Source: Phycisphaerae bacterium
GTDB taxonomy: Bacteria; Planctomycetota; Phycisphaerae; Sedimentisphaerales; Anaerobacaceae
Length of the DNA stretch: 64,000 nt
NCBI GenBank assembly: GCA_012744475.1
Contig: JAAYBV010000053.1
Span: 124,001 to 188,000, forward strand
Direction of reading: 5' to 3'
Shown: piece after piece, positions 1 to 64,000 of the stretch
How the letters are laid out: the number at the start of each line of letters is the position of its first letter
Position numbering within the stretch: the stretch's first letter is position 1
Made by a program: the position numbers and the translations under genes
Notes under the pieces: generated by a model
Seen by the model: the letters and a program-made list of their open reading frames with translations, nothing else
What the model was told of the DNA's origin: nothing
The model's database searches: none

Positions 1-1309
1 AAAGCCTGGCCAGCGTCTCGTAGCTGGTCCGGTTGGGGTCGTAGATGACCTCCACCGCCTCGGCGTGGCCGGTGCGGTCGGTGCAGACCTGCTTGTAGGT
101 CGGCCGGTCCACGTGACCGCCGATGTAGCCGACGGTGGTGGCGAGCACGCCGGGGGCCCGCTGCATGTGATACTCCGTCCCCCAGAAGCAGCCGGAAGCG
201 AAGATCGCTCGCTCGGTCTTCGGCTTGGCGGCGGCCCGCGCGTTGCGCAGGTCGGCCGAGAGGAAGTCCATCGAGATCGAGTTGACGCAGTAGCGTGTAT
301 TCTTCGGCGTCAGTTGCTCGCCCTGGAAGACGTGCCCCAGGTGCCCGCCGCAGTTGGCGCAGAGGATCTCGGTCCGCATCCCGTCGGCGTCGGGCTGCCA
401 CTTGACCGCGCCGGGAATCTGATCGTCGAAGCTGGGCCAGCCGCATTCCGAGCGGAACTTCGACGCTGATTCGAACAGCTCGGCCCCGCATCGCTTGCAG
501 GTGTAGACGCCGTTTTCGAAGAAGTTGTTGTACCTGCCGGTGAAGGGCCGCTCGGTCCCTTTGTAGAGAATGACGCGCTCCTCCTCGGGTGTCAGTTCGT
601 TGTACATGGTCTGCTCTCGGTAAAGGGACAGGTTGGCGACTGAAACATCGACCTCGATGTTCTTCTTTGCCGCGACGATGGCGACGGTTCGCAGGCCGGC
701 CGGGTCCAGCGGCGCCTGCACCAGGACCGGGACGAACTGCATGAACGGCAGCTTGACCTCCTGCCATTGCCCGTTCGTCTGGAGCGCCGCCTCATAATAC
801 TGCGTGGCGAACCGCGTGTCTTTGGTCCGCAGGCGAATCGCGTAGGATTCGCCGTTGCCCTTGACCCGCAGTCTCAGACCCGCAAAACCGTGGGCATCGA
901 AGTTCCGGCCTCGCGGGTGCAGGGCGAGCTGGGCCGCGATGAATCCGCCTCGGTCGGCGGATGTAACGGACCCGGTCAGGTGCAGGCACGCTTGCCCATC
1001 CTGCTGTACGAACTCCAGCTTCGTGGCGAGGGCATCTTGCCCTTGCGCTTTCTCCTCGGCACGAGGGCGGGACGCCCTCGCCACGGCGCCGCCCGAAGTC
1101 TGATCCGTTCGCAAGGCCCACTTGGTTCCGAGCACGCTGAGCTGATCCTTGCCGGAGAAGTCGTCGATCAGTCGCTCTGGCGCTGCAGGCGATCGGCTCT
1201 GGGTAGCTGTAGGACCGGTCTGCTGCCCCCAAGCTACGACAAATACAGTGCTTATGAGAATCATGAGTGCCGCGAATCCGGCTGCCGTGAAACGCTTTAT
1301 CCGGTTCAT
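1..1309 (-). CDS. msrAB: Exported CIA30-MsrB-MsrA fusion (methionine sulfoxide reductase B/A), 3' end outside window
   Basis: Reduces both epimers of methionine sulfoxide in oxidised proteins, probably in the periplasm. I translated this frame by hand: it is open from the ATG at 1309 to base 1, so the gene runs off the window after about 436 residues. Residues 1-27 are a signal peptide. Residues about 45-233 resemble the CIA30/NDUFAF1 carbohydrate-binding-like fold. MsrB follows from residue 235, with zinc CxxC pairs (CKRCG, CANCG) and catalytic Cys341 in RYCVNS. MsrA then starts, with its catalytic motif GCFWGTEY (Cys374). MsrB-MsrA fusions are known; a CIA30 module in front is unusual. An 11-bp inverted repeat pair at 1023-1084 lies inside the CIA30-coding part and is translated in frame. 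A start at the MsrB methionine (607) is possible, but the upstream frame has a clean signal peptide and domain. Confidence 0.88.
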
Positions 1310-1672
1310 AGCTGCTCCTTTCATAGCTGACTACTATGTATACTGGGAGTCGCAGCCTATTGTTTTCCACTTTTGGCGGCAGGGGCGTCGATTGCCCGAC
1401 GGCGGTGGTCTGTCGAGCTCGGTCGTAAGGGCGAGGCATGCCTCGCCCCTACCAACAACCTCGCAGACAACGCCGCCGGCCCCTCCCGCGCCTGATGGCC
1501 GGCGTGGTGTGGCAGCGGCAAGCGTGCTTGCCGATGGTGGCAGACGGTCTCCTGCCCTCGTGCAGGGCGGGCCAATTCCTGACCGGAGCGATCCGTCCGG
1601 ATATGGAGCGAGGGGCTGGGATCATCGATCCCAGCCCCTCGGGCACTGCTGTTGTTGATCTGCGTCTTCGGG
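1310..1672. other. Intergenic region with several palindromes
   Basis: This 363-bp stretch has no credible gene. It holds a perfect 20-bp palindrome at 1429-1448 (half-site GGGCGAGGCA), a 16-bp palindrome with 2-base centre at 1517-1532 (GGCAAGC arms), and a 15-bp-stem hairpin at 1609-1641. It includes the 5' side of the msr fusion gene and the 3' side of the LamG gene. Confidence 0.7.
1609..1641 (-). terminator. Strong hairpin downstream of the LamG gene
   Basis: A perfect 15-bp inverted repeat (arm CGAGGGGCTGGGATC) with a 3-base loop lies 32 bp beyond the stop codon of the LamG gene. No T-run follows on either strand, so it may act as a transcript-stabilising 3' hairpin or a factor-assisted terminator. 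Confidence 0.5.
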
Positions 1673-4600
1673 TCAGAACGGCTTGGCCACCGGTGTGGTC
1701 ACGCCGGCGAGCCACAGGATCTCCCCTTCGGACAGGGCCTTGTCGTAGACCCGGACGTCGTCGAGCAGACCGATGTACAGCTTGTACAGGCCGCCCGCCG
1801 TGTGGTCGGTGATCGCGCCGATATAGGCGTTGTGCTGCGACGTGCCGGCGAGATTGTACTGCTCGGTGGCGACGGCGGTTCCTTCCAGCGCCCCGTCGAT
1901 GAAGATCCGCAGGTTGACGCCTTGCCTCTGGCCGGCCACCGAATGCCACTCATCGTCGTTGGTCACGCTTGCCGAGTTGATCACGTACTTGGTGACGTCG
2001 TCGTCGGTGACGAGGGTGACGACGCCTTCGGTGGTCTCGCTCATGATCAGACAGTAGCGATGCCCGCCGCCGGTGTCTCCGCCCTTGCCGTAGATGGTCC
2101 CCTTGTTCTCGTCGCCGGTGCCGGTCATGCCGGTCTTGTACCAGGCGGTCACGGTCCAGTCCGTGGTGCTGAAATCGAGCAGGGCGGGATTGCCGAGATC
2201 GGCGTAGCCGGCGTCGTTGACCTGGAGGGCCATGCCGTTGCCGGGCCGGCCGGAAGCGACGAATTGTCCGTCGCGGATCGTGCCGTTCAGTCCCTTGCCT
2301 GAGCTGTCGTTGGCGTTGCCCTCGAACTCGTAGCGGGCCAGCAGGTTGGCGGCGTCGGGCTCCGTCGGCGTGATGAACTCAGGGGCCTTCGGATACAGCC
2401 GGATGTCGTCGATGTACAGGATGCCCTTGGACCCTGAGCCTTCGATGCCGATTATCAGCGTGGTCACGTTCCGCAGATTGCCGACCGCAGATAGATCGAT
2501 GTTCCAGGGCAGCCAGGCCGTCTTGGCGATGTCGGCCGGATCGCCGTTGTAGGCGATCTTGGTGTTGTTGATCTTCACGTACATCTGTCCGGTGTTGTCG
2601 GCCGCGCCTCGGAAGTAGAGCGACAGGCTCTTGATGCCGTTGGCGGTCCAGTCCTGCGGCTCTTCGAACTGACGTTCGGTCTCCGAATAGGACGACGACC
2701 CGCTGTTGTCGTACTGAAGAGGCATCGACTGGACGCCGCTGTGGACGATGGTCCGCTCGGCAAACGGCGCGTTGAGGTAGCCGACCGTCGAGCCGGTCTC
2801 GTTGACCCAGCCGTCGAGCCAGGTGTCGAAGATCGCGGTTCCGGCTTCGACGTCGTCGTCGTAGGTCTCGAACCCGTCGACCAAAGCGTACTCCTGCGTC
2901 GAGAAGGTCCAGACCTCGCCGGCCCAGAGGGAGTCGGCTCCCACCTCATCCACCTTCCAGTGATATGTGGTTCCGTAGTTCATCGCGTCCGGAGTCCAGG
3001 CGCTTTGGGCGACGCTGTCGGCCAGAGGCAGATTCTCCGGGTCCGTACCGAAGTACACGTCGTGCGAAGTCGCCTCGCGGCCGGCGCGCCAGCTCAGAGC
3101 GGCGTCCATGGCGATATCGGTTGCGGCATCGGCCGGCTGCGGCTCGCGGGCCTGCACGGGGACATAGAAGAAGCGAACCTCGCTCAGACCGTACTGAGCG
3201 AGCATGCCCCAGTTGCTGTTGACGGTCAGGCGAACGTACCTTGCCGCTGCGCCCTGGAAGTCCACGACGCTGTTGTGAGCGTAGCCGGCACTGGCAGGCG
3301 CCTTGGCCAGCTCAACGTCGCCGAGCGCGGTCCAGTCGGCTCCGTCGGCGGAGTACTCGATCGTCACATTTCTGAGCCCGAATCCGAGCACCAGCTCGAA
3401 CTCGACGTTGTAGTTCCAGACCCACATCTCGTAGAGTTTATATATCTTGTCGAACTCGTACTGGATGTAGACGGGGTCGTCTCCGGCCGGCAGGCCCAGC
3501 CACATGTCCGAAGCGTCGGTGGAGTGCCCATCCGCCGCGTCGAGGCCGGAACCATTGACGGTGTTCTGCGGGCCTGCGGTCGCGCCGGAGGTTGCGTTGC
3601 TCGTCGCGATGATGTCGGCAATCGGATACGCGTACGGTTCCGTTGTGAAGCTCCAGACCTCGCCCCTGAAGATGGTACTGTCCGGGGGAGCGTTGACCTC
3701 GTCGATCCGCCAATAGTAGGTTGTGCCGAATTCAAGCAGACCCGACGGATCGTAGCTGGCGTCACTCTGGCCCTGGCTGACCAGGACCCCCAAAGGATTG
3801 GCCCGGCTGGCGGTATTGACATCATCGAAGACGGTCCCGAAGTAGACGTCGTGGGTCACCGCTGTCTCTCCCGCCATCCAGCGGAGCGTCGTGTCGCGCA
3901 ATACGTCCGTCGCCTGATCGCTCGGGCTCGGATCATGAGCGGTGTCAGCAACGCCGACATCCTGCATGACGAAGTCGATTTCGGCTTGCGACAGGGCCTT
4001 CTTGAAAACGCGAACGTCGTCAATGGCACCGTCATAGGTCTTGAAAAGAGCGCTGGTGTCATTGGCTGTGATCGCTCCGAGATAGCCGTTGTGCTGTGAA
4101 GTGCCGGACAGATTGTAGGTGGCGGACAGCCCCGTATTGGAGCCCTCCTCCTGACCGTCGGTGTACACCAGGATGGCGGTGGCCCTTCTCATCCCCACGA
4201 CGAAGTGCCATTCGCCGTCGTTGACGCGCGTAGAGGCTGTCGCCTGGTACTTCGTCACATTGTCGTCCGTTGTCAGGGTTATCACGCCTTCTGTGCTCTC
4301 ACTGACGGCCAGTGTATAGCGATGACCGCCGGAGTTGTCCCCGCCTTTGGCATAGATGGTCCCCTTATTTGCATCGCCTGTTCCCGTCATGCTGTTCCTG
4401 ATCCAGGCTGTGATGGTCCAGTCCGTGGTGCTGAAATCGAGCGCGGGCGGGTTGCCCAGATCCACGTAGCCGTCATTGGACAGCTCCAGGCACCAGCCGC
4501 CTCCATGCCAACCCGGGCTCACCCACTGCCCCCCGGTGATGGTCCCTACAATACCACTGCCCGAGCTGTCCCCGGTGGTTAGACCAGACCCCTCGTCCAG

Positions 4601-4693
4601 TTTCCACCAGCCAACCAGATTCGGGTCTGCGGCCTGGGCAATGCCCCCGACCAGAGCACCCATCATGGCCAATATCAGAAGATTCTTCGACAT
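1673..4693 (-). CDS. Exported LamG / discoidin-domain surface protein
   Basis: A 1006-residue secreted protein without a recognisable catalytic domain, probably involved in carbohydrate binding or adhesion. Residues 1-21 are a signal peptide ending AQA. Two LamG (concanavalin-like jelly-roll) domains occupy about 25-240 and 790-1000; both contain the DFSTTDWT and LDDVRVFDKALS-type signatures. Between them are two related Ig/FN3-like segments (about 250-350 and 515-600, each with SHDVYFGT or THDVYFGT), an F5/8-type discoidin domain (about 360-510) and another jelly-roll-like segment (about 605-770). The ATG at 4693 is preceded by AAGGAGGA at good spacing. The neighbouring GH43 gene on the same strand suggests a joint role in glycan use. 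Substrate is not readable from sequence. Confidence 0.9.
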   Translation of the reverse strand: MSKNLLILAMMGALVGGIAQAADPNLVGWWKLDEGSGLTTGDSSGSGIVGTITGGQWVSPGWHGGGWCLELSNDGYVDLGNPPALDFSTTDWTITAWIRNSMTGTGDANKGTIYAKGGDNSGGHRYTLAVSESTEGVITLTTDDNVTKYQATASTRVNDGEWHFVVGMRRATAILVYTDGQEEGSNTGLSATYNLSGTSQHNGYLGAITANDTSALFKTYDGAIDDVRVFKKALSQAEIDFVMQDVGVADTAHDPSPSDQATDVLRDTTLRWMAGETAVTHDVYFGTVFDDVNTASRANPLGVLVSQGQSDASYDPSGLLEFGTTYYWRIDEVNAPPDSTIFRGEVWSFTTEPYAYPIADIIATSNATSGATAGPQNTVNGSGLDAADGHSTDASDMWLGLPAGDDPVYIQYEFDKIYKLYEMWVWNYNVEFELVLGFGLRNVTIEYSADGADWTALGDVELAKAPASAGYAHNSVVDFQGAAARYVRLTVNSNWGMLAQYGLSEVRFFYVPVQAREPQPADAATDIAMDAALSWRAGREATSHDVYFGTDPENLPLADSVAQSAWTPDAMNYGTTYHWKVDEVGADSLWAGEVWTFSTQEYALVDGFETYDDDVEAGTAIFDTWLDGWVNETGSTVGYLNAPFAERTIVHSGVQSMPLQYDNSGSSSYSETERQFEEPQDWTANGIKSLSLYFRGAADNTGQMYVKINNTKIAYNGDPADIAKTAWLPWNIDLSAVGNLRNVTTLIIGIEGSGSKGILYIDDIRLYPKAPEFITPTEPDAANLLARYEFEGNANDSSGKGLNGTIRDGQFVASGRPGNGMALQVNDAGYADLGNPALLDFSTTDWTVTAWYKTGMTGTGDENKGTIYGKGGDTGGGHRYCLIMSETTEGVVTLVTDDDVTKYVINSASVTNDDEWHSVAGQRQGVNLRIFIDGALEGTAVATEQYNLAGTSQHNAYIGAITDHTAGGLYKLYIGLLDDVRVYDKALSEGEILWLAGVTTPVAKPF

Positions 4694-4993
4694 GATTGTC
4701 CTCCTTCAGAATCGATCACTGGAACTGCACAGGCGTCGCGTGCCGACGCGCTACAGATGTGTCGTGCTGGCATGCCTCCCGAACGCAGCGGGAATCGTAC
4801 TGTGAATGCTCCCCCTGCACCATGTATCGGGCACTACACATCGGCTCAGGTCCTCCGTCCCGTCTATGTTGAACTCGGGGGTCCACAATCCATTGGACTG
4901 ACCCTGAACCTCCCGCAACCGCCAACTCTCTTATATCACATCCTGGCCTGTCATGCAACGGAATCTGTCCGGACTTGGCCCGCGTTCGGGGTA

Positions 4994-5917
4994 CTATGGC
5001 TCTCTCGTCGGGGCGGTGACCGGTGCCGGCTGAGGAACGCCTCGGGTGGCCTTGCCGTGCAGAACACCCGCCTCGTCGAACCATAGCGGGTCGATGCAGA
5101 TGAACCGGTTCCAGGGCTGGGAATCGTCCTTCTTCTGGTGGTAAATCGACCATAGCTTGCCGGCGCGATCCTTGACGACGCAGCCGTGGCCCGGCCCGAA
5201 GGCCTGGTCGGTCCGGCGGACGATGGGGTTGCCGGCGTACTTGCTGAACGGGCCCGTCGGCGCAGTCGCGGTCGCGTAGCCGATGGCGTAGTCCAGCGTG
5301 TTGGCCGCCGTGCCCGAGTAGAGCAGGTAATAGGTCCCCTGATGCTTGAGCATCCACGGGCCTTCCGTGACCGCGCCGCGAATCTTCTCCCACGGCTCAG
5401 TCGGATGGAGCAGTTCGATGGGCTCGCCGTCCTTCTGGAGCGGGGTCCTCATCGGCTGGACGTGAATTCGGAAACCGGGGAACTGCACGTAGTAGAGGTA
5501 GTACCTGCCGTCGTCGTCGCAGAACATGTGGGCGTCGATGGCGTTGTCGAACAGCCTGGCGCGATCGACGAACTTCCCGTCGGGCCGATCGGCGACGGCG
5601 ACCCCGATGTTCTCGCCGACCGTGTAGTAGAGATAGAACCTGCCATCCTTCGGATCGCGGAAGACGTCAGGCGCCCAGACGTTCCTTTGGCCCGGCTCGA
5701 ACACCCGGGGGCCCTTGGTCCAATGGACCAGGTCCGTCGAGGTGTAAACGTGGTAGCTGACGTTGTCCCCGGTCGGATAAAGGTAATAGGTGCCGTCGAC
5801 GAAGATCACGGTCGGGTCCGCCGGTCCGATCTCGTCGATGATGGGATTGGTGTAGGTCCTTTCCGCCGCTGTTGCCAGCGACGCCAGAACGACCAGGCTC
5901 AATATCGCGTTCAGCAT
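4994..5917 (-). CDS. Exported glycoside hydrolase family 43 enzyme
   Basis: A 307-residue five-bladed beta-propeller hydrolase of the GH43 type (arabinofuranosidase/xylosidase-like activities are known for the family; the substrate here is unknown). Residues 1-17 are a signal peptide. The expected triad is visible: Asp34 in GPADPT (general base), Asp128 in AIDAHMF (pKa modulator) and Glu185 in VTEGPW (general acid). Other family marks are VWAPDVF and DGTYYLYP. The frame is open far upstream, but the start at 5917 has GGGAGGT upstream and gives the signal peptide. It is transcribed divergently from the Gfo/Idh/MocA gene at 6089, so the 171-bp gap probably carries promoters for both. Confidence 0.9.
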   Translation of the reverse strand: MLNAILSLVVLASLATAAERTYTNPIIDEIGPADPTVIFVDGTYYLYPTGDNVSYHVYTSTDLVHWTKGPRVFEPGQRNVWAPDVFRDPKDGRFYLYYTVGENIGVAVADRPDGKFVDRARLFDNAIDAHMFCDDDGRYYLYYVQFPGFRIHVQPMRTPLQKDGEPIELLHPTEPWEKIRGAVTEGPWMLKHQGTYYLLYSGTAANTLDYAIGYATATAPTGPFSKYAGNPIVRRTDQAFGPGHGCVVKDRAGKLWSIYHQKKDDSQPWNRFICIDPLWFDEAGVLHGKATRGVPQPAPVTAPTREP

Positions 5918-6088
5918 TTCAACGACCTCCCAGGAAGGTTTTGCAGTTCTGTCCATGCTACCCGAGGATCGCAGCGACGCCAAGAAGCAGGCCGAAAACT
6001 TGCCTGACGGAGGGCTCGTCTGTAAGATCGGTTTCTTCGCCCACGCGGCGTGCGGCGAGCGAACGTCAACCGAGGTGGAGGCCGGCCT

Positions 6089-7246
6089 ATGCGTACGGTT
6101 CGATTCGGCATCATTGGTTGCGGGATGATCGGGCGGGAGCTCGCCAGTGCGGCGGCTCGCTGGCTGCACCTGCCTGAGATGACGGTGCGGCCGGAGATCG
6201 TTGCCGTCTGCAACCGCACCCTCGCGACGCCCAAGGTCGACTGGTTCCGCGACAACATCCCGACCCTCAGGCAGGTCACCAGCGACTACCGCGAGCTTCT
6301 GGCCAATCCCGACGTCGAGGCGGTCTACATCGCGCTGCCGCACCACCTGCACGCGGAAACCTATCTGAGGGCTCTCGAAGCCGGCAAGCACCTGATGGGC
6401 GAGAAACCCTTCGGCATCGACCGCCAGGCGAACGAGGTGATCCTCGCAGGGGCCCGCAAGCACCCGGAACTGTGCGTCCGGTGTGCCTCGCAGTTCTTCT
6501 TCTTCCCGGCGGCCCAGAGAATTGGGCGGATGATCGAAGCAGGGGCCTTCGGGAAGATCATCGAGGTCAACGTGGGGTTCCTCCATAGCAGCGACCTGAA
6601 TCCGGACAAGCCGATCAACTGGAAGCGGATGCGCCAGCTTAACGGCGACTATGGCTGCCTCGGTGACCTCGGGCCCCACGTCTGCACGCTGCCCTTCCGG
6701 GCGGGCTGGGTGCCGCGCAATGTGCGGGCGGTGCTGTCGAACATCATCCCGTCGCGCCCGGATGGGCAGGGCGGCGGCGTCCCGTGCGAGACCTGGGACA
6801 ACGCGACGCTGTTGTGCGAGATGGAAGCTCCGGACTCGGGCGGGGTGTTTCCAATGACGCTGCGGGCCCATCGCATCTCGCCGGGCCAGCGAAACAACTG
6901 GTACATTGAGATTCTCGGGACGGCCGCGTCGGCCCGATACAGCCTCAGGCAGGCCAACACGCTGGAGGTGCTGGAGTACAGAGGCGGCGCCGAGCAGCAG
7001 TGGCGATGGATCGAGATGGGGCAGGAGACCGCGTTTCGGTCGATCACGCAGGAATTGGCTCAGTTCGGCGTCTGCGATGCGATCCTGCAGATGTGGGCGG
7101 CGTACCTCTATGAACTGGAGGCCGGCCGGCCCCTCAGCCGCTTCGCCGGCTGCACCCGGCCGGAAGAAACCGCTCTGTGGCACAAGCTGTTCACCGCCGC
7201 CCTCGAATCCCACGCCACGGGCAGGACAGTCCTCGTCTCACGCTGA
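6089..7246 (+). CDS. Gfo/Idh/MocA family oxidoreductase (cytoplasmic)
   Basis: A 385-residue NAD(P)-dependent sugar or inositol dehydrogenase-like protein. The N-terminus MRTVRFGIIGCGMIGRE is a Rossmann GxGxxG fold, and GEKPFG is the family EKP motif supplying the catalytic lysine. There is no signal peptide, unlike the two family members at 61152 and 62493. I chose the ATG at 6089 because GGTGGAGG lies just upstream and the Rossmann strand starts there; an in-frame ATG at 6050 would add 13 unlikely residues. It is divergent from the GH43 gene, which suggests it handles a sugar released by that enzyme; this is inference. Confidence 0.9.
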   Translation: MRTVRFGIIGCGMIGRELASAAARWLHLPEMTVRPEIVAVCNRTLATPKVDWFRDNIPTLRQVTSDYRELLANPDVEAVYIALPHHLHAETYLRALEAGKHLMGEKPFGIDRQANEVILAGARKHPELCVRCASQFFFFPAAQRIGRMIEAGAFGKIIEVNVGFLHSSDLNPDKPINWKRMRQLNGDYGCLGDLGPHVCTLPFRAGWVPRNVRAVLSNIIPSRPDGQGGGVPCETWDNATLLCEMEAPDSGGVFPMTLRAHRISPGQRNNWYIEILGTAASARYSLRQANTLEVLEYRGGAEQQWRWIEMGQETAFRSITQELAQFGVCDAILQMWAAYLYELEAGRPLSRFAGCTRPEETALWHKLFTAALESHATGRTVLVSR

Positions 7247-7279
7247 GCGGGGTGCTGGCGTATAAGGGAGAGTCGATTC

Positions 7280-7825
7280 TTGAAAAGGGTAGTTGAGACT
7301 TGGGAGGTTGCGGACGTCGGTCCGGTGGCCGTGGCGGTCTCGGACCGGGCGCGCCATGCGCGGATCACGATCAAGCGGAACGGCGTGGTCACGTTGACCC
7401 TGCCCAAGCGGATGTCGCTGGAGCAGGGCAGGCAACTACTCCAGAAGGGAAGAAGCTGGATTCAAAAGCATTTGCGACAGGTTCAGGCCGAACAGAGCGA
7501 CCCACGGCTCGACCGCACCCAAGCGCGCAGGCAGCTTCTTGAACGCCTTGAACACTTGGCCAGGCAGCATGGATTTGCGTACAACAAGGTCTTCATCAAG
7601 AACCAGAAGACTTTGTGGGGCAGTTGCTCGTCCCACAACAACATCAACCTGAACGTGCATCTGGTCCGTCTGCCCGAGGAGCTTCGCGACTACGTTCTCG
7701 TTCACGAGCTGGTCCACACCCGGCACAAGAACCACAGTCGGCAGTTCTGGGAGACGCTGAACTCGATTGTAGGCGACGGTCGGAAGCTCCAGCGCCAACT
7801 TCGCCGCTATCAGCCGCGACCATAG
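7280..7825 (+). CDS. YgjP-like M48-type zinc metallopeptidase
   Basis: A 181-residue protein of the YgjP/SprT-like (DUF45) family of putative zinc metallopeptidases. The zinc motif is HELVH at 142-146, followed by KNHSRQFW with His152; this matches the family pattern HExxH...NHS..FW. The upstream TLWGSCSS block (111-118) is also typical. Start is a TTG at 7280 with AAGGGAG about 8 bases upstream; it follows the Gfo/Idh gene by 33 bp and may be co-transcribed. Its biological substrate is not known for the family. Confidence 0.88.
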   Translation: MKRVVETWEVADVGPVAVAVSDRARHARITIKRNGVVTLTLPKRMSLEQGRQLLQKGRSWIQKHLRQVQAEQSDPRLDRTQARRQLLERLEHLARQHGFAYNKVFIKNQKTLWGSCSSHNNINLNVHLVRLPEELRDYVLVHELVHTRHKNHSRQFWETLNSIVGDGRKLQRQLRRYQPRP

Positions 7826-7875
7826 GCAGACCGCCGGTTCAACGTCCTCGCATGACACGCAGACCTGGTGGGCTC

Positions 7876-8376
7876 TCAGAACTCCCCTTCCACGTAGTCG
7901 TCGAAATGGTACATTTCCGCGTTTTCAAGAAATGTCTCCGGCCGGGCCACGAAGTCGCAGAGGCGCTGGACCAGGACCAGGTGTTTGTTCTCCTCCTCGG
8001 CCAGTTGTTTGAGGATGGTCCTGTGGTTCGAGTCTTTGGCCTCGCCGGCCTTCTGAAGGTAGAAATCGCGGCTCTTCTTCTCGATCTCACAGGCTTTGCG
8101 ATACAGATCCGCCTCGCTGATGTCGAAGTCGAAGTGTTTGGCGCCGTCCCGCATCTTGGCGAAGGTCTTCTCGGCGTGCTTCAGGACGTCCGTCGCCGCC
8201 GGTTTTCCGCTGGCCTGATTCTGCATGGCCTTCACCGTCTCATAGTGCTTGACCTCCTCGCCGGCAAGCATGTTCAAGATGTTCTTCAGTCCGGTGTTGT
8301 CGGTCCTGTCCGCCAGTTCCCGGTAGAAATGCTCGGCGTACTTCTCCTTCTCCATCGCGAACTCAAATATGTCCAT
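7876..8376 (-). CDS. Rubrerythrin-family ferritin-like diiron protein
   Basis: A 166-residue four-helix diiron protein, likely a peroxide-reducing or oxygen-protective enzyme in an anaerobe. Carboxylate and His ligand positions typical of the fold are visible: Glu15, Glu41 and His44 (GEEVKHYE), Glu98 (CEIEKKSRDFY) and the EEENKH block ending at His132. The C-terminal rubredoxin domain of classical rubrerythrin is absent, so electrons must come from a separate donor. The start at 8376 follows GGAAAGGAGA; the frame is open upstream but that part looks random. It is divergent from the ferritin-like gene at 8667, so the two probably share a 290-bp control region. Confidence 0.9.
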   Translation of the reverse strand: MDIFEFAMEKEKYAEHFYRELADRTDNTGLKNILNMLAGEEVKHYETVKAMQNQASGKPAATDVLKHAEKTFAKMRDGAKHFDFDISEADLYRKACEIEKKSRDFYLQKAGEAKDSNHRTILKQLAEEENKHLVLVQRLCDFVARPETFLENAEMYHFDDYVEGEF

Positions 8377-8666
8377 CGATTCTCCTTTCCATGATCGGCT
8401 CCAACGCCTGCACCCTGCGAGGTCGCCATGAAACCTGTTGTCCTGCGGTCCGGCCCATGGCACGAATAGTCCTACTGCCGGACAGGCCATTTGTTCTGAG
8501 AAACTGGAATGTTTCGGCCGGGGTGCTTGACTTCCTTCGATCGTGAACAACAATAGCACGGACAACGAGTGCGTTTTCCGTGGCTTGGTCGGCGCGTGCG
8601 GCGTACTGTTGTCCCCGCAACGACGCAGAGGAATGCTCGCAAGGGCGCAAGCTAAGGAGGTATGCA
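8377..8666. promoter_or_regulatory. Divergent control region between two ferritin-like genes
   Basis: About 290 bp without a gene between the divergent rubrerythrin and ferritin-like genes. A weak sigma70-like candidate on the + strand is TTGACT at 8527-8532 with ACAATA 17 bp downstream. No clear operator palindrome was found. Confidence 0.4.
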
Positions 8667-9164
8667 ATGGGAACCAGAGGTATCGAAATCGTCGGAATGG
8701 ACGTCAAGGAGCTGCTCGAACTGTTGAATCGGGCCTACTGTGACGAGTGGCTGGCCTACTACCAATACTGGCTGGGGGCCAAAGTCGTCAAAGGGCCGAT
8801 GAAGGACGCCGTGATCGTGGAGCTTGAGCAGCACGCCACCGAGGAGCTGAGCCACGCGTTGATGCTGACCAACCGGATCATTCAGTTGGGCGGAACGCCG
8901 ATTACCACGCCCCAGGCCTGGTACAAGTGGACCAACTGCGGTTATGATGCCCCGGATGATCCCTATGTCCAGACGATCCTGGAGCAGAATATTAAGGGCG
9001 AGCAGTGCGCCATCAGCACGTACCAGAAGCTCATGCAGAAGACCCAGACGGCCGACCCGGTCACGTACAACATCGCCCTGCAGATCATCGAGCAGGAAGT
9101 CGAGCATGAGGAGGACCTCCAGGCGTTGCAGGAGGATCTTGAACTGATGCTCAAGAGACCGTAG
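8667..9164 (+). CDS. Ferritin-like (bacterioferritin/Dps-related) protein
   Basis: A 165-residue four-helix ferritin-like protein with likely diiron ligands Glu27, Glu60 and His63 (TEELSHAL), Glu112 (KGEQCA) and Glu144/His147 (EQEVEHEED). Such proteins store iron or detoxify peroxide; here the assignment is by fold only. AAGGAGG at 8654-8660 fixes the ATG at 8667; an out-of-frame ATG at 8662 lies between. It is divergent from the rubrerythrin-family gene, giving a small oxidative-stress pair next to the redox-controlled hydrogenase operon. Confidence 0.88.
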   Translation: MGTRGIEIVGMDVKELLELLNRAYCDEWLAYYQYWLGAKVVKGPMKDAVIVELEQHATEELSHALMLTNRIIQLGGTPITTPQAWYKWTNCGYDAPDDPYVQTILEQNIKGEQCAISTYQKLMQKTQTADPVTYNIALQIIEQEVEHEEDLQALQEDLELMLKRP

Positions 9165-9275
9165 TCTTTGGATAACGGCATATCCTTTGGCGTGCCGGAA
9201 CGCACAGGAGTGTGATTTTCTCTCATGTTTTGAGGCCGCGGCAGCCGATTTTCAAGAAATGCGGAAGAATTCGGC

Positions 9276-9304
9276 TTGACAGTCGCCGAGAGGCCGCATA
9301 TACT
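9276..9304 (+). promoter_or_regulatory. Near-consensus sigma70 promoter
   Basis: TTGACA (9276-9281), 17-bp spacer, TATACT (9299-9304). It is the best sigma70 match I found in the window, and no obvious protein gene follows. Predicted transcription start is about 9311. Confidence 0.75.
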
Positions 9305-9310
9305 GTAATT

Positions 9311-9616
9311 GCTTCTTCAATGGGTGGGTAAGACGTCCAAGATGGACCTCCGTTGGCCGAAGGAACCCGGGGGAGTCTACAGAAGCAGGGCGGTCGTCCA
9401 TGGGCAGGCTTTCGGGGCATGCCGGGAGTATGCGGTCGCACAAAAAACGGATTTGCATGAGATTTTTGAACACTCGGTTTTGGTGGGCCGTACATCAATC
9501 TCAGACGCGTTGAGCATGGGAGTCCTGAAACCGGGCTCCGAAAATACAGTTGAGCATCTTAAAGCCCCTGCGTAGTCTCGCTTCCTCTCCCTCCGCACCG
9601 CAGGGGCTTTCCTTTT
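9311..9616 (+). ncRNA. Candidate small RNA of about 300 nt (unidentified)
   Basis: The interval between a near-consensus promoter and an intrinsic terminator defines a predicted transcript of about 300 nt. The only frame spanning it (ATG at 9342 to the TAG at 9573-9575) has no good ribosome binding site, third-base GC of only about half, no recognisable domain, and its stop codon falls in the terminator loop. I looked for marks of RNase P RNA, SRP RNA, tmRNA and 6S RNA and recognised none. It could still be a leader or a small-protein mRNA. Confidence 0.45.
9561..9616 (+). terminator. Intrinsic terminator of the candidate small RNA
   Basis: A perfect 12-bp stem (AAAGCCCCTGCG at 9561-9572 with its complement at 9599-9610) encloses a 26-base pyrimidine-rich loop and is followed by CCTTTT. 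This is a plausible rho-independent terminator on the + strand. Confidence 0.65.
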
Positions 9617-10076
9617 GGATCTCCCCAAATCCCTGCCAGGACTAAGGGTTTTTCGATCGACGGGTGAAACAAGCCTCTTTGTGTCCTGCGTGCGGGGCGC
9701 CGAACGATCCACGTAGCTGTTCTTGCGACTCCGGCCGGATCCCGCCAAGGCACGACTTCGGACACGCAAACGCCCTCTTGCCGGCACGAGTCAGCCCTCG
9801 ATTGGACTTGGGGCACTTGCTCGCACGGGAACGGGGGCCCAAGTCCTCAATAGGGCGGGAGATCCGGCTTGAGGAGCCGGGGGTTGGCGACTGAGACCGC
9901 CCCCGTCAGATGGATCAGATTGAGCCACAATCCTCATGCAGGCGCGCTTACAGGGTGAAGATGCGGACCTTGGGTAGGTTGTGGCGGAAGGATTTCGTTG
10001 TTGGCTAGAAAACACCACTGACTTAAATTACTATTGTAGAAGTACTTAGGACATAGTGGTTCCGGACCGGCAAAAA

Positions 10077-10094
10077 ACGTGAATCTGGGCACAA
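10077..10094. promoter_or_regulatory. rex: Putative Rex operator
   Basis: Read on the minus strand this 18-mer is TTGTG-N6-TTCAC followed by GT, aligned with the known Rex box TTGTGAA-N4-TTCACAA (10 of 14 defined positions). It ends 8 bp before the -35 box of the rex promoter, a fitting place for autoregulation by Rex. The outer and inner AA/TT pairs are not conserved, so this is a suggestion. Confidence 0.5.
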
Positions 10095-10102
10095 CAAATC
10101 GC

Positions 10103-10131
10103 TTGACTCGGTAGCTTATTCCGATGATAAT
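10103..10131 (+). promoter_or_regulatory. Promoter of the rex-hyd operon
   Basis: TTGACT (10103-10108), 17-bp spacer, GATAAT (10126-10131), about 85 bp before the chosen rex start. It is the only good sigma70-type match directly ahead of the operon. Confidence 0.6.
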
Positions 10132-10221
10132 GCTCCCTGTTGTTTCCTTATGGGGACATTATGATTCGCATACCTCGGTCACGTGCTTTGGGGTAACGCA
10201 AGACTCTTTGGATGTACGGTA

Positions 10222-10839
10222 ATGGCCAACAGAAGCTGTATCATCAGGCTGTCCAGGTATAAGAACGCACTGAATCGTTTGAAGGCGCTGAACTTCGTGC
10301 GGGTGTTCTCCGACAACCTCGCGGATGCGGCCGGGGTGACCGCGGCACAAGTCCGGAAGGATTTCTCGCTTTTTGGCGTTACCGGGAACCGGCGAGGCGG
10401 GTATAAGGTGGACGAGTTGAGCGACCAGCTCAACAGCATCCTCGGCAAGGACCAGCTTCAGGAGGTTGTTGTCATCGGGATGGGCAATATCGGCAAGGCC
10501 CTTTTTCACTATGGGGGACTCGAAAAGAGCGGCATCCGGATCGCGGCCGGATTCGACATCGATCCGGTCAAGTTTGACAGACAGTCGCCCCAGCCTGTGC
10601 TGCCTCTGGAGGATCTCGTTAGTTTCGTAAAGGAGCGTAGCATTGCTCTGGGGGTTATTGCGGTGCCCGATTATGCGGCCCAGCAGGTGCTGGAGTTGAT
10701 GCTGTCGGCCGGAATCAGAGGCGTGCTGAACTTCGCGCCGATTTGTCTGAAGGCCCCCGAGGGCTGTATCGTCAACAACATCAATCTCGAAAGCGAACTT
10801 GAGAACCTGATCTATTTCATCAACGCCTCGGAAAAATGA
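10222..10839 (+). CDS. rex: Redox-sensing transcriptional repressor Rex
   Basis: A 205-residue NADH/NAD+-sensing repressor. An N-terminal winged helix (about 1-65, with AAGVTAAQVRKDFSLFG, the Rex DNA-binding signature) precedes a Rossmann domain with the nucleotide motif VVVIGMGNIGKAL, then the C-terminal domain-swap helix. Rex proteins release DNA when NADH rises and commonly control fermentation and hydrogenase genes; here rex heads the operon encoding an NAD-linked hydrogenase, which fits. The frame also has a GTG at 10183; I prefer the ATG at 10222 because Rex proteins usually begin close to this point, though neither start has a strong ribosome site. The stop overlaps the next gene (ATGA). 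Confidence 0.92.
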   Translation: MANRSCIIRLSRYKNALNRLKALNFVRVFSDNLADAAGVTAAQVRKDFSLFGVTGNRRGGYKVDELSDQLNSILGKDQLQEVVVIGMGNIGKALFHYGGLEKSGIRIAAGFDIDPVKFDRQSPQPVLPLEDLVSFVKERSIALGVIAVPDYAAQQVLELMLSAGIRGVLNFAPICLKAPEGCIVNNINLESELENLIYFINASEK

Positions 10840-12695
10840 CCAATAGCCAGATACTGCCGGCGGTATCCATCAAGACGAGGATCCTCTTCTCGTTTCTGGT
10901 GGTTATCCTCACGCTTTCGGTCTCGATCGCGTTGCTGGGGTACTACGTGACCAAGCGTGACATCTTCGAGCGGGCCGAACGAAAGGTCCTCAGTGACTTG
11001 AAGGTGGCTCACATGGTCTATACGGCCGAGATCGAGCGAATCGGCCAGGGGCTGCGTCTGGCGTCGCCGGATGGAGACATCGATGAGCTGCGGCGCAGGC
11101 TCGATCTGCATTACCTGCAATACGTTCCCGCGTCGGAGTTTGCGAATCTGCACAGCAGCCTGGCGCGAGCCGCGGCGACGGAAGGACGCGCCCTGGGCGG
11201 GACCCGTCTGGTCTCATCGGAGGAGCTGGACTCCATGCCCGGCGACCTTGCGGGCAAACGTCCCATCCCCGTCAAGGCGACTCCCATGGCCGGACCGACC
11301 GACCGCGAAGTGCTCAATCGCGCCATGGCCAAGGAGTATGCCGTCCCGAGAGTGAACGACGCGGGCGCCGTGGAAGGGGTCTTCTATGGGGGGCGCCTCA
11401 TCAATCGTGACTACACTTTTGTCGACCGCATCCGAGACACGGTGTATGGCAGGGAGTTGTACCGCGGCAAGCCCGTCGGCACGGTGACCATTTTCCAGGA
11501 CGACGTCAGGATCTCCACGAATGTGCTCGACGAGAACGGCCAGCGAGCCATCGGAACCCGGGTCTCCGAGCAGGTCTACAAGAAGGTGGTCGAGGAAGGG
11601 CAGGTCTGGCACGACCGGGCATTTGTGGTCACCGACTGGTACAAGACCGCCTACGAACCGATCCGGAACACGGAAGGCTCGGTCATCGGGGTTCTGTACG
11701 TGGGGACCCTCGAAGCGCCGTTCCACGACATGGCCCGGCAGATTCTGCTGATCTTCCTGGCGGCGGTGGGCGCGGTGACGCTCATCGCGGTGCTGTTTTC
11801 GTTTGTCCTGGCCGGCGCGATCTCGAAGCCGCTGACCCAGGTGGTTTATGCCAGTGAGTGCCTGGCCTCGGGCGACTGGGGCTGCCAGGTGAACACGAAG
11901 ACGTCCATCAAGGACATCAACAGCATGGCCGAGGCGTTCAACGCGATGGCGATCGGTCTGAAGGAACGGCAGGAGAGCCTGCGGGTCTCCAACGAGAAGC
12001 TCGCGGCCATGAACAAGAGCTACGTGGACCTGATCGGGTTCGTCGCCCACGAGCTCAAGGGCATCCTGGCCTCGGCGGTGATGAACGCCTACGCGGTACG
12101 GGACGGGTATCTGGGCATGGTCAACTTCAAGCAGCGCAAGGCTCTCGACTCGGTGACGCGAAACCTGGACTATCTCGACGCGACCGTCAAGAAGTTCCTG
12201 AACCTCGGACGCGTCGAGCGGGGCGAGCTCGACGTGCACAAGACCAAGCTGAGTCTGAGGAAGGATGTCTTCGACGTCTCGATCAACTCGCTGGCGGCGA
12301 TCTCGATGCGCAAGAAACTGAACATCGTCAATCAGATCGACCCGTCGCTGGATGTCCAGGCCGATGCCGATCTGCTGCAGATCGTAGCCAACAATCTCGT
12401 GGGCAACGCGATCAAGTACAGCCCGGACGCCGGACAGATCCGCGTCACCGCACGACAGGTCAATGGCAAGGTCGAAATCGACGTCTACAACGATTCGACG
12501 CCGATCAGCGCCGAACAGCGGGCCCGTCTGTTCCAGAAGTTTTCCCGTCTGGACAGCCCCGAGACGAAGAAGGTCAAAGGCACCGGACTGGGCCTGTACA
12601 TCACCAAGCAGATCATCGAGCGCCATGGTGGCAGCATCCGGGTCGAACCCCGAGAACACGGCAATTCGTTCGTATTCCAGATAGAAAGGAACTGA
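10836..12695 (+). CDS. Membrane sensor histidine kinase of the hydrogenase operon
   Basis: A 619-residue sensor kinase. One transmembrane helix (about 14-36) leads into a large periplasmic Cache-like sensor region (to about 300), a second helix (about 305-328), HAMP, a HisKA helix with phospho-acceptor His405 in FVAHELKG, and a HATPase domain with N-box NNLVGNAIKYS and G2 box KGTGLGLYI. The G1 box reads YNDSTPIS instead of DxGxG, so ATP binding may be altered. Its ATG overlaps the rex stop by 4 bases, so the two are translationally coupled. The natural partner is the receiver-only regulator at the far end of the operon (19850). The ligand is unknown. Confidence 0.85.
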   Translation: MTNSQILPAVSIKTRILFSFLVVILTLSVSIALLGYYVTKRDIFERAERKVLSDLKVAHMVYTAEIERIGQGLRLASPDGDIDELRRRLDLHYLQYVPASEFANLHSSLARAAATEGRALGGTRLVSSEELDSMPGDLAGKRPIPVKATPMAGPTDREVLNRAMAKEYAVPRVNDAGAVEGVFYGGRLINRDYTFVDRIRDTVYGRELYRGKPVGTVTIFQDDVRISTNVLDENGQRAIGTRVSEQVYKKVVEEGQVWHDRAFVVTDWYKTAYEPIRNTEGSVIGVLYVGTLEAPFHDMARQILLIFLAAVGAVTLIAVLFSFVLAGAISKPLTQVVYASECLASGDWGCQVNTKTSIKDINSMAEAFNAMAIGLKERQESLRVSNEKLAAMNKSYVDLIGFVAHELKGILASAVMNAYAVRDGYLGMVNFKQRKALDSVTRNLDYLDATVKKFLNLGRVERGELDVHKTKLSLRKDVFDVSINSLAAISMRKKLNIVNQIDPSLDVQADADLLQIVANNLVGNAIKYSPDAGQIRVTARQVNGKVEIDVYNDSTPISAEQRARLFQKFSRLDSPETKKVKGTGLGLYITKQIIERHGGSIRVEPREHGNSFVFQIERN

Positions 12696-12699
12696 CACA

Positions 12700-13056
12700 A
12701 TGCCGACTCCATTGGACCTCATCAAAAAGAAAAGGGCCGAGGCGGTCAGCCGGATCATCGGAAAGGGCTATCTCTCGACCAAACGCGTATACGTTGGGAT
12801 GGCTACCTGTGAGATCGCGGCCGGATCCAAGGACGTCATGGAGGTCTTTCAGAAAGCGATCAGCCGAGGTCTGACCGACATCTACCTCAGCCAGAAGGGC
12901 TGTGCCGGGCGATGCAACCTCGAACCGACCGTCGAGGTGATCGAAGCGGGCAAGACGCCCGTCAAGTACGGCAAGGTGGACAAGGACCGGGCGATGCAGA
13001 TCATCGAGCGACACCTCAAGAATGGCCAGGTCATTCAAGAGTGGGTCATTGACTAA
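12700..13056 (+). CDS. Small thioredoxin-like [2Fe-2S] ferredoxin
   Basis: A 118-residue electron carrier of the thioredoxin-like [2Fe-2S] fold that also forms the N-terminus of HydB and most of HydC. Cys37 (MATCEIAAGS), Cys68 and Cys72 (GCAGRC) are present, but the fold usually uses four cysteines and only three are seen. It sits 4 bp after the kinase gene and just before hydB, and is likely an accessory electron-transfer subunit of the hydrogenase. Such a small partner before hydB occurs in other HydABC-type operons. Confidence 0.8.
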   Translation: MPTPLDLIKKKRAEAVSRIIGKGYLSTKRVYVGMATCEIAAGSKDVMEVFQKAISRGLTDIYLSQKGCAGRCNLEPTVEVIEAGKTPVKYGKVDKDRAMQIIERHLKNGQVIQEWVID

Positions 13057-13072
13057 AGAAAGGGAACTGGCG

Positions 13073-14863
13073 GTGGCAACAACCTACAGAATCATTGTGT
13101 GTGACGGCACCACGTGCATCAACCGCGGGTCTCGCAATCTCATCTCGCGGCTGCGGGAGCAACTGGAGCGGCACGGTCTGGCGGACCGTTCGACCATCAG
13201 TCTTTCCGGCTGCCTCGGCATGTGCGACAAGGGCCCGATCTTGGTGGTCAATCCCGGCTATACCATATACGGAAACGTGACCGAAGCCGACATCCCCGAG
13301 ATCGTCGAGGAGCACCTGCTCCACAACCGGCCGGTGGCACGGCTGGCGATCCAGGAGGACCATCTCTACAACCGCTTCTTTCGGGTGTTCGGAGACGCCA
13401 AGTTCTTCGGCAAGCAGATGCGCATCACGCTGCGCAACTGCGGCATCATCGATCCCGAGAACATCGACAACTACCTGTCGCTTCGCGGCTATGAGGCGCT
13501 GGCCAGAGTCCTGACGGACATGACCCCGGAGTCGGTGGTGGCCGAAGTGGAGGCCTCCGGGCTACGCGGGCGGGGGGGCGCCGGCTTCCCAACCGGGATG
13601 AAGTGGAAGTTCACCGCCGCACAGAAAGCGACACCCAAATACGTGATCTGCAATGCCGACGAAGGCGACCCCGGTGCCTTCATGGACCGCAGCGCGATCG
13701 AAGGCGATCCTCACACAGTCGTCGAGGGTATGGCCATCGGCGGCTACGCCGTCGGGGCCAGCAAGGGGATCGTCTACATCCGGGCGGAATACCCGCTGGC
13801 CATCAAGCGGATTACCAAGGCCATCGAAGACGCACGGGCCCACGGGCTGCTCGGCGAGAACATCCTGGGCTCGAGCTTCTCGTTCGACATTGAAATCCGA
13901 CTCGGCGCCGGCGCCTTCGTCTGCGGAGAGGAGACCGCGCTGATCCACTCGATCGAAGGGACTCGCGGTATGCCTCGCCCGCGACCGCCGTATCCGTCGG
14001 TCCAGGGCCTGTTCGGCCTGCCTACGGTGATCAACAACGTCGAGACCTGGGCCAATATCCCCGTCATCATTCTCGACGGCGCCAAGTGGTTCCAGACGGT
14101 CGGGACCGAGACCAGCAAGGGGACGAAGGTCTTCGCGCTGGCGGGCAAGGTCGTCAACACGGGCCTGATCGAGGTGCCCATGGGCACCTCGCTGCGCGAG
14201 ATCATCTACGACGTCGGAGGGGGCATCCCGGGCGGAAAGAAGTTCAAGGCGGTGCAGACCGGCGGTCCTTCCGGCGGCTGCCTGCCCGAGCAGTACCTTG
14301 ACACGCCCATCGACTACGAATCGCTGGCCAAGGCCGGCTCGATCATGGGTTCCGGCGGCATGATCGTCATCGACGAGGACTCCTGCATGGTCGACATCGC
14401 CAAGTTCTTCCTGGAGTTCACGCAGAACGAATCGTGCGGCAAGTGCACGCCCTGCCGCGAAGGCACCAAGCGGATGCTCGAAATCCTCACGCGGATCACC
14501 GAAGGCAAAGGCCGGGCCGGCGACATCGAGAAGCTCGAACGGCTCGGCAACATGATCAAGAAGGCCTCGCTCTGCGGCCTGGGCCAGTCGGCGCCCAACC
14601 CCGTTCTGAGCACGATCAAGAATTTCCGCGAGGAATACGAAGAGCACATCCACCAGGGCAGGTGCCGGGCCCGCGTCTGCACGAATCTGGTGACCTACCA
14701 GATCACCGAGAAATGTGTCGGCTGCGGCGCCTGTCGCAAGGTCTGCCCGGTGGTGGCCATCTCCGGAACCGCGAAGAAGCAGCACGTCATCGATCAAGAC
14801 AAGTGCGTCAAGTGCGGCATGTGCTTCAACACGTGCAAGTTCGACGCCATTGTGAAGGTTTGA
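13073..14863 (+). CDS. hydB: NAD-linked [FeFe] hydrogenase beta subunit (NuoF-like, diaphorase)
   Basis: A 596-residue flavoprotein subunit that passes electrons between NAD(H), FMN and iron-sulfur clusters. Order of parts: N-terminal thioredoxin-like [2Fe-2S] domain (CDGTTC, CLGMC), NuoF-type FMN/NADH domain (GLRGRGGAGFPTG, NADEGDPGAF, GAGAFVCGEETAL), SLBB segment, SCGKCTPCREG cluster motif, and a C-terminal pair of [4Fe-4S] motifs (CVGCGACRKVC and CVKCGMCFNTC). This is the layout of HydB from electron-bifurcating hydrogenases such as that of Thermotoga. The chosen start is a GTG at 13073 with AGGGA upstream; the longer frame from 13022 overlaps the previous gene. Confidence 0.93.
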   Translation: MATTYRIIVCDGTTCINRGSRNLISRLREQLERHGLADRSTISLSGCLGMCDKGPILVVNPGYTIYGNVTEADIPEIVEEHLLHNRPVARLAIQEDHLYNRFFRVFGDAKFFGKQMRITLRNCGIIDPENIDNYLSLRGYEALARVLTDMTPESVVAEVEASGLRGRGGAGFPTGMKWKFTAAQKATPKYVICNADEGDPGAFMDRSAIEGDPHTVVEGMAIGGYAVGASKGIVYIRAEYPLAIKRITKAIEDARAHGLLGENILGSSFSFDIEIRLGAGAFVCGEETALIHSIEGTRGMPRPRPPYPSVQGLFGLPTVINNVETWANIPVIILDGAKWFQTVGTETSKGTKVFALAGKVVNTGLIEVPMGTSLREIIYDVGGGIPGGKKFKAVQTGGPSGGCLPEQYLDTPIDYESLAKAGSIMGSGGMIVIDEDSCMVDIAKFFLEFTQNESCGKCTPCREGTKRMLEILTRITEGKGRAGDIEKLERLGNMIKKASLCGLGQSAPNPVLSTIKNFREEYEEHIHQGRCRARVCTNLVTYQITEKCVGCGACRKVCPVVAISGTAKKQHVIDQDKCVKCGMCFNTCKFDAIVKV

Positions 14864-14872
14864 GGATTCCAC

Positions 14873-16651
14873 ATGGACAACAGCAAGATCACGATTGCGA
14901 TCAACGATCAGGAATACAAGGTCGATCCGGGCCAGACGATCATGCAGGCGGCCGACAAGTGCGGCTATCGCATTCCTCGGCTGTGCTATCACCCCAAGCT
15001 TTCCATCGAAGGCGCGTGCCGGGTGTGTATCGTTCAGGTCGAAGGCATCCGGAACTATGTGGCGTCGTGCGCCTACCCCGTGGCGAATGGCATGAAGATC
15101 TACACCAACACCCGGGAACTGCGCCAGGCCCGCCGGGACATCGTCGAACTGCTGCTGGACAATCACCCCCTGGACTGCCACACCTGCGATCGGGACGGCA
15201 ACTGCGAGTTGCAGCGTCTGGCCTACTCCATGGGCCTTCGTCAGCGGCATTTTGAGGGCGAGCGAAAGCAGTACGAGAAGGACCTGTCTTCGACCAGTGT
15301 GATTCGCGATCCGGACAAGTGCATTCTCTGTGGGCGCTGCGTTCGGATGTGCTCGGAGATTCAGGGCGTCCATTGCCTGACGCAGGCCCATCGCGGGTTC
15401 AACACGGTGGTCATGCCGGCGTACAACCAGCCGTTCGCCGAGAGCGTATGCACGGCGTGCGGCCAGTGTATCAACGTCTGTCCTACGGCGTCCTTTATCG
15501 AGAAGAACTACACCCAGGAGCTGTTCGAGAAGCTCAATGACCCCAACCTGATCACGGTCGCCCAGGTGGCCCCGTCCGTGCGCGCCGCCATCGGCGAGGC
15601 CTTCGGCCTGCCGCCGGGACGCAACATGGAAGGCCAGATTGTCGCGGCGCTGCGGCACATGGGCTTCAACTACATCTTCGACACCCAGTTCTCCGCCGAC
15701 CTGACCATCATGGAGGAGGCCAGCGAGTTTCTCGAACGCGTTCAGTCCAAGGGCCCGCTGCCCCTGATCACCTCCTGCTCCAGTGCGTGGATGAAGTACA
15801 TGGAGCAGTTCTATCCGGACCTGATCGAGAACATCTCGACGGCCAAGTCGCCGATGTCGATGGCCTCGGCGATGATCAAGACGTACTTCGCCGAGAAGAT
15901 CAAGGCCGATCCGAAGAGGATTCTCAGCGTGGCATTCATGTGCTGTACCGCCAAGAAATACGAGGCGGCCCGACCCGAGTTGAACGTCCGCGGCATGCGG
16001 GCGACCGACATCGTCATCACGACGCGCGAGCTGGCCTGGATGGTGAAGTCGTCGGGCATCGATTTCGTCAATATCAAGCCGGAGAAGTTCGACGAACCAC
16101 TGGGATTGTCCTCGGGCGCCGGGGCGATCTTTGGAGTGACCGGCGGTGTGATGGAGGCCGCGATCCGGACCGCCTACGAACTCTATACCGGGGAAACACT
16201 GATCGACATCGAGTTGACGGATATTCGCGGCTTCAAAGGGGTCAAGGAAGCCAAGGTGATGCTGGACGGCCAGGAGCTGCGTCTGGCGGTGGCCCACGGT
16301 CTGGGCAACGCCCACCAGGCGCTCGAAATGGTGCGGGCGGATCGCAGCCGGTTCCACTTCGTCGAGGTGATGGGTTGTCCCGGCGGGTGTATCGGTGGCG
16401 GCGGCCAGCCCTATCCGCTGGTCAACTCGCTCCCGCTGGACGAGGAAAGTCTCAAGCTGCGCGCGCAGGCATTGTACGGCCTCGACCGGGAGAAGACGAT
16501 TCGTCGCAGTCACGAGAACCCGGACGTTCAGAGGCTGTACAAGGAGTTTCTGGGGCGGCCGCTCAGCGAGAAATCGCACGAGCTGCTCCACACGCACTAC
16601 AAGCCGCACCTGCCCAAGGGCATCGTGTCGCCGAATCTGAAAGTCGTCTAA
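14873..16651 (+). CDS. hydA: [FeFe] hydrogenase catalytic subunit
   Basis: A 592-residue subunit that makes or oxidises H2 at the H-cluster. Clusters in order: plant-type [2Fe-2S] (Cys38, 49, 52, 66), His-ligated [4Fe-4S] (His98, Cys102, 105, 111), two [4Fe-4S] ferredoxin motifs (Cys150-160 and Cys193-203), then the H-cluster domain. The third loop is canonical (EVMGCPGGCIGGGGQP, Cys502 and Cys506). The first loop reads TSCSSAW (300-306) instead of TSCCPxW, and the second reads MCCTAKKYE (356-364) instead of MPCxxKxxE, so the usual ligand in loop 1 appears as Ser303 and there is an extra Cys357. The C-terminal small-subunit helix region is present. It starts 9 bp after hydB. Confidence 0.93.
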   Translation: MDNSKITIAINDQEYKVDPGQTIMQAADKCGYRIPRLCYHPKLSIEGACRVCIVQVEGIRNYVASCAYPVANGMKIYTNTRELRQARRDIVELLLDNHPLDCHTCDRDGNCELQRLAYSMGLRQRHFEGERKQYEKDLSSTSVIRDPDKCILCGRCVRMCSEIQGVHCLTQAHRGFNTVVMPAYNQPFAESVCTACGQCINVCPTASFIEKNYTQELFEKLNDPNLITVAQVAPSVRAAIGEAFGLPPGRNMEGQIVAALRHMGFNYIFDTQFSADLTIMEEASEFLERVQSKGPLPLITSCSSAWMKYMEQFYPDLIENISTAKSPMSMASAMIKTYFAEKIKADPKRILSVAFMCCTAKKYEAARPELNVRGMRATDIVITTRELAWMVKSSGIDFVNIKPEKFDEPLGLSSGAGAIFGVTGGVMEAAIRTAYELYTGETLIDIELTDIRGFKGVKEAKVMLDGQELRLAVAHGLGNAHQALEMVRADRSRFHFVEVMGCPGGCIGGGGQPYPLVNSLPLDEESLKLRAQALYGLDREKTIRRSHENPDVQRLYKEFLGRPLSEKSHELLHTHYKPHLPKGIVSPNLKVV

Positions 16652-16663
16652 GGGGGTGGTATT

Positions 16664-18187
16664 GTGACGACCGTGGTATGTAACCACTGTGAGCATACGA
16701 CGGCCCGCGTGGCCGATTGGGTTAAGAACCGGATCAAGCCGGAGCAGATCGAGAAGTATCTCGACCATGGGCGCTGCTTCATCGATACAGCAGCCATCGA
16801 GCAGGCCCTGAAAGCCAACGGCAAGCCCGATCCGCGAAGGGTCCGGGACATCCTTCAGAAGTCGCTGGCCATTGAGACACTGACGCCGGAGGAAACCGTC
16901 TGCCTGATCCACGTGGAGGATCCGGAGTTGCTGGCCGAGATGCGGCAGGCGGCTCAGGCCGTCAAGGTGAGAGTCTACGACAATCGCATCGTGACATTCG
17001 CCCCGCTGTATCTGGGTAATCTGTGCGTCAACAACTGCGCGTATTGCGGGTTCCGCAGCAGCAACCACTCGGAGCAGCGTCGCGTTCTGAGCCTGGACGA
17101 GGTGCGACGGGAGATCGAGGTGCTGGCCGGACAGATCGGCCACAAGCGACTGATCGTTGTTTACGGCGAGCACCCGGCCACCGACGTCCACTACATTGCC
17201 TCCACGCTTCGGACCATCGCGGATGTGAAGGTCAAGACGCGGTGCGGCTGGGGCCAGATCCGCCGGTGCAACGTCAACGCGGCTCCGATGTCGGTCGAGG
17301 AACTCGCGGTGCTCAATGAGGCCGGCATCGGCACGTTCCAGGTGTTTCAGGAGACGTACCATCGGCCGACGTATGAAAGGCTGCATCCGGCCGGGACGAT
17401 CAAGGGCAACTACCTCTGGCGACTCTACGCCATGCACCGCGCGATGGAGGCCGGCATCGACGACGTCGGCATCGGTCCGCTGCTCGGGCTGTACGACTGG
17501 CGATTCGAGGTCATGGCGCTGGTGTATCACGCCATCGAGCTGGAGAAGAAGTTCGGCATCGGTCCGCACACGATCTCGTTTCCACGGATCGAGCCGGCCC
17601 ACAATACGCCGCTGGCGCAGCATCCCGAGTATGCCGTCGACGACGACGAATTCAAGAAGCTGGTCACCGTCATCCGGCTGGCGGTGCCGTACACCGGGAT
17701 GATTCTCACGGCACGGGAGAACGCCCGGTTACGGCGGGAGGTCCTGCCACTGGGCTGCACCCAGACCGATGCGTCGAGCCGGATCGGCATCGGCGCCTAC
17801 GCCGACCTGGCCGATGGCGACCAGCAGGGCGATCGGCAGCAGTTCCTGTTGGGCGACACCCGTTCGCTCGACACGGTGGTCCGCGAGTTGGCCGAGGCCG
17901 GCTGCATCACCTCCTTCTGCACCGCCGGCTATCGCTGCGGGCGGACCGGGCAGAAGATCATGGGGCTGCTGCGGAGCGGCAAGGAAGGGCGATTCTGCAA
18001 GCTCAACGCCGTCATCACCTTCCGGGAATGGCTCGACGATTTCGGCAGCCCCGAGACGATCGCGGCCGGCGAGAAGGTGATCGCTGAGGAGATCCGGCAG
18101 GTCAGAGAGAAGATGCCGGAGATCTTCGATCAATTCATGCGCTACTACGATAAGACCCAGGCCGGCGACCGCGACCTGTATTTCTAA
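16664..18187 (+). CDS. hydG: [FeFe] hydrogenase maturase HydG (radical SAM tyrosine lyase)
   Basis: A 507-residue radical SAM enzyme that cleaves tyrosine to supply the CO and CN ligands of the H-cluster. The SAM-cluster motif is CVNNCAYC (Cys121, 125, 128). The C-terminal auxiliary-cluster region reads CTAGYRCGRTG (419-429) with Cys445 further on; the common form is CTACYR, so the second cysteine sits three residues later (Cys425). The GTG at 16664 follows AAGGGGGTGG and lies 12 bp after hydA. Placement between the hydrogenase subunits points to joint expression. Confidence 0.93.
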   Translation: MTTVVCNHCEHTTARVADWVKNRIKPEQIEKYLDHGRCFIDTAAIEQALKANGKPDPRRVRDILQKSLAIETLTPEETVCLIHVEDPELLAEMRQAAQAVKVRVYDNRIVTFAPLYLGNLCVNNCAYCGFRSSNHSEQRRVLSLDEVRREIEVLAGQIGHKRLIVVYGEHPATDVHYIASTLRTIADVKVKTRCGWGQIRRCNVNAAPMSVEELAVLNEAGIGTFQVFQETYHRPTYERLHPAGTIKGNYLWRLYAMHRAMEAGIDDVGIGPLLGLYDWRFEVMALVYHAIELEKKFGIGPHTISFPRIEPAHNTPLAQHPEYAVDDDEFKKLVTVIRLAVPYTGMILTARENARLRREVLPLGCTQTDASSRIGIGAYADLADGDQQGDRQQFLLGDTRSLDTVVRELAEAGCITSFCTAGYRCGRTGQKIMGLLRSGKEGRFCKLNAVITFREWLDDFGSPETIAAGEKVIAEEIRQVREKMPEIFDQFMRYYDKTQAGDRDLYF

Positions 18188-18212
18188 GATCGACTTGACG
18201 AGGACATTATAC

Positions 18213-18731
18213 ATGACAACGACCCAGGCGAATGACGCCATCGCGACCGATGATCAGAAACTCGCGCAATTGAAGGAATTCATCGCGCAGACGCAGAAGG
18301 ACGAGCATCCCGATTCGTTCCTGATTGCCGTCCTGCACAAGGCCCAGGAGCTCTACAGCTATCTTCCGGTCCCGGTGATGGACGAGATCGCCCAGGAAAT
18401 GGCGATTCCGACGGCGCACATCTGGGGTGTCGCGACGTTCTATCATTACTTCAACCTGACGCCGCCGGGGCAGCACGTGATCTCGATCTGTTTGGGGACC
18501 GCCTGCTACGTGCGCGGGGCCGCTCAGATTCTCCAGACGCTCCGCGACGAGTTGAAGATCGACATGGGCCAGGTGACACCGGACGGTCTGTTTTCTTTGC
18601 AGCCGGCTCGCTGCCTCGGCGCCTGCGGTCTGGCTCCGGTCGTCATGATCGACGACAAGATCCACGGGGAATTGACCCCCAAGAAGATGATCCAGATTCT
18701 CAACCAATACCGCAAGCAGGCCAAGAAGTAG
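18213..18731 (+). CDS. hydC: Hydrogenase gamma subunit (NuoE-like [2Fe-2S] protein)
   Basis: A 172-residue NuoE/HydC protein that completes the HydABC complex. An N-terminal helical bundle (HIWGVATFYHYF is typical) precedes a thioredoxin-like domain with four cluster cysteines: Cys93, Cys98, Cys134 and Cys138 (CLGTAC and CLGAC). The ATG at 18213 is preceded by GAGGAC; an in-frame TTG at 18195 would add six residues. The stop codon is followed directly by the hydE start. Confidence 0.92.
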   Translation: MTTTQANDAIATDDQKLAQLKEFIAQTQKDEHPDSFLIAVLHKAQELYSYLPVPVMDEIAQEMAIPTAHIWGVATFYHYFNLTPPGQHVISICLGTACYVRGAAQILQTLRDELKIDMGQVTPDGLFSLQPARCLGACGLAPVVMIDDKIHGELTPKKMIQILNQYRKQAKK

Positions 18732-19835
18732 ATGATGCTTTCGCGCACGCAGATGGTGTTGGAAAGGGTCTTCTCGTCCGACATTCCGGATCGGGCGGAC
18801 CTCGAGTTTCTGCTTCGCCTGGAGGACGACCGGCAGGTGCGGCTGTTGTTCGAATTCGCCGACCAGGTTCGCCGCCGGTACGTCGGCGACGGCGTGCTGC
18901 TGCGTGGGATCATCGAATTCTCGAACTTCTGTCGGAACGCTTGCGCGTATTGCGGGCTGCGGCGGCCCAACCGCCGGCTGAAGCGGTATCGACTTGCAGC
19001 GGCCGAGATTCTCGCAGCGGCGGAGAATATCCGGTCTGTGGGTGCGAAAACCGTTGTCCTCCAGAGCGGCGAGGAGGATAATCTCGACGCCGACTGGTTC
19101 GGGCGGATCATCGAACAGATCAAGACGCGGTTCGATGTGGCGGTGACGCTCTCCATGGGTGAACGTGGCCGCGAGGATTACGCGACGTGGAAGGACGCCG
19201 GAGCGGACCGATATCTGCTCAAGATCGAGACCTCCGACCCTGTGCTGTACGAGAATCTGCATCCCGGTATGAGTTTCGAGAACAGGACAAGATGCCTGGA
19301 GGATCTGGTGGACTTGGGATATCAGACCGGTTCCGGCAATCTCGTCGGTCTGCGTGGTCAGACCACCGAGAGCCTGGCTGGTGACATCCTGTTTTTCAAG
19401 AGGGGTGATTTCGACATGATCAGTGTCAGTCCGTTCATCCCCCATGCCGGGACGCCTCTGGCGACGGTTCCCGCCGGGGACCTGCGGACTACGCTGAAGA
19501 TGATCGCTCTGACGCGAATCGTGAGCCGGAACGCCCATATTCCCGCCAGCACCGCGATCGGATCGTTGAACGGGCGGGATGCCAGAGCGCAAGCCTTGGC
19601 CGTCGGCGCCAATGTGGTGATGCCCAATTTCACGCCGACGTCCGTGAGGCCGCTATACGAGATTTACCCCGGCAAGATCGGAGCCGAGACGCGGCCCGAT
19701 CAAAGCGTTGCGCAAGTGGAACAAATGGTCGCCGCCATAGGCCGGTTCGTCGATCTGGACACGGGCCACTCGTTGAAGTGCCGACCGACGGCAGGTCCGA
19801 CCATGACGCGAAGCAATTACGATTTTGCCAAGTGA
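18732..19835 (+). CDS. hydE: [FeFe] hydrogenase maturase HydE (radical SAM)
   Basis: A 367-residue radical SAM enzyme for H-cluster assembly. The SAM-cluster motif CRNACAYC uses Cys67, 71 and 74, within the HydE/BioB-like context EFSNFCRNACAYCGLR. Later blocks such as GLRGQTTESLAGDI, VSPFIPHAGTPL and NVVMPNFTP match HydE. It begins immediately after the hydC stop (TAGATG), indicating translational coupling. The third maturase, HydF, is not in this window. Confidence 0.92.
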   Translation: MMLSRTQMVLERVFSSDIPDRADLEFLLRLEDDRQVRLLFEFADQVRRRYVGDGVLLRGIIEFSNFCRNACAYCGLRRPNRRLKRYRLAAAEILAAAENIRSVGAKTVVLQSGEEDNLDADWFGRIIEQIKTRFDVAVTLSMGERGREDYATWKDAGADRYLLKIETSDPVLYENLHPGMSFENRTRCLEDLVDLGYQTGSGNLVGLRGQTTESLAGDILFFKRGDFDMISVSPFIPHAGTPLATVPAGDLRTTLKMIALTRIVSRNAHIPASTAIGSLNGRDARAQALAVGANVVMPNFTPTSVRPLYEIYPGKIGAETRPDQSVAQVEQMVAAIGRFVDLDTGHSLKCRPTAGPTMTRSNYDFAK

Positions 19836-19849
19836 AGGAGAAGTACGCG

Positions 19850-20236
19850 ATGGCGAAGAAGGTGCTGATGATTGATGATGATCCGGAATTTGTCGATGCG
19901 ATCTCGAACCTGCTCGACGCCAAGGGGTACGAGGTGCACACCGCTTCGAACGGCAAGGACGGCGTGGCGATGGCCAAGGCCGAGAACCCGGATATTATAC
20001 TGCTCGACGTGATGATGACGACCAAGCACGAGGGTTTCGACGTGGCGCGTGAGCTGCACGAGGACCCGACGGCCAAGGACACGCCGATTCTGATGATGAC
20101 GGGAATCCGCCGGGAGATGAATCTGCCGTTCGGTTTCGAGCCCGATGAGGCGTGGCTGCCGGTCAAGCAGGTCCTGGAGAAGCCCGTCAAGCCGGAAGTC
20201 CTGCTCAAGGCCATCGACGACCACATTCGCAAGTAG
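19850..20236 (+). CDS. Receiver-only response regulator
   Basis: A 128-residue CheY-like receiver domain with no output domain. The acidic pocket is Asp10/Asp11, the phospho-acceptor is Asp53 (IILLDVMM), and KPVKPE near the C-terminus carries the conserved lysine. Start follows GAAGGAGAAG; the gene is 14 bp after hydE, so it is the last gene of the hydrogenase operon. It is the likely partner of the kinase at 10836. With no DNA-binding domain, it must act by protein contact or as part of a phosphorelay. Confidence 0.88.
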   Translation: MAKKVLMIDDDPEFVDAISNLLDAKGYEVHTASNGKDGVAMAKAENPDIILLDVMMTTKHEGFDVARELHEDPTAKDTPILMMTGIRREMNLPFGFEPDEAWLPVKQVLEKPVKPEVLLKAIDDHIRK

Positions 20237-20347
20237 TTATCGTCATTCACATGGGCCGCGCCTGTACGGCTGATCTCCGCGCCATGCCGTGACGAGGTTT
20301 CCGGCAGACGATCAGACGCTCTGGTCGCACCCTTGGTCGTCCGATTT

Positions 20348-20384
20348 CGTCATGGGCTCAGGGCCGTCCGAACAGGCCATGACG
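20348..20384. terminator. Hairpin between convergent genes
   Basis: An 8-bp perfect inverted repeat (CGTCATGG at 20348-20355, complement at 20377-20384) with a 21-base loop lies between the end of the hydrogenase operon and the convergent small gene. It lacks a T-run, so termination is a guess from position. Confidence 0.35.
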
Positions 20385-20390
20385 GAGTCC

Positions 20391-20594
20391 TCATGGTGTC
20401 CTTGATTCGGCGCCCACCGCCAGGTGGTCGTGCGGATCGGGAATATGGCGGCTGCCGTGCGGATCGCATTCCGCCGCAGGCATGCCGGCGTTTGCGATGC
20501 CGTGGCGGATGGAACCGATCGATTGCCACAGATGCAGGACCAGGTAAAGCATACCCACGGTGCACAGGCCGTCTCGGATTATGCTGTCCATCAT
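20391..20594 (-). CDS. Small single-span membrane protein, unknown function
   Basis: A 67-residue protein (or 66 from the second ATG) that I do not recognise. It has one hydrophobic segment (about residues 8-26, with CTVGMLYLVLHLWQS) and a His/Pro-rich C-terminal tail. AGAGGTG lies just before the ATGATG start, and codon third positions are strongly G/C as in neighbouring genes; both support coding. It is convergent with the hydrogenase operon and divergent from phoB, with the Pho-box array about 125 bp before its start, so phosphate control is possible. Confidence 0.5.
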   Translation of the reverse strand: MMDSIIRDGLCTVGMLYLVLHLWQSIGSIRHGIANAGMPAAECDPHGSRHIPDPHDHLAVGAESRTP

Positions 20595-20717
20595 TGCACC
20601 TCTGAGAAGGTCTCAAACGACCTCTCGATTTCGTCTTGCCCGCAGTCCGGCGGTTCCTACGTGTTGCAGACTGCTCTTAGAACCATATGGTCCGGGCGTT
20701 AGGGGGTGATTAGGCGA

Positions 20718-20757
20718 GTGTCAGAGTCCTGTCAGATTTGCGTTAGAGTTGTGTCAG
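20718..20757. promoter_or_regulatory. Pho-box-like array before phoB
   Basis: Four heptamers start every 11 bp: GTGTCAG (20718), CTGTCAG (20729), GCGTTAG (20740) and GTGTCAG (20751), separated by 4-bp spacers. The layout and the second heptamer closely match the enterobacterial Pho box (CTGTCAT repeats with 4-bp spacers). It lies 150 bp before phoB and 124 bp before the divergent small gene. Confidence 0.7.
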
Positions 20758-20907
20758 GATCGGCCCTCGGAGGGTGGTCAGCAGTGGCATTTCCTCTCTC
20801 GGAGAAACTTGTGTGTTCGCGGTCTGATGGTCCCTTATAATCATCGGCGATGAATCGGTCCGGGGCAGCAGTGAATTCGGGCCGGCCCTGCGGTTCGGGA
20901 GATCGCT

Positions 20908-21615
20908 ATGGCAAAGCCGACGATCCTGGTGGTAGACGATGAAGAGGACATTCGCGAGCTGGTCGAGCTGAATCTGCGTCGCGAGGGCTATCATGTCCTG
21001 ACGTGCGAGACGGGGGAACAGGCACTCCATCGCGCTGCATCCAAGGCGCCCGATGTGATCGTTCTCGATCTGATGCTGCCGGGAATCGACGGTCTGGAGG
21101 TGTGCCGGCGGCTGAAGGCCGATCCCAAGACGCAGCAGATCGCGGTTGTCATGCTGACGGCCAAAGGCGGGGAAGCGGACATCGTCACCGGCCTGGAGCT
21201 GGGCGCCGACGACTACGTGACCAAGCCTTTCAGCGGCAAAGTGCTGGTGGCTCGTGTGCGCCGGCTCCTGCGCAAGCGGCGCGACGAAGGGGATGAGTTG
21301 GCCGTGGTGAGAATCCACGATCTGACCATCGATCCAAGCCGTCATGAAGTCCTGGTCGAGGACCGAGCCGTCAGCCTGACTCTGACGGAGTTCAACATCC
21401 TCCACACGCTGGCCAAGCGGCCGGGCCGGGTCTTCACGCGCTACCAGATCGTGGATTCCATCCACGGCAGCGATTGTCTCGTGACGGACCGCGCGGTAGA
21501 TGTCCAGATCGTCTCTCTTCGCCGAAAGCTGGGCTCCGGCGCAAGATACATCGAGACCGTCAGGGGGGTGGGATATCGGTTTGTGGACCGATCGGCTGTC
21601 ACCAACGAACGTTGA
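20908..21615 (+). CDS. phoB: Phosphate regulon response regulator PhoB
   Basis: A 235-residue OmpR/PhoB-type regulator. The receiver domain has Asp10/Asp11 and phospho-acceptor Asp54 (VLDLMLPG), plus DDYVTKPF. The C-terminal winged helix carries LTLTEFNILHTLAKRPG and the RGVGYRF hairpin. GGGAGA precedes the start. The phoB-type identity rests on the domain match plus the neighbouring phoR, pst and Na/Pi transporter genes and the heptamer array upstream. Confidence 0.9.
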   Translation: MAKPTILVVDDEEDIRELVELNLRREGYHVLTCETGEQALHRAASKAPDVIVLDLMLPGIDGLEVCRRLKADPKTQQIAVVMLTAKGGEADIVTGLELGADDYVTKPFSGKVLVARVRRLLRKRRDEGDELAVVRIHDLTIDPSRHEVLVEDRAVSLTLTEFNILHTLAKRPGRVFTRYQIVDSIHGSDCLVTDRAVDVQIVSLRRKLGSGARYIETVRGVGYRFVDRSAVTNER

Positions 21616-21718
21616 TCCGGGTTTTGCGGAGAAGCTTCTTGACCGACTTCGGGAGAACGAATACAAAGGTCTCCCGGTCGGAGGTATCTGTCATTCGCGC
21701 ATTTCGTAAGCGACTCTT

Positions 21719-23455
21719 ATGATCAAAGACATGATCTTCTACACCGTCGGGGGACTGGGGCTCTTCCTCTTTGGCATGAAGCTGATGTCGGACGGCCTGC
21801 GCGCCGCGGCCGGGCGGAAGCTGCGGAGCATCCTCGAATCGATGACGAAGAAGCCGATGGTGGCCTTCCTCATCGGCGCGGCCGTCACAGCGATCGTCCA
21901 ATCCAGTTCGGCCACCAGCGTGATGGTCATCGGTTTCGTCAATGCCGGCCTGCTGACTCTCAAGCAGGCCATTTGTGTCATTATAGGCACCAACGTCGGC
22001 ACCACCGCCACCGCCTGGCTCGTCTCTATCTCGGGCATCGGAGCGCTCAACATCACCGCCTATGCGCTGCCGGCCGTGGGACTGGGATTCCTGATGAGCA
22101 TGAGCGGACGAAGCCGGAAGATGAGGAATCTGGGCCAGATCCTCCTCGGTTTCGGCCTTCTGTTCGTCGGCATCGGTTTCATGAAGGATGCCTTCGAGCC
22201 TCTGGAGCGCAGTCCCTGGGTTCATGAGCTTTTCGTCACGCTGGGTCACCAGCCGATTCTGGCGATTCTGGCGGGGACTGTGGTCACGATGCTCATCCAG
22301 AGCAGCTCGGCGGCGATTGCGATCGTCCAGTTGCTGGCCATCGGAGGCGCGTTCGGCTCGGACTGGAACGTGGCGCTGAACATCGCGATTCCGTTCGTAC
22401 TGGGCAGCAACATCGGCACGACGATCACGGCGCAGCTCGCGGCGATCCAAGGCAACGTCAGTGCCCGCCGGGCGGCCTGGGCGCACACGGTGTTCAACGT
22501 GGCCGGCGTCGCAATGGGATATCCGCTCGTTCATTGGGGATGGTTCGGGATGTTCGTCGTCGCGATCTGCCCCTGGCCTTTGGGACCTGCCACTATTGCC
22601 ATGTCCATCGCAGTGGCCCACACGCTGTTTAAGCTGGCTGATGCGGCCATATGGCTGCCGCTGGCTGGAGTGCTGGAGCGCGTGGTCGTTCGCCTCGTGC
22701 GCGAAAGGCCCGGCGATGCGGTGATGCGACCCATCATGCTCGAGAAGCATCTTCTCGACACGCCCGAGATCGCTCTGGAACAAACCAAACGCGAGATCGT
22801 GCGCATGGCCAAGACGGCCAAGCGAGCGCTTCGCGCCTCGATCAACGGCATCGTCGAGAACGATGTACGTGCGTTGTCTGTCGTCAGAGAAATCGAGGAT
22901 TTCGTCGATAGCTTTCAACTGGAAATCACCTCCTATCTTTCGGCCCTGTCGAGCCGGCATCTTTCGGATGAGGTCTCCATCGAGCTGCCTGTGCTGTTGC
23001 ATACCGTCAACGACCTGGAGCGCATCGGAGACCACGCGGTCAATATCGTCGAAATCGCCGAGCGGAAGATCGACCAGAAGTTCATGTTCAGCGAGTCGGC
23101 GCTCGCAGAGGCCGAACGGCTGAAACGCGAGGTCGAGCAGATGTTCGACTATATCATCGCGGCCCTCCAGGACAGCGATGTGGAGCAGGCCAAGGCGGCG
23201 CTGACGAACGAGAAGAACCTCAACCGGATGCAGATCGAATTCCGGCGCAGTCACGTGGACCGGATGCGCGACGGGCTGTGTACGCCGGAGAGCGGCTTGA
23301 TCTTCATCGATCTGGTCGACAATGTCGAGAAGATCGGCGACCACCTGACGAACATCGCGCAGGCAGTCATCGGTGGGCTCCAGTGGGAAGGGGTCAAGCC
23401 GAGAATGAAGGGCCTGACTGGGAGTGGTGAGGACGAGTCCGTCGCCCTGAACTGA
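21719..23455 (+). CDS. Na+/Pi cotransporter with C-terminal PhoU-like domain
   Basis: A 578-residue NptA/PF02690-type phosphate transporter. Two inverted transport repeats each contain the family signature QSSSA (VQSSSATSV near residue 60 and IQSSSAAIA near 195) and a GTN/GSNIGTT loop. After about residue 330 the protein becomes a helical PhoU-like domain (LLHTVNDLERIGDHAVNI and VEKIGDHLTNI). The ATG at 21719 has only a weak ribosome site, 103 bp after phoB. Lying between phoB and phoR, it adds a sodium-driven uptake route to the Pst ABC system. Confidence 0.9.
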   Translation: MIKDMIFYTVGGLGLFLFGMKLMSDGLRAAAGRKLRSILESMTKKPMVAFLIGAAVTAIVQSSSATSVMVIGFVNAGLLTLKQAICVIIGTNVGTTATAWLVSISGIGALNITAYALPAVGLGFLMSMSGRSRKMRNLGQILLGFGLLFVGIGFMKDAFEPLERSPWVHELFVTLGHQPILAILAGTVVTMLIQSSSAAIAIVQLLAIGGAFGSDWNVALNIAIPFVLGSNIGTTITAQLAAIQGNVSARRAAWAHTVFNVAGVAMGYPLVHWGWFGMFVVAICPWPLGPATIAMSIAVAHTLFKLADAAIWLPLAGVLERVVVRLVRERPGDAVMRPIMLEKHLLDTPEIALEQTKREIVRMAKTAKRALRASINGIVENDVRALSVVREIEDFVDSFQLEITSYLSALSSRHLSDEVSIELPVLLHTVNDLERIGDHAVNIVEIAERKIDQKFMFSESALAEAERLKREVEQMFDYIIAALQDSDVEQAKAALTNEKNLNRMQIEFRRSHVDRMRDGLCTPESGLIFIDLVDNVEKIGDHLTNIAQAVIGGLQWEGVKPRMKGLTGSGEDESVALN

Positions 23456-23558
23456 TGTGCATGTCGCCTCACTGGCGCCGGCCGTCCGACGAGTGGCGTT
23501 GTCAGGGGATCAGTGACATGAATCCGAGCCGGTCGGGAAACCTCCCGGAGACGAGAAT

Positions 23559-25334
23559 ATGTTCAGAAGGCGACTGATCTGGCAGCTCTATCCGTCCTTC
23601 CTGGCCACGACGCTGCTAGCCCTGCTGGTGGCGACGGCCTATTCCTCGTACACGCTGCGCCGCTTCTACCTCGATCAGCTCAGGAAGGAGCTTCGTCTGG
23701 TGGCCGACGTCGCCGCGTCGCATGTGGAAGAGATGCTTCGCGGCCCGGCGCCGGGGGACATCGATGTTCTGTGCAAGAAACTACGGCAGGCCGGCGACGG
23801 CCGGATGCGTCTGACGGTAATTGCGGCCGACGGGAAGGTCCTCGGCGACTCGGACGAGAACCCGGCGTTGATGGAGGATCACGCTGGCCGGGCCGAGATC
23901 ATCGACGCGATGGCCAGGGGGCTCGGGCAGTCGATGCGTTTCAGTCCGACGCTCGGCACGAATATGATGTACGTCGCGGTGCCGATCGAGGAAGACGGCC
24001 AGTCGGTCGCCGTCATTCGCGCGGCGATCCCGGCGACCGATATCGATCACACGCTGAACCGGATCTACGTCGCGATTGTCTGGGCGGGCCTGATTGTCGC
24101 CTTGGGTGCGGCGTTTCTAAGCCTGCTGATTTCCCGCCGGATCAGCCAGCCGATCACGCGGATGAAGCGCATCGCACAGCTCTTCGCGCAGGGCCAGCTC
24201 AACATCCGGGTCCCGGAGGCCGGCGCCGCCGAACTCGACGAGCTGGCCAGCGCGTTGAACGAAATGGCCACCCAGCTTCAGGACCGGATTCTCACCATCA
24301 CCCGGCAGCGCAACGAAGTGAAGGCGATTCTCTCCAGCCTGGTCGAAGGCGTCCTGGCGGTGGATTCGCAAGGTCGGATTGCAAGCGTCAACCCGGCGGC
24401 CGCTCAACTGCTGAGCCTCGATCCGGCTCATGTCCAGGGGCGCCACATCGAGGAGGTCGTCCGCAACGTCGGGTTGCAGCAGTTCGTTCGCCGGACGCTG
24501 GAGAGCGACCAGCCCACCGAAGGCGATGTGTCCTTCCCTGACGAAGGAGGGCGCTTCTTCCACGTTCACGGCGCGGGTCTGGCCGATCCGCAGGCCGAGC
24601 GAGGCGGTGCGGTGATCGTGCTCAGCGATATGACGCGCATTCACCGGCTCGAGAACTTGCGGCGGGACTTCGTCGCCAACGTCTCGCACGAGCTGAAGAC
24701 GCCGGTGACCTCGATCCAGGGTTTCGTCGAGGCTCTTCTGGACGGCGGGTCCGGCGATCCCGAGCAGAGTCAGCGGTATCTGGGCATCATCGCCAAACAC
24801 GCCGAGCGGCTCAACGCGATCATCGACGACCTGCTGAGCCTCTCCCGTCTCGAAGAGGGGGCGGAGAAGCGGGCCATTCTTTTTGAGGATGTCAAGCTTC
24901 GTCCCGTGCTGGAGACCGCGATCGAGCTGGCGGGGGTCCGAGCCGAGCAGAAACGAATCAAGGCGGAGCTGTCCTGCGACGCTTCGATCTCCGCCCGGGT
25001 CAACGCACCGTTGCTGGAGCAGGCGATTGTGAACCTCGTCGACAACGCGGTCAAGTACAGCGACGAAGGGACGACGGTGTCGATCGAAGTGGTGCAGCAG
25101 GACCGGGAGACGGCGATCAGCGTGAAGGACGCCGGATGCGGCATCCCGCCGGAGCACCTGGCCCGCATCTTCGAACGATTCTACGTGGTGGACAAAGGCC
25201 GAAGTCGAAAACTCGGGGGCACCGGCCTCGGTCTGGCCATCGTCAAGCACATCACTCTTGTTCATGGCGGCCACGTCGGTGTCGAGAGCGCCCCTGGAAG
25301 AGGCTCCACCTTCACTCTCCATCTGCCGCGATGA
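23559..25334 (+). CDS. phoR: Phosphate regulon sensor histidine kinase PhoR
   Basis: A 591-residue kinase. Transmembrane helix 1 (about 12-34), a periplasmic sensor segment with NMMYVAVPI (about 35-165), helix 2 (about 170-192), HAMP, a PAS domain (AILSSLVEGVLAVD onward), HisKA with His377 in ANVSHELKTP, and HATPase with NLVDNAVKYS, DAGCGIPP and GGTGLGLAI. This is the extended PhoR layout with an extracytoplasmic domain, as in Gram-positive PhoR. It is 103 bp after the transporter gene, in the same direction as phoB. Confidence 0.9.
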   Translation: MFRRRLIWQLYPSFLATTLLALLVATAYSSYTLRRFYLDQLRKELRLVADVAASHVEEMLRGPAPGDIDVLCKKLRQAGDGRMRLTVIAADGKVLGDSDENPALMEDHAGRAEIIDAMARGLGQSMRFSPTLGTNMMYVAVPIEEDGQSVAVIRAAIPATDIDHTLNRIYVAIVWAGLIVALGAAFLSLLISRRISQPITRMKRIAQLFAQGQLNIRVPEAGAAELDELASALNEMATQLQDRILTITRQRNEVKAILSSLVEGVLAVDSQGRIASVNPAAAQLLSLDPAHVQGRHIEEVVRNVGLQQFVRRTLESDQPTEGDVSFPDEGGRFFHVHGAGLADPQAERGGAVIVLSDMTRIHRLENLRRDFVANVSHELKTPVTSIQGFVEALLDGGSGDPEQSQRYLGIIAKHAERLNAIIDDLLSLSRLEEGAEKRAILFEDVKLRPVLETAIELAGVRAEQKRIKAELSCDASISARVNAPLLEQAIVNLVDNAVKYSDEGTTVSIEVVQQDRETAISVKDAGCGIPPEHLARIFERFYVVDKGRSRKLGGTGLGLAIVKHITLVHGGHVGVESAPGRGSTFTLHLPR

Positions 25335-25439
25335 CACGATCGGCCGGGGCGCTTGGGGACCCGCCAGGGCGGGCCCGGCCCGGCGTCGCCGCGGTCTTCT
25401 CGGAAAAACGATGGACGGCCCGACCTGCGGTTGCCCACC

Positions 25440-25479
25440 CTGATACAATTCTAATATAAGACTGATTGACCGCTAACAC
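25440..25479 (+). promoter_or_regulatory. Pho-box-like array before the porin gene
   Basis: Four degenerate heptamers at an exact 11-bp period: CTGATAC (25440), CTAATAT (25451), CTGATTG (25462), CTAACAC (25473). They resemble the CTAACAC units before pstS. The array ends 97 bp before the porin start. Confidence 0.55.
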
Positions 25480-25576
25480 GCAACCGGTACTCACTGGACG
25501 CGAACCTCGAGCAGAGTGGCTCAGGAGTATTCAGACTGCGCCGGAGGTATCGGAGCACCTTAAGGGAGTCGTAGAG

Positions 25577-26896
25577 ATGGGCAGAAGAGAAATGAACAGG
25601 TATCAAAAGGTCCTGGGTGTTTTGCTGGCCGTGGCGCTTTGTTGGCCGATGATTGCCGGTGCCGATGAGCTGAGCGATCTGAAGCAGGAGCTGGAATCAC
25701 AGAAGACGCGTGCGGCGGACCTGGAGAACCGGATCAACCAACTCGAGGCCAGGCAGAAGCTCAAGGAACGCACGTTCGACGAGAAGATCGAGGCAGTCCA
25801 CGCGAAGGACGAAACCGCAGAGCCGGCGCAACTGCCCGACAATCTGAAGTGGCTGGAAAAGATCAAGATCTCCGGCGATTTCCGCTATCGTTATGAGTAC
25901 ATCGACGACGGGACGAGGGATGACGACTACCACCGCAACCGGATTCGCGCCCGCATCGGCATCACGGCGAATGTGACCGACGAGTGGGATGTGGGGTTGC
26001 GCCTCGCCACCGGATCGGGCGACCCGGTTTCGTCGAACCTGACCCTGGAGGAAAGCCTCTCCAGCAAGCCCATTCGGCTCGATCAGGCCTACGTCGACTA
26101 CCATCCGAATTGGCTGGATGGGCTCGATGTCACTGCCGGCAAGGTCGCCAACCCGTTCCACGCGGTTGGCAAGAACGAGTTGATCTGGGATGGGGATCTG
26201 AATCCCGAGGGCGGCGCCTTGGGCTACGAGCGCGGTCTGACTGAAGAGACGACGATGCGGATCAACGGCGGCGGCTTCTGGCTCGACCAGGACAGCGACG
26301 GCGCCGATCCGTCCTTGTTCGGCCTCCAGGCATTCGTGAGGCACCAGATCGACAAGCCGACCTACGTGCTGGCCGGGGCCGGCTACTTCGACTACGGCAA
26401 CATCAAGGGACAGAAATCCCTTACGAGCCGCTGGTCGGACGACAACTACTCGCTTTCCGGCAACACGGCGGCCGCCGGCGATCCCTGTTCTTACGGCAGC
26501 GACTTCGATCTGATCGAGGTGTTCGCGGAATTCGGCACGGAGGTGGCGGGAATGCCGGTGAGCATCTGGGCTGACTGGGTCAAGAACACGGTAGCCACCA
26601 CCAGCGAGGACACCGGCTGGCTCATCGGAGGTTCGATCAACAAGGTCAGAGATCCTGGTTCCTGGCAGTTCTCCTACGACTATCGCGATATCGAGCTTGA
26701 CGCCGTCGTCGGTCAGTTCAACGCCTCTGACTTCATAGGTGGAGGCACCGGCGGCAATGGCCATCGCTTCGGTTTCGCCTACGGATTGGCCAAGAACACG
26801 CAGGCGGCGTTGACCTACTACGTCAGCGAATACAGCGGACGCAAGTCCAACGAGGACTACAACCGCTTTCAGACCGACCTTGCGGTCAAATTCTGA
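25577..26896 (+). CDS. Outer-membrane porin of the phosphate locus
   Basis: A 439-residue predicted beta-barrel. Residues 1-30 are a signal peptide (cleavage near IAGADEL), followed by a short coiled coil (about 32-65, LSDLKQELESQ) of the kind that anchors or trimerises porins, then alternating beta-strand sequence with many GxxD turns and the usual C-terminal aromatic (VKF). It resembles bacterial 'putative porin' proteins and phosphate-selective porins by context. I chose the ATG at 25577, which has AAGGGAG 8 bases upstream; an ATG at 25592 is also possible. Preceded by a Pho-box-like array and followed by pstS, it probably lets phosphate through the outer membrane. Confidence 0.82.
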   Translation: MGRREMNRYQKVLGVLLAVALCWPMIAGADELSDLKQELESQKTRAADLENRINQLEARQKLKERTFDEKIEAVHAKDETAEPAQLPDNLKWLEKIKISGDFRYRYEYIDDGTRDDDYHRNRIRARIGITANVTDEWDVGLRLATGSGDPVSSNLTLEESLSSKPIRLDQAYVDYHPNWLDGLDVTAGKVANPFHAVGKNELIWDGDLNPEGGALGYERGLTEETTMRINGGGFWLDQDSDGADPSLFGLQAFVRHQIDKPTYVLAGAGYFDYGNIKGQKSLTSRWSDDNYSLSGNTAAAGDPCSYGSDFDLIEVFAEFGTEVAGMPVSIWADWVKNTVATTSEDTGWLIGGSINKVRDPGSWQFSYDYRDIELDAVVGQFNASDFIGGGTGGNGHRFGFAYGLAKNTQAALTYYVSEYSGRKSNEDYNRFQTDLAVKF

Positions 26897-26930
26897 GCCG
26901 GAGTGCGGAAGGGAAGAGATTTACGCCTTC

Positions 26931-26959
26931 CTAACACCGATCTAACACAATGCTAACAC
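26931..26959 (+). promoter_or_regulatory. Pho-box-like array before pstS
   Basis: Three identical heptamers CTAACAC start at 26931, 26942 and 26953, each separated by 4 bp (11-bp period); a degenerate fourth unit may lie at 26920. A possible -10 (TAGAAC) is at 26968-26973. The array ends 40 bp before the pstS start. Confidence 0.75.
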
Positions 26960-26998
26960 AGCCTGAGTAGAACCTACAGAGAAGAAGGAGGTCAACGT

Positions 26999-27817
26999 AT
27001 GGAGAAACTGCTGATCATTGCGGTTGTCCTCTCGCTGGTGACCGGTATGGCCGTTCAGGCCGAAACCCTGCAAATCGACGGCTCGACCACGGTCGGGCCC
27101 ATCGCGGATGCTTTTGCGGAGTATTTCAAAAAGGTCTATCCGGATCTGGACATCACCGTGAAGAAAACCGGCAGCGGTGACGGGGCGGCAGCTTTGGTCG
27201 ACGGACGCTGCGACATCGCGACGATGAGCCGATTCATGAAGGACAAGGAATTCAAGGACGCGGTGGCCAACAATGTCGTGCCGGTCGCCCACGTCGTGGC
27301 GATAGACGGCGTCTGTGTAGTCGTTCATCCGTCCAATCCGGTCAGCGCTCTGACGAGGGCCCAGATCCGCGACATCTACGCCGGCAAGATCACCAACTGG
27401 AGCCACGTTGGCGGGCCGAGCCTTCCGATCGTCGTGATCAGCCGCGACACCTCCTCAGGGACCTACGAGACGTTCGAGAGCCTCGTAATGGCCAAGCAGG
27501 CGATGGGCTCCGGCGTCGAGTACGTCAACGCCAACCCACAGGCCCATGCGAGAGTCAAGACCACCCAAGGCGCCATCGGTTACGTTGGCATCGGTTTCCT
27601 CGACAAAGACGTCAAGGCCGTCAAAGTCGATCAGGTAGCGCCGAGCCGGCAGACCATCGTCACCGGTGTTTACCCGGTAGCCCGGCCGCTGTTCCTGTTC
27701 ACCAACGGTTACCCCAAGCTCGGTTCGGTGGTGCACAAGTTCTGTACCTTCTATCTGACGGAAAAGGGCCAGGAACTCGTCGAGGCCAAGGGCTTCATCC
27801 CGCTGACAGCCTACTGA
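26999..27817 (+). CDS. pstS: Phosphate-binding protein PstS
   Basis: A 272-residue periplasmic phosphate receptor for the Pst ABC transporter. Residues 1-21 are a signal peptide ending VQA. Phosphate-binding signatures are visible: IDGSTTVGP near the N-terminus, GSGDGAAAL and SRDTSSGTYETF. AAGGAGGT sits at 26985-26992. It is preceded by a Pho-box-like array and followed by pstC, pstA, pstB and phoU in the standard order. Confidence 0.95.
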   Translation: MEKLLIIAVVLSLVTGMAVQAETLQIDGSTTVGPIADAFAEYFKKVYPDLDITVKKTGSGDGAAALVDGRCDIATMSRFMKDKEFKDAVANNVVPVAHVVAIDGVCVVVHPSNPVSALTRAQIRDIYAGKITNWSHVGGPSLPIVVISRDTSSGTYETFESLVMAKQAMGSGVEYVNANPQAHARVKTTQGAIGYVGIGFLDKDVKAVKVDQVAPSRQTIVTGVYPVARPLFLFTNGYPKLGSVVHKFCTFYLTEKGQELVEAKGFIPLTAY

Positions 27818-27861
27818 AATCTGGTGTCGCGGCGGGGAGCGAATCGTCAAGAAAGGCTTGA

Positions 27862-28845
27862 GTGGATAGCGAAAGTCCGACTCTCACATTGGGGCCGACG
27901 GCCGAGCGCCGTCCCGCCAGAGGCGGCCTGGCACTGACCCCGGGGGAAGACCTGCTGGGGTTTGTCGGGTCGTATCTGGGCCGGGCCTTGCTGTTTCTGA
28001 TCACCGGCACCTCCGTCCTGGCGGTCCTGCTGATTCTGTTCTTCGTGGTGGCGCGATCGATCCCATTCTTCCGGGATTTCGGCATCGGGGAATTTCTCAC
28101 CAGCCAGTCGTGGCGCCCGACGGCGGATGAACCGACCTTCGGCGCCCTGACGCTGATCGTCGGCTCGCTGTACGTTTCGATTGCGGCGCTGCTGTTCGCG
28201 GTGCCTGTCGGAATCCTGGCGGCGGTCTTCCTGAGCGATATTGTCTCGTGGAAGATTCGAGACATCGTCAAGCCCGTGGTGGAGATTCTCGCCGCGATTC
28301 CATCGGTGGCCTACGGCTTCTTTGCGGTCCTGGTCCTGGCCCCGTGGATGCAGAGCCAGTTCGGTTTCTCCACGGGAACCAATGCATTGAACGCATCGGT
28401 GATACTTGCTGTGATGGCTTTGCCGACCATCATCAGCGTCGCGGAGGACGCGATCTCGGCGCTGGGGCGGGAGCTTCGCGAGGCTTCGTACAGCCTGGGG
28501 GCCACACGTCTGGAAACGATGGTCAAGGTGGTTATCCCGGCCGCTCACAGCGGCATCATTGCCGCGGTGGTGCTCGGCATGATGCGGGCCATCGGCGAGA
28601 CCATGGTGGTCTGGATGGCCTCGGGCAACGCCACGCAGATACCGCATCCGTGGTGGGACCTGTCGCAGTCGATCCGCACGATGACCGCCACCATCGCCGG
28701 AGAAATGGGCGAGGCGCCGGAGGGCATGCCGCATCGAAGCGCCCTGTTTGCCGTCGGCGTGGTGCTCCTGCTGATGACGTTCGTGTTGAACATCGTCAGC
28801 GAGTATTTCCTCTCCAGGGCCAGGAAGGCGACGGGGAAGAGCTGA
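27862..28845 (+). CDS. pstC: Phosphate ABC transporter permease PstC
   Basis: A 327-residue inner-membrane permease with about six transmembrane helices and the binding-protein-dependent transport motif EASYSLGATRLETMVKVVIP that docks the ATPase. The start is a GTG at 27862 with GAAAGG upstream, 44 bp after pstS. The last codon is followed directly by the pstA ATG. Confidence 0.93.
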   Translation: MDSESPTLTLGPTAERRPARGGLALTPGEDLLGFVGSYLGRALLFLITGTSVLAVLLILFFVVARSIPFFRDFGIGEFLTSQSWRPTADEPTFGALTLIVGSLYVSIAALLFAVPVGILAAVFLSDIVSWKIRDIVKPVVEILAAIPSVAYGFFAVLVLAPWMQSQFGFSTGTNALNASVILAVMALPTIISVAEDAISALGRELREASYSLGATRLETMVKVVIPAAHSGIIAAVVLGMMRAIGETMVVWMASGNATQIPHPWWDLSQSIRTMTATIAGEMGEAPEGMPHRSALFAVGVVLLLMTFVLNIVSEYFLSRARKATGKS

Positions 28846-30489
28846 ATGAATCTCGGCGTCCGACGTACTCTCGATCGCGTCTTCACCGGCCTGGCCGGCG
28901 CCTCCATCGTGTTGCTGACGCTGGTCCTGATCGCGGTCCTGGGCCCGATGGTCTATCGCGGCAGCAGCGCTGTTCTGTTCCAGGGGACCGTCGAGTTCCG
29001 CAAGATGCAGCGCGATCTGTTCCGCCGGGCCGACCGGACCGCTCTGGCGGCCGAGATTGCCGAGACAGACCAGGCCCGCCAGGTGGTCTACGAAATGATC
29101 GACCGCTTCAGGAAGGGAATCGACATCGAGGCGATGTCGTCCGAGGCGCGCCAGATCAACCGCGAATACGGCCGAGAGCTGCGACACAACGACGCCTCTG
29201 CCGATGAGTACACGGAAGCCCGAGAGGTCGCCCGGACCATCCGGGACCTGCTGCAAGAGGCGTTCAGGAGCCAGGACATCGAGCTGATCCGGCGAAACGT
29301 CGCGGAGGTTTTGGCCCGCAAGGACGAGGCGCGATTCACGGGCACGGTGGCCGAGCGGTACTTCGTCATGGCGGCTGATTTTCTGGAGGCGGCCGAGCAC
29401 ATCGATCTGAGCCACTATCACGACTACCTCGTCGCACTCGATGAGGTCGAGGTCATTCTCTTCGGGTCCATCGAGCGTCCAGGCCTGCTGGGTCCCCGCC
29501 CGAACCAGGCGGCCCGGCCATTGGCGATGTCGTCCTACGGGGCGACGCGATGGGACCAGGCGCAAGCGCTGCTCGACAGACTGCTCTGGGCCGAGCGGTG
29601 GGTCGAGCAGGAGCCGGGACAGCCGCTGGTCAAACAACGAAGCCCCCGGGCCGAGTTGTTTCACGACACCGCGCTGGAGCCGCTGTTCACCTACGTTCCG
29701 CAGAACCTCAACGAGATGCTCCGACCGAGGTTCACAGTCTACTGGCAATTCTTCCTCGACGACAATTTCGACAGCCACTACTTTGGCGGTGTGGGCCCCG
29801 AACTGCTCGGGACCCTGCTGATTACCGTGCTGGGCATGCTCTTCGTGATCCCTCTGGGAGTTATCTCGGCGGCGTACCTCGTCGAGTGTGCGTCGGAAGG
29901 TCCGGCCATGCGGATCCTTCGCATGTCGATCAACACGCTGGCGGGCGTGCCGAGCATCGTGTTCGGGCTGTTCGGCCTGGCCTTCTTCGTGCTGTTCCTG
30001 TTTCCCAAGCTCGGTTTCGAGCCGAAGGCGTGCATCCTGGCCGCGTCGCTGACGCTGGCGGTCCTGACGTTGCCGGTGATGATTCGCGCCAGCGAAGAGG
30101 CCATCCGGACCGTTCCGCGGTCGTACAAGGAAGGTTCGCTGGCGCTGGGCGCCAGCAAGTTCCGCACGTTCGTTATTGTGACCTTCCCGGCGGCCTTGCC
30201 GGGAATCCTGACCGGTGTGATCCTGAGCCTCAGCCGGATTGCCGGGGAGACGGCCCCCATCCTGTTCACCGGCGCCGTGTCGATGGGACCGATTCCGAAG
30301 TCGATTTTCGACCCGACCCGCACGCTGTCCTATGGCAGCTACGACATGGCCGTCGGCGATCGGCTGGCGATGATGGTGCCGCACAATCAGTACGGCATGG
30401 TGGTCACGCTGATCCTGTTGATCCTGGTCTTGAACGCCTTGGCCGTGGTCCTGCGTTCGAGGGTCTTCAAGAAACTCAAGGGGCATTGA
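28846..30489 (+). CDS. pstA: Phosphate ABC transporter permease PstA with large inserted domain
   Basis: A 547-residue permease, nearly twice the usual PstA length (about 290). Helix 1 (about 19-41) is followed by some 275 mainly helical, charged residues (about 45-320) before helix 2 ([19 protein letters not shown]). From there the protein is a normal PstA, with [20 protein letters not shown] as the ATPase-docking loop. By topology the insert should lie in the periplasm. It has no domain I recognise. The ATG follows the pstC stop without a gap. Confidence 0.92.
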
Positions 30490-30524
30490 CCGGCCGGTAC
30501 GCGCCGCCGAAAGGTGATTGTCTG

Positions 30525-31409
30525 ATGCCGGAGAAAGAAGAGCCTATGCCAGCTATTGCTGCCGGAAACACGACCGCGAAGGCGGATGCCAGGATGAGAG
30601 TGACGCTCGCCCATCGGGAAGCGCCGGAATCGAAGCCGCAGGCGATGGAATGCACCTATCCGGTGATTCGCTCGCGGGGCTTCTCGCTGCACTACGGCGC
30701 GAAGGTGGGCGTCAAGGATATTACGATGGATATCCATCCGTGCAGCGTCACGGCCATCATCGGGCCCAGCGGCTGCGGCAAGAGCACGTTCCTGCGCAGC
30801 ATCAACCGCATGAACGACCTGATCCCCCACGTGCGCACCGAAGGCCTGCTCGAGGTCGATGGGCAGAACGTCTACGACAAACGCACCAATCTGGTCAATC
30901 TTCGTCAGCAGGTGGGCATGGTCTTTCAGAAGCCCAATCCGTTTCCCAAGAGCATTTTTGACAACGTCGCCTATGGACCCCGGCTCCAGGGGGTCCGGCG
31001 CGGGGACGAGTTGCAGCACATCGTCGAGCAATCTCTCCGTGCCGCCGCGATCTGGGACGAGGTGAAGGACGACCTGCGCAAGTCGGCTCTGGCCCTTTCC
31101 GGCGGGCAACAGCAGCGCCTCTGCATCGCCCGCGCGCTGGCGACCCGCCCGCGCGTCCTGCTGATGGACGAGCCCTGCTCGGCGCTGGACCCCATCGCCA
31201 CCGGTCGGATCGAGGACCTGATCGGCCAGCTCCAGAGCACGTACACGATCGTGATCGTGACCCACAACATGCAGCAGGCGGCCCGCGTCAGCGAGCGAGC
31301 GGCGTTCTTCTGCCTGGGCGAGTTGATCGAGTACGATCGGACCGAGAAGATTTTCAGCAACCCGACGAAGAAACAGACCGAGGACTATGTCACCGGAAGA
31401 TTCGGCTAG
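30525..31409 (+). CDS. pstB: Phosphate ABC transporter ATP-binding protein PstB
   Basis: A 294-residue ATPase with Walker [10 protein letters not shown] (80-88), the Q-loop [10 protein letters not shown], signature LSGGQQQR, Walker [13 protein letters not shown] and the switch His in [12 protein letters not shown]. About 45 residues precede the usual PstB start; an internal methionine (MECTYPVIR, residue 41) is an alternative, but AAAGGTGA precedes the ATG at 30525. It is 35 bp after pstA. Confidence 0.93.
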
Positions 31410-31527
31410 TGGATTGATTATGGATGATTGATTATTGACAAGTACTGCAGGTGTGCTTCTCATCTGTCTTATCAATCATCACTCATCAATCATCAATCAT
31501 CAATACTACAAAGGGAGCAGCTTTCTT
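31410..31527. repeat. AT-rich complementary repeats between pstB and phoU
   Basis: A 118-bp AT-rich gap in an otherwise GC-rich operon. The left part (31410-31438) has GATTGATTA/GATGATTGATTA units and the right part (31471-31506) has several ATCAATCATC-like units, which are complementary, so the transcript could fold into a long imperfect hairpin. This may set a lower level of phoU expression. Confidence 0.55.
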
Positions 31528-32181
31528 ATGCCCGCCCACTTATTACGAGATGTCGAACTCCTCAAGAAGGAGATCCTGACGCTGGGAACGATGGCCGAGC
31601 TGGCCGTTCGGGAGGCGACGACCGCGATCGAAACCCGGGATGTCGCTCTGGCGCAGCGCGTCATTGACAACGACTTCAAGCTCGATGAGATGGAGGTGCA
31701 GGTTGAAGAGAGCTGCCTGAAGATTCTGGCGCTGTATCAGCCGGTGGCGACGGACCTGCGGTTCATCATCGCGGCGCTGAAGATCAACAATGATCTGGAG
31801 CGTGTCGGGGACCTGGCGGTCAACGTCGCCGAGCGGGCGGCGTTTCTGGCCACCCGGCCGCCGGTCGACATCTTGTTCGACTTTGAGGCGATGGCCCGCA
31901 AGGCCCAGGCCATGCTCCAGAAGAGTCTCGATGCCCTGGTCAACCTCAACGCCGAACTGGCGCATGAGGTTTGTGCGGCCGATGATGAGGTCGATGAGCT
32001 GAACCGTCAGATGTACCGGATCGTCAAGGACATGATCCCCGCGCAGCCGCAGTATACCGAATCGCTGATCCACATGTTCTCCGCGGTCCGGCACCTCGAA
32101 CGCATCGCCGACCACGCGACGAACATCGCCGAGGACGTCATCTACATGATCGAGGGCCGCATCATCCGCCATCGCCTGTGA
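31528..32181 (+). CDS. phoU: Phosphate signalling protein PhoU
   Basis: A 217-residue PhoU with two three-helix repeats, each carrying the metal-binding pattern (LKINNDLERVGDLAVNV and SAVRHLERIADHATNI). It links PstSCAB activity to the PhoR kinase and dampens signalling in high phosphate. The ATG at 31528 has AAGGGAG 11 bases upstream; the longer frame from 31435 runs through the AT-rich repeats and is unlikely. Confidence 0.93.
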   Translation: MPAHLLRDVELLKKEILTLGTMAELAVREATTAIETRDVALAQRVIDNDFKLDEMEVQVEESCLKILALYQPVATDLRFIIAALKINNDLERVGDLAVNVAERAAFLATRPPVDILFDFEAMARKAQAMLQKSLDALVNLNAELAHEVCAADDEVDELNRQMYRIVKDMIPAQPQYTESLIHMFSAVRHLERIADHATNIAEDVIYMIEGRIIRHRL

Positions 32182-32207
32182 GGGCGTCCAGGCGCGCCGG
32201 GACGCCC
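32182..32207 (+). terminator. Hairpin after phoU
   Basis: An 8-bp perfect stem (GGGCGTCC and GGACGCCC) immediately follows the phoU stop. There is no T-run. It also resembles the GC-rich palindromes seen elsewhere in the window. Confidence 0.45.
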
Positions 32208-32228
32208 CTACCTGTGTCAGCGCGCCCC

Positions 32229-32987
32229 TCACGGGATCGACTTGCAGGGGAATCCGGCGGCCATGTACTCGACGTCTTCCCGCTCGTCGGCCGGAGGGGT
32301 CATACTGAATGCGAACTGGCCCGACTCATACATGGCACGATGGCACCATCCGATGAGACTGCGGTTCTGCCACGGGTGCGTCTCCGCGTGGCCGTCGGCG
32401 AAGCCCAGCGTAGTGCGCTCGGGATGCCACATCGCCAGCGGGTCCACCCACGTCTTGGTCCCGGGGTTCATCTGCCAGGAACCGATCTGGATGCCTCGGG
32501 GGTCTGCTTCTTCGACGAAGACATACTGCTTTGAAGGACGCGTCAGGTCTGTAATCCGCCTCGCCCTGGTATAACCGCTCCACATCTCTCCGTTGGCGCC
32601 GCCGGGGATGGCAAACGTTCGGTAGGTCACATAGAGTGAGTCCTGCCTTCTTGGGTCGGCGGGACAGTGATACATCTGGACCTTGCCCACGTAAGGAAAC
32701 AGCACGCCGCGTCGGATGGCTTCCTTCTGCTGCACGAGGGTGGCGCCGACCGGGTCGCGGTCCACCCATTGGCCGGTATGCGTGTGTCCGCCAACCAGAT
32801 TGCCGTCGTGATCCTCGGCGAACTGGAGCCACGCCTGCGACAGTCCCCTGGCATTGGACAGGCAAACCGCCTCCTTGGCGCGGTTGCGCCCCTGTTCGCC
32901 GATGGCGCCGAGACAGGCAATTCCGATGGCGACGCAGATAGCCAGCGCGAGCGCGTCGGCCTTACGGATTCGTGAGGCTCCTGTCAT
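32229..32987 (-). CDS. H-X9-DG pseudopilin-like protein C
   Basis: A 252-residue protein with an N-terminal hydrophobic helix (about 13-32), then GEQGRNRAKEAVCLSNARGLSQAWLQFAEDHDGN-like sequence shared with two upstream neighbours, and the C-terminal H-X9-DG motif (HPERTTLGFADG). The DUF1559/H-X9-DG proteins are expanded in planctomycetes and resemble type II secretion pseudopilins. The canonical prepilin site GFTLIE is not present. GGAAAGGA precedes the chosen ATG. Last gene of a four-gene operon; function unknown. Confidence 0.85.
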   Translation of the reverse strand: MTGASRIRKADALALAICVAIGIACLGAIGEQGRNRAKEAVCLSNARGLSQAWLQFAEDHDGNLVGGHTHTGQWVDRDPVGATLVQQKEAIRRGVLFPYVGKVQMYHCPADPRRQDSLYVTYRTFAIPGGANGEMWSGYTRARRITDLTRPSKQYVFVEEADPRGIQIGSWQMNPGTKTWVDPLAMWHPERTTLGFADGHAETHPWQNRSLIGWCHRAMYESGQFAFSMTPPADEREDVEYMAAGFPCKSIP

Positions 32988-33003
32988 GGTCCTTTCCCTC
33001 GCG

Positions 33004-33837
33004 TCATTGCGTCGGCTCATAGCCCAGACGTCCCCAGATCGCCCGCTGGAGCCGGTGCAGGTCTTCGAAGCCTTCGGCAGTCTCCGGCACGTGGTTGTTG
33101 GTCCGATGAGCTTGCTCGCTGAACCGGCCCCACTCGATGGTATCGATTCCTTTCCACTGCCAGTATTCCGCGTGACCATCGGCGAACGAGGCTGTCATGC
33201 CGTCGTTGTGTCGGACCGGCGGGTCATCCCACCACGTTTCCTGACGGTAGTGGGTGTTGTAGCTGTCCGGCGTAATCCACCCTTCGTCGATGAAGACCAT
33301 GCGCTCGGCCGGGCCCGGCGAGACGATCTCGCTTAGATTCTGCACCCAAACGACCGTGTCGCCGACCCGCAGCCCCACCAGCCTGCCTTGGGCCACCGTT
33401 GTCGTCCCTGTGCGGCTCGACCCGTTCATCCCGTCAACGACAGAGTAGTTGAGTCTCTCACCCGGGTATCCGCTTGGGCAGCGATACAGATTGAGTTCCC
33501 GGAGATAGGGCCAGAGGGCTCCCACGCGAATCCCCGCGACCTGCTCGCCTTCCGGCAATAGGCCGCCCGACGCGTAGTAGGACGACCAGCACTTGCCGAC
33601 CCAGGGCTTGTTGCTCGTCATATAGATTCCGCCCGCGCCGCTGACGAGGTTGCCGTCGTGGTCGTCGGCGAACTGGCACCAGGCCTGGGTCAGTTGCTTC
33701 AGGTTACTCAGGCAGACCGCCCGCTTGGCCCGCTCACGGCCTTGCCGGCCGACGGCGCCAACGGTCATGAAGAGCACCGCAACGCAGGTCGTCGCGACGA
33801 GGCAATCCACCAACGTCGGTCTTCGCCGACATCCCAT
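33004..33837 (-). CDS. H-X9-DG pseudopilin-like protein B
   Basis: A 277-residue protein with an N-terminal hydrophobic helix (TLVDCLVATTCVAVLF), the shared block GRQGRERAKRAVCLSNLKQL and the motif H-X9-DG (HNDGMTASFADG). TLVDCLV resembles the prepilin consensus TLIELLV but has Asp in place of the conserved Glu+5. I chose the ATG at 33837 (GAGG 7 bases upstream); 33852 is an alternative. It lies 16 bp before protein C and 29 bp after protein A. Confidence 0.85.
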   Translation of the reverse strand: MGCRRRPTLVDCLVATTCVAVLFMTVGAVGRQGRERAKRAVCLSNLKQLTQAWCQFADDHDGNLVSGAGGIYMTSNKPWVGKCWSSYYASGGLLPEGEQVAGIRVGALWPYLRELNLYRCPSGYPGERLNYSVVDGMNGSSRTGTTTVAQGRLVGLRVGDTVVWVQNLSEIVSPGPAERMVFIDEGWITPDSYNTHYRQETWWDDPPVRHNDGMTASFADGHAEYWQWKGIDTIEWGRFSEQAHRTNNHVPETAEGFEDLHRLQRAIWGRLGYEPTQ

Positions 33838-33866
33838 CTTCTTGCCTCGCATTCTCGGGGATTGGA

Positions 33867-34688
33867 TCAATAGTCTTTGAATTCGTGCATCCACTGCGGC
33901 CAGTCGGCGACCGTCACACCGCCGGCTTGTGTCCATGGTCCGGCGGTGTCGAACGACTTGTGCCACTTCAGCGTCCAGAGTTCCTTCAAGCCCACCTTTC
34001 GCGCCGAGCCGTCGAGGAACAGGCAATTGACTCCACCGCTATGTCGGTTGATACAACAGCGGCCCATGTTGCTGCCCACCCACGCGGCATTGGGATTCTC
34101 GACGGGCGCATCCGTGTGCAGGGGCCACAGGTCGAAGCGCAGCGCGTCCAGGAACAGTGGAATGGTCTCGGCCTGGGCGACGTTCGCCAGATCACGCCAG
34201 CCGTCCTCCGCCCGTATGCCACGTTCGTACCGGCTTTCGTATCGGTCTGATAGCGGAATGTCGATCGTGTAGCCGTTCAGACCGTAACTGCCCGCGATTC
34301 CATCCAGCCCGAGTTGTGGCGTGGTGAAGATTCCCCAAGCCATGAGGGGCGTCCAATATTGGCTGCTGTGACCATCCTTGTCAGCCAGGGGCGTTGTTGC
34401 CGTCGGGCAGAACCACGTCCTGTTCTTCTTCCAGCTCTGCGTCGCCTCGTCGAGCTGGGCGGGCCACCAGTAGCCATAGGACCCCTGGCCGGTGAAGAAT
34501 TGGCCGTTGTTCTCCCGCAGGTAATCCTGGAAGACGCCGTGCCACTGGCGCAGGTTGGTCAGGCACACGGTCTCTTTGGCGCGGTTGCGGCCGGTGGCGC
34601 CGATGGCCGCGATGTTGCACAGGACGATAGCCGTCAGGACCAGCAAAACGGCCACATCGCTTCTCGTGATATTTCGTGCGGGTTTCAT
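33867..34688 (-). CDS. H-X9-DG pseudopilin-like protein A
   Basis: A 273-residue protein with an N-terminal hydrophobic helix (VAVLLVLTAIVLCNIAAIG), the shared block GRNRAKETVCLTNLRQW and the motif H-X9-DG (HSGGVNCLFLDG). The body has many Trp and Tyr residues. It follows the beta-propeller gene by 30 bp. The three paralogues diverge strongly in their middle parts, which suggests distinct partners or positions in one assembly. Confidence 0.85.
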   Translation of the reverse strand: MKPARNITRSDVAVLLVLTAIVLCNIAAIGATGRNRAKETVCLTNLRQWHGVFQDYLRENNGQFFTGQGSYGYWWPAQLDEATQSWKKNRTWFCPTATTPLADKDGHSSQYWTPLMAWGIFTTPQLGLDGIAGSYGLNGYTIDIPLSDRYESRYERGIRAEDGWRDLANVAQAETIPLFLDALRFDLWPLHTDAPVENPNAAWVGSNMGRCCINRHSGGVNCLFLDGSARKVGLKELWTLKWHKSFDTAGPWTQAGGVTVADWPQWMHEFKDY

Positions 34689-34718
34689 ATCTTCGCATGC
34701 CTCCCTATCTCAGTTGGC

Positions 34719-36068
34719 TCACTGCGCTGCGGCCGGCTCGGGCTGCGGCTCCTGGAGCGAATCGACCGACAGGGCTTGCACCGTGTTGGCCGCATCGGTG
34801 ATCAGCATGGAGTAGTCCTGCGAGTCGGTGACGAGCACGGCGCCGTCGGCGGTGACGATCGGGAAAGCGGGCCAGCCGGACGTCTGCCAGCGACCGGTCT
34901 GTTGGCCGTCGGCATCGACGACGTACACGCACCCATCGTCGCAGGCGGCGTAGACCAGACCGTTCGCGTCAACCGTCAGCGTGAAGGCTCCGAGGTCGCC
35001 CAATCGCGAAGCCCACTTGAGGGTGCCGCTCGGATCGACTGCCCGCAGATAGGGATCGTCGAGGCTCACGTAGATGGTCCCATCGGGCCCCACGACCGGC
35101 TCGGACCAGCCGTCGGCATAGGGATCAAACTCCATCGCGGCCTTGTCGATGGCCGGCGTGTCGAGCAGATCGATGGACCAGCGAATCGCTCCGTCACTCG
35201 GCTCGATCGCATAGAGGTGGCTGTCGTAGAGCAGCGTCTGGTAGATCGTCCCATCGGGACCAACCACCGGCGATGTGAATGGCCAGCCGCCCGTCTTGGC
35301 GCCGTTGGGATCGTCCGGGTTCTCCGGATACAGCGCGAAGCTGCACGTCCACTTGACACTGCCATCGGCCGAGTTCAGGGCGTATAGCGTCGGATCGTAG
35401 AGGCCGGCGATGTAGACCGTGCCATCGGCGCCGATCGAGGGTGACGCGAAGACAGTGCCTCGAAGGTTTGCCGAGGCGCCAGTCTGGAATGTCCACAGAA
35501 TCGCGCCGTTGGCGTCGAGGGCGCAGAGCTTGCCGTCGGTCGATCCGACGTAGACATTGCCGTTCGAAGCGACGGCCGCCGACGAGTAGACCGCCTCACC
35601 CGTGCTGTGGGTCCATTGCGTGCTGCCGTTGGGATCGAGGGCGCAGAGCTTCCCGTCCCGGCTGCCGACGAACAGACGCCCATCGGACCCGATACTTGGC
35701 GCGCTGAGCAGCGGCGTGTTGACGTCGGTGGTCCAGAGCGGCACACCGCCGGCGTCGAGCGTGTAGAGCTTGCCGTCCTCGCAGGCGACGTGGACGCGGC
35801 CGTCGCAGCCGACGGTGGCGCTGCCGACGACAGCGCCGCCAACTTCGCAGCTCCATTCGCCGGCTGGCTCGGTCAGGCCCTCATCGGGACTCAGTCCACT
35901 TCGCGTGTAGTCGCCTCCGAGCGACGGCCACCGGCCTTCCGCCGCCGGGCAGTTGCCATCCGCGACGTTCGGGTCCGCCCAAGCCCGTGGAACGATGGGC
36001 AATCCGGTCAGCGCAAAGGCCAGAACCCCTGCGCACGCCAAAACGACGATCGATGTCTTGGTGTTCAT
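34719..36068 (-). CDS. Exported PQQ-type beta-propeller repeat protein
   Basis: A 449-residue exported protein. A signal peptide (to about residue 31, PRAWADP) precedes about seven blades with repeated units of the type GSDGRLFVGSRDGKLCALD and GADGTVYIAGLYDPTLYALN, typical of PQQ-binding-like (YncE/BamB-type) propellers. The catalytic residues of true quinoprotein dehydrogenases are not evident, so it is more likely a binding or scaffold protein. GAGGAGC precedes the ATG at 36068. First gene of an operon with three pseudopilin-like genes. Confidence 0.87.
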   Translation of the reverse strand: MNTKTSIVVLACAGVLAFALTGLPIVPRAWADPNVADGNCPAAEGRWPSLGGDYTRSGLSPDEGLTEPAGEWSCEVGGAVVGSATVGCDGRVHVACEDGKLYTLDAGGVPLWTTDVNTPLLSAPSIGSDGRLFVGSRDGKLCALDPNGSTQWTHSTGEAVYSSAAVASNGNVYVGSTDGKLCALDANGAILWTFQTGASANLRGTVFASPSIGADGTVYIAGLYDPTLYALNSADGSVKWTCSFALYPENPDDPNGAKTGGWPFTSPVVGPDGTIYQTLLYDSHLYAIEPSDGAIRWSIDLLDTPAIDKAAMEFDPYADGWSEPVVGPDGTIYVSLDDPYLRAVDPSGTLKWASRLGDLGAFTLTVDANGLVYAACDDGCVYVVDADGQQTGRWQTSGWPAFPIVTADGAVLVTDSQDYSMLITDAANTVQALSVDSLQEPQPEPAAAQ

Positions 36069-36693
36069 GGTATGCTCCTCTTCTTCTCGCACCAGAATTC
36101 CCCGCCGGAAGCGGGCTTCCGTCCGCTCCGCCCGCCGGTGGGTTGCCAACGATGCTATTATAGGGCCTTAAGGCGTCACCGTCAAGACTCCCATCCCTTC
36201 GTGCGCTGTTCCGTCCATCCCGATCCCGATGCACGTCGAGGAGGGATCTTCATATGTATGACACGGACGGAGTCCTCCGTTTACAGCTTTCTTTCGAGCT
36301 TTCTTCCAGTCCGTCAAGAAATCTGGTCGCGGGCAGGGAAAGCAAGGGCGTCCGGTTCCCTGTCCTCCTCGCACCAGAATTGCCCGCCGGTGGATCGCAA
36401 TGCCATTCACAATAGGAAATCCGGGACGGACGGGACGTGTTACGTTTTTTCCTGCATTTCTTTCACGATCCGATAAGAAATCCGCCGCTGACTGTCCCAT
36501 GCCGTATCGCGATGACGCCAGGGGGTTCATATTCTCCACTTTACCCTTGACGCGGTGGGTGCAATCCATTCTATTTACCACCACTGTGGCCAGGGATGGA
36601 CCCATCAGCGCATGAGGCAAGGTCCTGAACCCCCCACACCCGATTTCACGCGATGAGATGTTTAGGATTCTGGACAATGGAAAGGATTGGGCA
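36069..36693. other. Intergenic region between divergent genes
   Basis: A 625-bp stretch with no convincing gene. A 23-bp direct repeat (CTCGCACCAGAATT-S-CCCGCCGG, one mismatch) occurs at 36086-36108 and 36368-36390. A promoter-like pair for the OmpA gene is at 36547-36575. Confidence 0.5.
36547..36575 (+). promoter_or_regulatory. Possible promoter of the OmpA-family gene
   Basis: TTGACG (36547-36552), 17-bp spacer, TCTATT (36570-36575), about 120 bp before the start codon. The -10 is only a moderate match. Confidence 0.4.
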
Positions 36694-37476
36694 ATGCGGA
36701 GTTTGAAGCTTTCGAGCATTCTCGTTGTGCTGGCTCTATCGACGGGCATGACGCTGATCGGAGGGTGTGCCGGGTCGGGGGACCTGCGACTCCAGAACGA
36801 CATGCAGGCCAAGCGGATCGACCAGTTGACCAGCGAGCTGGAGGCGTGTCGTCTGGAGCTGGACCGGCTCCGGCGGCAACTGTCGGCCTCTGAGCAGACC
36901 GGCGGGGTCGAGGTCGACGCGCTGCGCCAGAAGATTGCGGCGCTGGAAGAAGACCTGGCCAGGAAGGAGGAACTGATCAAGTCGATGCAGGATCGGCTGA
37001 TGGGCACCTCGCCGCTGCCGGTCGAGCTGAACACGGCGCTGGAGGACTTCGCGGCCCAGAACAAGGACATGGTGGAATACGATTCCAGCCGGGGCCTCGT
37101 GAAATTCAAGAGCGATCTGCTCTTCGAGCTGGGCAGTGACAAGGTGACGGCCAACGCCGCCGAGACGGTCCGGACGCTGTGCGGCATCCTCAACACGAGC
37201 GAGGCCAAGGAGTTCGACATCATCGTCGCCGGCCATACGGACGACATCCCGATTCGCCGGCCCGACACGCTGGCGGCCCATCCGACCAACCGCCATCTGT
37301 CCTCGCACCGCGCCATCGCGGTCGTCCGGGTGCTCGAAGGCTGCGGGCTCGAGGGCAAGCGCATGAGCACGCGCGGCTTCGGCGAGTTCCGACCCGTCGC
37401 GCCGAACGCACCGGGCAACAAAGGCAACGCCAAGAACCGCCGCGTCGATATCTACATCATCCCCAGCGGCTCATAG
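36694..37476 (+). CDS. OmpA/MotB-family peptidoglycan-binding lipoprotein
   Basis: A 260-residue predicted lipoprotein (lipobox LIGGC near residue 25). Residues about 30-110 form a coiled coil with heptad Leu (RIDQLTSELEACRLELDRL), followed by an OmpA C-terminal domain (about 135-260) containing the diaminopimelate-binding type sequence IVAGHTDDIPI and SSHRAIAVVRVL...NRRVDIYI. It probably tethers the outer membrane to peptidoglycan; this also implies a wall in this organism. AAAGGA precedes the ATG at 36694. Confidence 0.88.
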   Translation: MRSLKLSSILVVLALSTGMTLIGGCAGSGDLRLQNDMQAKRIDQLTSELEACRLELDRLRRQLSASEQTGGVEVDALRQKIAALEEDLARKEELIKSMQDRLMGTSPLPVELNTALEDFAAQNKDMVEYDSSRGLVKFKSDLLFELGSDKVTANAAETVRTLCGILNTSEAKEFDIIVAGHTDDIPIRRPDTLAAHPTNRHLSSHRAIAVVRVLEGCGLEGKRMSTRGFGEFRPVAPNAPGNKGNAKNRRVDIYIIPSGS

Positions 37477-37489
37477 CATAAGAATTGCT

Positions 37490-37531
37490 GAATCGGTCCT
37501 GTTGGTCCGAGGCGACCGGCAGGACCGATTC
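37490..37531. terminator. Bidirectional terminator between convergent genes
   Basis: A perfect 12-bp stem (GAATCGGTCCTG at 37490-37501, complement at 37520-37531) with an 18-base loop lies between the OmpA-family gene and the convergent zinc-ribbon gene. It overlaps the stop codon of the latter. Confidence 0.6.
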
Positions 37532-38462
37532 ACTCTGCCACTTCTTTCGCGATCTTCCCCCCTCCGAACACGTCCGTGATGGCGTGGTTCAGGCTCATCG
37601 TGTACGCGACGCAGATCGAGTAGGCGATGGCCCAGTGCAGCCTGAAGACGTACAGGCACGTCGCCAGCAGTACGACCGTCACGACCAGAGTGACGACCAC
37701 CTGCGAAAGCCGGGCGGTCGTGTCGAGAATCACCTCCGTGTCGAGCAGGCCCGCGCGAAACAGCAGCAGGGGAACCGCCGCGCTGAGGATGTTCGACGCG
37801 GGAAACACCAGGAGCCAGCCTCGTGCCGTCGTGAACCAGATGTAGCCGGCGTAGATGCCGGTACCCCCTGTCACCATCACGGCGAAGCATAGCATCAGCC
37901 ACTTGACCGTCTCAGGCTTGGGTTTCGGGTAGAAGACACCCACCAGCGACAGGACCATCCCGATGCCTGCCAGCGGCGTCAGAACCATGAACTGCTCGCC
38001 GACGGACCATATGACGCTCGCAAGAGGCTCGTTCGGTCCCTGCGGCGCAGGCGCTCTCAAGCCCGAGGTGTATCGCGATCCCAATGTGTATCGAGATGGG
38101 GATGCGTTGGGCCCGAGCAAGAGTAGGAGGAGGAACGCCCAGCTCAGAGCGAACAGGGTCAGGCTGTCGTAATGTGGCATGAAAGGGGACAGCGTCCGCG
38201 TGATGGCCCACCGTCTTTCTTCCTGCTCGGTCAGTGGGCGATGCTTGCGCAGCTCCCTGACGATCTCGCGGTCGCTCTTGCCTCGCCAGTCCAGAGCCTC
38301 GGCGGGTGCGTCGTAGACGGTCTGCTTTGTCTGTGGCTCAGGCTCCGCCGTTGGCTTGACGCGGATCGTGTGCCCGCACGCTGGACAGTTGACCTGCGAA
38401 CCAGCGAGTCTGTCCTTCGCCCAGATCTTCCTGCCGCAATACACGCATGCAAATCGAATCAT
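37530..38462 (-). CDS. Zinc-ribbon multi-span membrane protein, unknown function
   Basis: A 310-residue protein. The first 35 residues form a CxxC-x18-CxxC zinc ribbon (CVYC and CPAC), after which a charged segment (about 40-95, DREIVRELRKHRPLTEQEE) leads to about six hydrophobic helices (about 98-118, 150-180, 190-210, 215-240, 250-275). Such ribbon-plus-membrane proteins are common in planctomycetes and not functionally assigned. No SD of note. Confidence 0.75.
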   Translation of the reverse strand: MIRFACVYCGRKIWAKDRLAGSQVNCPACGHTIRVKPTAEPEPQTKQTVYDAPAEALDWRGKSDREIVRELRKHRPLTEQEERRWAITRTLSPFMPHYDSLTLFALSWAFLLLLLLGPNASPSRYTLGSRYTSGLRAPAPQGPNEPLASVIWSVGEQFMVLTPLAGIGMVLSLVGVFYPKPKPETVKWLMLCFAVMVTGGTGIYAGYIWFTTARGWLLVFPASNILSAAVPLLLFRAGLLDTEVILDTTARLSQVVVTLVVTVVLLATCLYVFRLHWAIAYSICVAYTMSLNHAITDVFGGGKIAKEVAE

Positions 38463-38564
38463 CTCACCGCCACCCGCACGAATGCGCTCGATAGCCTTCC
38501 ACCACCAACATAGCCTATCACGGTCCTGACGGCAAGCCGTGAAGGGACTCTGCCCGGCTGACAG

Positions 38565-40634
38565 TCACGTGCAGTCCACGCGCACGACGGTTCTGGTTTC
38601 GGCATCAAAGATGACTCTCGTGATGCCCCACCACGCATCCATCCGCGATGTGAATCTCTCCTCGCTCGGTGTGTCAGGCAAGCCCATGATGACCAGGTTG
38701 CATAGAATGTACTTTGTCCCGTCGAGCGTGAAGCCGCCGTACTCGTGACTGTAGCAGCGAAGACGGGCTAGTATCTCCTCACGCTCCACGTAGGTCCTGG
38801 TCTGGATCGCCGTGTTCTCCGTCAGATACGACTTCAGGACGAGATCGAGACCCTGGATATCCGCTTCAGTGGGGATCCATGCGCCGTCGTGTTCGCCCGG
38901 CGACAGAACCTCCTCGATCGCTGCCGGGTTGCGCAGGATCACCGTGTAGAGTTTCTTCTGGGCCAGTGCCGGGTCGTTGGCATCCCCACCCAGCAGGGCG
39001 ACCACGTCTGCGAATCTTCTATCCCACGCGTAGTCAAGGGCCGTGCGACCTTGGGCATCCTTCACGTTCGCGTCGGCTCCCTTGGCCAGGAGAATCACCA
39101 CCGTCGCCGTATGGCCGTAATCGGCGGCAATATGCAGCGGCGTCTGGCTCCAATCTTCGGGATCATCCGAATTCGCGTTGACATCGGCACCGTGGGAGAT
39201 CAGCACTTCTGCGACTTCTGCAAAGCCGAGATCCGCCGCCTCCTGTAGTGGAGTTTGCCCTCCCTCGCCTCGCGCTTCGAGGTCCGCACCAGTGGCGGCC
39301 AGGAATTCGACGACATCGGCGTGTCCGCCCCGAACCGCTCGATGCAACGGCGTGTCCCCACGGGGTTTGCCCTGCTTGGGCGGAGTGTCTCGATAGATGG
39401 CCGAAAGCTCTTCAAGCATCGATGGGTCGATCCGACTCAAACGCAGGTTGATGTCTGCGCCGTTGGCGAGGAGTTCTTTGACCTTGTCCAGGTGTCCGAT
39501 GTGCGCGGCCATATGCAGGTCGATGTCGGCCCCCCGGGCGAGGAGGAGGCTGACGACCTCCTTGTCCCCACGGACGATGGCCTTCTCCAGCGCGGTTTCC
39601 CCCGACCAATCTCCCGCATTGAGATTGGCGCCGTGGTCGAGGAGCACCCTCATGACCTCGACATGATTGATCGCCAGATGAAGCGGGGCATACCCATATT
39701 CGTTGATTGCCTGGACGTCGGCACCGTTGGTGATCAGCAACTCGGCCGCCTCCGACTGACCCTGGCGGGCGGCATAGTGCAAAGCGGTGTGGTCAAGGTC
39801 GTCTCGCAGATTGACGTCGGCGCCCGCTTCGATGTGCCGCTTCGTTGTCGCAACGTCTCCGAGGTACGCCGCGAGGTGAAGGTTGATCTGTGCACCGGCC
39901 GCCACAAGGGTCTTGGCGATGCCCATTTGATTCTTCTGCATCGCGCGGACCGCGGGAGTGCGTCCGAGCTGGTCGGTGGGGTTCACGGCAGCGCCGCTGT
40001 CGAGCAGGAGCCGGACCAGACGCCTGTGACCCAGCTCGACGGCCGCGTGCAAAGGACTGCTGAAGTTCTCGCCGCCCTGCGTGTTGACATCGGCCCCGTT
40101 GGCGATCAGAAACTCGGCGATGGCAAGGCGCCCCTTTTGGGCCGCCCGGAGCAGGGGTGTCTCTGCGGTCCGTGTCTCGGCGCGGACTTCAGCTCCCTGG
40201 GCAACCAGCAGACGCACGATCTCCAGATCGCCCAGTGCCGCCGCGGCGTGCAGAGGCGTCTCATCGTCATGGCTTCGGGTCTGGACGTGAGCGCCTCTGC
40301 GAATCAGGAGCTTGGCCGTTTCAACGGCAACGGAAGGGCGGCCTCGAAGTGCGGCGTGCAACGGTGTGAAGCCCCAGCGGTCCTGTACGTTCATATCTGC
40401 ACCGTGGGCGATGAGCAACTGAACAATGTCAGCGTTCCTGTGGAACAAGGGTGTCTTGCCTGTGGCATCCCTGGCGTTGACATTGGCACCGCCTGCGATC
40501 AACGACTTGACCTCTGCGATATTGCCGTGTGCCACGGCCCGACGCAGCGATTCTGACGTGTCTTGAGGGCTCTTTCCGCATCCGGCTGCCAACAGCATTG
40601 CCAGGGCAGCGTACAACCACCTGGTTCGTCCCAT
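38565..40634 (-). CDS. Ankyrin-repeat lipoprotein
   Basis: A 689-residue protein with a lipobox (LLAAGC, Cys19) and about 13 to 15 ankyrin repeats from residue 28 to about 560 (units such as GFTPLHAALRGR and ADVNAN). Some repeats are shortened to an ADIDLHMAAHIGHLDKVKELL form. The last ~120 residues (after ALAQKKLYTVIL) are a separate alpha/beta domain I do not recognise. Ankyrin arrays bind proteins; the partner is unknown. It is presumably anchored in a membrane facing the periplasm. Confidence 0.88.
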   Translation of the reverse strand: MGRTRWLYAALAMLLAAGCGKSPQDTSESLRRAVAHGNIAEVKSLIAGGANVNARDATGKTPLFHRNADIVQLLIAHGADMNVQDRWGFTPLHAALRGRPSVAVETAKLLIRRGAHVQTRSHDDETPLHAAAALGDLEIVRLLVAQGAEVRAETRTAETPLLRAAQKGRLAIAEFLIANGADVNTQGGENFSSPLHAAVELGHRRLVRLLLDSGAAVNPTDQLGRTPAVRAMQKNQMGIAKTLVAAGAQINLHLAAYLGDVATTKRHIEAGADVNLRDDLDHTALHYAARQGQSEAAELLITNGADVQAINEYGYAPLHLAINHVEVMRVLLDHGANLNAGDWSGETALEKAIVRGDKEVVSLLLARGADIDLHMAAHIGHLDKVKELLANGADINLRLSRIDPSMLEELSAIYRDTPPKQGKPRGDTPLHRAVRGGHADVVEFLAATGADLEARGEGGQTPLQEAADLGFAEVAEVLISHGADVNANSDDPEDWSQTPLHIAADYGHTATVVILLAKGADANVKDAQGRTALDYAWDRRFADVVALLGGDANDPALAQKKLYTVILRNPAAIEEVLSPGEHDGAWIPTEADIQGLDLVLKSYLTENTAIQTRTYVEREEILARLRCYSHEYGGFTLDGTKYILCNLVIMGLPDTPSEERFTSRMDAWWGITRVIFDAETRTVVRVDCT

Positions 40635-40774
40635 TCCGCACTTCCTCGCACCCGAACATCATACACGCTTTTGGTCCTCCTGCCCATCCGCTTTCGATAG
40701 GCCAGGAGACTGCACCTCCATTGTATGAGGCAGTGGCGAGGCTGCCAGTTACAACTTTTTTGCATTCCGACCGA

Positions 40775-42256
40775 TTATTTCGTCGGTTCAGGGACGGTGG
40801 AACGGTCGGGCAGGTGCGAGTGGATCGCTTGGGCGACCTGTCGGGCCTGGGCGCGGATTCCCTCGGCGTTGAAGTGGACGCCGTCGGGGCTGTAGTACTC
40901 CGGATGGTCGATCACGAGCGCGAACAGATCGTCGACGGGCAGGCCCAGCGGCTCGACGAAGCCGGCGGCGATGGCATTCCTCTGTCTGACGCGGTCGGTG
41001 GTTTCCGACAGCTTGTCCAAGGCCTCGCGATTGCGGACGGGCGTGGTGGTCCTCCAGATAAGCGTGCTGCCGCGGCCATGCTGCTGCAACGTGTCGAGCA
41101 GTCTCGGGAAGGCGGCTTTGTACTGGTCCTCGGCATAGCCCCAGCCGTGCAGGCCGTTGTTGAAGTGAATCACGTCGAATCGATACTGGGCCAGGATCAG
41201 CTTCAGCTCGTCGAAGAAGACCGGATCGCAGATGCAGCGGCTGGTCGTCAGCCGGGCGCAATTGGCCCTGCCTTCGAGCGCCCGCTCGACGTCTCCGAAG
41301 TAGCCCCGCACGATCGAGTCGCCGATCAACAGCACGCGCGGCAGGTCATCGCGTTCGGCGTTGGTGATCCAGATGTCACACCATTCGATGCGCTCGCGGA
41401 TCAGCTTGTCGGTGTGGGAGAGGATGAATTCGACGATCGGCGCTGGGTCCGCGAGGCTGTGCGGATGGTGGCCGACGCCGGGCTTGTGGATGACCTGGAT
41501 CGAGCCGCCCAGGGCCTTGTACCGCTCTTCGAGAACCGCGGTGTTCTCGGCCACCGGGACGACCTCGTCGGCATCGCCCACCACGTGCAGCAGGGGGACG
41601 CCGGCTTTGGCCAGCGGTTCGAGATGGTCGATCGGATTGCACTTGGTGGTAAGGGCCTGCTCTTCGGTCAGGCCGTAGACTTCGAGGCACTGCGCCCAGT
41701 CAGTGGCGCTGCCCGGGCCGGCGCCCTTGCCGCCGGGCCAGCTCTTGATGTCGCAGACCGGCGCGTCCGCGTAGATGCAGGAGACCTTGTCGGGGTTCTT
41801 CGCCGCCCAGTTGTAGATGATCAGTCCGCCCCGGCTCATGCCCTCCAGGGCGGGCCTGGGCGCCAAGCCGTGCACCTGCGTCAGGTAGGCGTAGAACTGA
41901 TCCCAGATCGCGACGGCCCTCGGAGAGCCGAACAGGCCGGCTACGTCGATGTACGCGAGATGAAAACCTTCTCCGAGCAGCGCGATATCGGTCTGCGGCT
42001 CGTGGCCGAAGAAACGGGCCCGCCAGATCCAGGGTTTGCCCGGCGCAACGGTCCTCGGCGTGACCACGATGCATTCGCGTTCCGCATAGAGGAAGTCGTA
42101 CCGGTCGTAGGAATGGAACGACGACTTCTTCCCCGCGAACGACGCGACGTCTGAGCGGTCAGCGGCGCTGCCGATGGGTGCTGTTGTCCAGATCGTCGCC
42201 AGTACGATGAGGATGCCTGCAAACAAATGCGAATGTGTCTGTGTGTTTGTCTTCAC
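40775..42256 (-). CDS. Exported two-domain esterase (alpha/beta hydrolase plus SGNH hydrolase)
   Basis: A 493-residue secreted protein, likely a carbohydrate esterase. After a signal peptide (to about residue 32) comes an alpha/beta-hydrolase domain with nucleophile Ser141 in GMSRGG and a plausible His in GVGHHPH near residue 265. From about residue 305 an SGNH/GDSL domain follows, with Ser314 (IGDSIVRG), the Asn of FNNGLHGWG and the Asp458/His461 pair (SPDGVHFN). Both domains have their catalytic residues. The GTG at 42256 has CAGGAGAA upstream. The region suggests deacetylation of plant or algal glycans. Confidence 0.85.
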   Translation of the reverse strand: MKTNTQTHSHLFAGILIVLATIWTTAPIGSAADRSDVASFAGKKSSFHSYDRYDFLYAERECIVVTPRTVAPGKPWIWRARFFGHEPQTDIALLGEGFHLAYIDVAGLFGSPRAVAIWDQFYAYLTQVHGLAPRPALEGMSRGGLIIYNWAAKNPDKVSCIYADAPVCDIKSWPGGKGAGPGSATDWAQCLEVYGLTEEQALTTKCNPIDHLEPLAKAGVPLLHVVGDADEVVPVAENTAVLEERYKALGGSIQVIHKPGVGHHPHSLADPAPIVEFILSHTDKLIRERIEWCDIWITNAERDDLPRVLLIGDSIVRGYFGDVERALEGRANCARLTTSRCICDPVFFDELKLILAQYRFDVIHFNNGLHGWGYAEDQYKAAFPRLLDTLQQHGRGSTLIWRTTTPVRNREALDKLSETTDRVRQRNAIAAGFVEPLGLPVDDLFALVIDHPEYYSPDGVHFNAEGIRAQARQVAQAIHSHLPDRSTVPEPTK

Positions 42257-42283
42257 AGTGCGGTTCTCCTGGCAAGAAAGGTC

Positions 42284-42832
42284 TCATCGATCGGAGCGGT
42301 CGTGCTTGACCCAGATCAGTGCGTCCGTATCAAATCCCAGTTCTTTGGCTCGGGTGACGAGCATGTCCACGACGGCTGGATCGAGCGATCGGTCCCGCGC
42401 GAGAATCCAGAGATAGGACCGGTTCGGCCCACAGACCAGGGCGTGCGAGTACTGGTCCCGATCCAACGCGATGATTACGTAGCTGCCATAGAACGGGCCG
42501 AAGAACGACACCTTCAGATGTCCCGTCGTCGGCGCGTCGGCGAAGTAGGCCTTGCCTTTGGCCTGCTTCCATTGACCTTTGCGCTCATCGTAGCCTTTGT
42601 TGAGCACGTCCACGCCGCCGTCCTTACGCATCGTGTAGGTAGCCGAGACGTTGGTCAGGCCGCGTTCGAAGCTGTGGTCCAGGCGGGCGATCTCATACCA
42701 GGTGCCGAGGTAACGATCGAGGTCGAAGTCCCCGACGGGCCGGATGCCCGAAGGCACGCCGGCGCAGCCGGTCAGGACGGCGGGAGTCAACAACAGCCAC
42801 CGGAACGTTCGTGCGAATCCATCTGCTCTCAT
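42284..42832 (-). CDS. blc: Blc-type lipocalin lipoprotein
   Basis: A 182-residue bacterial lipocalin with a lipobox (VLTGC), the fold signature YLGTWYEIARLDHSFERG and the C-terminal block SYLWILARDRSLD. These outer-membrane lipoproteins bind fatty acids or lysophospholipids during envelope stress. ACAGGAGC precedes the ATG at 42832. It lies 27 bp upstream of the esterase gene and 31 bp after the MscS gene, so all three may share a transcript. Confidence 0.9.
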   Translation of the reverse strand: MRADGFARTFRWLLLTPAVLTGCAGVPSGIRPVGDFDLDRYLGTWYEIARLDHSFERGLTNVSATYTMRKDGGVDVLNKGYDERKGQWKQAKGKAYFADAPTTGHLKVSFFGPFYGSYVIIALDRDQYSHALVCGPNRSYLWILARDRSLDPAVVDMLVTRAKELGFDTDALIWVKHDRSDR

Positions 42833-42863
42833 TATGCAGCTCCTGTCTATTCTGCGGCTGCGT

Positions 42864-45800
42864 TCAGGCCGGAGGCGGCTCCACCCGGATCGGAACTTCG
42901 CGATCGATGGTGCGAATGTGGACGTCTTGTTGCGGGAGGGCGATTTCGATCCCAGCAGCGCGGAACGCGTCGTCGATGGCAAAATTGATGTCGTGCCAGA
43001 CGGGCAGGTTGTTCTCGATGCCCGAGAAGTAGACGCGCAGCTCGAAATCGAGGCTGCTGGCGCCGAACTCTTTGAACAGCACCGTGGGCGCCGGGTCTTT
43101 CAGGACCAGCGGATGATTGCGTGCGATCTCATACAGCAACTGCTCGGCCTTGCGGGTGTCGGATCCATAGACGATCCCGACGGCAAAATCTCGTCGCAGC
43201 GTATTATCGGAGAGGGTCCAGTTGATCAGCCGGCCCGTGATGAACTCCTTGTTGGGCACGATCAGCTCGCGCTGGTCCCACTTGCGGATTGTTGTGGCGC
43301 GGATGTGGATCATGGTGACGCGGCCGGTGACGTCTCCGACCGTGACGATGTCGTCGACGCGAATCGGCTGCTCGAACAGCATGATCAGGCCGCTGATGAA
43401 GTTCGCGAAGATCTCCTGCAAGCCGAAGCCGAGACCGACCGTCATGGCGGCGATGAGCCACTGGACCTTCGACCAGCCGATGCCAAGTTCGGTGAACGCC
43501 AGTACGACGCCGACGGCCACGAGGAGATAGCGGCATACGGTGATGATCGCGAAGCGAACGCCCCGGTCCAGAGGCAGGTGTCGGAGAATGGCCAGTTCCA
43601 GCAGGCCGGGCACGTTTCGGGCGATCAGGATGGTCAGGGCGATCAGGACCAGGGCCGTCATCACGGCGCCGAGGGTGACGATTTCGTCGGGGCCGGCGTT
43701 GTAGAGCCGAAACCGTCCCAGGGCCGTCAGCGCCGGCAGGACGTCTTTCCAGATGTACCACGCGCCGAGCACCAGCAAAACAGCGGTCGCGGCGGCGATG
43801 AGCTTTCTGGTCTGCTGGGACATCTCGTAGATGGTTGGTTCGGGCTTGACCTTGCTCTCGGGCGTCTCGGGAGTCGTGGTCGATGCCGGCATGGGATCCG
43901 CCGGGGATTTCTGCTCGCTGGCGGCCTGACGTTTCCGTCGTTCGAGCAGGGCCAGACGGCGCTGCGCCAGCGTCAGTCCCCGCACGAACATGGCGCGAAT
44001 CAGGATGGCTATGAGAATCAAGCCGATCGTGCGCATCAGCTTCTCATTGAGATGGCGGGCTCCATAGAGATAGCCCATGCCCGCCAGAATTGCGAAGGAC
44101 AAAGGGACGAGCAGACACGCCGGATACCAGAGGAAACGAAGGCGGTCGAACCAGCCTCCGCGCCGCTGCTTCAGCCAGGAGTCCATCAGAGGTGCGGCAG
44201 GATGCAGCACCCGCAGCAGGAACACGGCCAGGCCCACCTGGCCCACGATGAAGACCAGTCGCCCGGCGGCGCCGTGCCACGACTGGTCGGTCTGCTGGCT
44301 TCGCATCACCTGAAACACGAACACGACCGGGATGATGAAGGCGAGAAACCATCGCAGATGCCGACGAAGCAACGCCAGCGGCTCCTCGCGGATGCGGAAG
44401 TGGGCATGGGCCAGACCGTAGGGCATGGCCACGCCTCTCAGGAAGCTCAAGACGAGCACGGCCGAAGCCACGCGGCCTAATCCCGCGGCCACCGCACGGC
44501 CAAAATCATCGAGAGCCATCACCGACAGACGCCAGTGAGCCAGCAGGAGAAACATCGGCCAGATCGCCGCCAGCAGCGCGGTCAGCGCCAGCGCCTCGAC
44601 CGTCAGGAAGAGACAGTCCGTCTCGATCTGGCGAACCTTTTCCGAGCCGGTTCTGATTCGAGCACGAATCCTCCTGCGAAGCGTCACGACAACCCCGATC
44701 AGCACAGCCAGCAGGACGTAGATTGTGGGGTTCGCCAGCACGTCGTTCCAGACCGTGCGAGCGACCCTCTGCCAGTTCGCCGGAGAGAGGAGCCACAATA
44801 TCGCTCGGGCAGCCCGTGCGAAGTGGGACAGGCCCGGCAGACGTTCGCTCTTGACCCACAGGACATTGGCGTCGATGAACGTGGAGAAGTCCTCGACCGT
44901 CTTGACGAGCAACCGCTCGCTGCTGTCCAGCCGAGCCAGCCGGGTGGCATAGTCCCAATAGTGGTCGGAAATGGCCCGCTGCAGCTTTCGCTGGTTTTCG
45001 TAGTAGTCGGTCGCCTCCTTCTTCACCGCTTCCCGCTGGGCCTCGCGGACGTTGGCATCGAGCTTGGCGGTCACCTCCTCCTGCTCATCGGTCAGATCGC
45101 TCAGCTCGGACCACTGCTTGTCATACGCCATCGCCTGAAGCTGTGCCGAGACGATCTCGGCCGGACGCTCTCGCATCCGCCGCTGGCGCTCGCCGACGTC
45201 CGGGAGCTTGTCGCGCTTGCCGAGCATCAGGATTCCCATCGAGTCGGTGACTCTGCCGGCGGTTTCGATCTGGCTGCGGATCTCGTCGAAGTCTTTCCGC
45301 ACGGTTGCCAGGGAGGTGTCCACGGTCTCGGCGTATCTCGTGACGCCCTGAATCTTCGCCACGAGCTCCGCCTGGTGCTGGGCCAGCTCGGCGTTCTTCT
45401 GGACGATCGGCTGAATCTCGGGCCGAGCCGATTTGGTCTCTTCCTGGGCGCGGCGGGCCTCGGTCTGGGCCGCCTGGGCGGCCTGCTGCCGCAAGCTGCT
45501 GACCTTGTCCTGCCAGAAGTCAAGCCGCTTCTGGACTGCCGCCAACTGCCGCGCGGCCAGGTCTCGCTGCGCCGCCAGCAGGTCGTTCGTCGTGTCGTAG
45601 TACAGCAGCTCCTTGGCGCTGGTGTCGAGCCGACTCTGGAGAGCGTCCTGCTCGGCCGACAGGAGGACCCGGTTGGCCCGGTCCGTTTCCGTCTCCTTCT
45701 CCTGCGTTGTGACAGCCGCGAGTGCCTTCTGAATCTCATCCAGGCGCTGTCTGGCGTTCTTCGATTCCTCGGGAATCCTGGTCTTTCGGTCGGCGCGTCT

Positions 45801-46343
45801 GCGGGGCTCGTCTTCGAGGTCTGCCGCGGTCTTTTTGGCTTCCTCCAGGGTTGCGGCCGCCTGCGCCAGAGCCTGCTCGGCCTGCGCCAGGGTCAGATCG
45901 GACGCTGCCTCGGGCGTTGCGGCCGCCGGCTGCGCCAGAGACTTCTCGATTCCCTCCAGCGCCGACGGAGCGTTCTTGATCGCCGCGTCGTATTGTTTGC
46001 TCTTCTCCGCCAGTTCGCCACCCAGCCTCAACTGGGCCAGGGTCTTGTCGTAGACCTCGGTCAGCCGGGTCTTGACGTCGTCCGCCAGTTCCTGCGAATC
46101 GGCGATTTGTTTCTTGCGCGCCGCAATATCCTCTATGGTTATCTTGGGCGAGGCTGCATCGATCTCGTCCGGCACGAGTGAGGTACTCGCCCCGGCGTTC
46201 GGTTCATTCACTTCGGCCGGACCGGTGGTTCTTGTTTGCGGGGCCTGTCCAGCCAGACCGGTTGCGCCCAACGCCTGAACGAGAACCGCGATCGCGATCG
46301 ACCCTATCATCGTCCTGATGTTGCCAGGTTTCTCGTGGACCAT
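42864..46343 (-). CDS. Giant mechanosensitive channel of the MscS/MscK type
   Basis: An 1159-residue inner-membrane channel that opens on hypo-osmotic shock. A signal-like helix is followed by a long coiled-coil periplasmic region (about 60-490, Ala/Glu/Gln-rich), then about 10 transmembrane helices, and an MscS core with the pore-helix and beta-domain sequence FGLQEIFANFISG, QPIRVDDIVTVG and LIVPNKEF. The length and layout match MscK/KefA rather than small MscS. The true start is uncertain: 46343 has GGAG 6 bases upstream; 46460 gives a longer frame. Confidence 0.88.
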   Translation of the reverse strand: MVHEKPGNIRTMIGSIAIAVLVQALGATGLAGQAPQTRTTGPAEVNEPNAGASTSLVPDEIDAASPKITIEDIAARKKQIADSQELADDVKTRLTEVYDKTLAQLRLGGELAEKSKQYDAAIKNAPSALEGIEKSLAQPAAATPEAASDLTLAQAEQALAQAAATLEEAKKTAADLEDEPRRRADRKTRIPEESKNARQRLDEIQKALAAVTTQEKETETDRANRVLLSAEQDALQSRLDTSAKELLYYDTTNDLLAAQRDLAARQLAAVQKRLDFWQDKVSSLRQQAAQAAQTEARRAQEETKSARPEIQPIVQKNAELAQHQAELVAKIQGVTRYAETVDTSLATVRKDFDEIRSQIETAGRVTDSMGILMLGKRDKLPDVGERQRRMRERPAEIVSAQLQAMAYDKQWSELSDLTDEQEEVTAKLDANVREAQREAVKKEATDYYENQRKLQRAISDHYWDYATRLARLDSSERLLVKTVEDFSTFIDANVLWVKSERLPGLSHFARAARAILWLLSPANWQRVARTVWNDVLANPTIYVLLAVLIGVVVTLRRRIRARIRTGSEKVRQIETDCLFLTVEALALTALLAAIWPMFLLLAHWRLSVMALDDFGRAVAAGLGRVASAVLVLSFLRGVAMPYGLAHAHFRIREEPLALLRRHLRWFLAFIIPVVFVFQVMRSQQTDQSWHGAAGRLVFIVGQVGLAVFLLRVLHPAAPLMDSWLKQRRGGWFDRLRFLWYPACLLVPLSFAILAGMGYLYGARHLNEKLMRTIGLILIAILIRAMFVRGLTLAQRRLALLERRKRQAASEQKSPADPMPASTTTPETPESKVKPEPTIYEMSQQTRKLIAAATAVLLVLGAWYIWKDVLPALTALGRFRLYNAGPDEIVTLGAVMTALVLIALTILIARNVPGLLELAILRHLPLDRGVRFAIITVCRYLLVAVGVVLAFTELGIGWSKVQWLIAAMTVGLGFGLQEIFANFISGLIMLFEQPIRVDDIVTVGDVTGRVTMIHIRATTIRKWDQRELIVPNKEFITGRLINWTLSDNTLRRDFAVGIVYGSDTRKAEQLLYEIARNHPLVLKDPAPTVLFKEFGASSLDFELRVYFSGIENNLPVWHDINFAIDDAFRAAGIEIALPQQDVHIRTIDREVPIRVEPPPA

Positions 46344-46800
46344 GAGCATCTCCGAGACGGCCCCCAAGCGATGTTGCATCTTACTGATTCGGGTGATTAC
46401 CGCGACGGAACTCCATTTGTGGCCGTCTTGTGTGGCTCCAAGTGTAATCCACCGTCTCATAGATGGATAGAGAATTGTCGGGCAGGCCTTCAGATGTTCT
46501 CAGCCAAGACCCACCGCCGCAGGCCTCTATTGCATGGCAACGTCCGATATGTCTTCATCCCGTGGCCGTGATCCGGTCGAACGCCGCCCGGAATCTGCCC
46601 CGTGGGACTGGAAACGATCCGCCCGGAATGATATAATGGGTATCTTGAAACGCAGGATCGGGAGGGGACCGTTCTCTGGTGGTGAGTTGAACGGTTCACC
46701 GGCGGCAGTGAGGCCGGGTTGGTGCATGAAACGGGGGTGTAGGGTTCCGATGTGCCTCGGAGTGAATCCACGCAGGACAATACCCGGCGGCGATGTCGCC
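46344..46800. other. Divergent intergenic region, MscS and protease genes
   Basis: A 457-bp gap with no convincing gene. A possible + strand promoter is TGGAAA at 46609-46614 with TATAAT 17 bp downstream (46632-46637), which would give a 5' leader of about 160 nt for the protease gene. Confidence 0.4.
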
Positions 46801-48732
46801 ATGCGCAAGGCGAACGCTGTCGCGAGCCTGTTCATTGTTCTGCTGGTCGCGAGCCAGACGCTCGGCGCCGATATGGTGTTGTTTAAGAGCCGACGTTTCG
46901 TTCCGAAGGCCGGCCTGGGCGAACTGCTGCCGGCGCGGGAGGCCGCCGGCTCGGAGCCAATCCACGTGATCCTGCAATTGGACGCGATACCGACGACCGA
47001 ACAGCGGGAGACCCTGGCCCGGGCGCAGGTGAGACTGCTCTCGTACATTCCCCACCGCGCCTGGCTGGCGAGTCTGCCCCTCAGCGAGGCCGAGCGGGTG
47101 GCGGCCATGCCCGAAGTCCGGGCGGTGGCGAAGATTGAGCCCCGGGACAAGATCGACCCTTCCCTGCGCGAGGGGGGCGTCAATGCGTGTTCGAAGACCG
47201 GGGCCGGCCGGGCCAGGCTGATTGCGACGTTCTTCGAAGACGCCGACCTCCGGGCGGGCACAGAATTCATCGTTCAGGTTGGCGGGCACATCCTGGCGAG
47301 CAGCAGCGTGGATGATCGCATCGTCCTGCTTCTGCCGGAGGACCGCATATACGACCTGGTCTCGCACGACAGCGTCAAGTGGATCGATCAGCACTACGAA
47401 TCGGTCGACCTGAACGATGGAGTAAGGACGGCGACCAACGTCGATACGGTCCAAGCTTCGCCGTACGACCTGAGTGGCTCCGGCGTCATCGTTGGCCAAT
47501 GGGAATCGCGTCATCCCGACGCCAATCACGTGGATTTGATCGGTCGCGTGGTAAATATCGATGACGGCGCGCAGATTGGTGATCACGCGACGCTGGTGGC
47601 CGGGACGCTGCTGGGCGATGGCAGCTTGCTGCCCAGCCGCCGGTATCGAGGTATGGCGCCGGGCGCGACGCTCGTCTCGTTTCGCGCCTGGGACAACGTG
47701 GCGGAGCTTGGCGAGCAGTACGAGCAGGCGGTCGACCTTTACGGCATCGACATCGCCAACAACTCCTGGGGCAAGGTCGAGTGGCACGTCTACAAAGACT
47801 ACTGCGCCTCGCTCGACGGCATCGTGCGAGGTGGGCTGGGCAGGCCGATTTCGGTCGTCTGTGCAGCGGGCAACGAAGGCGACTGGGCGACGATCACGTC
47901 GATGGCCGTCGCCAAGAACGTTGTCACGGTCGGGGCCACCAATTCGGACGACGGCTCGATCTGGTCGTCGAGCAACAAGGGGCCGACCGCCGATGGACGG
48001 ATCAAACCCGATGTGATGTCCCCCGGCTGCGAAGCGCGCAAAGGCTGGAGCATCTGGTCGACGCTGCCGTCGAATCGTTATGGCTCCGGCTGCGGCACCT
48101 CGCTGGCGGCGCCGTCGGTCTCGGGGACGCTGGCCCTGCTTCTGGAGGATTGGCGCGGCACGCACGCAGCCGATCCGCTGCCTTCGACGCTCAAAGGCAT
48201 CTTAATCCACACGGCGATGGACCTGGAGAATCCGGGTCCTGATTACTCCTCGGGTTACGGCGCGATCGATGCCAGGGAGGCTGTCGATCTGATCCGGGCC
48301 GATACACTCGACGAGGTCGTCGTCGAGGATCGTATCGTCCGGCCGGAGCAGGAGGGCGTCTACATGTTGGAGGTGCTGCCCGACCAAGCGGAACTGAAAG
48401 TGACTCTGGTCTGGGACGATTTTCCCGCCGACCCGCTGGCGGCCCACGCCTTGGTCAACGACCTGGACCTCGTGGTGACCGATCCGAGCGGACAGCGTCA
48501 CTTCCCGTGGACGCTCGATCCGTCTGAGCCTCAGCAGCCGGCTCGCCGCGACCGGGAGGACCACACGAACAACGTCGAGCAGATCCACGTGGAGAACCCC
48601 TTGGAAGGCTCCTGGCGGGTCACCGTGCGGGCGACTGCCGCCCCGGAATGCGAGCAGACGTATTCTCTGATCGCAAGTCCCGGCCCGCTGGAGCCGATGA
48701 TGCCTCAGGAGCTGCCCGCAGAGCTTGAGTAA
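46801..48732 (+). CDS. Exported subtilisin-like (S8) serine protease
   Basis: A 643-residue secreted protease: signal peptide (1-23), propeptide-like region (to about 215), S8 catalytic domain (about 220-490) and a C-terminal jelly-roll P-domain-like segment (about 510-640). Visible active-site residues are His262 (GDHATLVAG), oxyanion Asn321 (NNSWG) and Ser434 (GTSLAAPSVSG). The position of the usual catalytic Asp reads QWESRHPD, giving Glu235. The start at 46801 lacks a strong ribosome site, but it begins the signal peptide; upstream in-frame codons look random. Confidence 0.87.
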   Translation: MRKANAVASLFIVLLVASQTLGADMVLFKSRRFVPKAGLGELLPAREAAGSEPIHVILQLDAIPTTEQRETLARAQVRLLSYIPHRAWLASLPLSEAERVAAMPEVRAVAKIEPRDKIDPSLREGGVNACSKTGAGRARLIATFFEDADLRAGTEFIVQVGGHILASSSVDDRIVLLLPEDRIYDLVSHDSVKWIDQHYESVDLNDGVRTATNVDTVQASPYDLSGSGVIVGQWESRHPDANHVDLIGRVVNIDDGAQIGDHATLVAGTLLGDGSLLPSRRYRGMAPGATLVSFRAWDNVAELGEQYEQAVDLYGIDIANNSWGKVEWHVYKDYCASLDGIVRGGLGRPISVVCAAGNEGDWATITSMAVAKNVVTVGATNSDDGSIWSSSNKGPTADGRIKPDVMSPGCEARKGWSIWSTLPSNRYGSGCGTSLAAPSVSGTLALLLEDWRGTHAADPLPSTLKGILIHTAMDLENPGPDYSSGYGAIDAREAVDLIRADTLDEVVVEDRIVRPEQEGVYMLEVLPDQAELKVTLVWDDFPADPLAAHALVNDLDLVVTDPSGQRHFPWTLDPSEPQQPARRDREDHTNNVEQIHVENPLEGSWRVTVRATAAPECEQTYSLIASPGPLEPMMPQELPAELE

Positions 48733-48796
48733 AACGCGGGTTTTTGCTATCATGGTTGCTTGTCGAGATAGGATTCGTAGGAGGAAGGATTTCGGT

Positions 48797-51127
48797 ATGA
48801 ACAGGCTTGTTGTGTTGCTGATCGCGGCGATTTCGTCCGTTCCCTGCCTGGCAAAGACGATCTCCGTGGATGACGACGGTTCCGCCGACTACGCGACCAT
48901 CCAGAAGGCGATCGACGATTCGTGGGACGGCGACGTCATCGTGGTCAGGCCCGGAACATACCGCGAGCGGATTGTCTTCAACGGCAGAGGTGTGACCGTG
49001 CGCAGCCTGGCCCCGGACGACCCGGCGGTGGTCCGCACGACGGTGATCGCCGGACCGTCCGGCTCCAGCGTCATCTTCGACTTTGGCGAGGGCGGCGACT
49101 CCGTACTGCAAGGCTTCACGGTCACCGGGTACGGCGTCTTTTGCGTGGGATCGGCTCCGACGATATCGAAGAACATCATCCGAGATTGCCAGAGCGCAGG
49201 TATCACTGGCCAGAGCGATGCCGCCCCGACCATCGTGGGCAATACCATCGTCTACAATGAGCTGGAAGGGATCTTCGCCTGCAATGGATCGATTCGGGGC
49301 AACACCATCTCCTACAACAACGCCGGCGTCGCCTACTGCAACGGATCGATTCGCGACAACCTGATTTCCTACAACTCCAACGCCGGCGGGTTGTACTTCT
49401 GCGACGGCGAGATTGTCGGCAACACGATCGTCGGCAACTTCGCGATCCCGGAAGGCGGCGGGCTCTACGCCTGCAACGGATGGATCGAGAACAACGTCAT
49501 CGCCGGCAATCGAGCGGAGGGCGAAGGCGGCGGGTTGTATAGCTGCACGCAGTTGGTCTGCAACAACACGATCGTGGGCAACATCGCCGGCACGTACGGT
49601 GGTGCGATCAGCCGGTGTCCGGGAACGGTCTGCAACAACATCTTCGCCTTCAATGCCGCGCCTCTCACCGCGGGCATCTACGGTCTGTGCATCAACTCGT
49701 ACAACGTCTTCTGGATGAACGACGGCGGTAACTTCGGGGGCAACGCCGCGATGGGACTCGGAGACGTGGTGGCCGATCCGTCGTTTGCCGCCGATGGGCG
49801 CTGGGACGACAACGGCACCGCCGACACGGACGACGACGTGTGGATCGACGGAGACTACCATCTCAGATCGCAGGCCGGCCGCTGGGACCCTATGGTGCGC
49901 CAGTGGGTCATCGACACCGAGACGAGCCGGTGCATCGACGCGGGCAACCCGACCTCGGAGTGGTCGGCCGAGCTGTGGCCGCACGGCAGGAAGATCAATC
50001 TCGGCGCCTACGGCGGCACGGCCCAGGCCAGCATGTCGCTGACCGACACCGGGCACCCGGCGGACCTGAACCATGACGGGCATGTCGAGGCGGATGATTT
50101 GGCTCGGTTCGCCACGATGTGGCCAGTGCAGGACGATCTGCTCGCCGAAGACATTGATCGCAACGGTGTTGTGGACTTCCGTGATTTTGCGATCCTCGGG
50201 AAGGTGTGGCGGTCGGGTCCGCCGGTGCCGACGCCTCCGCTGCCCAATCCGATGACCTGGGCGACCGCGCCGTACGGAACCGGGCCCTACTCGATCGCCA
50301 TGGTGGCGACCACGGCGACGAGCACCGACGAGACCGGAGTGGAGTACTACTTCGAGAACTTCCTGACGCCCGACATCAACAGCGGCTGGCGGACATTCGT
50401 GGCCGGGCAGGAGCCACGATGGGAGCAGACGGAATTGCAGCCCGCGACCCTGTACTGGTATCGAGTCAAGGCGCGGAATCGGGGCAATCGACTGGAGACG
50501 GACTGGTCGGAGATCACTCGCGCCGCCACGTTGGCGGACGACACCGAAGCGCCGACGCCGAACCCGATGAGCTGGGAGACCGAGCCTTACGGCGTTTCGT
50601 CAAACACGATCCGCATGGTGGCCACGGAGGCTACCGACGCCAGCGGCGTCGAATACCAATTCGATTGCACCTCCCATCCGGACTACAGCAGCAACTGGCA
50701 GGCCAGCCGGACCTATGAGCTGACCTCCGTGCCGCACGGACAATACACCTTCCGGGTTCGAGCCAGGGACAAATCACCCAATCAGAACACGACGCTCTTC
50801 TCCCTGTCCGTCACCGCCGACCTGCAACCGCCGACCCCGGCCCCGATGGAATGGGAGTCCGAGCCCGAGGAAGTCAAGAGGGGCAATACCAGCCTCAGCT
50901 ACTATGCAGAGATGACCGCGGCCGAAGCGGTTGACGACGCGGCGGGCGTAGAGTACTTCTTCGAGTGTACGACCGAGTCCGGCTTCAGCAGCAAGTGGCA
51001 AAGTTCTCGGCAGTATTCCGTCCTGATCGGTCGCTCCGGCCAGGGGCACCGCTTCCGCGTGAAGGCGCGGGACACCTCGCCCGGACACAACGAAACCGGT
51101 TGGTCGTCCGTGGTGATGGCCCGGTAG
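48797..51127 (+). CDS. Exported parallel beta-helix protein with dockerin-like and FN3-like modules
   Basis: A 776-residue secreted protein. A signal peptide (1-18) precedes a right-handed beta-helix (about 20-400) of NxIxxN-type coils such as GNTIVYNELEG and NNVIAGNRAEG, as in pectate-lyase-like and CASH-domain proteins. A dockerin type I-like pair of EF-hand loops follows (about 420-470, DLNHDGHVEADD and DIDRNGVVDFRD), then three FN3-like segments, each with PMxWxxxP and a GVEYxFE strand. AGGAGGAAGG precedes the ATG. No catalytic residues can be assigned with confidence; polysaccharide lyase or binding roles are both possible. Confidence 0.85.
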   Translation: MNRLVVLLIAAISSVPCLAKTISVDDDGSADYATIQKAIDDSWDGDVIVVRPGTYRERIVFNGRGVTVRSLAPDDPAVVRTTVIAGPSGSSVIFDFGEGGDSVLQGFTVTGYGVFCVGSAPTISKNIIRDCQSAGITGQSDAAPTIVGNTIVYNELEGIFACNGSIRGNTISYNNAGVAYCNGSIRDNLISYNSNAGGLYFCDGEIVGNTIVGNFAIPEGGGLYACNGWIENNVIAGNRAEGEGGGLYSCTQLVCNNTIVGNIAGTYGGAISRCPGTVCNNIFAFNAAPLTAGIYGLCINSYNVFWMNDGGNFGGNAAMGLGDVVADPSFAADGRWDDNGTADTDDDVWIDGDYHLRSQAGRWDPMVRQWVIDTETSRCIDAGNPTSEWSAELWPHGRKINLGAYGGTAQASMSLTDTGHPADLNHDGHVEADDLARFATMWPVQDDLLAEDIDRNGVVDFRDFAILGKVWRSGPPVPTPPLPNPMTWATAPYGTGPYSIAMVATTATSTDETGVEYYFENFLTPDINSGWRTFVAGQEPRWEQTELQPATLYWYRVKARNRGNRLETDWSEITRAATLADDTEAPTPNPMSWETEPYGVSSNTIRMVATEATDASGVEYQFDCTSHPDYSSNWQASRTYELTSVPHGQYTFRVRARDKSPNQNTTLFSLSVTADLQPPTPAPMEWESEPEEVKRGNTSLSYYAEMTAAEAVDDAAGVEYFFECTTESGFSSKWQSSRQYSVLIGRSGQGHRFRVKARDTSPGHNETGWSSVVMAR

Positions 51128-51151
51128 GGGCGAATCATCATTCGCCCGTAC
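51126..51151. repeat. GC-rich palindrome
   Basis: A perfect inverted repeat (GGGCGAAT, 4-base centre, ATTCGCCC) lies directly after the beta-helix gene stop. It resembles the palindrome at 1429-1448 and probably belongs to a dispersed short palindromic repeat family. Confidence 0.5.
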
Positions 51152-51174
51152 CAGGTCTCTATTGCGGATTCGCT

Positions 51175-51597
51175 ATGGGCCAGCCACATTGGGAACATTA
51201 CTCGCACCCCGCGGACATGGGGATTCGCGGCTTCGGCCAAACACGGGAAGAGGCATTCGCCCAGGCGGCGCTGGCGATGACCGCGATTGTCACCCACCCG
51301 GCGAAGATCGAGTCACGCAAGTCCGTCGCGATCGTCTGCGAAGAAGACGACGATGAGATGCTCTTCTGGTACTGGCTCAGTGCCGTGCTCTACGAAATGG
51401 ACACGCGCAGGATGCTGTTCGGCCGCTTTGACGTCAGGGGCGTCGAAGGCGGCCTTCAGGCGACCGCCTGGGGCGAAGAGGTGGACGCGGCCAGGCACCA
51501 GCCGGCGGTCGAGGTCAAGGCAGCTACCTACGCGGATCTGAAAGTGGAACGCGATTCCAAGGGCATGTGGATTGCCCAGTGCATCGTGGACGTCTAA
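51175..51597 (+). CDS. Archease
   Basis: A 140-residue archease, the cofactor that speeds guanylylation and turnover of RtcB. The family start YSHPADMGIRGFGQTREEAF and the mid-block EDDDEMLFWYWLSAVLYEMD with the acidic metal-binding residues are clear. The ATG at 51175 has no strong ribosome site. It precedes rtcB by 17 bp, the standard pairing. Confidence 0.9.
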   Translation: MGQPHWEHYSHPADMGIRGFGQTREEAFAQAALAMTAIVTHPAKIESRKSVAIVCEEDDDEMLFWYWLSAVLYEMDTRRMLFGRFDVRGVEGGLQATAWGEEVDAARHQPAVEVKAATYADLKVERDSKGMWIAQCIVDV

Positions 51598-51614
51598 GGA
51601 AGGAGAATGCCGGC

Positions 51615-53045
51615 ATGTATGCCGAAAGGCTCAAGCGCCACAGCGACTGTGCATGGTCCATCGAAGCGTTCGGCCCCATGCAGGTCCCCGTCGTCGTCTT
51701 TGCGGATAAACCCTTGATCGATGCGATGGACGAGCAGGTCTACGCGCAGGCGGCGCATGTGGCGGCCCTGCCGGGCGTGGTCCATGCGTCGTACGCGATG
51801 CCCGACGCGCACTGGGGCTACGGCTTTCCTATTGGTGGCGTGGCCGGCTTTGACGCCGAGCAGGGCGGCGTGATCTCGGCTGGCGGCGTCGGTTTTGACA
51901 TCGCCTGCGGCGTGCGGGCCCTGACGACCAGCCTGACGTACGACGACGTCGAACGATGTAAGGACCAACTCGCGACGATGCTGGCCCATCGCATTCCGGC
52001 CGGCGTCGGCAGCCGCGGAAAGCTCGAGCTGTCACCCGATGAGATGGACGACATGCTGCGCAGTGGAGCGCACTGGGCGGTCTCGCGAGGCTATGGCACG
52101 GAGGAAGACCTCGCGCGCATCGAGGAGAACGGCCGGATGGCCGGCGCCGAGCCACGATTCGTTTCCGACCATGCCAAGCAGCGGCAGAAAGACCAGGTCG
52201 GCACGCTCGGTTCGGGCAACCACTATCTCGAAGTGCAGCGCATCTCGGCGATCTATGACGGCGCGATTGCCGAAGCGTTTGGCCTGCGTCTGAACGACGT
52301 CGTCGTGATGATCCACTGCGGCTCTCGCGGCCTGGGCCATCAGGTCGCGACCGACTTCCTTCCACGCATGGTCAAGGCAGCCAAGAGCGAAGGCATCGAG
52401 CTGCCCGAAAAGGAGTTGGCTTGCGCTCCGATCAAGTCCGATCTGGGCAGGCAATACTTCGGTGCGATGAACGCGGGCATCAATTGCGCCGTGGCCAACC
52501 GGCAGGTCCTGACGCATCTGGTCCGCCAGGTGTTCTGCGATATCCTGCCCAGCGCCGAGGTCAAGCTGCTCTACGACGTCTCGCACAACACCTGCAAGGT
52601 CGAGGAGCACCTTGTCGACGGCAAGCCGAGAAAGCTCTACATCCATCGCAAGGGCGCGACCCGCGCGTTCGGGCCGGGACACCCCGCGCTGCCGGCGGAT
52701 CTGCAGCAGACCGGTCAGCCCGTCCTGATCGGCGGAACCATGGGCACGTCCTCGTACATCCTGGCGGGCACGCGGACGGGCATGGAGCTGTCGTTCGGCT
52801 CCTGCTGTCACGGGGCAGGCCGGGCTATGAGCCGCAAGCAGGCCACTCAGCGATGGCACGGCAAAGACGTCGTCATGCACCTGGCGCAGAAGGGCATCGT
52901 GATCAAGGGCGCCTCGCTGCGGGGCGTTGCCGAGGAAGCGCCCGGCGCGTACAAGGATGTCACCGCCGTCGTCGACGCCACCGAGAAGGCGGGCCTGGCC
53001 AGGAAGGTCGCCCGCCTCGAACCGCTGATCTGCGTCAAGGGGTAG
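51615..53045 (+). CDS. rtcB: RNA-splicing ligase RtcB
   Basis: A 476-residue RNA ligase that joins 2',3'-cyclic phosphate and 5'-OH RNA ends with GTP and Mn2+. Metal-site residues are visible: Asp95 and Cys98 (FDIACGVR), the HCGSRGLGH block, and the guanylated histidine His399 (CCHGAGR). AAGGAGAATG lies before the ATG at 51615. It is translated directly after archease, so the pair functions in tRNA repair or splicing. Confidence 0.94.
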   Translation: MYAERLKRHSDCAWSIEAFGPMQVPVVVFADKPLIDAMDEQVYAQAAHVAALPGVVHASYAMPDAHWGYGFPIGGVAGFDAEQGGVISAGGVGFDIACGVRALTTSLTYDDVERCKDQLATMLAHRIPAGVGSRGKLELSPDEMDDMLRSGAHWAVSRGYGTEEDLARIEENGRMAGAEPRFVSDHAKQRQKDQVGTLGSGNHYLEVQRISAIYDGAIAEAFGLRLNDVVVMIHCGSRGLGHQVATDFLPRMVKAAKSEGIELPEKELACAPIKSDLGRQYFGAMNAGINCAVANRQVLTHLVRQVFCDILPSAEVKLLYDVSHNTCKVEEHLVDGKPRKLYIHRKGATRAFGPGHPALPADLQQTGQPVLIGGTMGTSSYILAGTRTGMELSFGSCCHGAGRAMSRKQATQRWHGKDVVMHLAQKGIVIKGASLRGVAEEAPGAYKDVTAVVDATEKAGLARKVARLEPLICVKG

Positions 53046-53208
53046 ACACGCCTTCGCAGGTTCGGTGCTGGTTGACACTCCACGATCGCATTGCGGTCCT
53101 GCGCGGCGAAGACCGGGGGATTGTGCTTGAATGCAACGGACGGGGAACGACCAGAACCTCTTTGCGCATGTGTGGTTACGACGCGGGTCTGCCTGCCTGG
53201 AACACACA

Positions 53209-53287
53209 AAGAACGAACAAGGAACGAGCGAGGAACGAACGAGGAACGACTAACAAGAATGATAAGAATGAGAAGAATGAAAAGAAG
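53209..53287. repeat. A/G-rich tandem repeats
   Basis: About four units of the type AGGAACGAACG (9 to 12 bp) are followed by about four 9-bp units of the type AAGAATGAG. The strand bias for purines is striking. Translated frames do not resemble a protein. Confidence 0.65.
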
Positions 53288-53369
53288 TGTGCCCTTCGGA
53301 TTTTGACTGATCAGGATGCCCGGGGATGTGACGGTGTTCACAGCGACGCCCGTAAGGTGTTCCGTTCGT

Positions 53370-53432
53370 AGTAGCGTCGTAAGACGCTACTCTCAGGGGC
53401 ATGTGTGCCCCTCGGCAGGCTCAGAGCCTGCC
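53370..53432. repeat. Three adjacent perfect hairpins
   Basis: Stem-loops at 53370-53391 (9-bp arms, AGTAGCGTC), 53395-53412 (7-bp arms, AGGGGCA) and 53414-53432 (7-bp arms, GGCAGGC) lie within 63 bp. This may be a compound dispersed repeat, or a structured leader or terminator. Confidence 0.6.
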
Positions 53433-53572
53433 CTGAACGCAGTTGAAGGGGCAAACTCTTACGGGCGCACTGCAAACGGTGCTTGAAGGGAGCGGATCGG
53501 TGGGTTAGAATCCTTTCTCGCGGCCGGGAGGCTATGGGCCGCACAGCCGCTGGGAATGAAAGGAGCGCATCC

Positions 53573-56326
53573 ATGCAGACACGTCCATCCTCGAAAACAG
53601 CAGTCTTCTCCTTCCTCGTGCTTTTCTGTCTCCTGTTCGGCACGCAGGCATCAGCCGCCGAACCGCTGGTGACGTTCACCGTCCAGGCGGGCGAGCACAC
53701 CCGCGTGGACACGCCGGTATCGGTGCCGCTGGTCGGGCTGACCGATGTCTCCTCATTGCGGCTGGAAGAGGTCAGGGGCATGCAGCGCATCGCGGTGCCC
53801 GCCCAGGTTGAGGCCGGACCGGCCCGGAGGCTGTGGTGGGTCCTCCGAGGCACGACACCGGCCGGACAGAGCCGCGTCTTCGAGCTGGTCCGTGGCGAGC
53901 CGGCGACGGACGGCCTGGTCAAGGCGGTCAAAGGCGACAAGGCCCTCGACCTTCAGCTCGGCGGCGCCAACATCCTGCGTTACAACCATGCCGTCGTTCC
54001 GGCCCCGAAGGACATCGGACGCATCCCGGAGGCACGGCGGTCGCTCTATGACCGCAGCGGTTTCATCCATCCGCTCTGGTCCACCAAAGGCTCGGTGCTG
54101 ACCGAGATCCATCCGGCGGACCACATCCACCACATGGGACTCTGGATGCCCTGGACGCACACCCACTTCGAAGGCAAGATGGTCGATTTCTGGAACGTCG
54201 GCGACGGCACCGGAACTGTCCGCTTTGCGAAGTATCTCTCGACGACCGATGGGCCGGTGTTCGGCGGCTTCCAGGTTCAGCAGGAGCACGTGGCCCGCAA
54301 GACGAGCAAGGGCGAGCAGGTGGTCCTCGACGAGGTCTGGGACGTCCGCGCGTTCAACGTGGGCGGGCCTCAGAAGGGCTATTGGCTGATCGACTTCAAG
54401 TCCACGCAGCGCTGCGTCGCGGATGAGCCGCTGCTCCAGGACGAGTACCGTTATGGCGGGCTCGGCTTCCGCGCCACCTCGAAGTGGAAGGGCGAGACGG
54501 CCGCCTACCTGACCAGCGAGGGCAAGGGGCGCGACGGCCACGGCACCCGCGCCCGCTGGTGTGACACGTCCGGCAGGATCGACGAATGGGAAGGCGTCAC
54601 GTTTTACAGCCATCCGCAGAATTTCCAGCATCCCGAGCCGATGCGCATCTGGCCGGAGCCGGACAACTATGTGTTCTTCAACTTCTGTCCCTCGCAGGCG
54701 GGGGCCTGGGAGATGAAGCCCGGCGAAGACCATGTGTTCCGCTATCGGATGTACGTCCACCAGGGCAAGATCGTTGTGGCGGACGCCGAGCGGGTCTGGA
54801 ACGACTACGCCAACCCGCCGCAGGTGGAGGCGACGTTCAGCCGGCCGGACAACGCGGTCACACTGTTCGACGGAACGGATTTCTCACAGTGGCAGCGGGA
54901 CGGTGGTGGTGACATCCGCTGGACGCTGGCCGACGGCGCGATGCAGATCGTCCCGGGCAGCGGGAGCATCGTGACGAAGGAGCCGGTCAGGGACTTCGCG
55001 ATGCACATCGAGTTCAAGACGCCGCAACTGCCGCCCGACGTGACGGGCCAAGGTCGCGGCAACAGCGGCGTCTACATTCAGCGACGCTACGAGCTTCAGA
55101 TACTCGACTCCTATGGCCTGGAGCCGAAGTTCAACGAGTGCGGCTCGATCTATCGCTTCAAGGCGCCCGACCGCAACGTCTGCAGGAAGCCGGGCGAGTG
55201 GCAGAGCTACGACATCCGGTTCCGCGAAGCCCGCTACGACGGCGACAAGAAAGTCGCCGACGCCCGCATCACGGTCTACCACAACGGTGTGCTGATCCAC
55301 GACGACGTCGCGATTCCGAACAAGACCGGCGCCGGCCGGCCCGAGGGCCCCGAGCCGCTGCCGATCCTGCTCCAGGACCATGGCAACGCCGTGACCTTCC
55401 GCAACATCTGGATCGCTCCGCTGGATGCCGACATAATGTCTTTCCGCGACAATGGCGGCCGGTCCCTGGACGTTCTGTGCGATGGGACGCCGCTGCTGCG
55501 ATACATGATCGAGTTCGATCCCTCGACGCCGCAGAGGCGGTTCGAGACGTACAAGCCGTTCCTGCACGTTTATGATGGGTCCCAGCGACTGACCAGCGGC
55601 CCGGATGGGCAGAGCGAGTACGTGGCCGAGAAGATCTTGTACCCGCATCATCGCGGCATCTTCATCGGCTGGAACAAGCTCGGGTTCGAGGGCAAGCGCT
55701 ACGATCTGTGGCACATGCCGAACGTGGCTCAGGTTCACCAGCGGTTCGAGGAAAAGCGCACCGAGGGCGACGTCACGCGGCTTGTCTCAGTGGTCCACTG
55801 GAACGCCCCCGACGGCGAGCCGCTGCTCGTGGAACGCCGGCACATCACCGCGCGTCGACTCGATGATTCGACCGTTGTGCTGCTCGATTGGCGCAGCGAT
55901 CTGACCGCCGTACGCGGCGACGTGGAGCTGGATGGCGACCCGGAACACGCCGGCGTGCAGTACCGCGCGCACAACGATGTGGGAGCCGGGCCGGACGAGG
56001 GCAAGGCGCAGTACCTGTTCCACCGCGACGGCATCGATCCGCGAACGGACAAGGATCTGCCGTGGGTGACACTGTCCCACGGCCTGGCGGGCAATCGCTA
56101 CTGGGTTCAGCAGATGAACCACCCGGACAATCCCAAGAACACCGTCTTCTCGGCCTACCGCGACTACGGCCGCTTCGGCGCGTTCTTCACCAAGACCATC
56201 GAGAAGGGCCAGACGCTGAGCCTGCGCTACCGCTTCCAGATCGGCCGAGGCGAGACCCCCTCGCGAGAGGACTTGGCCTCACACTATGCGGCCTACGCGA
56301 ATCCGCCAGCAGCCGGCGCCCGCTGA
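53573..56326 (+). CDS. Exported DUF6807-DUF1080-DUF6807 protein (3-keto-disaccharide hydrolase type)
   Basis: A 917-residue secreted protein of three parts. After a signal peptide (to about residue 29) the first DUF6807/PmoA-like domain spans about 30-425 and contains HPADHIHHMGLWM. A DUF1080 (3-keto-disaccharide hydrolase, LamG-like fold) domain follows (about 429-617; VTLFDGTDFSQW, GNSGVYIQRRYELQILDS). A second, divergent DUF6807 domain (about 625-915; HHRGIFIGW, NHPDNPKNTV) ends the protein. DUF1080 proteins are linked to cleavage of 3-keto-glycosides. AAAGGAGC precedes the ATG. The substrate and the role of DUF6807 are unknown. Confidence 0.87.
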   Translation: MQTRPSSKTAVFSFLVLFCLLFGTQASAAEPLVTFTVQAGEHTRVDTPVSVPLVGLTDVSSLRLEEVRGMQRIAVPAQVEAGPARRLWWVLRGTTPAGQSRVFELVRGEPATDGLVKAVKGDKALDLQLGGANILRYNHAVVPAPKDIGRIPEARRSLYDRSGFIHPLWSTKGSVLTEIHPADHIHHMGLWMPWTHTHFEGKMVDFWNVGDGTGTVRFAKYLSTTDGPVFGGFQVQQEHVARKTSKGEQVVLDEVWDVRAFNVGGPQKGYWLIDFKSTQRCVADEPLLQDEYRYGGLGFRATSKWKGETAAYLTSEGKGRDGHGTRARWCDTSGRIDEWEGVTFYSHPQNFQHPEPMRIWPEPDNYVFFNFCPSQAGAWEMKPGEDHVFRYRMYVHQGKIVVADAERVWNDYANPPQVEATFSRPDNAVTLFDGTDFSQWQRDGGGDIRWTLADGAMQIVPGSGSIVTKEPVRDFAMHIEFKTPQLPPDVTGQGRGNSGVYIQRRYELQILDSYGLEPKFNECGSIYRFKAPDRNVCRKPGEWQSYDIRFREARYDGDKKVADARITVYHNGVLIHDDVAIPNKTGAGRPEGPEPLPILLQDHGNAVTFRNIWIAPLDADIMSFRDNGGRSLDVLCDGTPLLRYMIEFDPSTPQRRFETYKPFLHVYDGSQRLTSGPDGQSEYVAEKILYPHHRGIFIGWNKLGFEGKRYDLWHMPNVAQVHQRFEEKRTEGDVTRLVSVVHWNAPDGEPLLVERRHITARRLDDSTVVLLDWRSDLTAVRGDVELDGDPEHAGVQYRAHNDVGAGPDEGKAQYLFHRDGIDPRTDKDLPWVTLSHGLAGNRYWVQQMNHPDNPKNTVFSAYRDYGRFGAFFTKTIEKGQTLSLRYRFQIGRGETPSREDLASHYAAYANPPAAGAR

Positions 56327-56341
56327 AGCAGCGGCAACGTG

Positions 56342-56749
56342 TCAGTAGTCCTCGACGATGAGGTGGGGGATGTCCTTGAAGTGCCGGGCGTTGCGTGTGA
56401 TCAGCGACTGGCCGTGGACCATAGCCGTGGCGGCGATCAGCACGTCCATATCGCCGGCGGGCTTGCCGATTTGCTGGAGAAAGCCGGTGATCGAGCCCAA
56501 GACGCGCGCCGCCGCATCGTTGAACTCCAGCACCTCGAATTCACGCAGTAGAGTGCCGATGGCCTCCTCGTCCTGTTCGGGGCGCGTGGACTTGGCCAGG
56601 CCCACGTAAAGCTCCGCAACGTTGAAACGGGTGGTCGTCAGTGCCTGTCCTTTTTTGGCCAGTTCCTCGATCTTGCGGACGGCCTGACGCTTTCGGGCCG
56701 AGCGTCTGCTGAGCAGATCGATCAGGATGGTGGTATCCAGGCACGCCAT
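56342..56749 (-). CDS. vapC: VapC-type PIN-domain toxin
   Basis: A 135-residue PIN-domain ribonuclease with the expected acidic site: Asp5 (LDTTILIDLL), Glu46 (NVAELYVG), Asp100 and Asp102 (GDMDVLIAATA) and a TRNARHF block near the C-terminus. Its start overlaps the antitoxin stop by one base (TAATG), so the two are coupled. Probably cleaves RNA, often tRNA or rRNA, when released by VapB. Confidence 0.9.
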   Translation of the reverse strand: MACLDTTILIDLLSRRSARKRQAVRKIEELAKKGQALTTTRFNVAELYVGLAKSTRPEQDEEAIGTLLREFEVLEFNDAAARVLGSITGFLQQIGKPAGDMDVLIAATAMVHGQSLITRNARHFKDIPHLIVEDY

Positions 56750-56976
56750 TACCGTTTCCGCCGGGATGGACGGTGCCGTTTCTCAACGTGCGATTCGATG
56801 GCGGCCGCTGCTTCGTCGCTGATCGGCTCACGGCCGATCCGCTTGAGGAATTGCGGCACGTCCAGCGGCTTGCCCACCACGCGCTTGATGACCTGGCTGA
56901 ACGACTCGGTCTCCCGCTGCACCGCCTTGAGCCGGTCGTATGCCTCCAGATCGATGCTGATCGTCTTCGTCGCCAC
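56749..56976 (-). CDS. vapB: VapB-type antitoxin
   Basis: A 75-residue antitoxin: an N-terminal DNA-binding beta strand and helix (VATKTISIDLEAYDRLKAV), then a Ser/Phe and Pro/Leu-rich segment (SFSQVIKRVVGKPLD) that should clamp VapC, and a basic tail. The start is a GTG at 56976 with AAAGGAG upstream. A perfect 12-bp palindrome (57003-57014) lies just upstream, a likely operator. Confidence 0.83.
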   Translation of the reverse strand: MATKTISIDLEAYDRLKAVQRETESFSQVIKRVVGKPLDVPQFLKRIGREPISDEAAAAIESHVEKRHRPSRRKR

Positions 56977-57002
56977 AGGAGCACTCCTTTCAACCATACA
57001 CA

Positions 57003-57014
57003 TACATGCATGTA
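57003..57014. promoter_or_regulatory. Palindromic operator candidate of vapBC
   Basis: A perfect 12-bp palindrome, TACATGCATGTA, 27 bp before the vapB GTG. Toxin-antitoxin operons of this type are usually autoregulated through a short palindrome in the promoter. Confidence 0.5.
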
Positions 57015-57157
57015 CATGATACAATATGCCATGCCGCCTGTCAAAGAAATCGATGGCGCGCACGCCGAGAGCCCTTCGGATGCGGGCGATGCGCTGCCCG
57101 TCGCCATCTGCTTTGAGGATACCGTCCTGGAATATCCAAAGGAGCCCGATCATGGAT

Positions 57158-57883
57158 TTAACGGTGTTGTGCGTCGAAGTCATTCGGAATCCAAATCCAG
57201 CCTTCTTCCAGCGGGGTATTTGGCTCCGGTTGCTGGAGAGCATTTCGGTTCAATGCGAACATGGCTGCGACCAGGGCACACCAGAGCGAGTCCTGGATGT
57301 CCTGGTGCCAACGTGGATTGTTCAGTCTTTCGAAGCTGCGCCTGACAGTAGCACTCGTGCGGACTGGTCTCGGATATGTCTCGATGGCGGTGTGTGAACT
57401 GGCTGTCCATGTTCCAACAGCTTCTCGACCAAACCCGCATCGACGGAGGAAGTGCATGCCCTTCGTGGATTGACTGCCGATCATGTCTCTTACTGCCGAA
57501 AGCGGACGGAACCCTTGCTGGGTCAGCCATCGCTCAGTCTGGCGAAAAAGATAGGGGTTCTGATGTGCCTCTTCTGGGACATCAACCGCATTGCCGTTGT
57601 CGGCGAGCAGTGCGCGGAACGCATCCGGCCACCCGAGCGGTGTGTCGATAGCCCAGGTTGTGCCTTCCGCATTGTCACCATTGAGCCAGATGGCCATATT
57701 CGCGAGGATCGTGTTCAGAGTGTTATTCCCAACCAGTGCCTCCCTCAAATTTCCTCTCCAGGGCTCGCCCGCAAGAGCCAGAGTGTCCCACGTGTTACCC
57801 GCCAGCGCGCACAATGCATCGCGGCTCGTGCGATTGTGGTCGCAGTTCCATCCGCCCACATCCCAGCCAATGTAGTAATCCAT
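57158..57883 (-). CDS. DUF429-like protein (predicted RNase H-like nuclease fold)
   Basis: A 241-residue protein starting MDYYIGWDVGGWNCD, which matches the first strand of the DUF429 RNase H-like fold with its Asp (IGWDVG) and continues with AIDTPLGWPDAF and SALVAAMFALN-type family blocks. DUF429 proteins are predicted nucleases or hydrolases; none of this is demonstrated here. GGGAGA precedes the ATG at 57883. It is on the same strand as vapBC but separated by 180 bp. Confidence 0.65.
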   Translation of the reverse strand: MDYYIGWDVGGWNCDHNRTSRDALCALAGNTWDTLALAGEPWRGNLREALVGNNTLNTILANMAIWLNGDNAEGTTWAIDTPLGWPDAFRALLADNGNAVDVPEEAHQNPYLFRQTERWLTQQGFRPLSAVRDMIGSQSTKGMHFLRRCGFGREAVGTWTASSHTAIETYPRPVRTSATVRRSFERLNNPRWHQDIQDSLWCALVAAMFALNRNALQQPEPNTPLEEGWIWIPNDFDAQHR

Positions 57884-58168
57884 TTCTGAGTCTCCCACCA
57901 ATTCGTAACGATCACAGTCTACTCCGCTGGTGGTCTCATCGAAGGTGCACACATCTGTCGCTGTGCGCTCTGTCGGCCGGGGAAGGAGGTGACTTGAGAA
58001 AAGGTGGGAAAAACAGATGCGAGAGGCATGAGGGCCGGGATGCGGAGGGGCGTCGCCGGCTGGTTTTGTTGGATTCGGCTGGGGGTTCGGTTTATGATGC
58101 GCTTCGCACGGCGATGGGTTGGGCGCGCCGGTTGTGGTTGTGGAAATGTCTGGAAAGGAGTTGATCCG

Positions 58169-59635
58169 ATGAAGAGGCGGATTTGTCTATCGGGGGCGTG
58201 TGGGCTGGTGCTGCTGGTAGGGGCGGTGTGCGGGGCGCAGACGTACGAGGCGAAGTGGGAGTCGCTGGATGGGCGTCCGACGCCGCAGTGGTGGACGGAC
58301 GCGAAGTTCGGGATCTTCATTCACTGGGGCCTGTATTCTGTCCCGGCCTGGTCGGTGCGGGGAGAATACTCCGAGTGGTACTGGAATCGTATCACGGGCG
58401 ACAAGGCCAAGAACGGCCCGTGGTGGCGGTATCACAGCGCCACGTACGGAGCGGATTTCCCCTATGCGGGCTTTGCCCCGATGTTCAAGGCCGAGCTGTT
58501 CGACCCCAATCACTGGGCCGACGTCTTCCAGCGGTCCGGCGCCAAGTACGTGGTGCTCACGTCGAAGCACCACGATGGATTCTGCCTGTGGCCCAGCGAG
58601 CAGGCCAACAAGAGTTGGGGCCGGCCCTGGAACAGCGTCGACATCGGACCGCATCGGGATCTGCTGGGCGACCTGGGCGATGCGGTGCGCGCCAAGGGCC
58701 TGAAGATGGGCTTCTACTACTCGCTGTACGAGTGGTACAACCCGCTCTGGCTGGCCGACCGCACTCTCTTCGTCGAGAAGCACATGATTCCCCAGTTCAA
58801 GGACGTGGTGACGCGGTACAAGCCCTCGGTGATCTTCTCCGACGGGGAATGGGACATGCCGGACAAGAACTGGCGCAGCGAGGAGCTTCTGGCGTGGCTG
58901 TACAACGAGTCGCCCTGCCGCGACGACGTGGTCGTGAACGACCGCTGGGGCAAGGACATCCGCCACAAGCATGGAGGCTACTACACCACCGAATACGGCG
59001 CGGGCCTGGCCGACGCCAGCCATCCGTGGGAGGAGAACCGCGGCATGGCCCACTCGTTCGGCTACAGCCGGACCGAGACCCTGTCGGACTACAAGACATC
59101 CAGAGAGCTGATCCTCATGCTCATCGATCTGGTCAGTCGCGGCGGCAATCTGCTGCTCGACATCGGCCCGGACGGTGACGGCACCATCCCGGTCATCATG
59201 GAAGAGCGGCTGATCCAGATCGGCGACTGGCTCAGGGTCAACGGCGAGGCCATCTACGGCACGCGGCCCTGGCGGAACGCGATCCAGTGGACCGAAGGCA
59301 AGCGTCCCGATGTGGCCTATGGGGCGGAATACAAAGCCAAGTACGACATCACCGAACTGACTGGACCGCCTGCTGGAGACAAAGCGGTTATTGTGGCGTT
59401 TTTCACAGCAAAGGGTGGCACGCTGTATGCGATCTGTCCCCGCTGGCCGCAGAAAGAGATGGTTCTGAAAGATATCGACGTTTCCCCCGACGCGACTGTA
59501 ACGATGCTCGGCCTGGCGCAACCCCTGAGCTGGCGGCGGTCCGGCCGTGACGTGGTGGTCCAGGTCCCCACTCTTTCCGTCGACGAAACGCCCTGCGAGC
59601 ACGCGTATGTGCTCAGATTGACACAGGTTAGGTAG
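58169..59635 (+). CDS. Exported alpha-L-fucosidase (GH29)
   Basis: A 488-residue retaining fucosidase of family 29: signal peptide (1-23), family start WWTDAKFGIFIHWGLYSVPAW, KHHDGFCLWPSEQ, and the nucleophile Asp225 in VIFSDGEWD (family consensus WFDG or similar). The acid/base is less certain in this family. The last part (after about residue 385) is a small beta domain. GGAAAGGAG precedes the ATG at 58169. With the following genes it suggests use of fucosylated glycans. Confidence 0.93.
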   Translation: MKRRICLSGACGLVLLVGAVCGAQTYEAKWESLDGRPTPQWWTDAKFGIFIHWGLYSVPAWSVRGEYSEWYWNRITGDKAKNGPWWRYHSATYGADFPYAGFAPMFKAELFDPNHWADVFQRSGAKYVVLTSKHHDGFCLWPSEQANKSWGRPWNSVDIGPHRDLLGDLGDAVRAKGLKMGFYYSLYEWYNPLWLADRTLFVEKHMIPQFKDVVTRYKPSVIFSDGEWDMPDKNWRSEELLAWLYNESPCRDDVVVNDRWGKDIRHKHGGYYTTEYGAGLADASHPWEENRGMAHSFGYSRTETLSDYKTSRELILMLIDLVSRGGNLLLDIGPDGDGTIPVIMEERLIQIGDWLRVNGEAIYGTRPWRNAIQWTEGKRPDVAYGAEYKAKYDITELTGPPAGDKAVIVAFFTAKGGTLYAICPRWPQKEMVLKDIDVSPDATVTMLGLAQPLSWRRSGRDVVVQVPTLSVDETPCEHAYVLRLTQVR

Positions 59636-59680
59636 GTTTTATGGCTCCCAGGCGAAGTGGGATTTGCCGGGAATTTGCGT

Positions 59681-59708
59681 TTGCCACGTTTTTTGACGCC
59701 GGTATAAT
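59681..59708 (+). promoter_or_regulatory. Promoter of the sugar isomerase-like gene
   Basis: TTGCCA (59681-59686), 16-bp spacer, TATAAT (59703-59708). It lies 46 bp after the fucosidase stop, with a leader of about 185 nt before the next start. Confidence 0.55.
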
Positions 59709-59901
59709 AGGTGCCTTTGGCATCGTCGGGGAGGGCCGGCGCCAGTCTTATTTGAGGTCTGTTCGGCAATGGAGAACACGCACGTCGAGATGCACACGAT
59801 CGGCCAGACCGCAATAACCAGAGGACCGTAAGCGTTCTTTCCCGGAGAAAGGAATCGTTCTGGAAAGGGCTCCAAACTGAACAACAAAAGGAGGTTACGA
59901 G

Positions 59902-60900
59902 ATGGCTAGACCTGTCACACTGTTCACGGGGCAATGGGCGGACCTGCCGCTGGAGACGCTGGCGAAGAAGGCGGCAAGCTGGGGATACGATGGATTGGAG
60001 CTGGCCTGCTGGGGCGATCACTTCGAGGTGGACAAAGCCTTGGCGGACGATGGATACTGCAAGGCCAAGCGCGCGATGCTCAAAAAGCACGGCCTGGAAG
60101 TGTTCTCGATTTCGACGCACCTGACCGGCCAGTGCGTCTGCGACAGGATCGACGAGCGACACAAATCGATCGTTCCCGAGAGCGTCTGGGGCGACGGCAA
60201 GCCCGAGGGCGTGAAGAAGCGGGCGGCCCAGAGCGTGATCAACGCCGCCAAAGCCGCCAAGAAGCTCGGCGTCAAGGTGGTCAACGGTTTCACGGGCAGC
60301 TCGATCTGGCACCTAGTCTATTCCTTCCCGCCGGCGCCGCCGGCCATGATTCAGGCCGGCTACGACGATTTCGCTAAGCGTTTCATGCCGATCCTCGACG
60401 CGTTCAAGGCCGAAGGCATCAAGTTCGCGCTGGAAGTGCATCCGACGGAAATCGCCTTCGACATCGCCTCGGCGCAGCGGGCGATCGACGCGGTCAAAGG
60501 GCACGAGTGCTTCGGGTTCAACTACGACCCCAGCCACTTCGGCTATCAGGGCGTGGACTACGTGAAATTCATCCGCACGTTCTCCGATCGCATCTTCCAC
60601 TGCCACATGAAGGACGTTTGGTGGGGACACGGAGACGGCTCCGTCGGCGTGTTCGGCGGCCATACCGAGTTCGCCGATCCGCGCCGCTACTGGGATTTCC
60701 GCTCGATCGGACACGGGGACATCAAGTTCGAGGATATCATCGTCGCGCTGAACGACATCGGCTATCAAGGCCCGCTCTCGATCGAATGGGAAGACAGCCG
60801 GATGGATCGTGAACACGGCGCCGAAGAGGCGTGTGCCGCGGTCAAGAAGTTCGACTTCAAGCGTTCGGCGATCGCGTTCGACGCACAGTTTGACAGATAG
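59902..60900 (+). CDS. Sugar phosphate isomerase/epimerase-like TIM barrel
   Basis: A 332-residue AP-endonuclease-2/xylose-isomerase-like TIM barrel. Likely metal and substrate residues are Glu in LEVHPTE, Asp/His in YDPSHFG, His in FHCHMKD and Glu in LSIEWEDS. No signal peptide, so it acts in the cytoplasm. AAAAGGAGG fixes the start. This family includes ketose epimerases and enzymes on 3-keto-sugar pathways; the actual substrate is unknown. Confidence 0.88.
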
Positions 60901-60917
60901 TCACGACCGACTTCCGC

Positions 60918-60948
60918 AGGGCCCGGACCTCTCAAGGGTCCGGGCCCT
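60918..60948 (+). terminator. Terminator-like hairpin
   Basis: A perfect 11-bp GC-rich stem (AGGGCCCGGAC and complement) with a 9-base loop, 18 bp after the TIM-barrel gene. It lacks a T-run. Confidence 0.5.
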
Positions 60949-61151
60949 GACGGTTGCAGGAGAAGCAGCATGAGCATCCGGCGCGGCGGGGTCCGGCGCC
61001 AATGTGCCCGGAGGGTGGTTACGCCAGAAGGTTTGCATCCATCCCGATACCAAAGCGATCCTGATCGATCCGGTTGCGACATTCCTGTGGGGGCCGGACG
61101 GCGCGACGTCGGCGGCGTCCGTGAGATTCACCGAGGTACGAGGATAGTTCC

Positions 61152-62447
61152 ATGACACGAGTGGGTATGGATCGACGCGGTTTCATCAAGCGGGCGGCCG
61201 GCACTGTTGCGGCGGCGGTGGGATTTCCCTATGTGGTTCCGTCGTCGGTGTTTGCGCAGGGCGGGCAGACGCCTCCGAGCGAGCGGATCACGCTGGGGTT
61301 CATCGGCTGCGGCAAACAGAGCCAGCACCTGACGCGGTCGTTCCTGAACTCGCCGGGCACGCACGTGGTGGCCGCCTGCGATGTCGACAAGCTCAAGCTG
61401 GCGCGCAACAAGAAGATCGTCGAGGACCATTACGCCGGCAAGAGCGGCGCGTCCTATAAAGGCTGCGATACCTATCGCGATTTTCGCGAGCTGCTGGCCC
61501 GCAGCGACATCGACGCCGTGGTGATCTCGACGCCCGACCACTGGCATGCCATCGGGGTGATCGAATCGTGCAAGGCGGGCAAGGACATCTACTGCGAGAA
61601 GCCGCTGTCGCAGACCGTGGCTGAGGCGAGGGCGATGGTCAACGCCGTGCGGAAATACGACCGCGTCTTCCAGACCGGCAGCATGCAGCGTTCCGACTGG
61701 CATTTCCGCCTGGGCTGCGAGCTGGTTCGTAACGGGTACATCGGGCAGCTTCAGCATGTCACCGTCGGCATCGGCGGTCCGCCCGGGGATCGGCCCCTGC
61801 CGGCCCAGCCGGTGCCGGACTACCTCGATTGGGACATGTGGCTCGGGCCCGTGCCGTGGCGGCCGTACAACGAGGAGCTCTCGCCGAACATCAGCTTCGA
61901 TGGGTTCCCGAACTGGCGTAACCACAGCGAGTTCGGCGGTGGCGGCATGACCGACTGGGGCGCCCACCATTTTGACATCGCCCAGTGGGGTCTGGGGATG
62001 GACGAGAGCGGACCGGTCGAGATCATCCCGCCCGACGGCAAAGACTACACGGTGCTTACGTACAAATACGCCAACGGTGTAACGATGTTCCGCGACAATG
62101 CCAACGGCGTGCTGTTCACCGGCACCGAAGGCAAGGTGGAGACCAACCGCGGCCACTTGAAGACCTGGCCCGACGAACTGAAGGACGTCAAGCTCGGCGC
62201 GGACAAGATCCATCTGTACGAGTGCAACAACCACTACGTGGACTGGCTCGATGCGATCCGCAAACGCAGCAAGCCGATCTGTGATATCGAGATCGGATGC
62301 CGTTCCGTGACGGTCTGCCACCTGGGCAACATCGCCTACAAGCTTCAACGGCCGCTGAAGTGGGACCCGGCCCGCGAGGTATTTGTCGGCGACGACGAGG
62401 CCAACCGCCTCCTGTCGAGAGCCTATCGCAGTCCGTGGCACCTGTAA
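61152..62447 (+). CDS. Tat-exported Gfo/Idh/MocA oxidoreductase 1
   Basis: A 431-residue Gfo/Idh/MocA protein with a twin-arginine signal (MDRRGFIKRAAG, then a hydrophobic stretch to about residue 35). The Rossmann motif LGFIGCGKQSQ and the EKPLS catalytic-lysine motif are present, and it ends NRLLSRAYRSPWHL. Export by Tat means NAD(P) is bound before transport. GAGG lies before the ATG at 61152; a second ATG at 61167 is possible. Substrate unknown; sugar 3-dehydrogenation is a reasonable guess from the neighbouring DUF1080 protein. Confidence 0.9.
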   Translation: MTRVGMDRRGFIKRAAGTVAAAVGFPYVVPSSVFAQGGQTPPSERITLGFIGCGKQSQHLTRSFLNSPGTHVVAACDVDKLKLARNKKIVEDHYAGKSGASYKGCDTYRDFRELLARSDIDAVVISTPDHWHAIGVIESCKAGKDIYCEKPLSQTVAEARAMVNAVRKYDRVFQTGSMQRSDWHFRLGCELVRNGYIGQLQHVTVGIGGPPGDRPLPAQPVPDYLDWDMWLGPVPWRPYNEELSPNISFDGFPNWRNHSEFGGGGMTDWGAHHFDIAQWGLGMDESGPVEIIPPDGKDYTVLTYKYANGVTMFRDNANGVLFTGTEGKVETNRGHLKTWPDELKDVKLGADKIHLYECNNHYVDWLDAIRKRSKPICDIEIGCRSVTVCHLGNIAYKLQRPLKWDPAREVFVGDDEANRLLSRAYRSPWHL

Positions 62448-62492
62448 TCGAGCCGGTGGCGTCTATGCGTTTTGCGGCGTGAGTGAGGAGCA

Positions 62493-63791
62493 ATGGGCAT
62501 GACCAGAAGACACGTGTCGCGTCGTCAGGTCCTGGGAGCGGCTGCCGGGGCGGTGGCGTTTCCGTACATCGTCCCTTCGTCGGTGTTTGGCGCCGCGGCG
62601 CCGAGCGGGAAGATCACCATGGGGTGCATCGGTGTCGGCTCGCAGGGCAGCGGCAACATGAACGGTTTTCTCGATAAAGAGGATGACGCGCGGATTCTTG
62701 CCGTCTGCGACGTGGACAAGGGACATCGCGACGCCGCCAAGCGGAGGGTCGACGAGAAGTACGGCAACAGCGATTGCGCGACCTACCATGATTTCCGCGA
62801 GTTGATCGCTCGCGATGACATCGACGCGCTGTCCCTGGCTCTGCCGGACCACTGGCATTCCATTCCGGTCATCATGGCGGCGCGGGCCGGCAAGGACATG
62901 TACGGCGAGAAACCGCTGGCGCGTACGATCCACGAAGGCAAGATGATGGTCGAGGCGGTCCATCGTTACGACCGGATCTGGCAAACCGGAAGCTGGCAGC
63001 GTTCTCAGGAGAATTTCCACCACGCTTGCGAGCTGGTTCGCAACGGACGGATCGGCAAGGTCACGCGAGTGGAGGTAGGCCTGCCCAGCGGCGGCGCCAC
63101 CGGCAATCCCCCGGTTTCGCCTGTCCCCGAAGGGCTGGACTGGGACTTCTGGCTGGGACCGGCGCCGTGGCGGCCGTTCACCAAATACGGGGGCAACGCC
63201 CCGCACTGGGACTGGCGCTGGATCATGGATTATTCCGGCGGTCAGCTCACCGACTGGGCGGGCCATCACATTGACATCGCCCACTGGGGCCTGGGCCTGG
63301 AAGACACCGGGCCGGTGGAGATCGAGGGCGAAGGCGTCTTCCCGAAAGACGGCATCTACGATGTGCCGACCGAGTACAAGTTCACGTGCAAGTACGCCAA
63401 CGGCGTCGAGATGATCGTTGCCAGCGACAGGCTCGTGCCCAAGGGCATGGGGGCCGTTTGGTACGGGGACAAGGGCTGGATCCACGTGGATCGCGGCCGG
63501 CAGGCGACGAACCCGCCGGAGTTGTGGAACGAGAAGATCGGTCCCGGCGAGATGCGACTGTACGAGAGCCGCGACCATCAGCAGAACTTCCTCGACTGTG
63601 TCAAGACGCGCAAGAAGACGATCACACCGATTGAGGTGGCGTATCGGTCGATCAGCGTCGGACATCTCGGGGAGATCGCCATGCTTCTGGGCCGCAAGAT
63701 CCACTGGGACCCGGACAAGCAGGTTTTCGTCAATGATGATGCGGCCAATCGGATGCTGTCACGCCCCATGCGGGCTCCGTGGCATCTGTAG
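62493..63791 (+). CDS. Tat-exported Gfo/Idh/MocA oxidoreductase 2
   Basis: A 432-residue paralogue of the preceding protein with a twin-arginine signal (SRRQVLGAAAG) and Rossmann motif MGCIGVGSQGS, EKPLA motif and the matching tail NRMLSRPMRAPWHL. GAGGAGC precedes the start at 62493. The two differ in the middle (for example GNPPVSPVPEGLDWDFWLGP), so they may have different substrates. It follows its paralogue by 45 bp, so they are probably co-transcribed. Confidence 0.9.
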   Translation: MGMTRRHVSRRQVLGAAAGAVAFPYIVPSSVFGAAAPSGKITMGCIGVGSQGSGNMNGFLDKEDDARILAVCDVDKGHRDAAKRRVDEKYGNSDCATYHDFRELIARDDIDALSLALPDHWHSIPVIMAARAGKDMYGEKPLARTIHEGKMMVEAVHRYDRIWQTGSWQRSQENFHHACELVRNGRIGKVTRVEVGLPSGGATGNPPVSPVPEGLDWDFWLGPAPWRPFTKYGGNAPHWDWRWIMDYSGGQLTDWAGHHIDIAHWGLGLEDTGPVEIEGEGVFPKDGIYDVPTEYKFTCKYANGVEMIVASDRLVPKGMGAVWYGDKGWIHVDRGRQATNPPELWNEKIGPGEMRLYESRDHQQNFLDCVKTRKKTITPIEVAYRSISVGHLGEIAMLLGRKIHWDPDKQVFVNDDAANRMLSRPMRAPWHL

Positions 63792-63868
63792 AAAACGAAC
63801 CAGAAACTGAGTCGATCCGCGAGGATGACGTCGCGGGCGGTGGCGACGAACCAACGAAAGGAGCCAAG

Positions 63869-64000
63869 ATGATGAGGAAATCGAAGGCGGTATGCATGAT
63901 GTCGCTGGCGGTCTTGTGCGCGGCGATGGTGATGGCTTGCCCGGCGACGGCGCAGGAGTTCAAGTACCCAACGGCGGAAGAGATTCAGAAGATGGAAGCG
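63869..64000 (+). CDS. Start of an exported protein (truncated by window edge)
   Basis: The first 44 residues of a protein with an N-terminal signal peptide (MMRKSKAVCMMSLAVLCAAM, cleavage near ATAQEF). AAAGGAG precedes the ATG. Too little remains to identify it; it lies 77 bp after the second oxidoreductase. Confidence 0.65.
   Translation, partial: MMRKSKAVCMMSLAVLCAAMVMACPATAQEFKYPTAEEIQKMEA

Follow-up and report, generated by a model that had tools for sequence, protein, structure and literature searches.

We propose that the HydA protein encoded in a 64,000-nucleotide stretch of DNA from a Phycisphaerae bacterium (hereafter the window) would be the catalytic subunit of a working [FeFe] hydrogenase of the NADH- and ferredoxin-linked bifurcating type, in which Ser303 may act as the fourth ligand of the H-cluster cubane, Cys302 as the proton relay and Cys357 as a second-sphere residue. 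This proposal draws on the protein sequence, on conservation, on the pattern of switching between residues and on gene context, from which we infer the ligation and any tuning of the cubane potential; taken whole, we judge its chances to be even. A broader reading, which we hold tentatively and at somewhat less than even confidence, is that most bifurcating hydrogenases of the family would have a cubane ligated by a serine oxygen, gained and reversed several times, and that one clade (whose records bear the names of eight or more phyla) would add a cysteine beside C355 and mostly drop the second proline. Such an environment is absent from the solved A. woodii, T. kivui, CpI and D. desulfuricans sequences.

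HydA scores above the cut-offs of the NCBIfam profiles for NADH-dependent group A6 (NF040763; 828.1 bits, cut-off 765) and for [FeFe] hydrogenase group A (TIGR02512; 499.1 bits, cut-off 405.95), and its Pfam domains are Fe_hyd_lg_C, Fe_hyd_SSU, Fer2_4 and NADH-G_4Fe-4S_3. An AlphaFold model of the protein (mean pLDDT 88.7; 85 at residues 301-310 and 96 at 351-360) matches the fold of CbA5H (Z 54.0 over 418 residues), CpI entries (Z 51.0-53.1), T. kivui HydABC (48.0) and A. woodii HydABC (47.9). Being cofactor-free, the predicted model confirms the fold only and cannot show ligation.

Features of the hyd locus in the window. Residue names are those of the window HydA, with CpI equivalents in brackets; the 105 related loci are defined in the text.
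Feature	Positions	Strand	Basis or remark
rex, redox-sensing repressor	10183-10839	+	NF003996 226.2 bits, cut-off 138
sensor histidine kinase	10836-12695	+	profile; match in 33/105 related loci
118-aa ferredoxin-like protein ([2Fe-2S]), perhaps an additional subunit	12700-13056	+	match in 52/105 related loci
hydB, NuoF-like	13022-14863	+	[2Fe-2S] thioredoxin-like N-terminus, FMN-binding domain, C-terminal [4Fe-4S], GGPSG
hydA, catalytic subunit, 592 aa	14873-16651	+	NCBIfam NF040763, Pfam, structure model; N-terminal [2Fe-2S], NuoG-type Fe-S, 2x[4Fe-4S] region, H-domain, small-subunit-like tail
loop L1, TSCSSAW, T300-W306	15770-15790	+	sequence, CpI alignment
C302 (CpI C299)	15776-15778	+	within L1
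S303 (CpI C300)	15779-15781	+	within L1
A324 (CpI A321)	15842-15844	+	Ala in window HydA; Cys in 139/170 tree rows
loop L2, MCCTAKKYE, M356-E364	15938-15964	+	sequence, CpI alignment
C357 (CpI P354)	15941-15943	+	within L2
C358 (CpI C355)	15944-15946	+	within L2
loop L3, EVMGCPGGCIGGGGQP, ligand cysteines C502 and C506 both kept	16364-16411	+	sequence, CpI alignment
hydG, H-cluster radical SAM maturase	16664-18187	+	TIGR03955 431.5 bits, cut-off 312.15
hydC, NuoE/HoxE-like [2Fe-2S]	18195-18731	+	NCBIfam, Pfam profiles
hydE, H-cluster radical SAM maturase	18732-19835	+	TIGR03956 326.8 bits, cut-off 254.6
single-domain response regulator	19778-20236	+	true start probably near 19850; match in 51/105 related loci

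We compared the three H-cluster loops with those of the Clostridium pasteurianum enzyme CpI, in which we take C300, C355, C499 and C503 to be the cubane ligands and C299 to be the proton relay. Passages of a review likewise place Cys299 in the proton pathway (PMC11376134). The window protein departs from the group A motifs TSCCPxW in L1 and MPCxxKxxE in L2, the latter at a single position, and carries ExMxCxxGCxxGGGxP in L3. However, strict TSCCPxW does not bound group A, because the solved A. woodii HydA1 (TSCSPGW) departs from it as well. A preliminary description had placed Ser303 at an H-cluster ligand position, kept Cys302 as the proton relay and noted an extra Cys357 adjoining Cys358. 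The alignment bears this out: Ser303 falls on C300, Cys302 on C299 and Cys357 on P354 beside C355, and the residue numbering is correct. Loop 3, which had been called canonical, keeps its motif and both ligands (C502 is CpI C499 and C506 is CpI C503), but G501 replaces CpI A498.

The same description allowed for a shift of the alignment at the loops, and this part is not sustained. In all 30 HydA from a first search for relatives (the window's included) L1 and L2 lie 56 residues apart, as in CpI; therefore no insertion or deletion shifts the register there. The combined loop pattern matches once in the window and never in 100 shuffles, which speaks against a chance match. For a displaced register, in which Cys302 would be the cubane ligand and another group would relay protons, it can be said that Cys302 adjoins the site and is invariant. 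Against it, the spacing is constant and CpI position 299 is cysteine in Cys300 and Ser300 rows alike (170/170 rows of our tree), with E279, E282 and S319 equally fixed, and we consider such a register very improbable. Positions below follow CpI numbering unless assigned to the window, and HydA with Cys354 are called MCC HydA after their L2 loop.

The altered loops are no read error, because they recur in 16 other relatives' HydA and in 113 loci of a larger scan. The 30 relatives comprise 17 with TSCSSAW and MCC and 13 with TSCS[PS]GW and MPC. The larger scan (genome_contigs; 84,980 genomes) used the pattern T..C...W-N147-MCCxxKxxE with position 300 left free, so that it misses HydA of other L1-L2 spacing, and records very near the window's were possibly left out. 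It yielded 116 stretches, 113 of which hold HydA with the MCC loop (Ser300 in 104, Cys300 in 9); L076, L079 and L145 gave no match to the HydA pattern and were dropped. MCC records are named as Planctomycetota, Omnitrophota, Endomicrobia/Elusimicrobia, Armatimonadota, Margulisbacteria, Spirochaetales, Auribacterota, Raymondbacteria, Dependentiae and Bacillota; nearly all are MAGs, in which binning errors are possible, and the complete genome of Candidatus Velamenicoccus archaeovorus (G061) also carries an MCC HydA. In total we collected 318 loci, of which 313 gave 316 HydA-pattern matches and 283 distinct L1-L2 stretches. These are a non-random sample, chosen by the Cys354 pattern, by similarity to the window protein or by best NF040763 scores, and by residues 300/354 they fall into Ser/Pro (133), Ser/Cys (108), Cys/Pro (33) and Cys/Cys (9). 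Among the best 30 loci from the phylum to which G062, a Lachnospiraceae MAG, belongs, 30 of 31 HydA are Ser300/Pro354. Two loci, L062 and L085, each hold two hydA genes, one with TSCSPGW/MPC and one with TSCSSAW/MCC, a natural pair for comparison. Four HydA matches (G052:C11:5606-7378, G056:C30:26295-28055, G160:C483:2639-4342 and G068:C58:11475-13229) contain one internal stop each, which may reflect assembly errors or start-site effects.

The substitution C300S is common in bifurcating-type HydA and is already present in the PDB, in A. woodii HydA1. That some bifurcating hydrogenases share part of the altered loops had been anticipated, and this enzyme (7q4v) does so, with TSCSPGW beside a normal MPC. 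Within our non-random sample of bifurcating-type HydA, position 300 is Ser in 241 of the 283 distinct loop pairs and either Ser or Cys in all 283, never Ala, Gly, Thr or Asp, though the pattern left it free. Serine codons at this site are of both kinds in the Ser/Pro class (TCN 86, AGY 47) and TCN only in the Ser/Cys class (108); the use of both TCN and AGY argues that serine itself is kept. By parsimony, on trees built with the trait columns omitted, position 300 changed 8 times on the 170-row FastTrees and on the 108-row IQ-TREE, and 9 times on a FastTree of the H-domain only. In the same 170 rows the neighbouring positions vary (301 among Pro, Ser and Ala; 302 among Gly, Ala, Thr and Ser), while C299, C355, C499, C503, E279, E282, S319, M353, K358, F417 and M497 are invariant. 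A site where Cys and Ser replace only each other, beside three other invariant ligand cysteines, appears to behave as a metal ligand position would. Because position 300 is only ever Ser or Cys, changed at least eight times and has no consistent partner cysteine, serine there probably holds the fourth cubane site.

Clusters held by three cysteines occur in other proteins, and serine is a weaker ligand than cysteine. The cubane might thus be bound by three cysteines only, its fourth iron carrying water, hydroxide or nothing and Ser303 giving just a hydrogen bond. We regard this as unlikely, in view of the interchange with Cys alone and the lack of Ala, Gly, Thr or Asp at position 300 in 283 of 283 stretches. 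We also considered, as a general replacement ligand, the cysteine found at position 321 in many HydA (STCKSP), and rejected it: the window protein has Ala there, D. desulfuricans HydA has that Cys beside an intact TSCCPGW, and in the 8 independent pairs that differ at position 300 it changes in the same direction in 2.5 and in the opposite direction in 1.4 (average; a second analysis was similar). In 9 of the 92 Ser300/Pro354 rows position 321 is Ala, so that both candidate cysteines are absent.

By these comparisons of sequences, P354C is the unusual part of the window protein, a variant of one widespread clade that is separate from C300S and does not track it. In the 170-row tree all 51 rows with Cys354 lie in a single clade of 58, together with 7 Pro354 rows, and in the 108-row tree 18 Cys354 rows lie in one clade of 24 (SH-aLRT 96); both trees need five changes at position 354. 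Rows with Cys354 differ from Ser300/Pro354 rows at several further positions, namely Met325 (51/51 versus 13/92), Ser232 (51/51 versus 22/92), Gly498 (48/51 versus 6/92) and a residue other than Pro at 301 (43/51 versus 2/92). The link with Met325 may be mere descent, Met325 having changed once on the tree, and comparisons of 354 with 301, 302, 232 and 498 rest on only five independent pairs, too few for any of them to reach significance. Passages of one paper report that the proximal cyanide loses a hydrogen bond when Ser232 is lost (PMC12138974). In the seven MCC-clade rows with Pro354, residue 232 is Ala in L019, L181, L283 and L286 and Ser in L020-L022. As an origin of these rows, domain mosaics were considered and rejected for six of the seven (L019, L020, L022, L181, L283 and L286), whose nearest F-domain and H-domain neighbours share a clade.

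The preliminary description had given a swapped ligand as the alternative to a shifted alignment. In such a swap Cys357 would take the place of C300, and the adjacent residues 357 and 358 would bind the same cubane. Adjacent ligating cysteines are known from the CCG domain of HdrB, which offers a precedent; Ser300 occurs in 104 of the 113 MCC HydA, though these loci are related; and one member of the MCC clade, L181, has undergone a double change to Cys300 with Pro354, as a swap predicts. However, under a swap every loss of Cys300 should come with Cys354 and every retained Cys300 with Pro354, and the largest class is Ser300/Pro354 (133/283), while Cys300/Cys354 also exists (9/283). Of the 113 MCC loci, 9 retain C300 beside Cys354 (L049, L050, L052, L054, L105, L116, L124, L125 and L137). 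Position 354 also seldom changes with position 300. In 8 independent pairs that differ at 300 on the 170-row tree, 354 on average changed in the same direction in 1.2 and in the opposite direction in 0.1, and stayed unchanged in 6.6; the corresponding values are 1.1, 0.2 and 6.7 of 8 on the H-domain tree and 1.0, 0.2 and 4.8 of 6 on the 108-row tree. A weak coupling between 300 and 354 may be compatible with so few pairs. Two adjacent residues on one cubane would, moreover, be sterically unusual, and we think a swap unlikely.

Another role for Cys357 would be to guard the enzyme against oxygen or oxidation, through a reversible sulfur-iron contact or a disulfide, in the manner of CbA5H. Passages of two papers describe an H-cluster-binding cysteine that protects CbA5H (PMC8924675, PMC7820892). 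Also in its favour, Cys354 is kept in 51 of the 58 rows of the MCC clade. Against this, the acting cysteine in CbA5H is the proton-relay one, and nothing puts Cys357 at the distal iron; we consider this role improbable.

The window HydA is probably a working hydrogenase, because the pocket is conserved and the maturases are kept. Its proton path is intact: E279, E282, C299 and S319 are invariant in 170/170 rows, and R286 is Arg in 166 and Lys in 4. Its genome holds no other H-domain match, the two further matches covering residues 8-211 only. Sensory hydrogenases of groups C and D typically, though not strictly, have the proton-relay cysteine replaced and sensor domains attached; in the window protein Cys302 is kept and the attached domains are electron-transfer ones. 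We searched eleven genomes with MCC HydA, a chosen set and not a random one, and found a single PF02906 match (E <= 1e-20) in eight, Velamenicoccus included, and three matches each in G004, G036 and G054. HydG exceeds its cut-off in seven of the eight single-match genomes (eight of nine with the window genome added) and HydF in six of the eight; the HydF match of G991 lies under the cut-off (297.9). In the Spirochaetales MAG G066, whose sole H-domain match is an MCC HydA, HydF was not found at E <= 1e-60 and the HydG match stays under its threshold. In the window genome HydF scores 301.4 bits against a cut-off of 325.55 and contains the CxH...HCxxC pattern, which we take to be the HydF cluster motif.

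This divergent HydF (L319, G000:C46:233570-234766) lies on a different contig from the hyd cluster. Across the window genome and five others of its genus that were searched, HydF scores 272-304 bits (cut-off 325.55); in the same family, G007 and G010 reach 499.7 and 523.2 bits and four further members gave no HydF at E <= 1e-60.

That the gene is an artefact or a decayed pseudo-hydrogenase might be argued from its non-standard motifs, from G066 without HydF and HydG at threshold, and from passages of a Melainabacteria paper that contrast two TSCSPGW copies with one having 'all the necessary residues' (PMC3787301). The recurrence of the same loops in 16 of the other relatives and 113 scan loci, and the presence of this HydA as the sole H-domain enzyme, together with maturases, in the window genome and most others tested, make this extremely improbable.

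Gene context also fits a bifurcating hydrogenase. The order at the window locus is hydB-hydA-hydG-hydC-hydE, and the clustering of hydA and hydC with a hydB that carries 2Fe-2S, FMN and C-terminal 4Fe-4S sites is that of HydABC (HydDB group A3) and recurs in related loci. We took as related the 105 of the 116 scan loci that exceed 3,000 bases and have a HydA match above 500 bits. Among them, the nearest searched gene is hydB before hydA in 85 and hydC or hydG after it in 92; in nearly all of the remainder no searched gene was found on that flank. The 118-aa protein encoded upstream of hydB has NCBIfam matches far under cut-off and no match in a Pfam search; it may correspond to the additional small subunit that tetrameric Hnd-type enzymes have. 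HydB itself contains the GGPSG motif (...VQTGGPSGGC...), by which passages of one paper mark out beta subunits as putatively bifurcating (PMC7311640). The recurring histidine kinase and response regulator suggest a linked regulation beside Rex; their frequencies (33 and 51 of the 105 loci) are counts of matches, not of shown orthologues.

In the mechanism that we propose, C358, C502 and C506 would hold the cubane and Ser303 would fill the fourth position, most likely binding through its oxygen, as would also apply to the large group of enzymes with TSCSPGW, A. woodii HydA1 among them. Cys302 would stay the proton relay, and Cys357 would be a clade-specific second-sphere change, not a replacement ligand. 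C357 and S304 would stand in for two prolines next to cubane ligand positions; they would bring two additional backbone NH groups and a thiol close to the cubane and would probably retune its potential. The NH groups added with the loss of Pro301 and Pro354 may offset the drop in potential that oxygen ligation is expected to bring.

Changes of cubane ligands, for example Cys to His, shift the catalytic bias and raise the overpotential, according to passages of a review (PMC11376134). If serine is a true ligand, these enzymes would form a natural Cys/Ser series for testing cubane ligation against H-cluster potential and catalytic bias, and the MCC clade would add another natural variable next to that cubane. 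In the open literature searched, the loop strings of the MCC clade (MCCTAKK, TSCSSAW and TSCSSGW) are in no paper and TSCSPGW is printed in one relevant paper (PMC3787301); neither serine ligation of the cubane nor P354 is addressed in the passages retrieved. Screens that require TSCCPxW and MPCxxKxxE throw out such HydA sequences, and passages of one study describe the discarding of HytA homologues without the strict motifs (PMC6085437).

Among known systems, A. woodii HydA1 (HydABC; 7q4v, 7q4w, 8a5e) shares with the window protein the bifurcating type, Cys299, Ser300, C355, C499 and C503. It differs in having TSCSPGW and MPCTAKKYE, with Pro301, Pro354 and Cys321 where the window HydA has Ser301, Cys354 and Ala321. 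Passages of one paper describe the A. woodii enzyme as an isolated, H2-oxidising bifurcating hydrogenase (PMC6288185). T. kivui HydA1 (8a6t), also bifurcating, is the best PDB sequence match to the window HydA (592.7 bits), but its loops are the canonical TSCCPSW and MPCIGKKFE. CpI shares the fold, the L1-L2 spacing, the proton path and three of the four cubane cysteines; unlike the window protein, it has Cys300, Pro301 and Pro354 and is a monomeric ferredoxin enzyme. Also close are the HydA of the nine scan loci with TSCCPTW and MCC, which share Cys354 and, where tested, the same clade, but retain Cys300 and Pro301. Seven of these nine (L049, L050, L052, L054, L116, L124 and L125; Armatimonadota where the title is known) read MCCTCKK and have a further Cys at CpI 357, making three cysteines within four residues.
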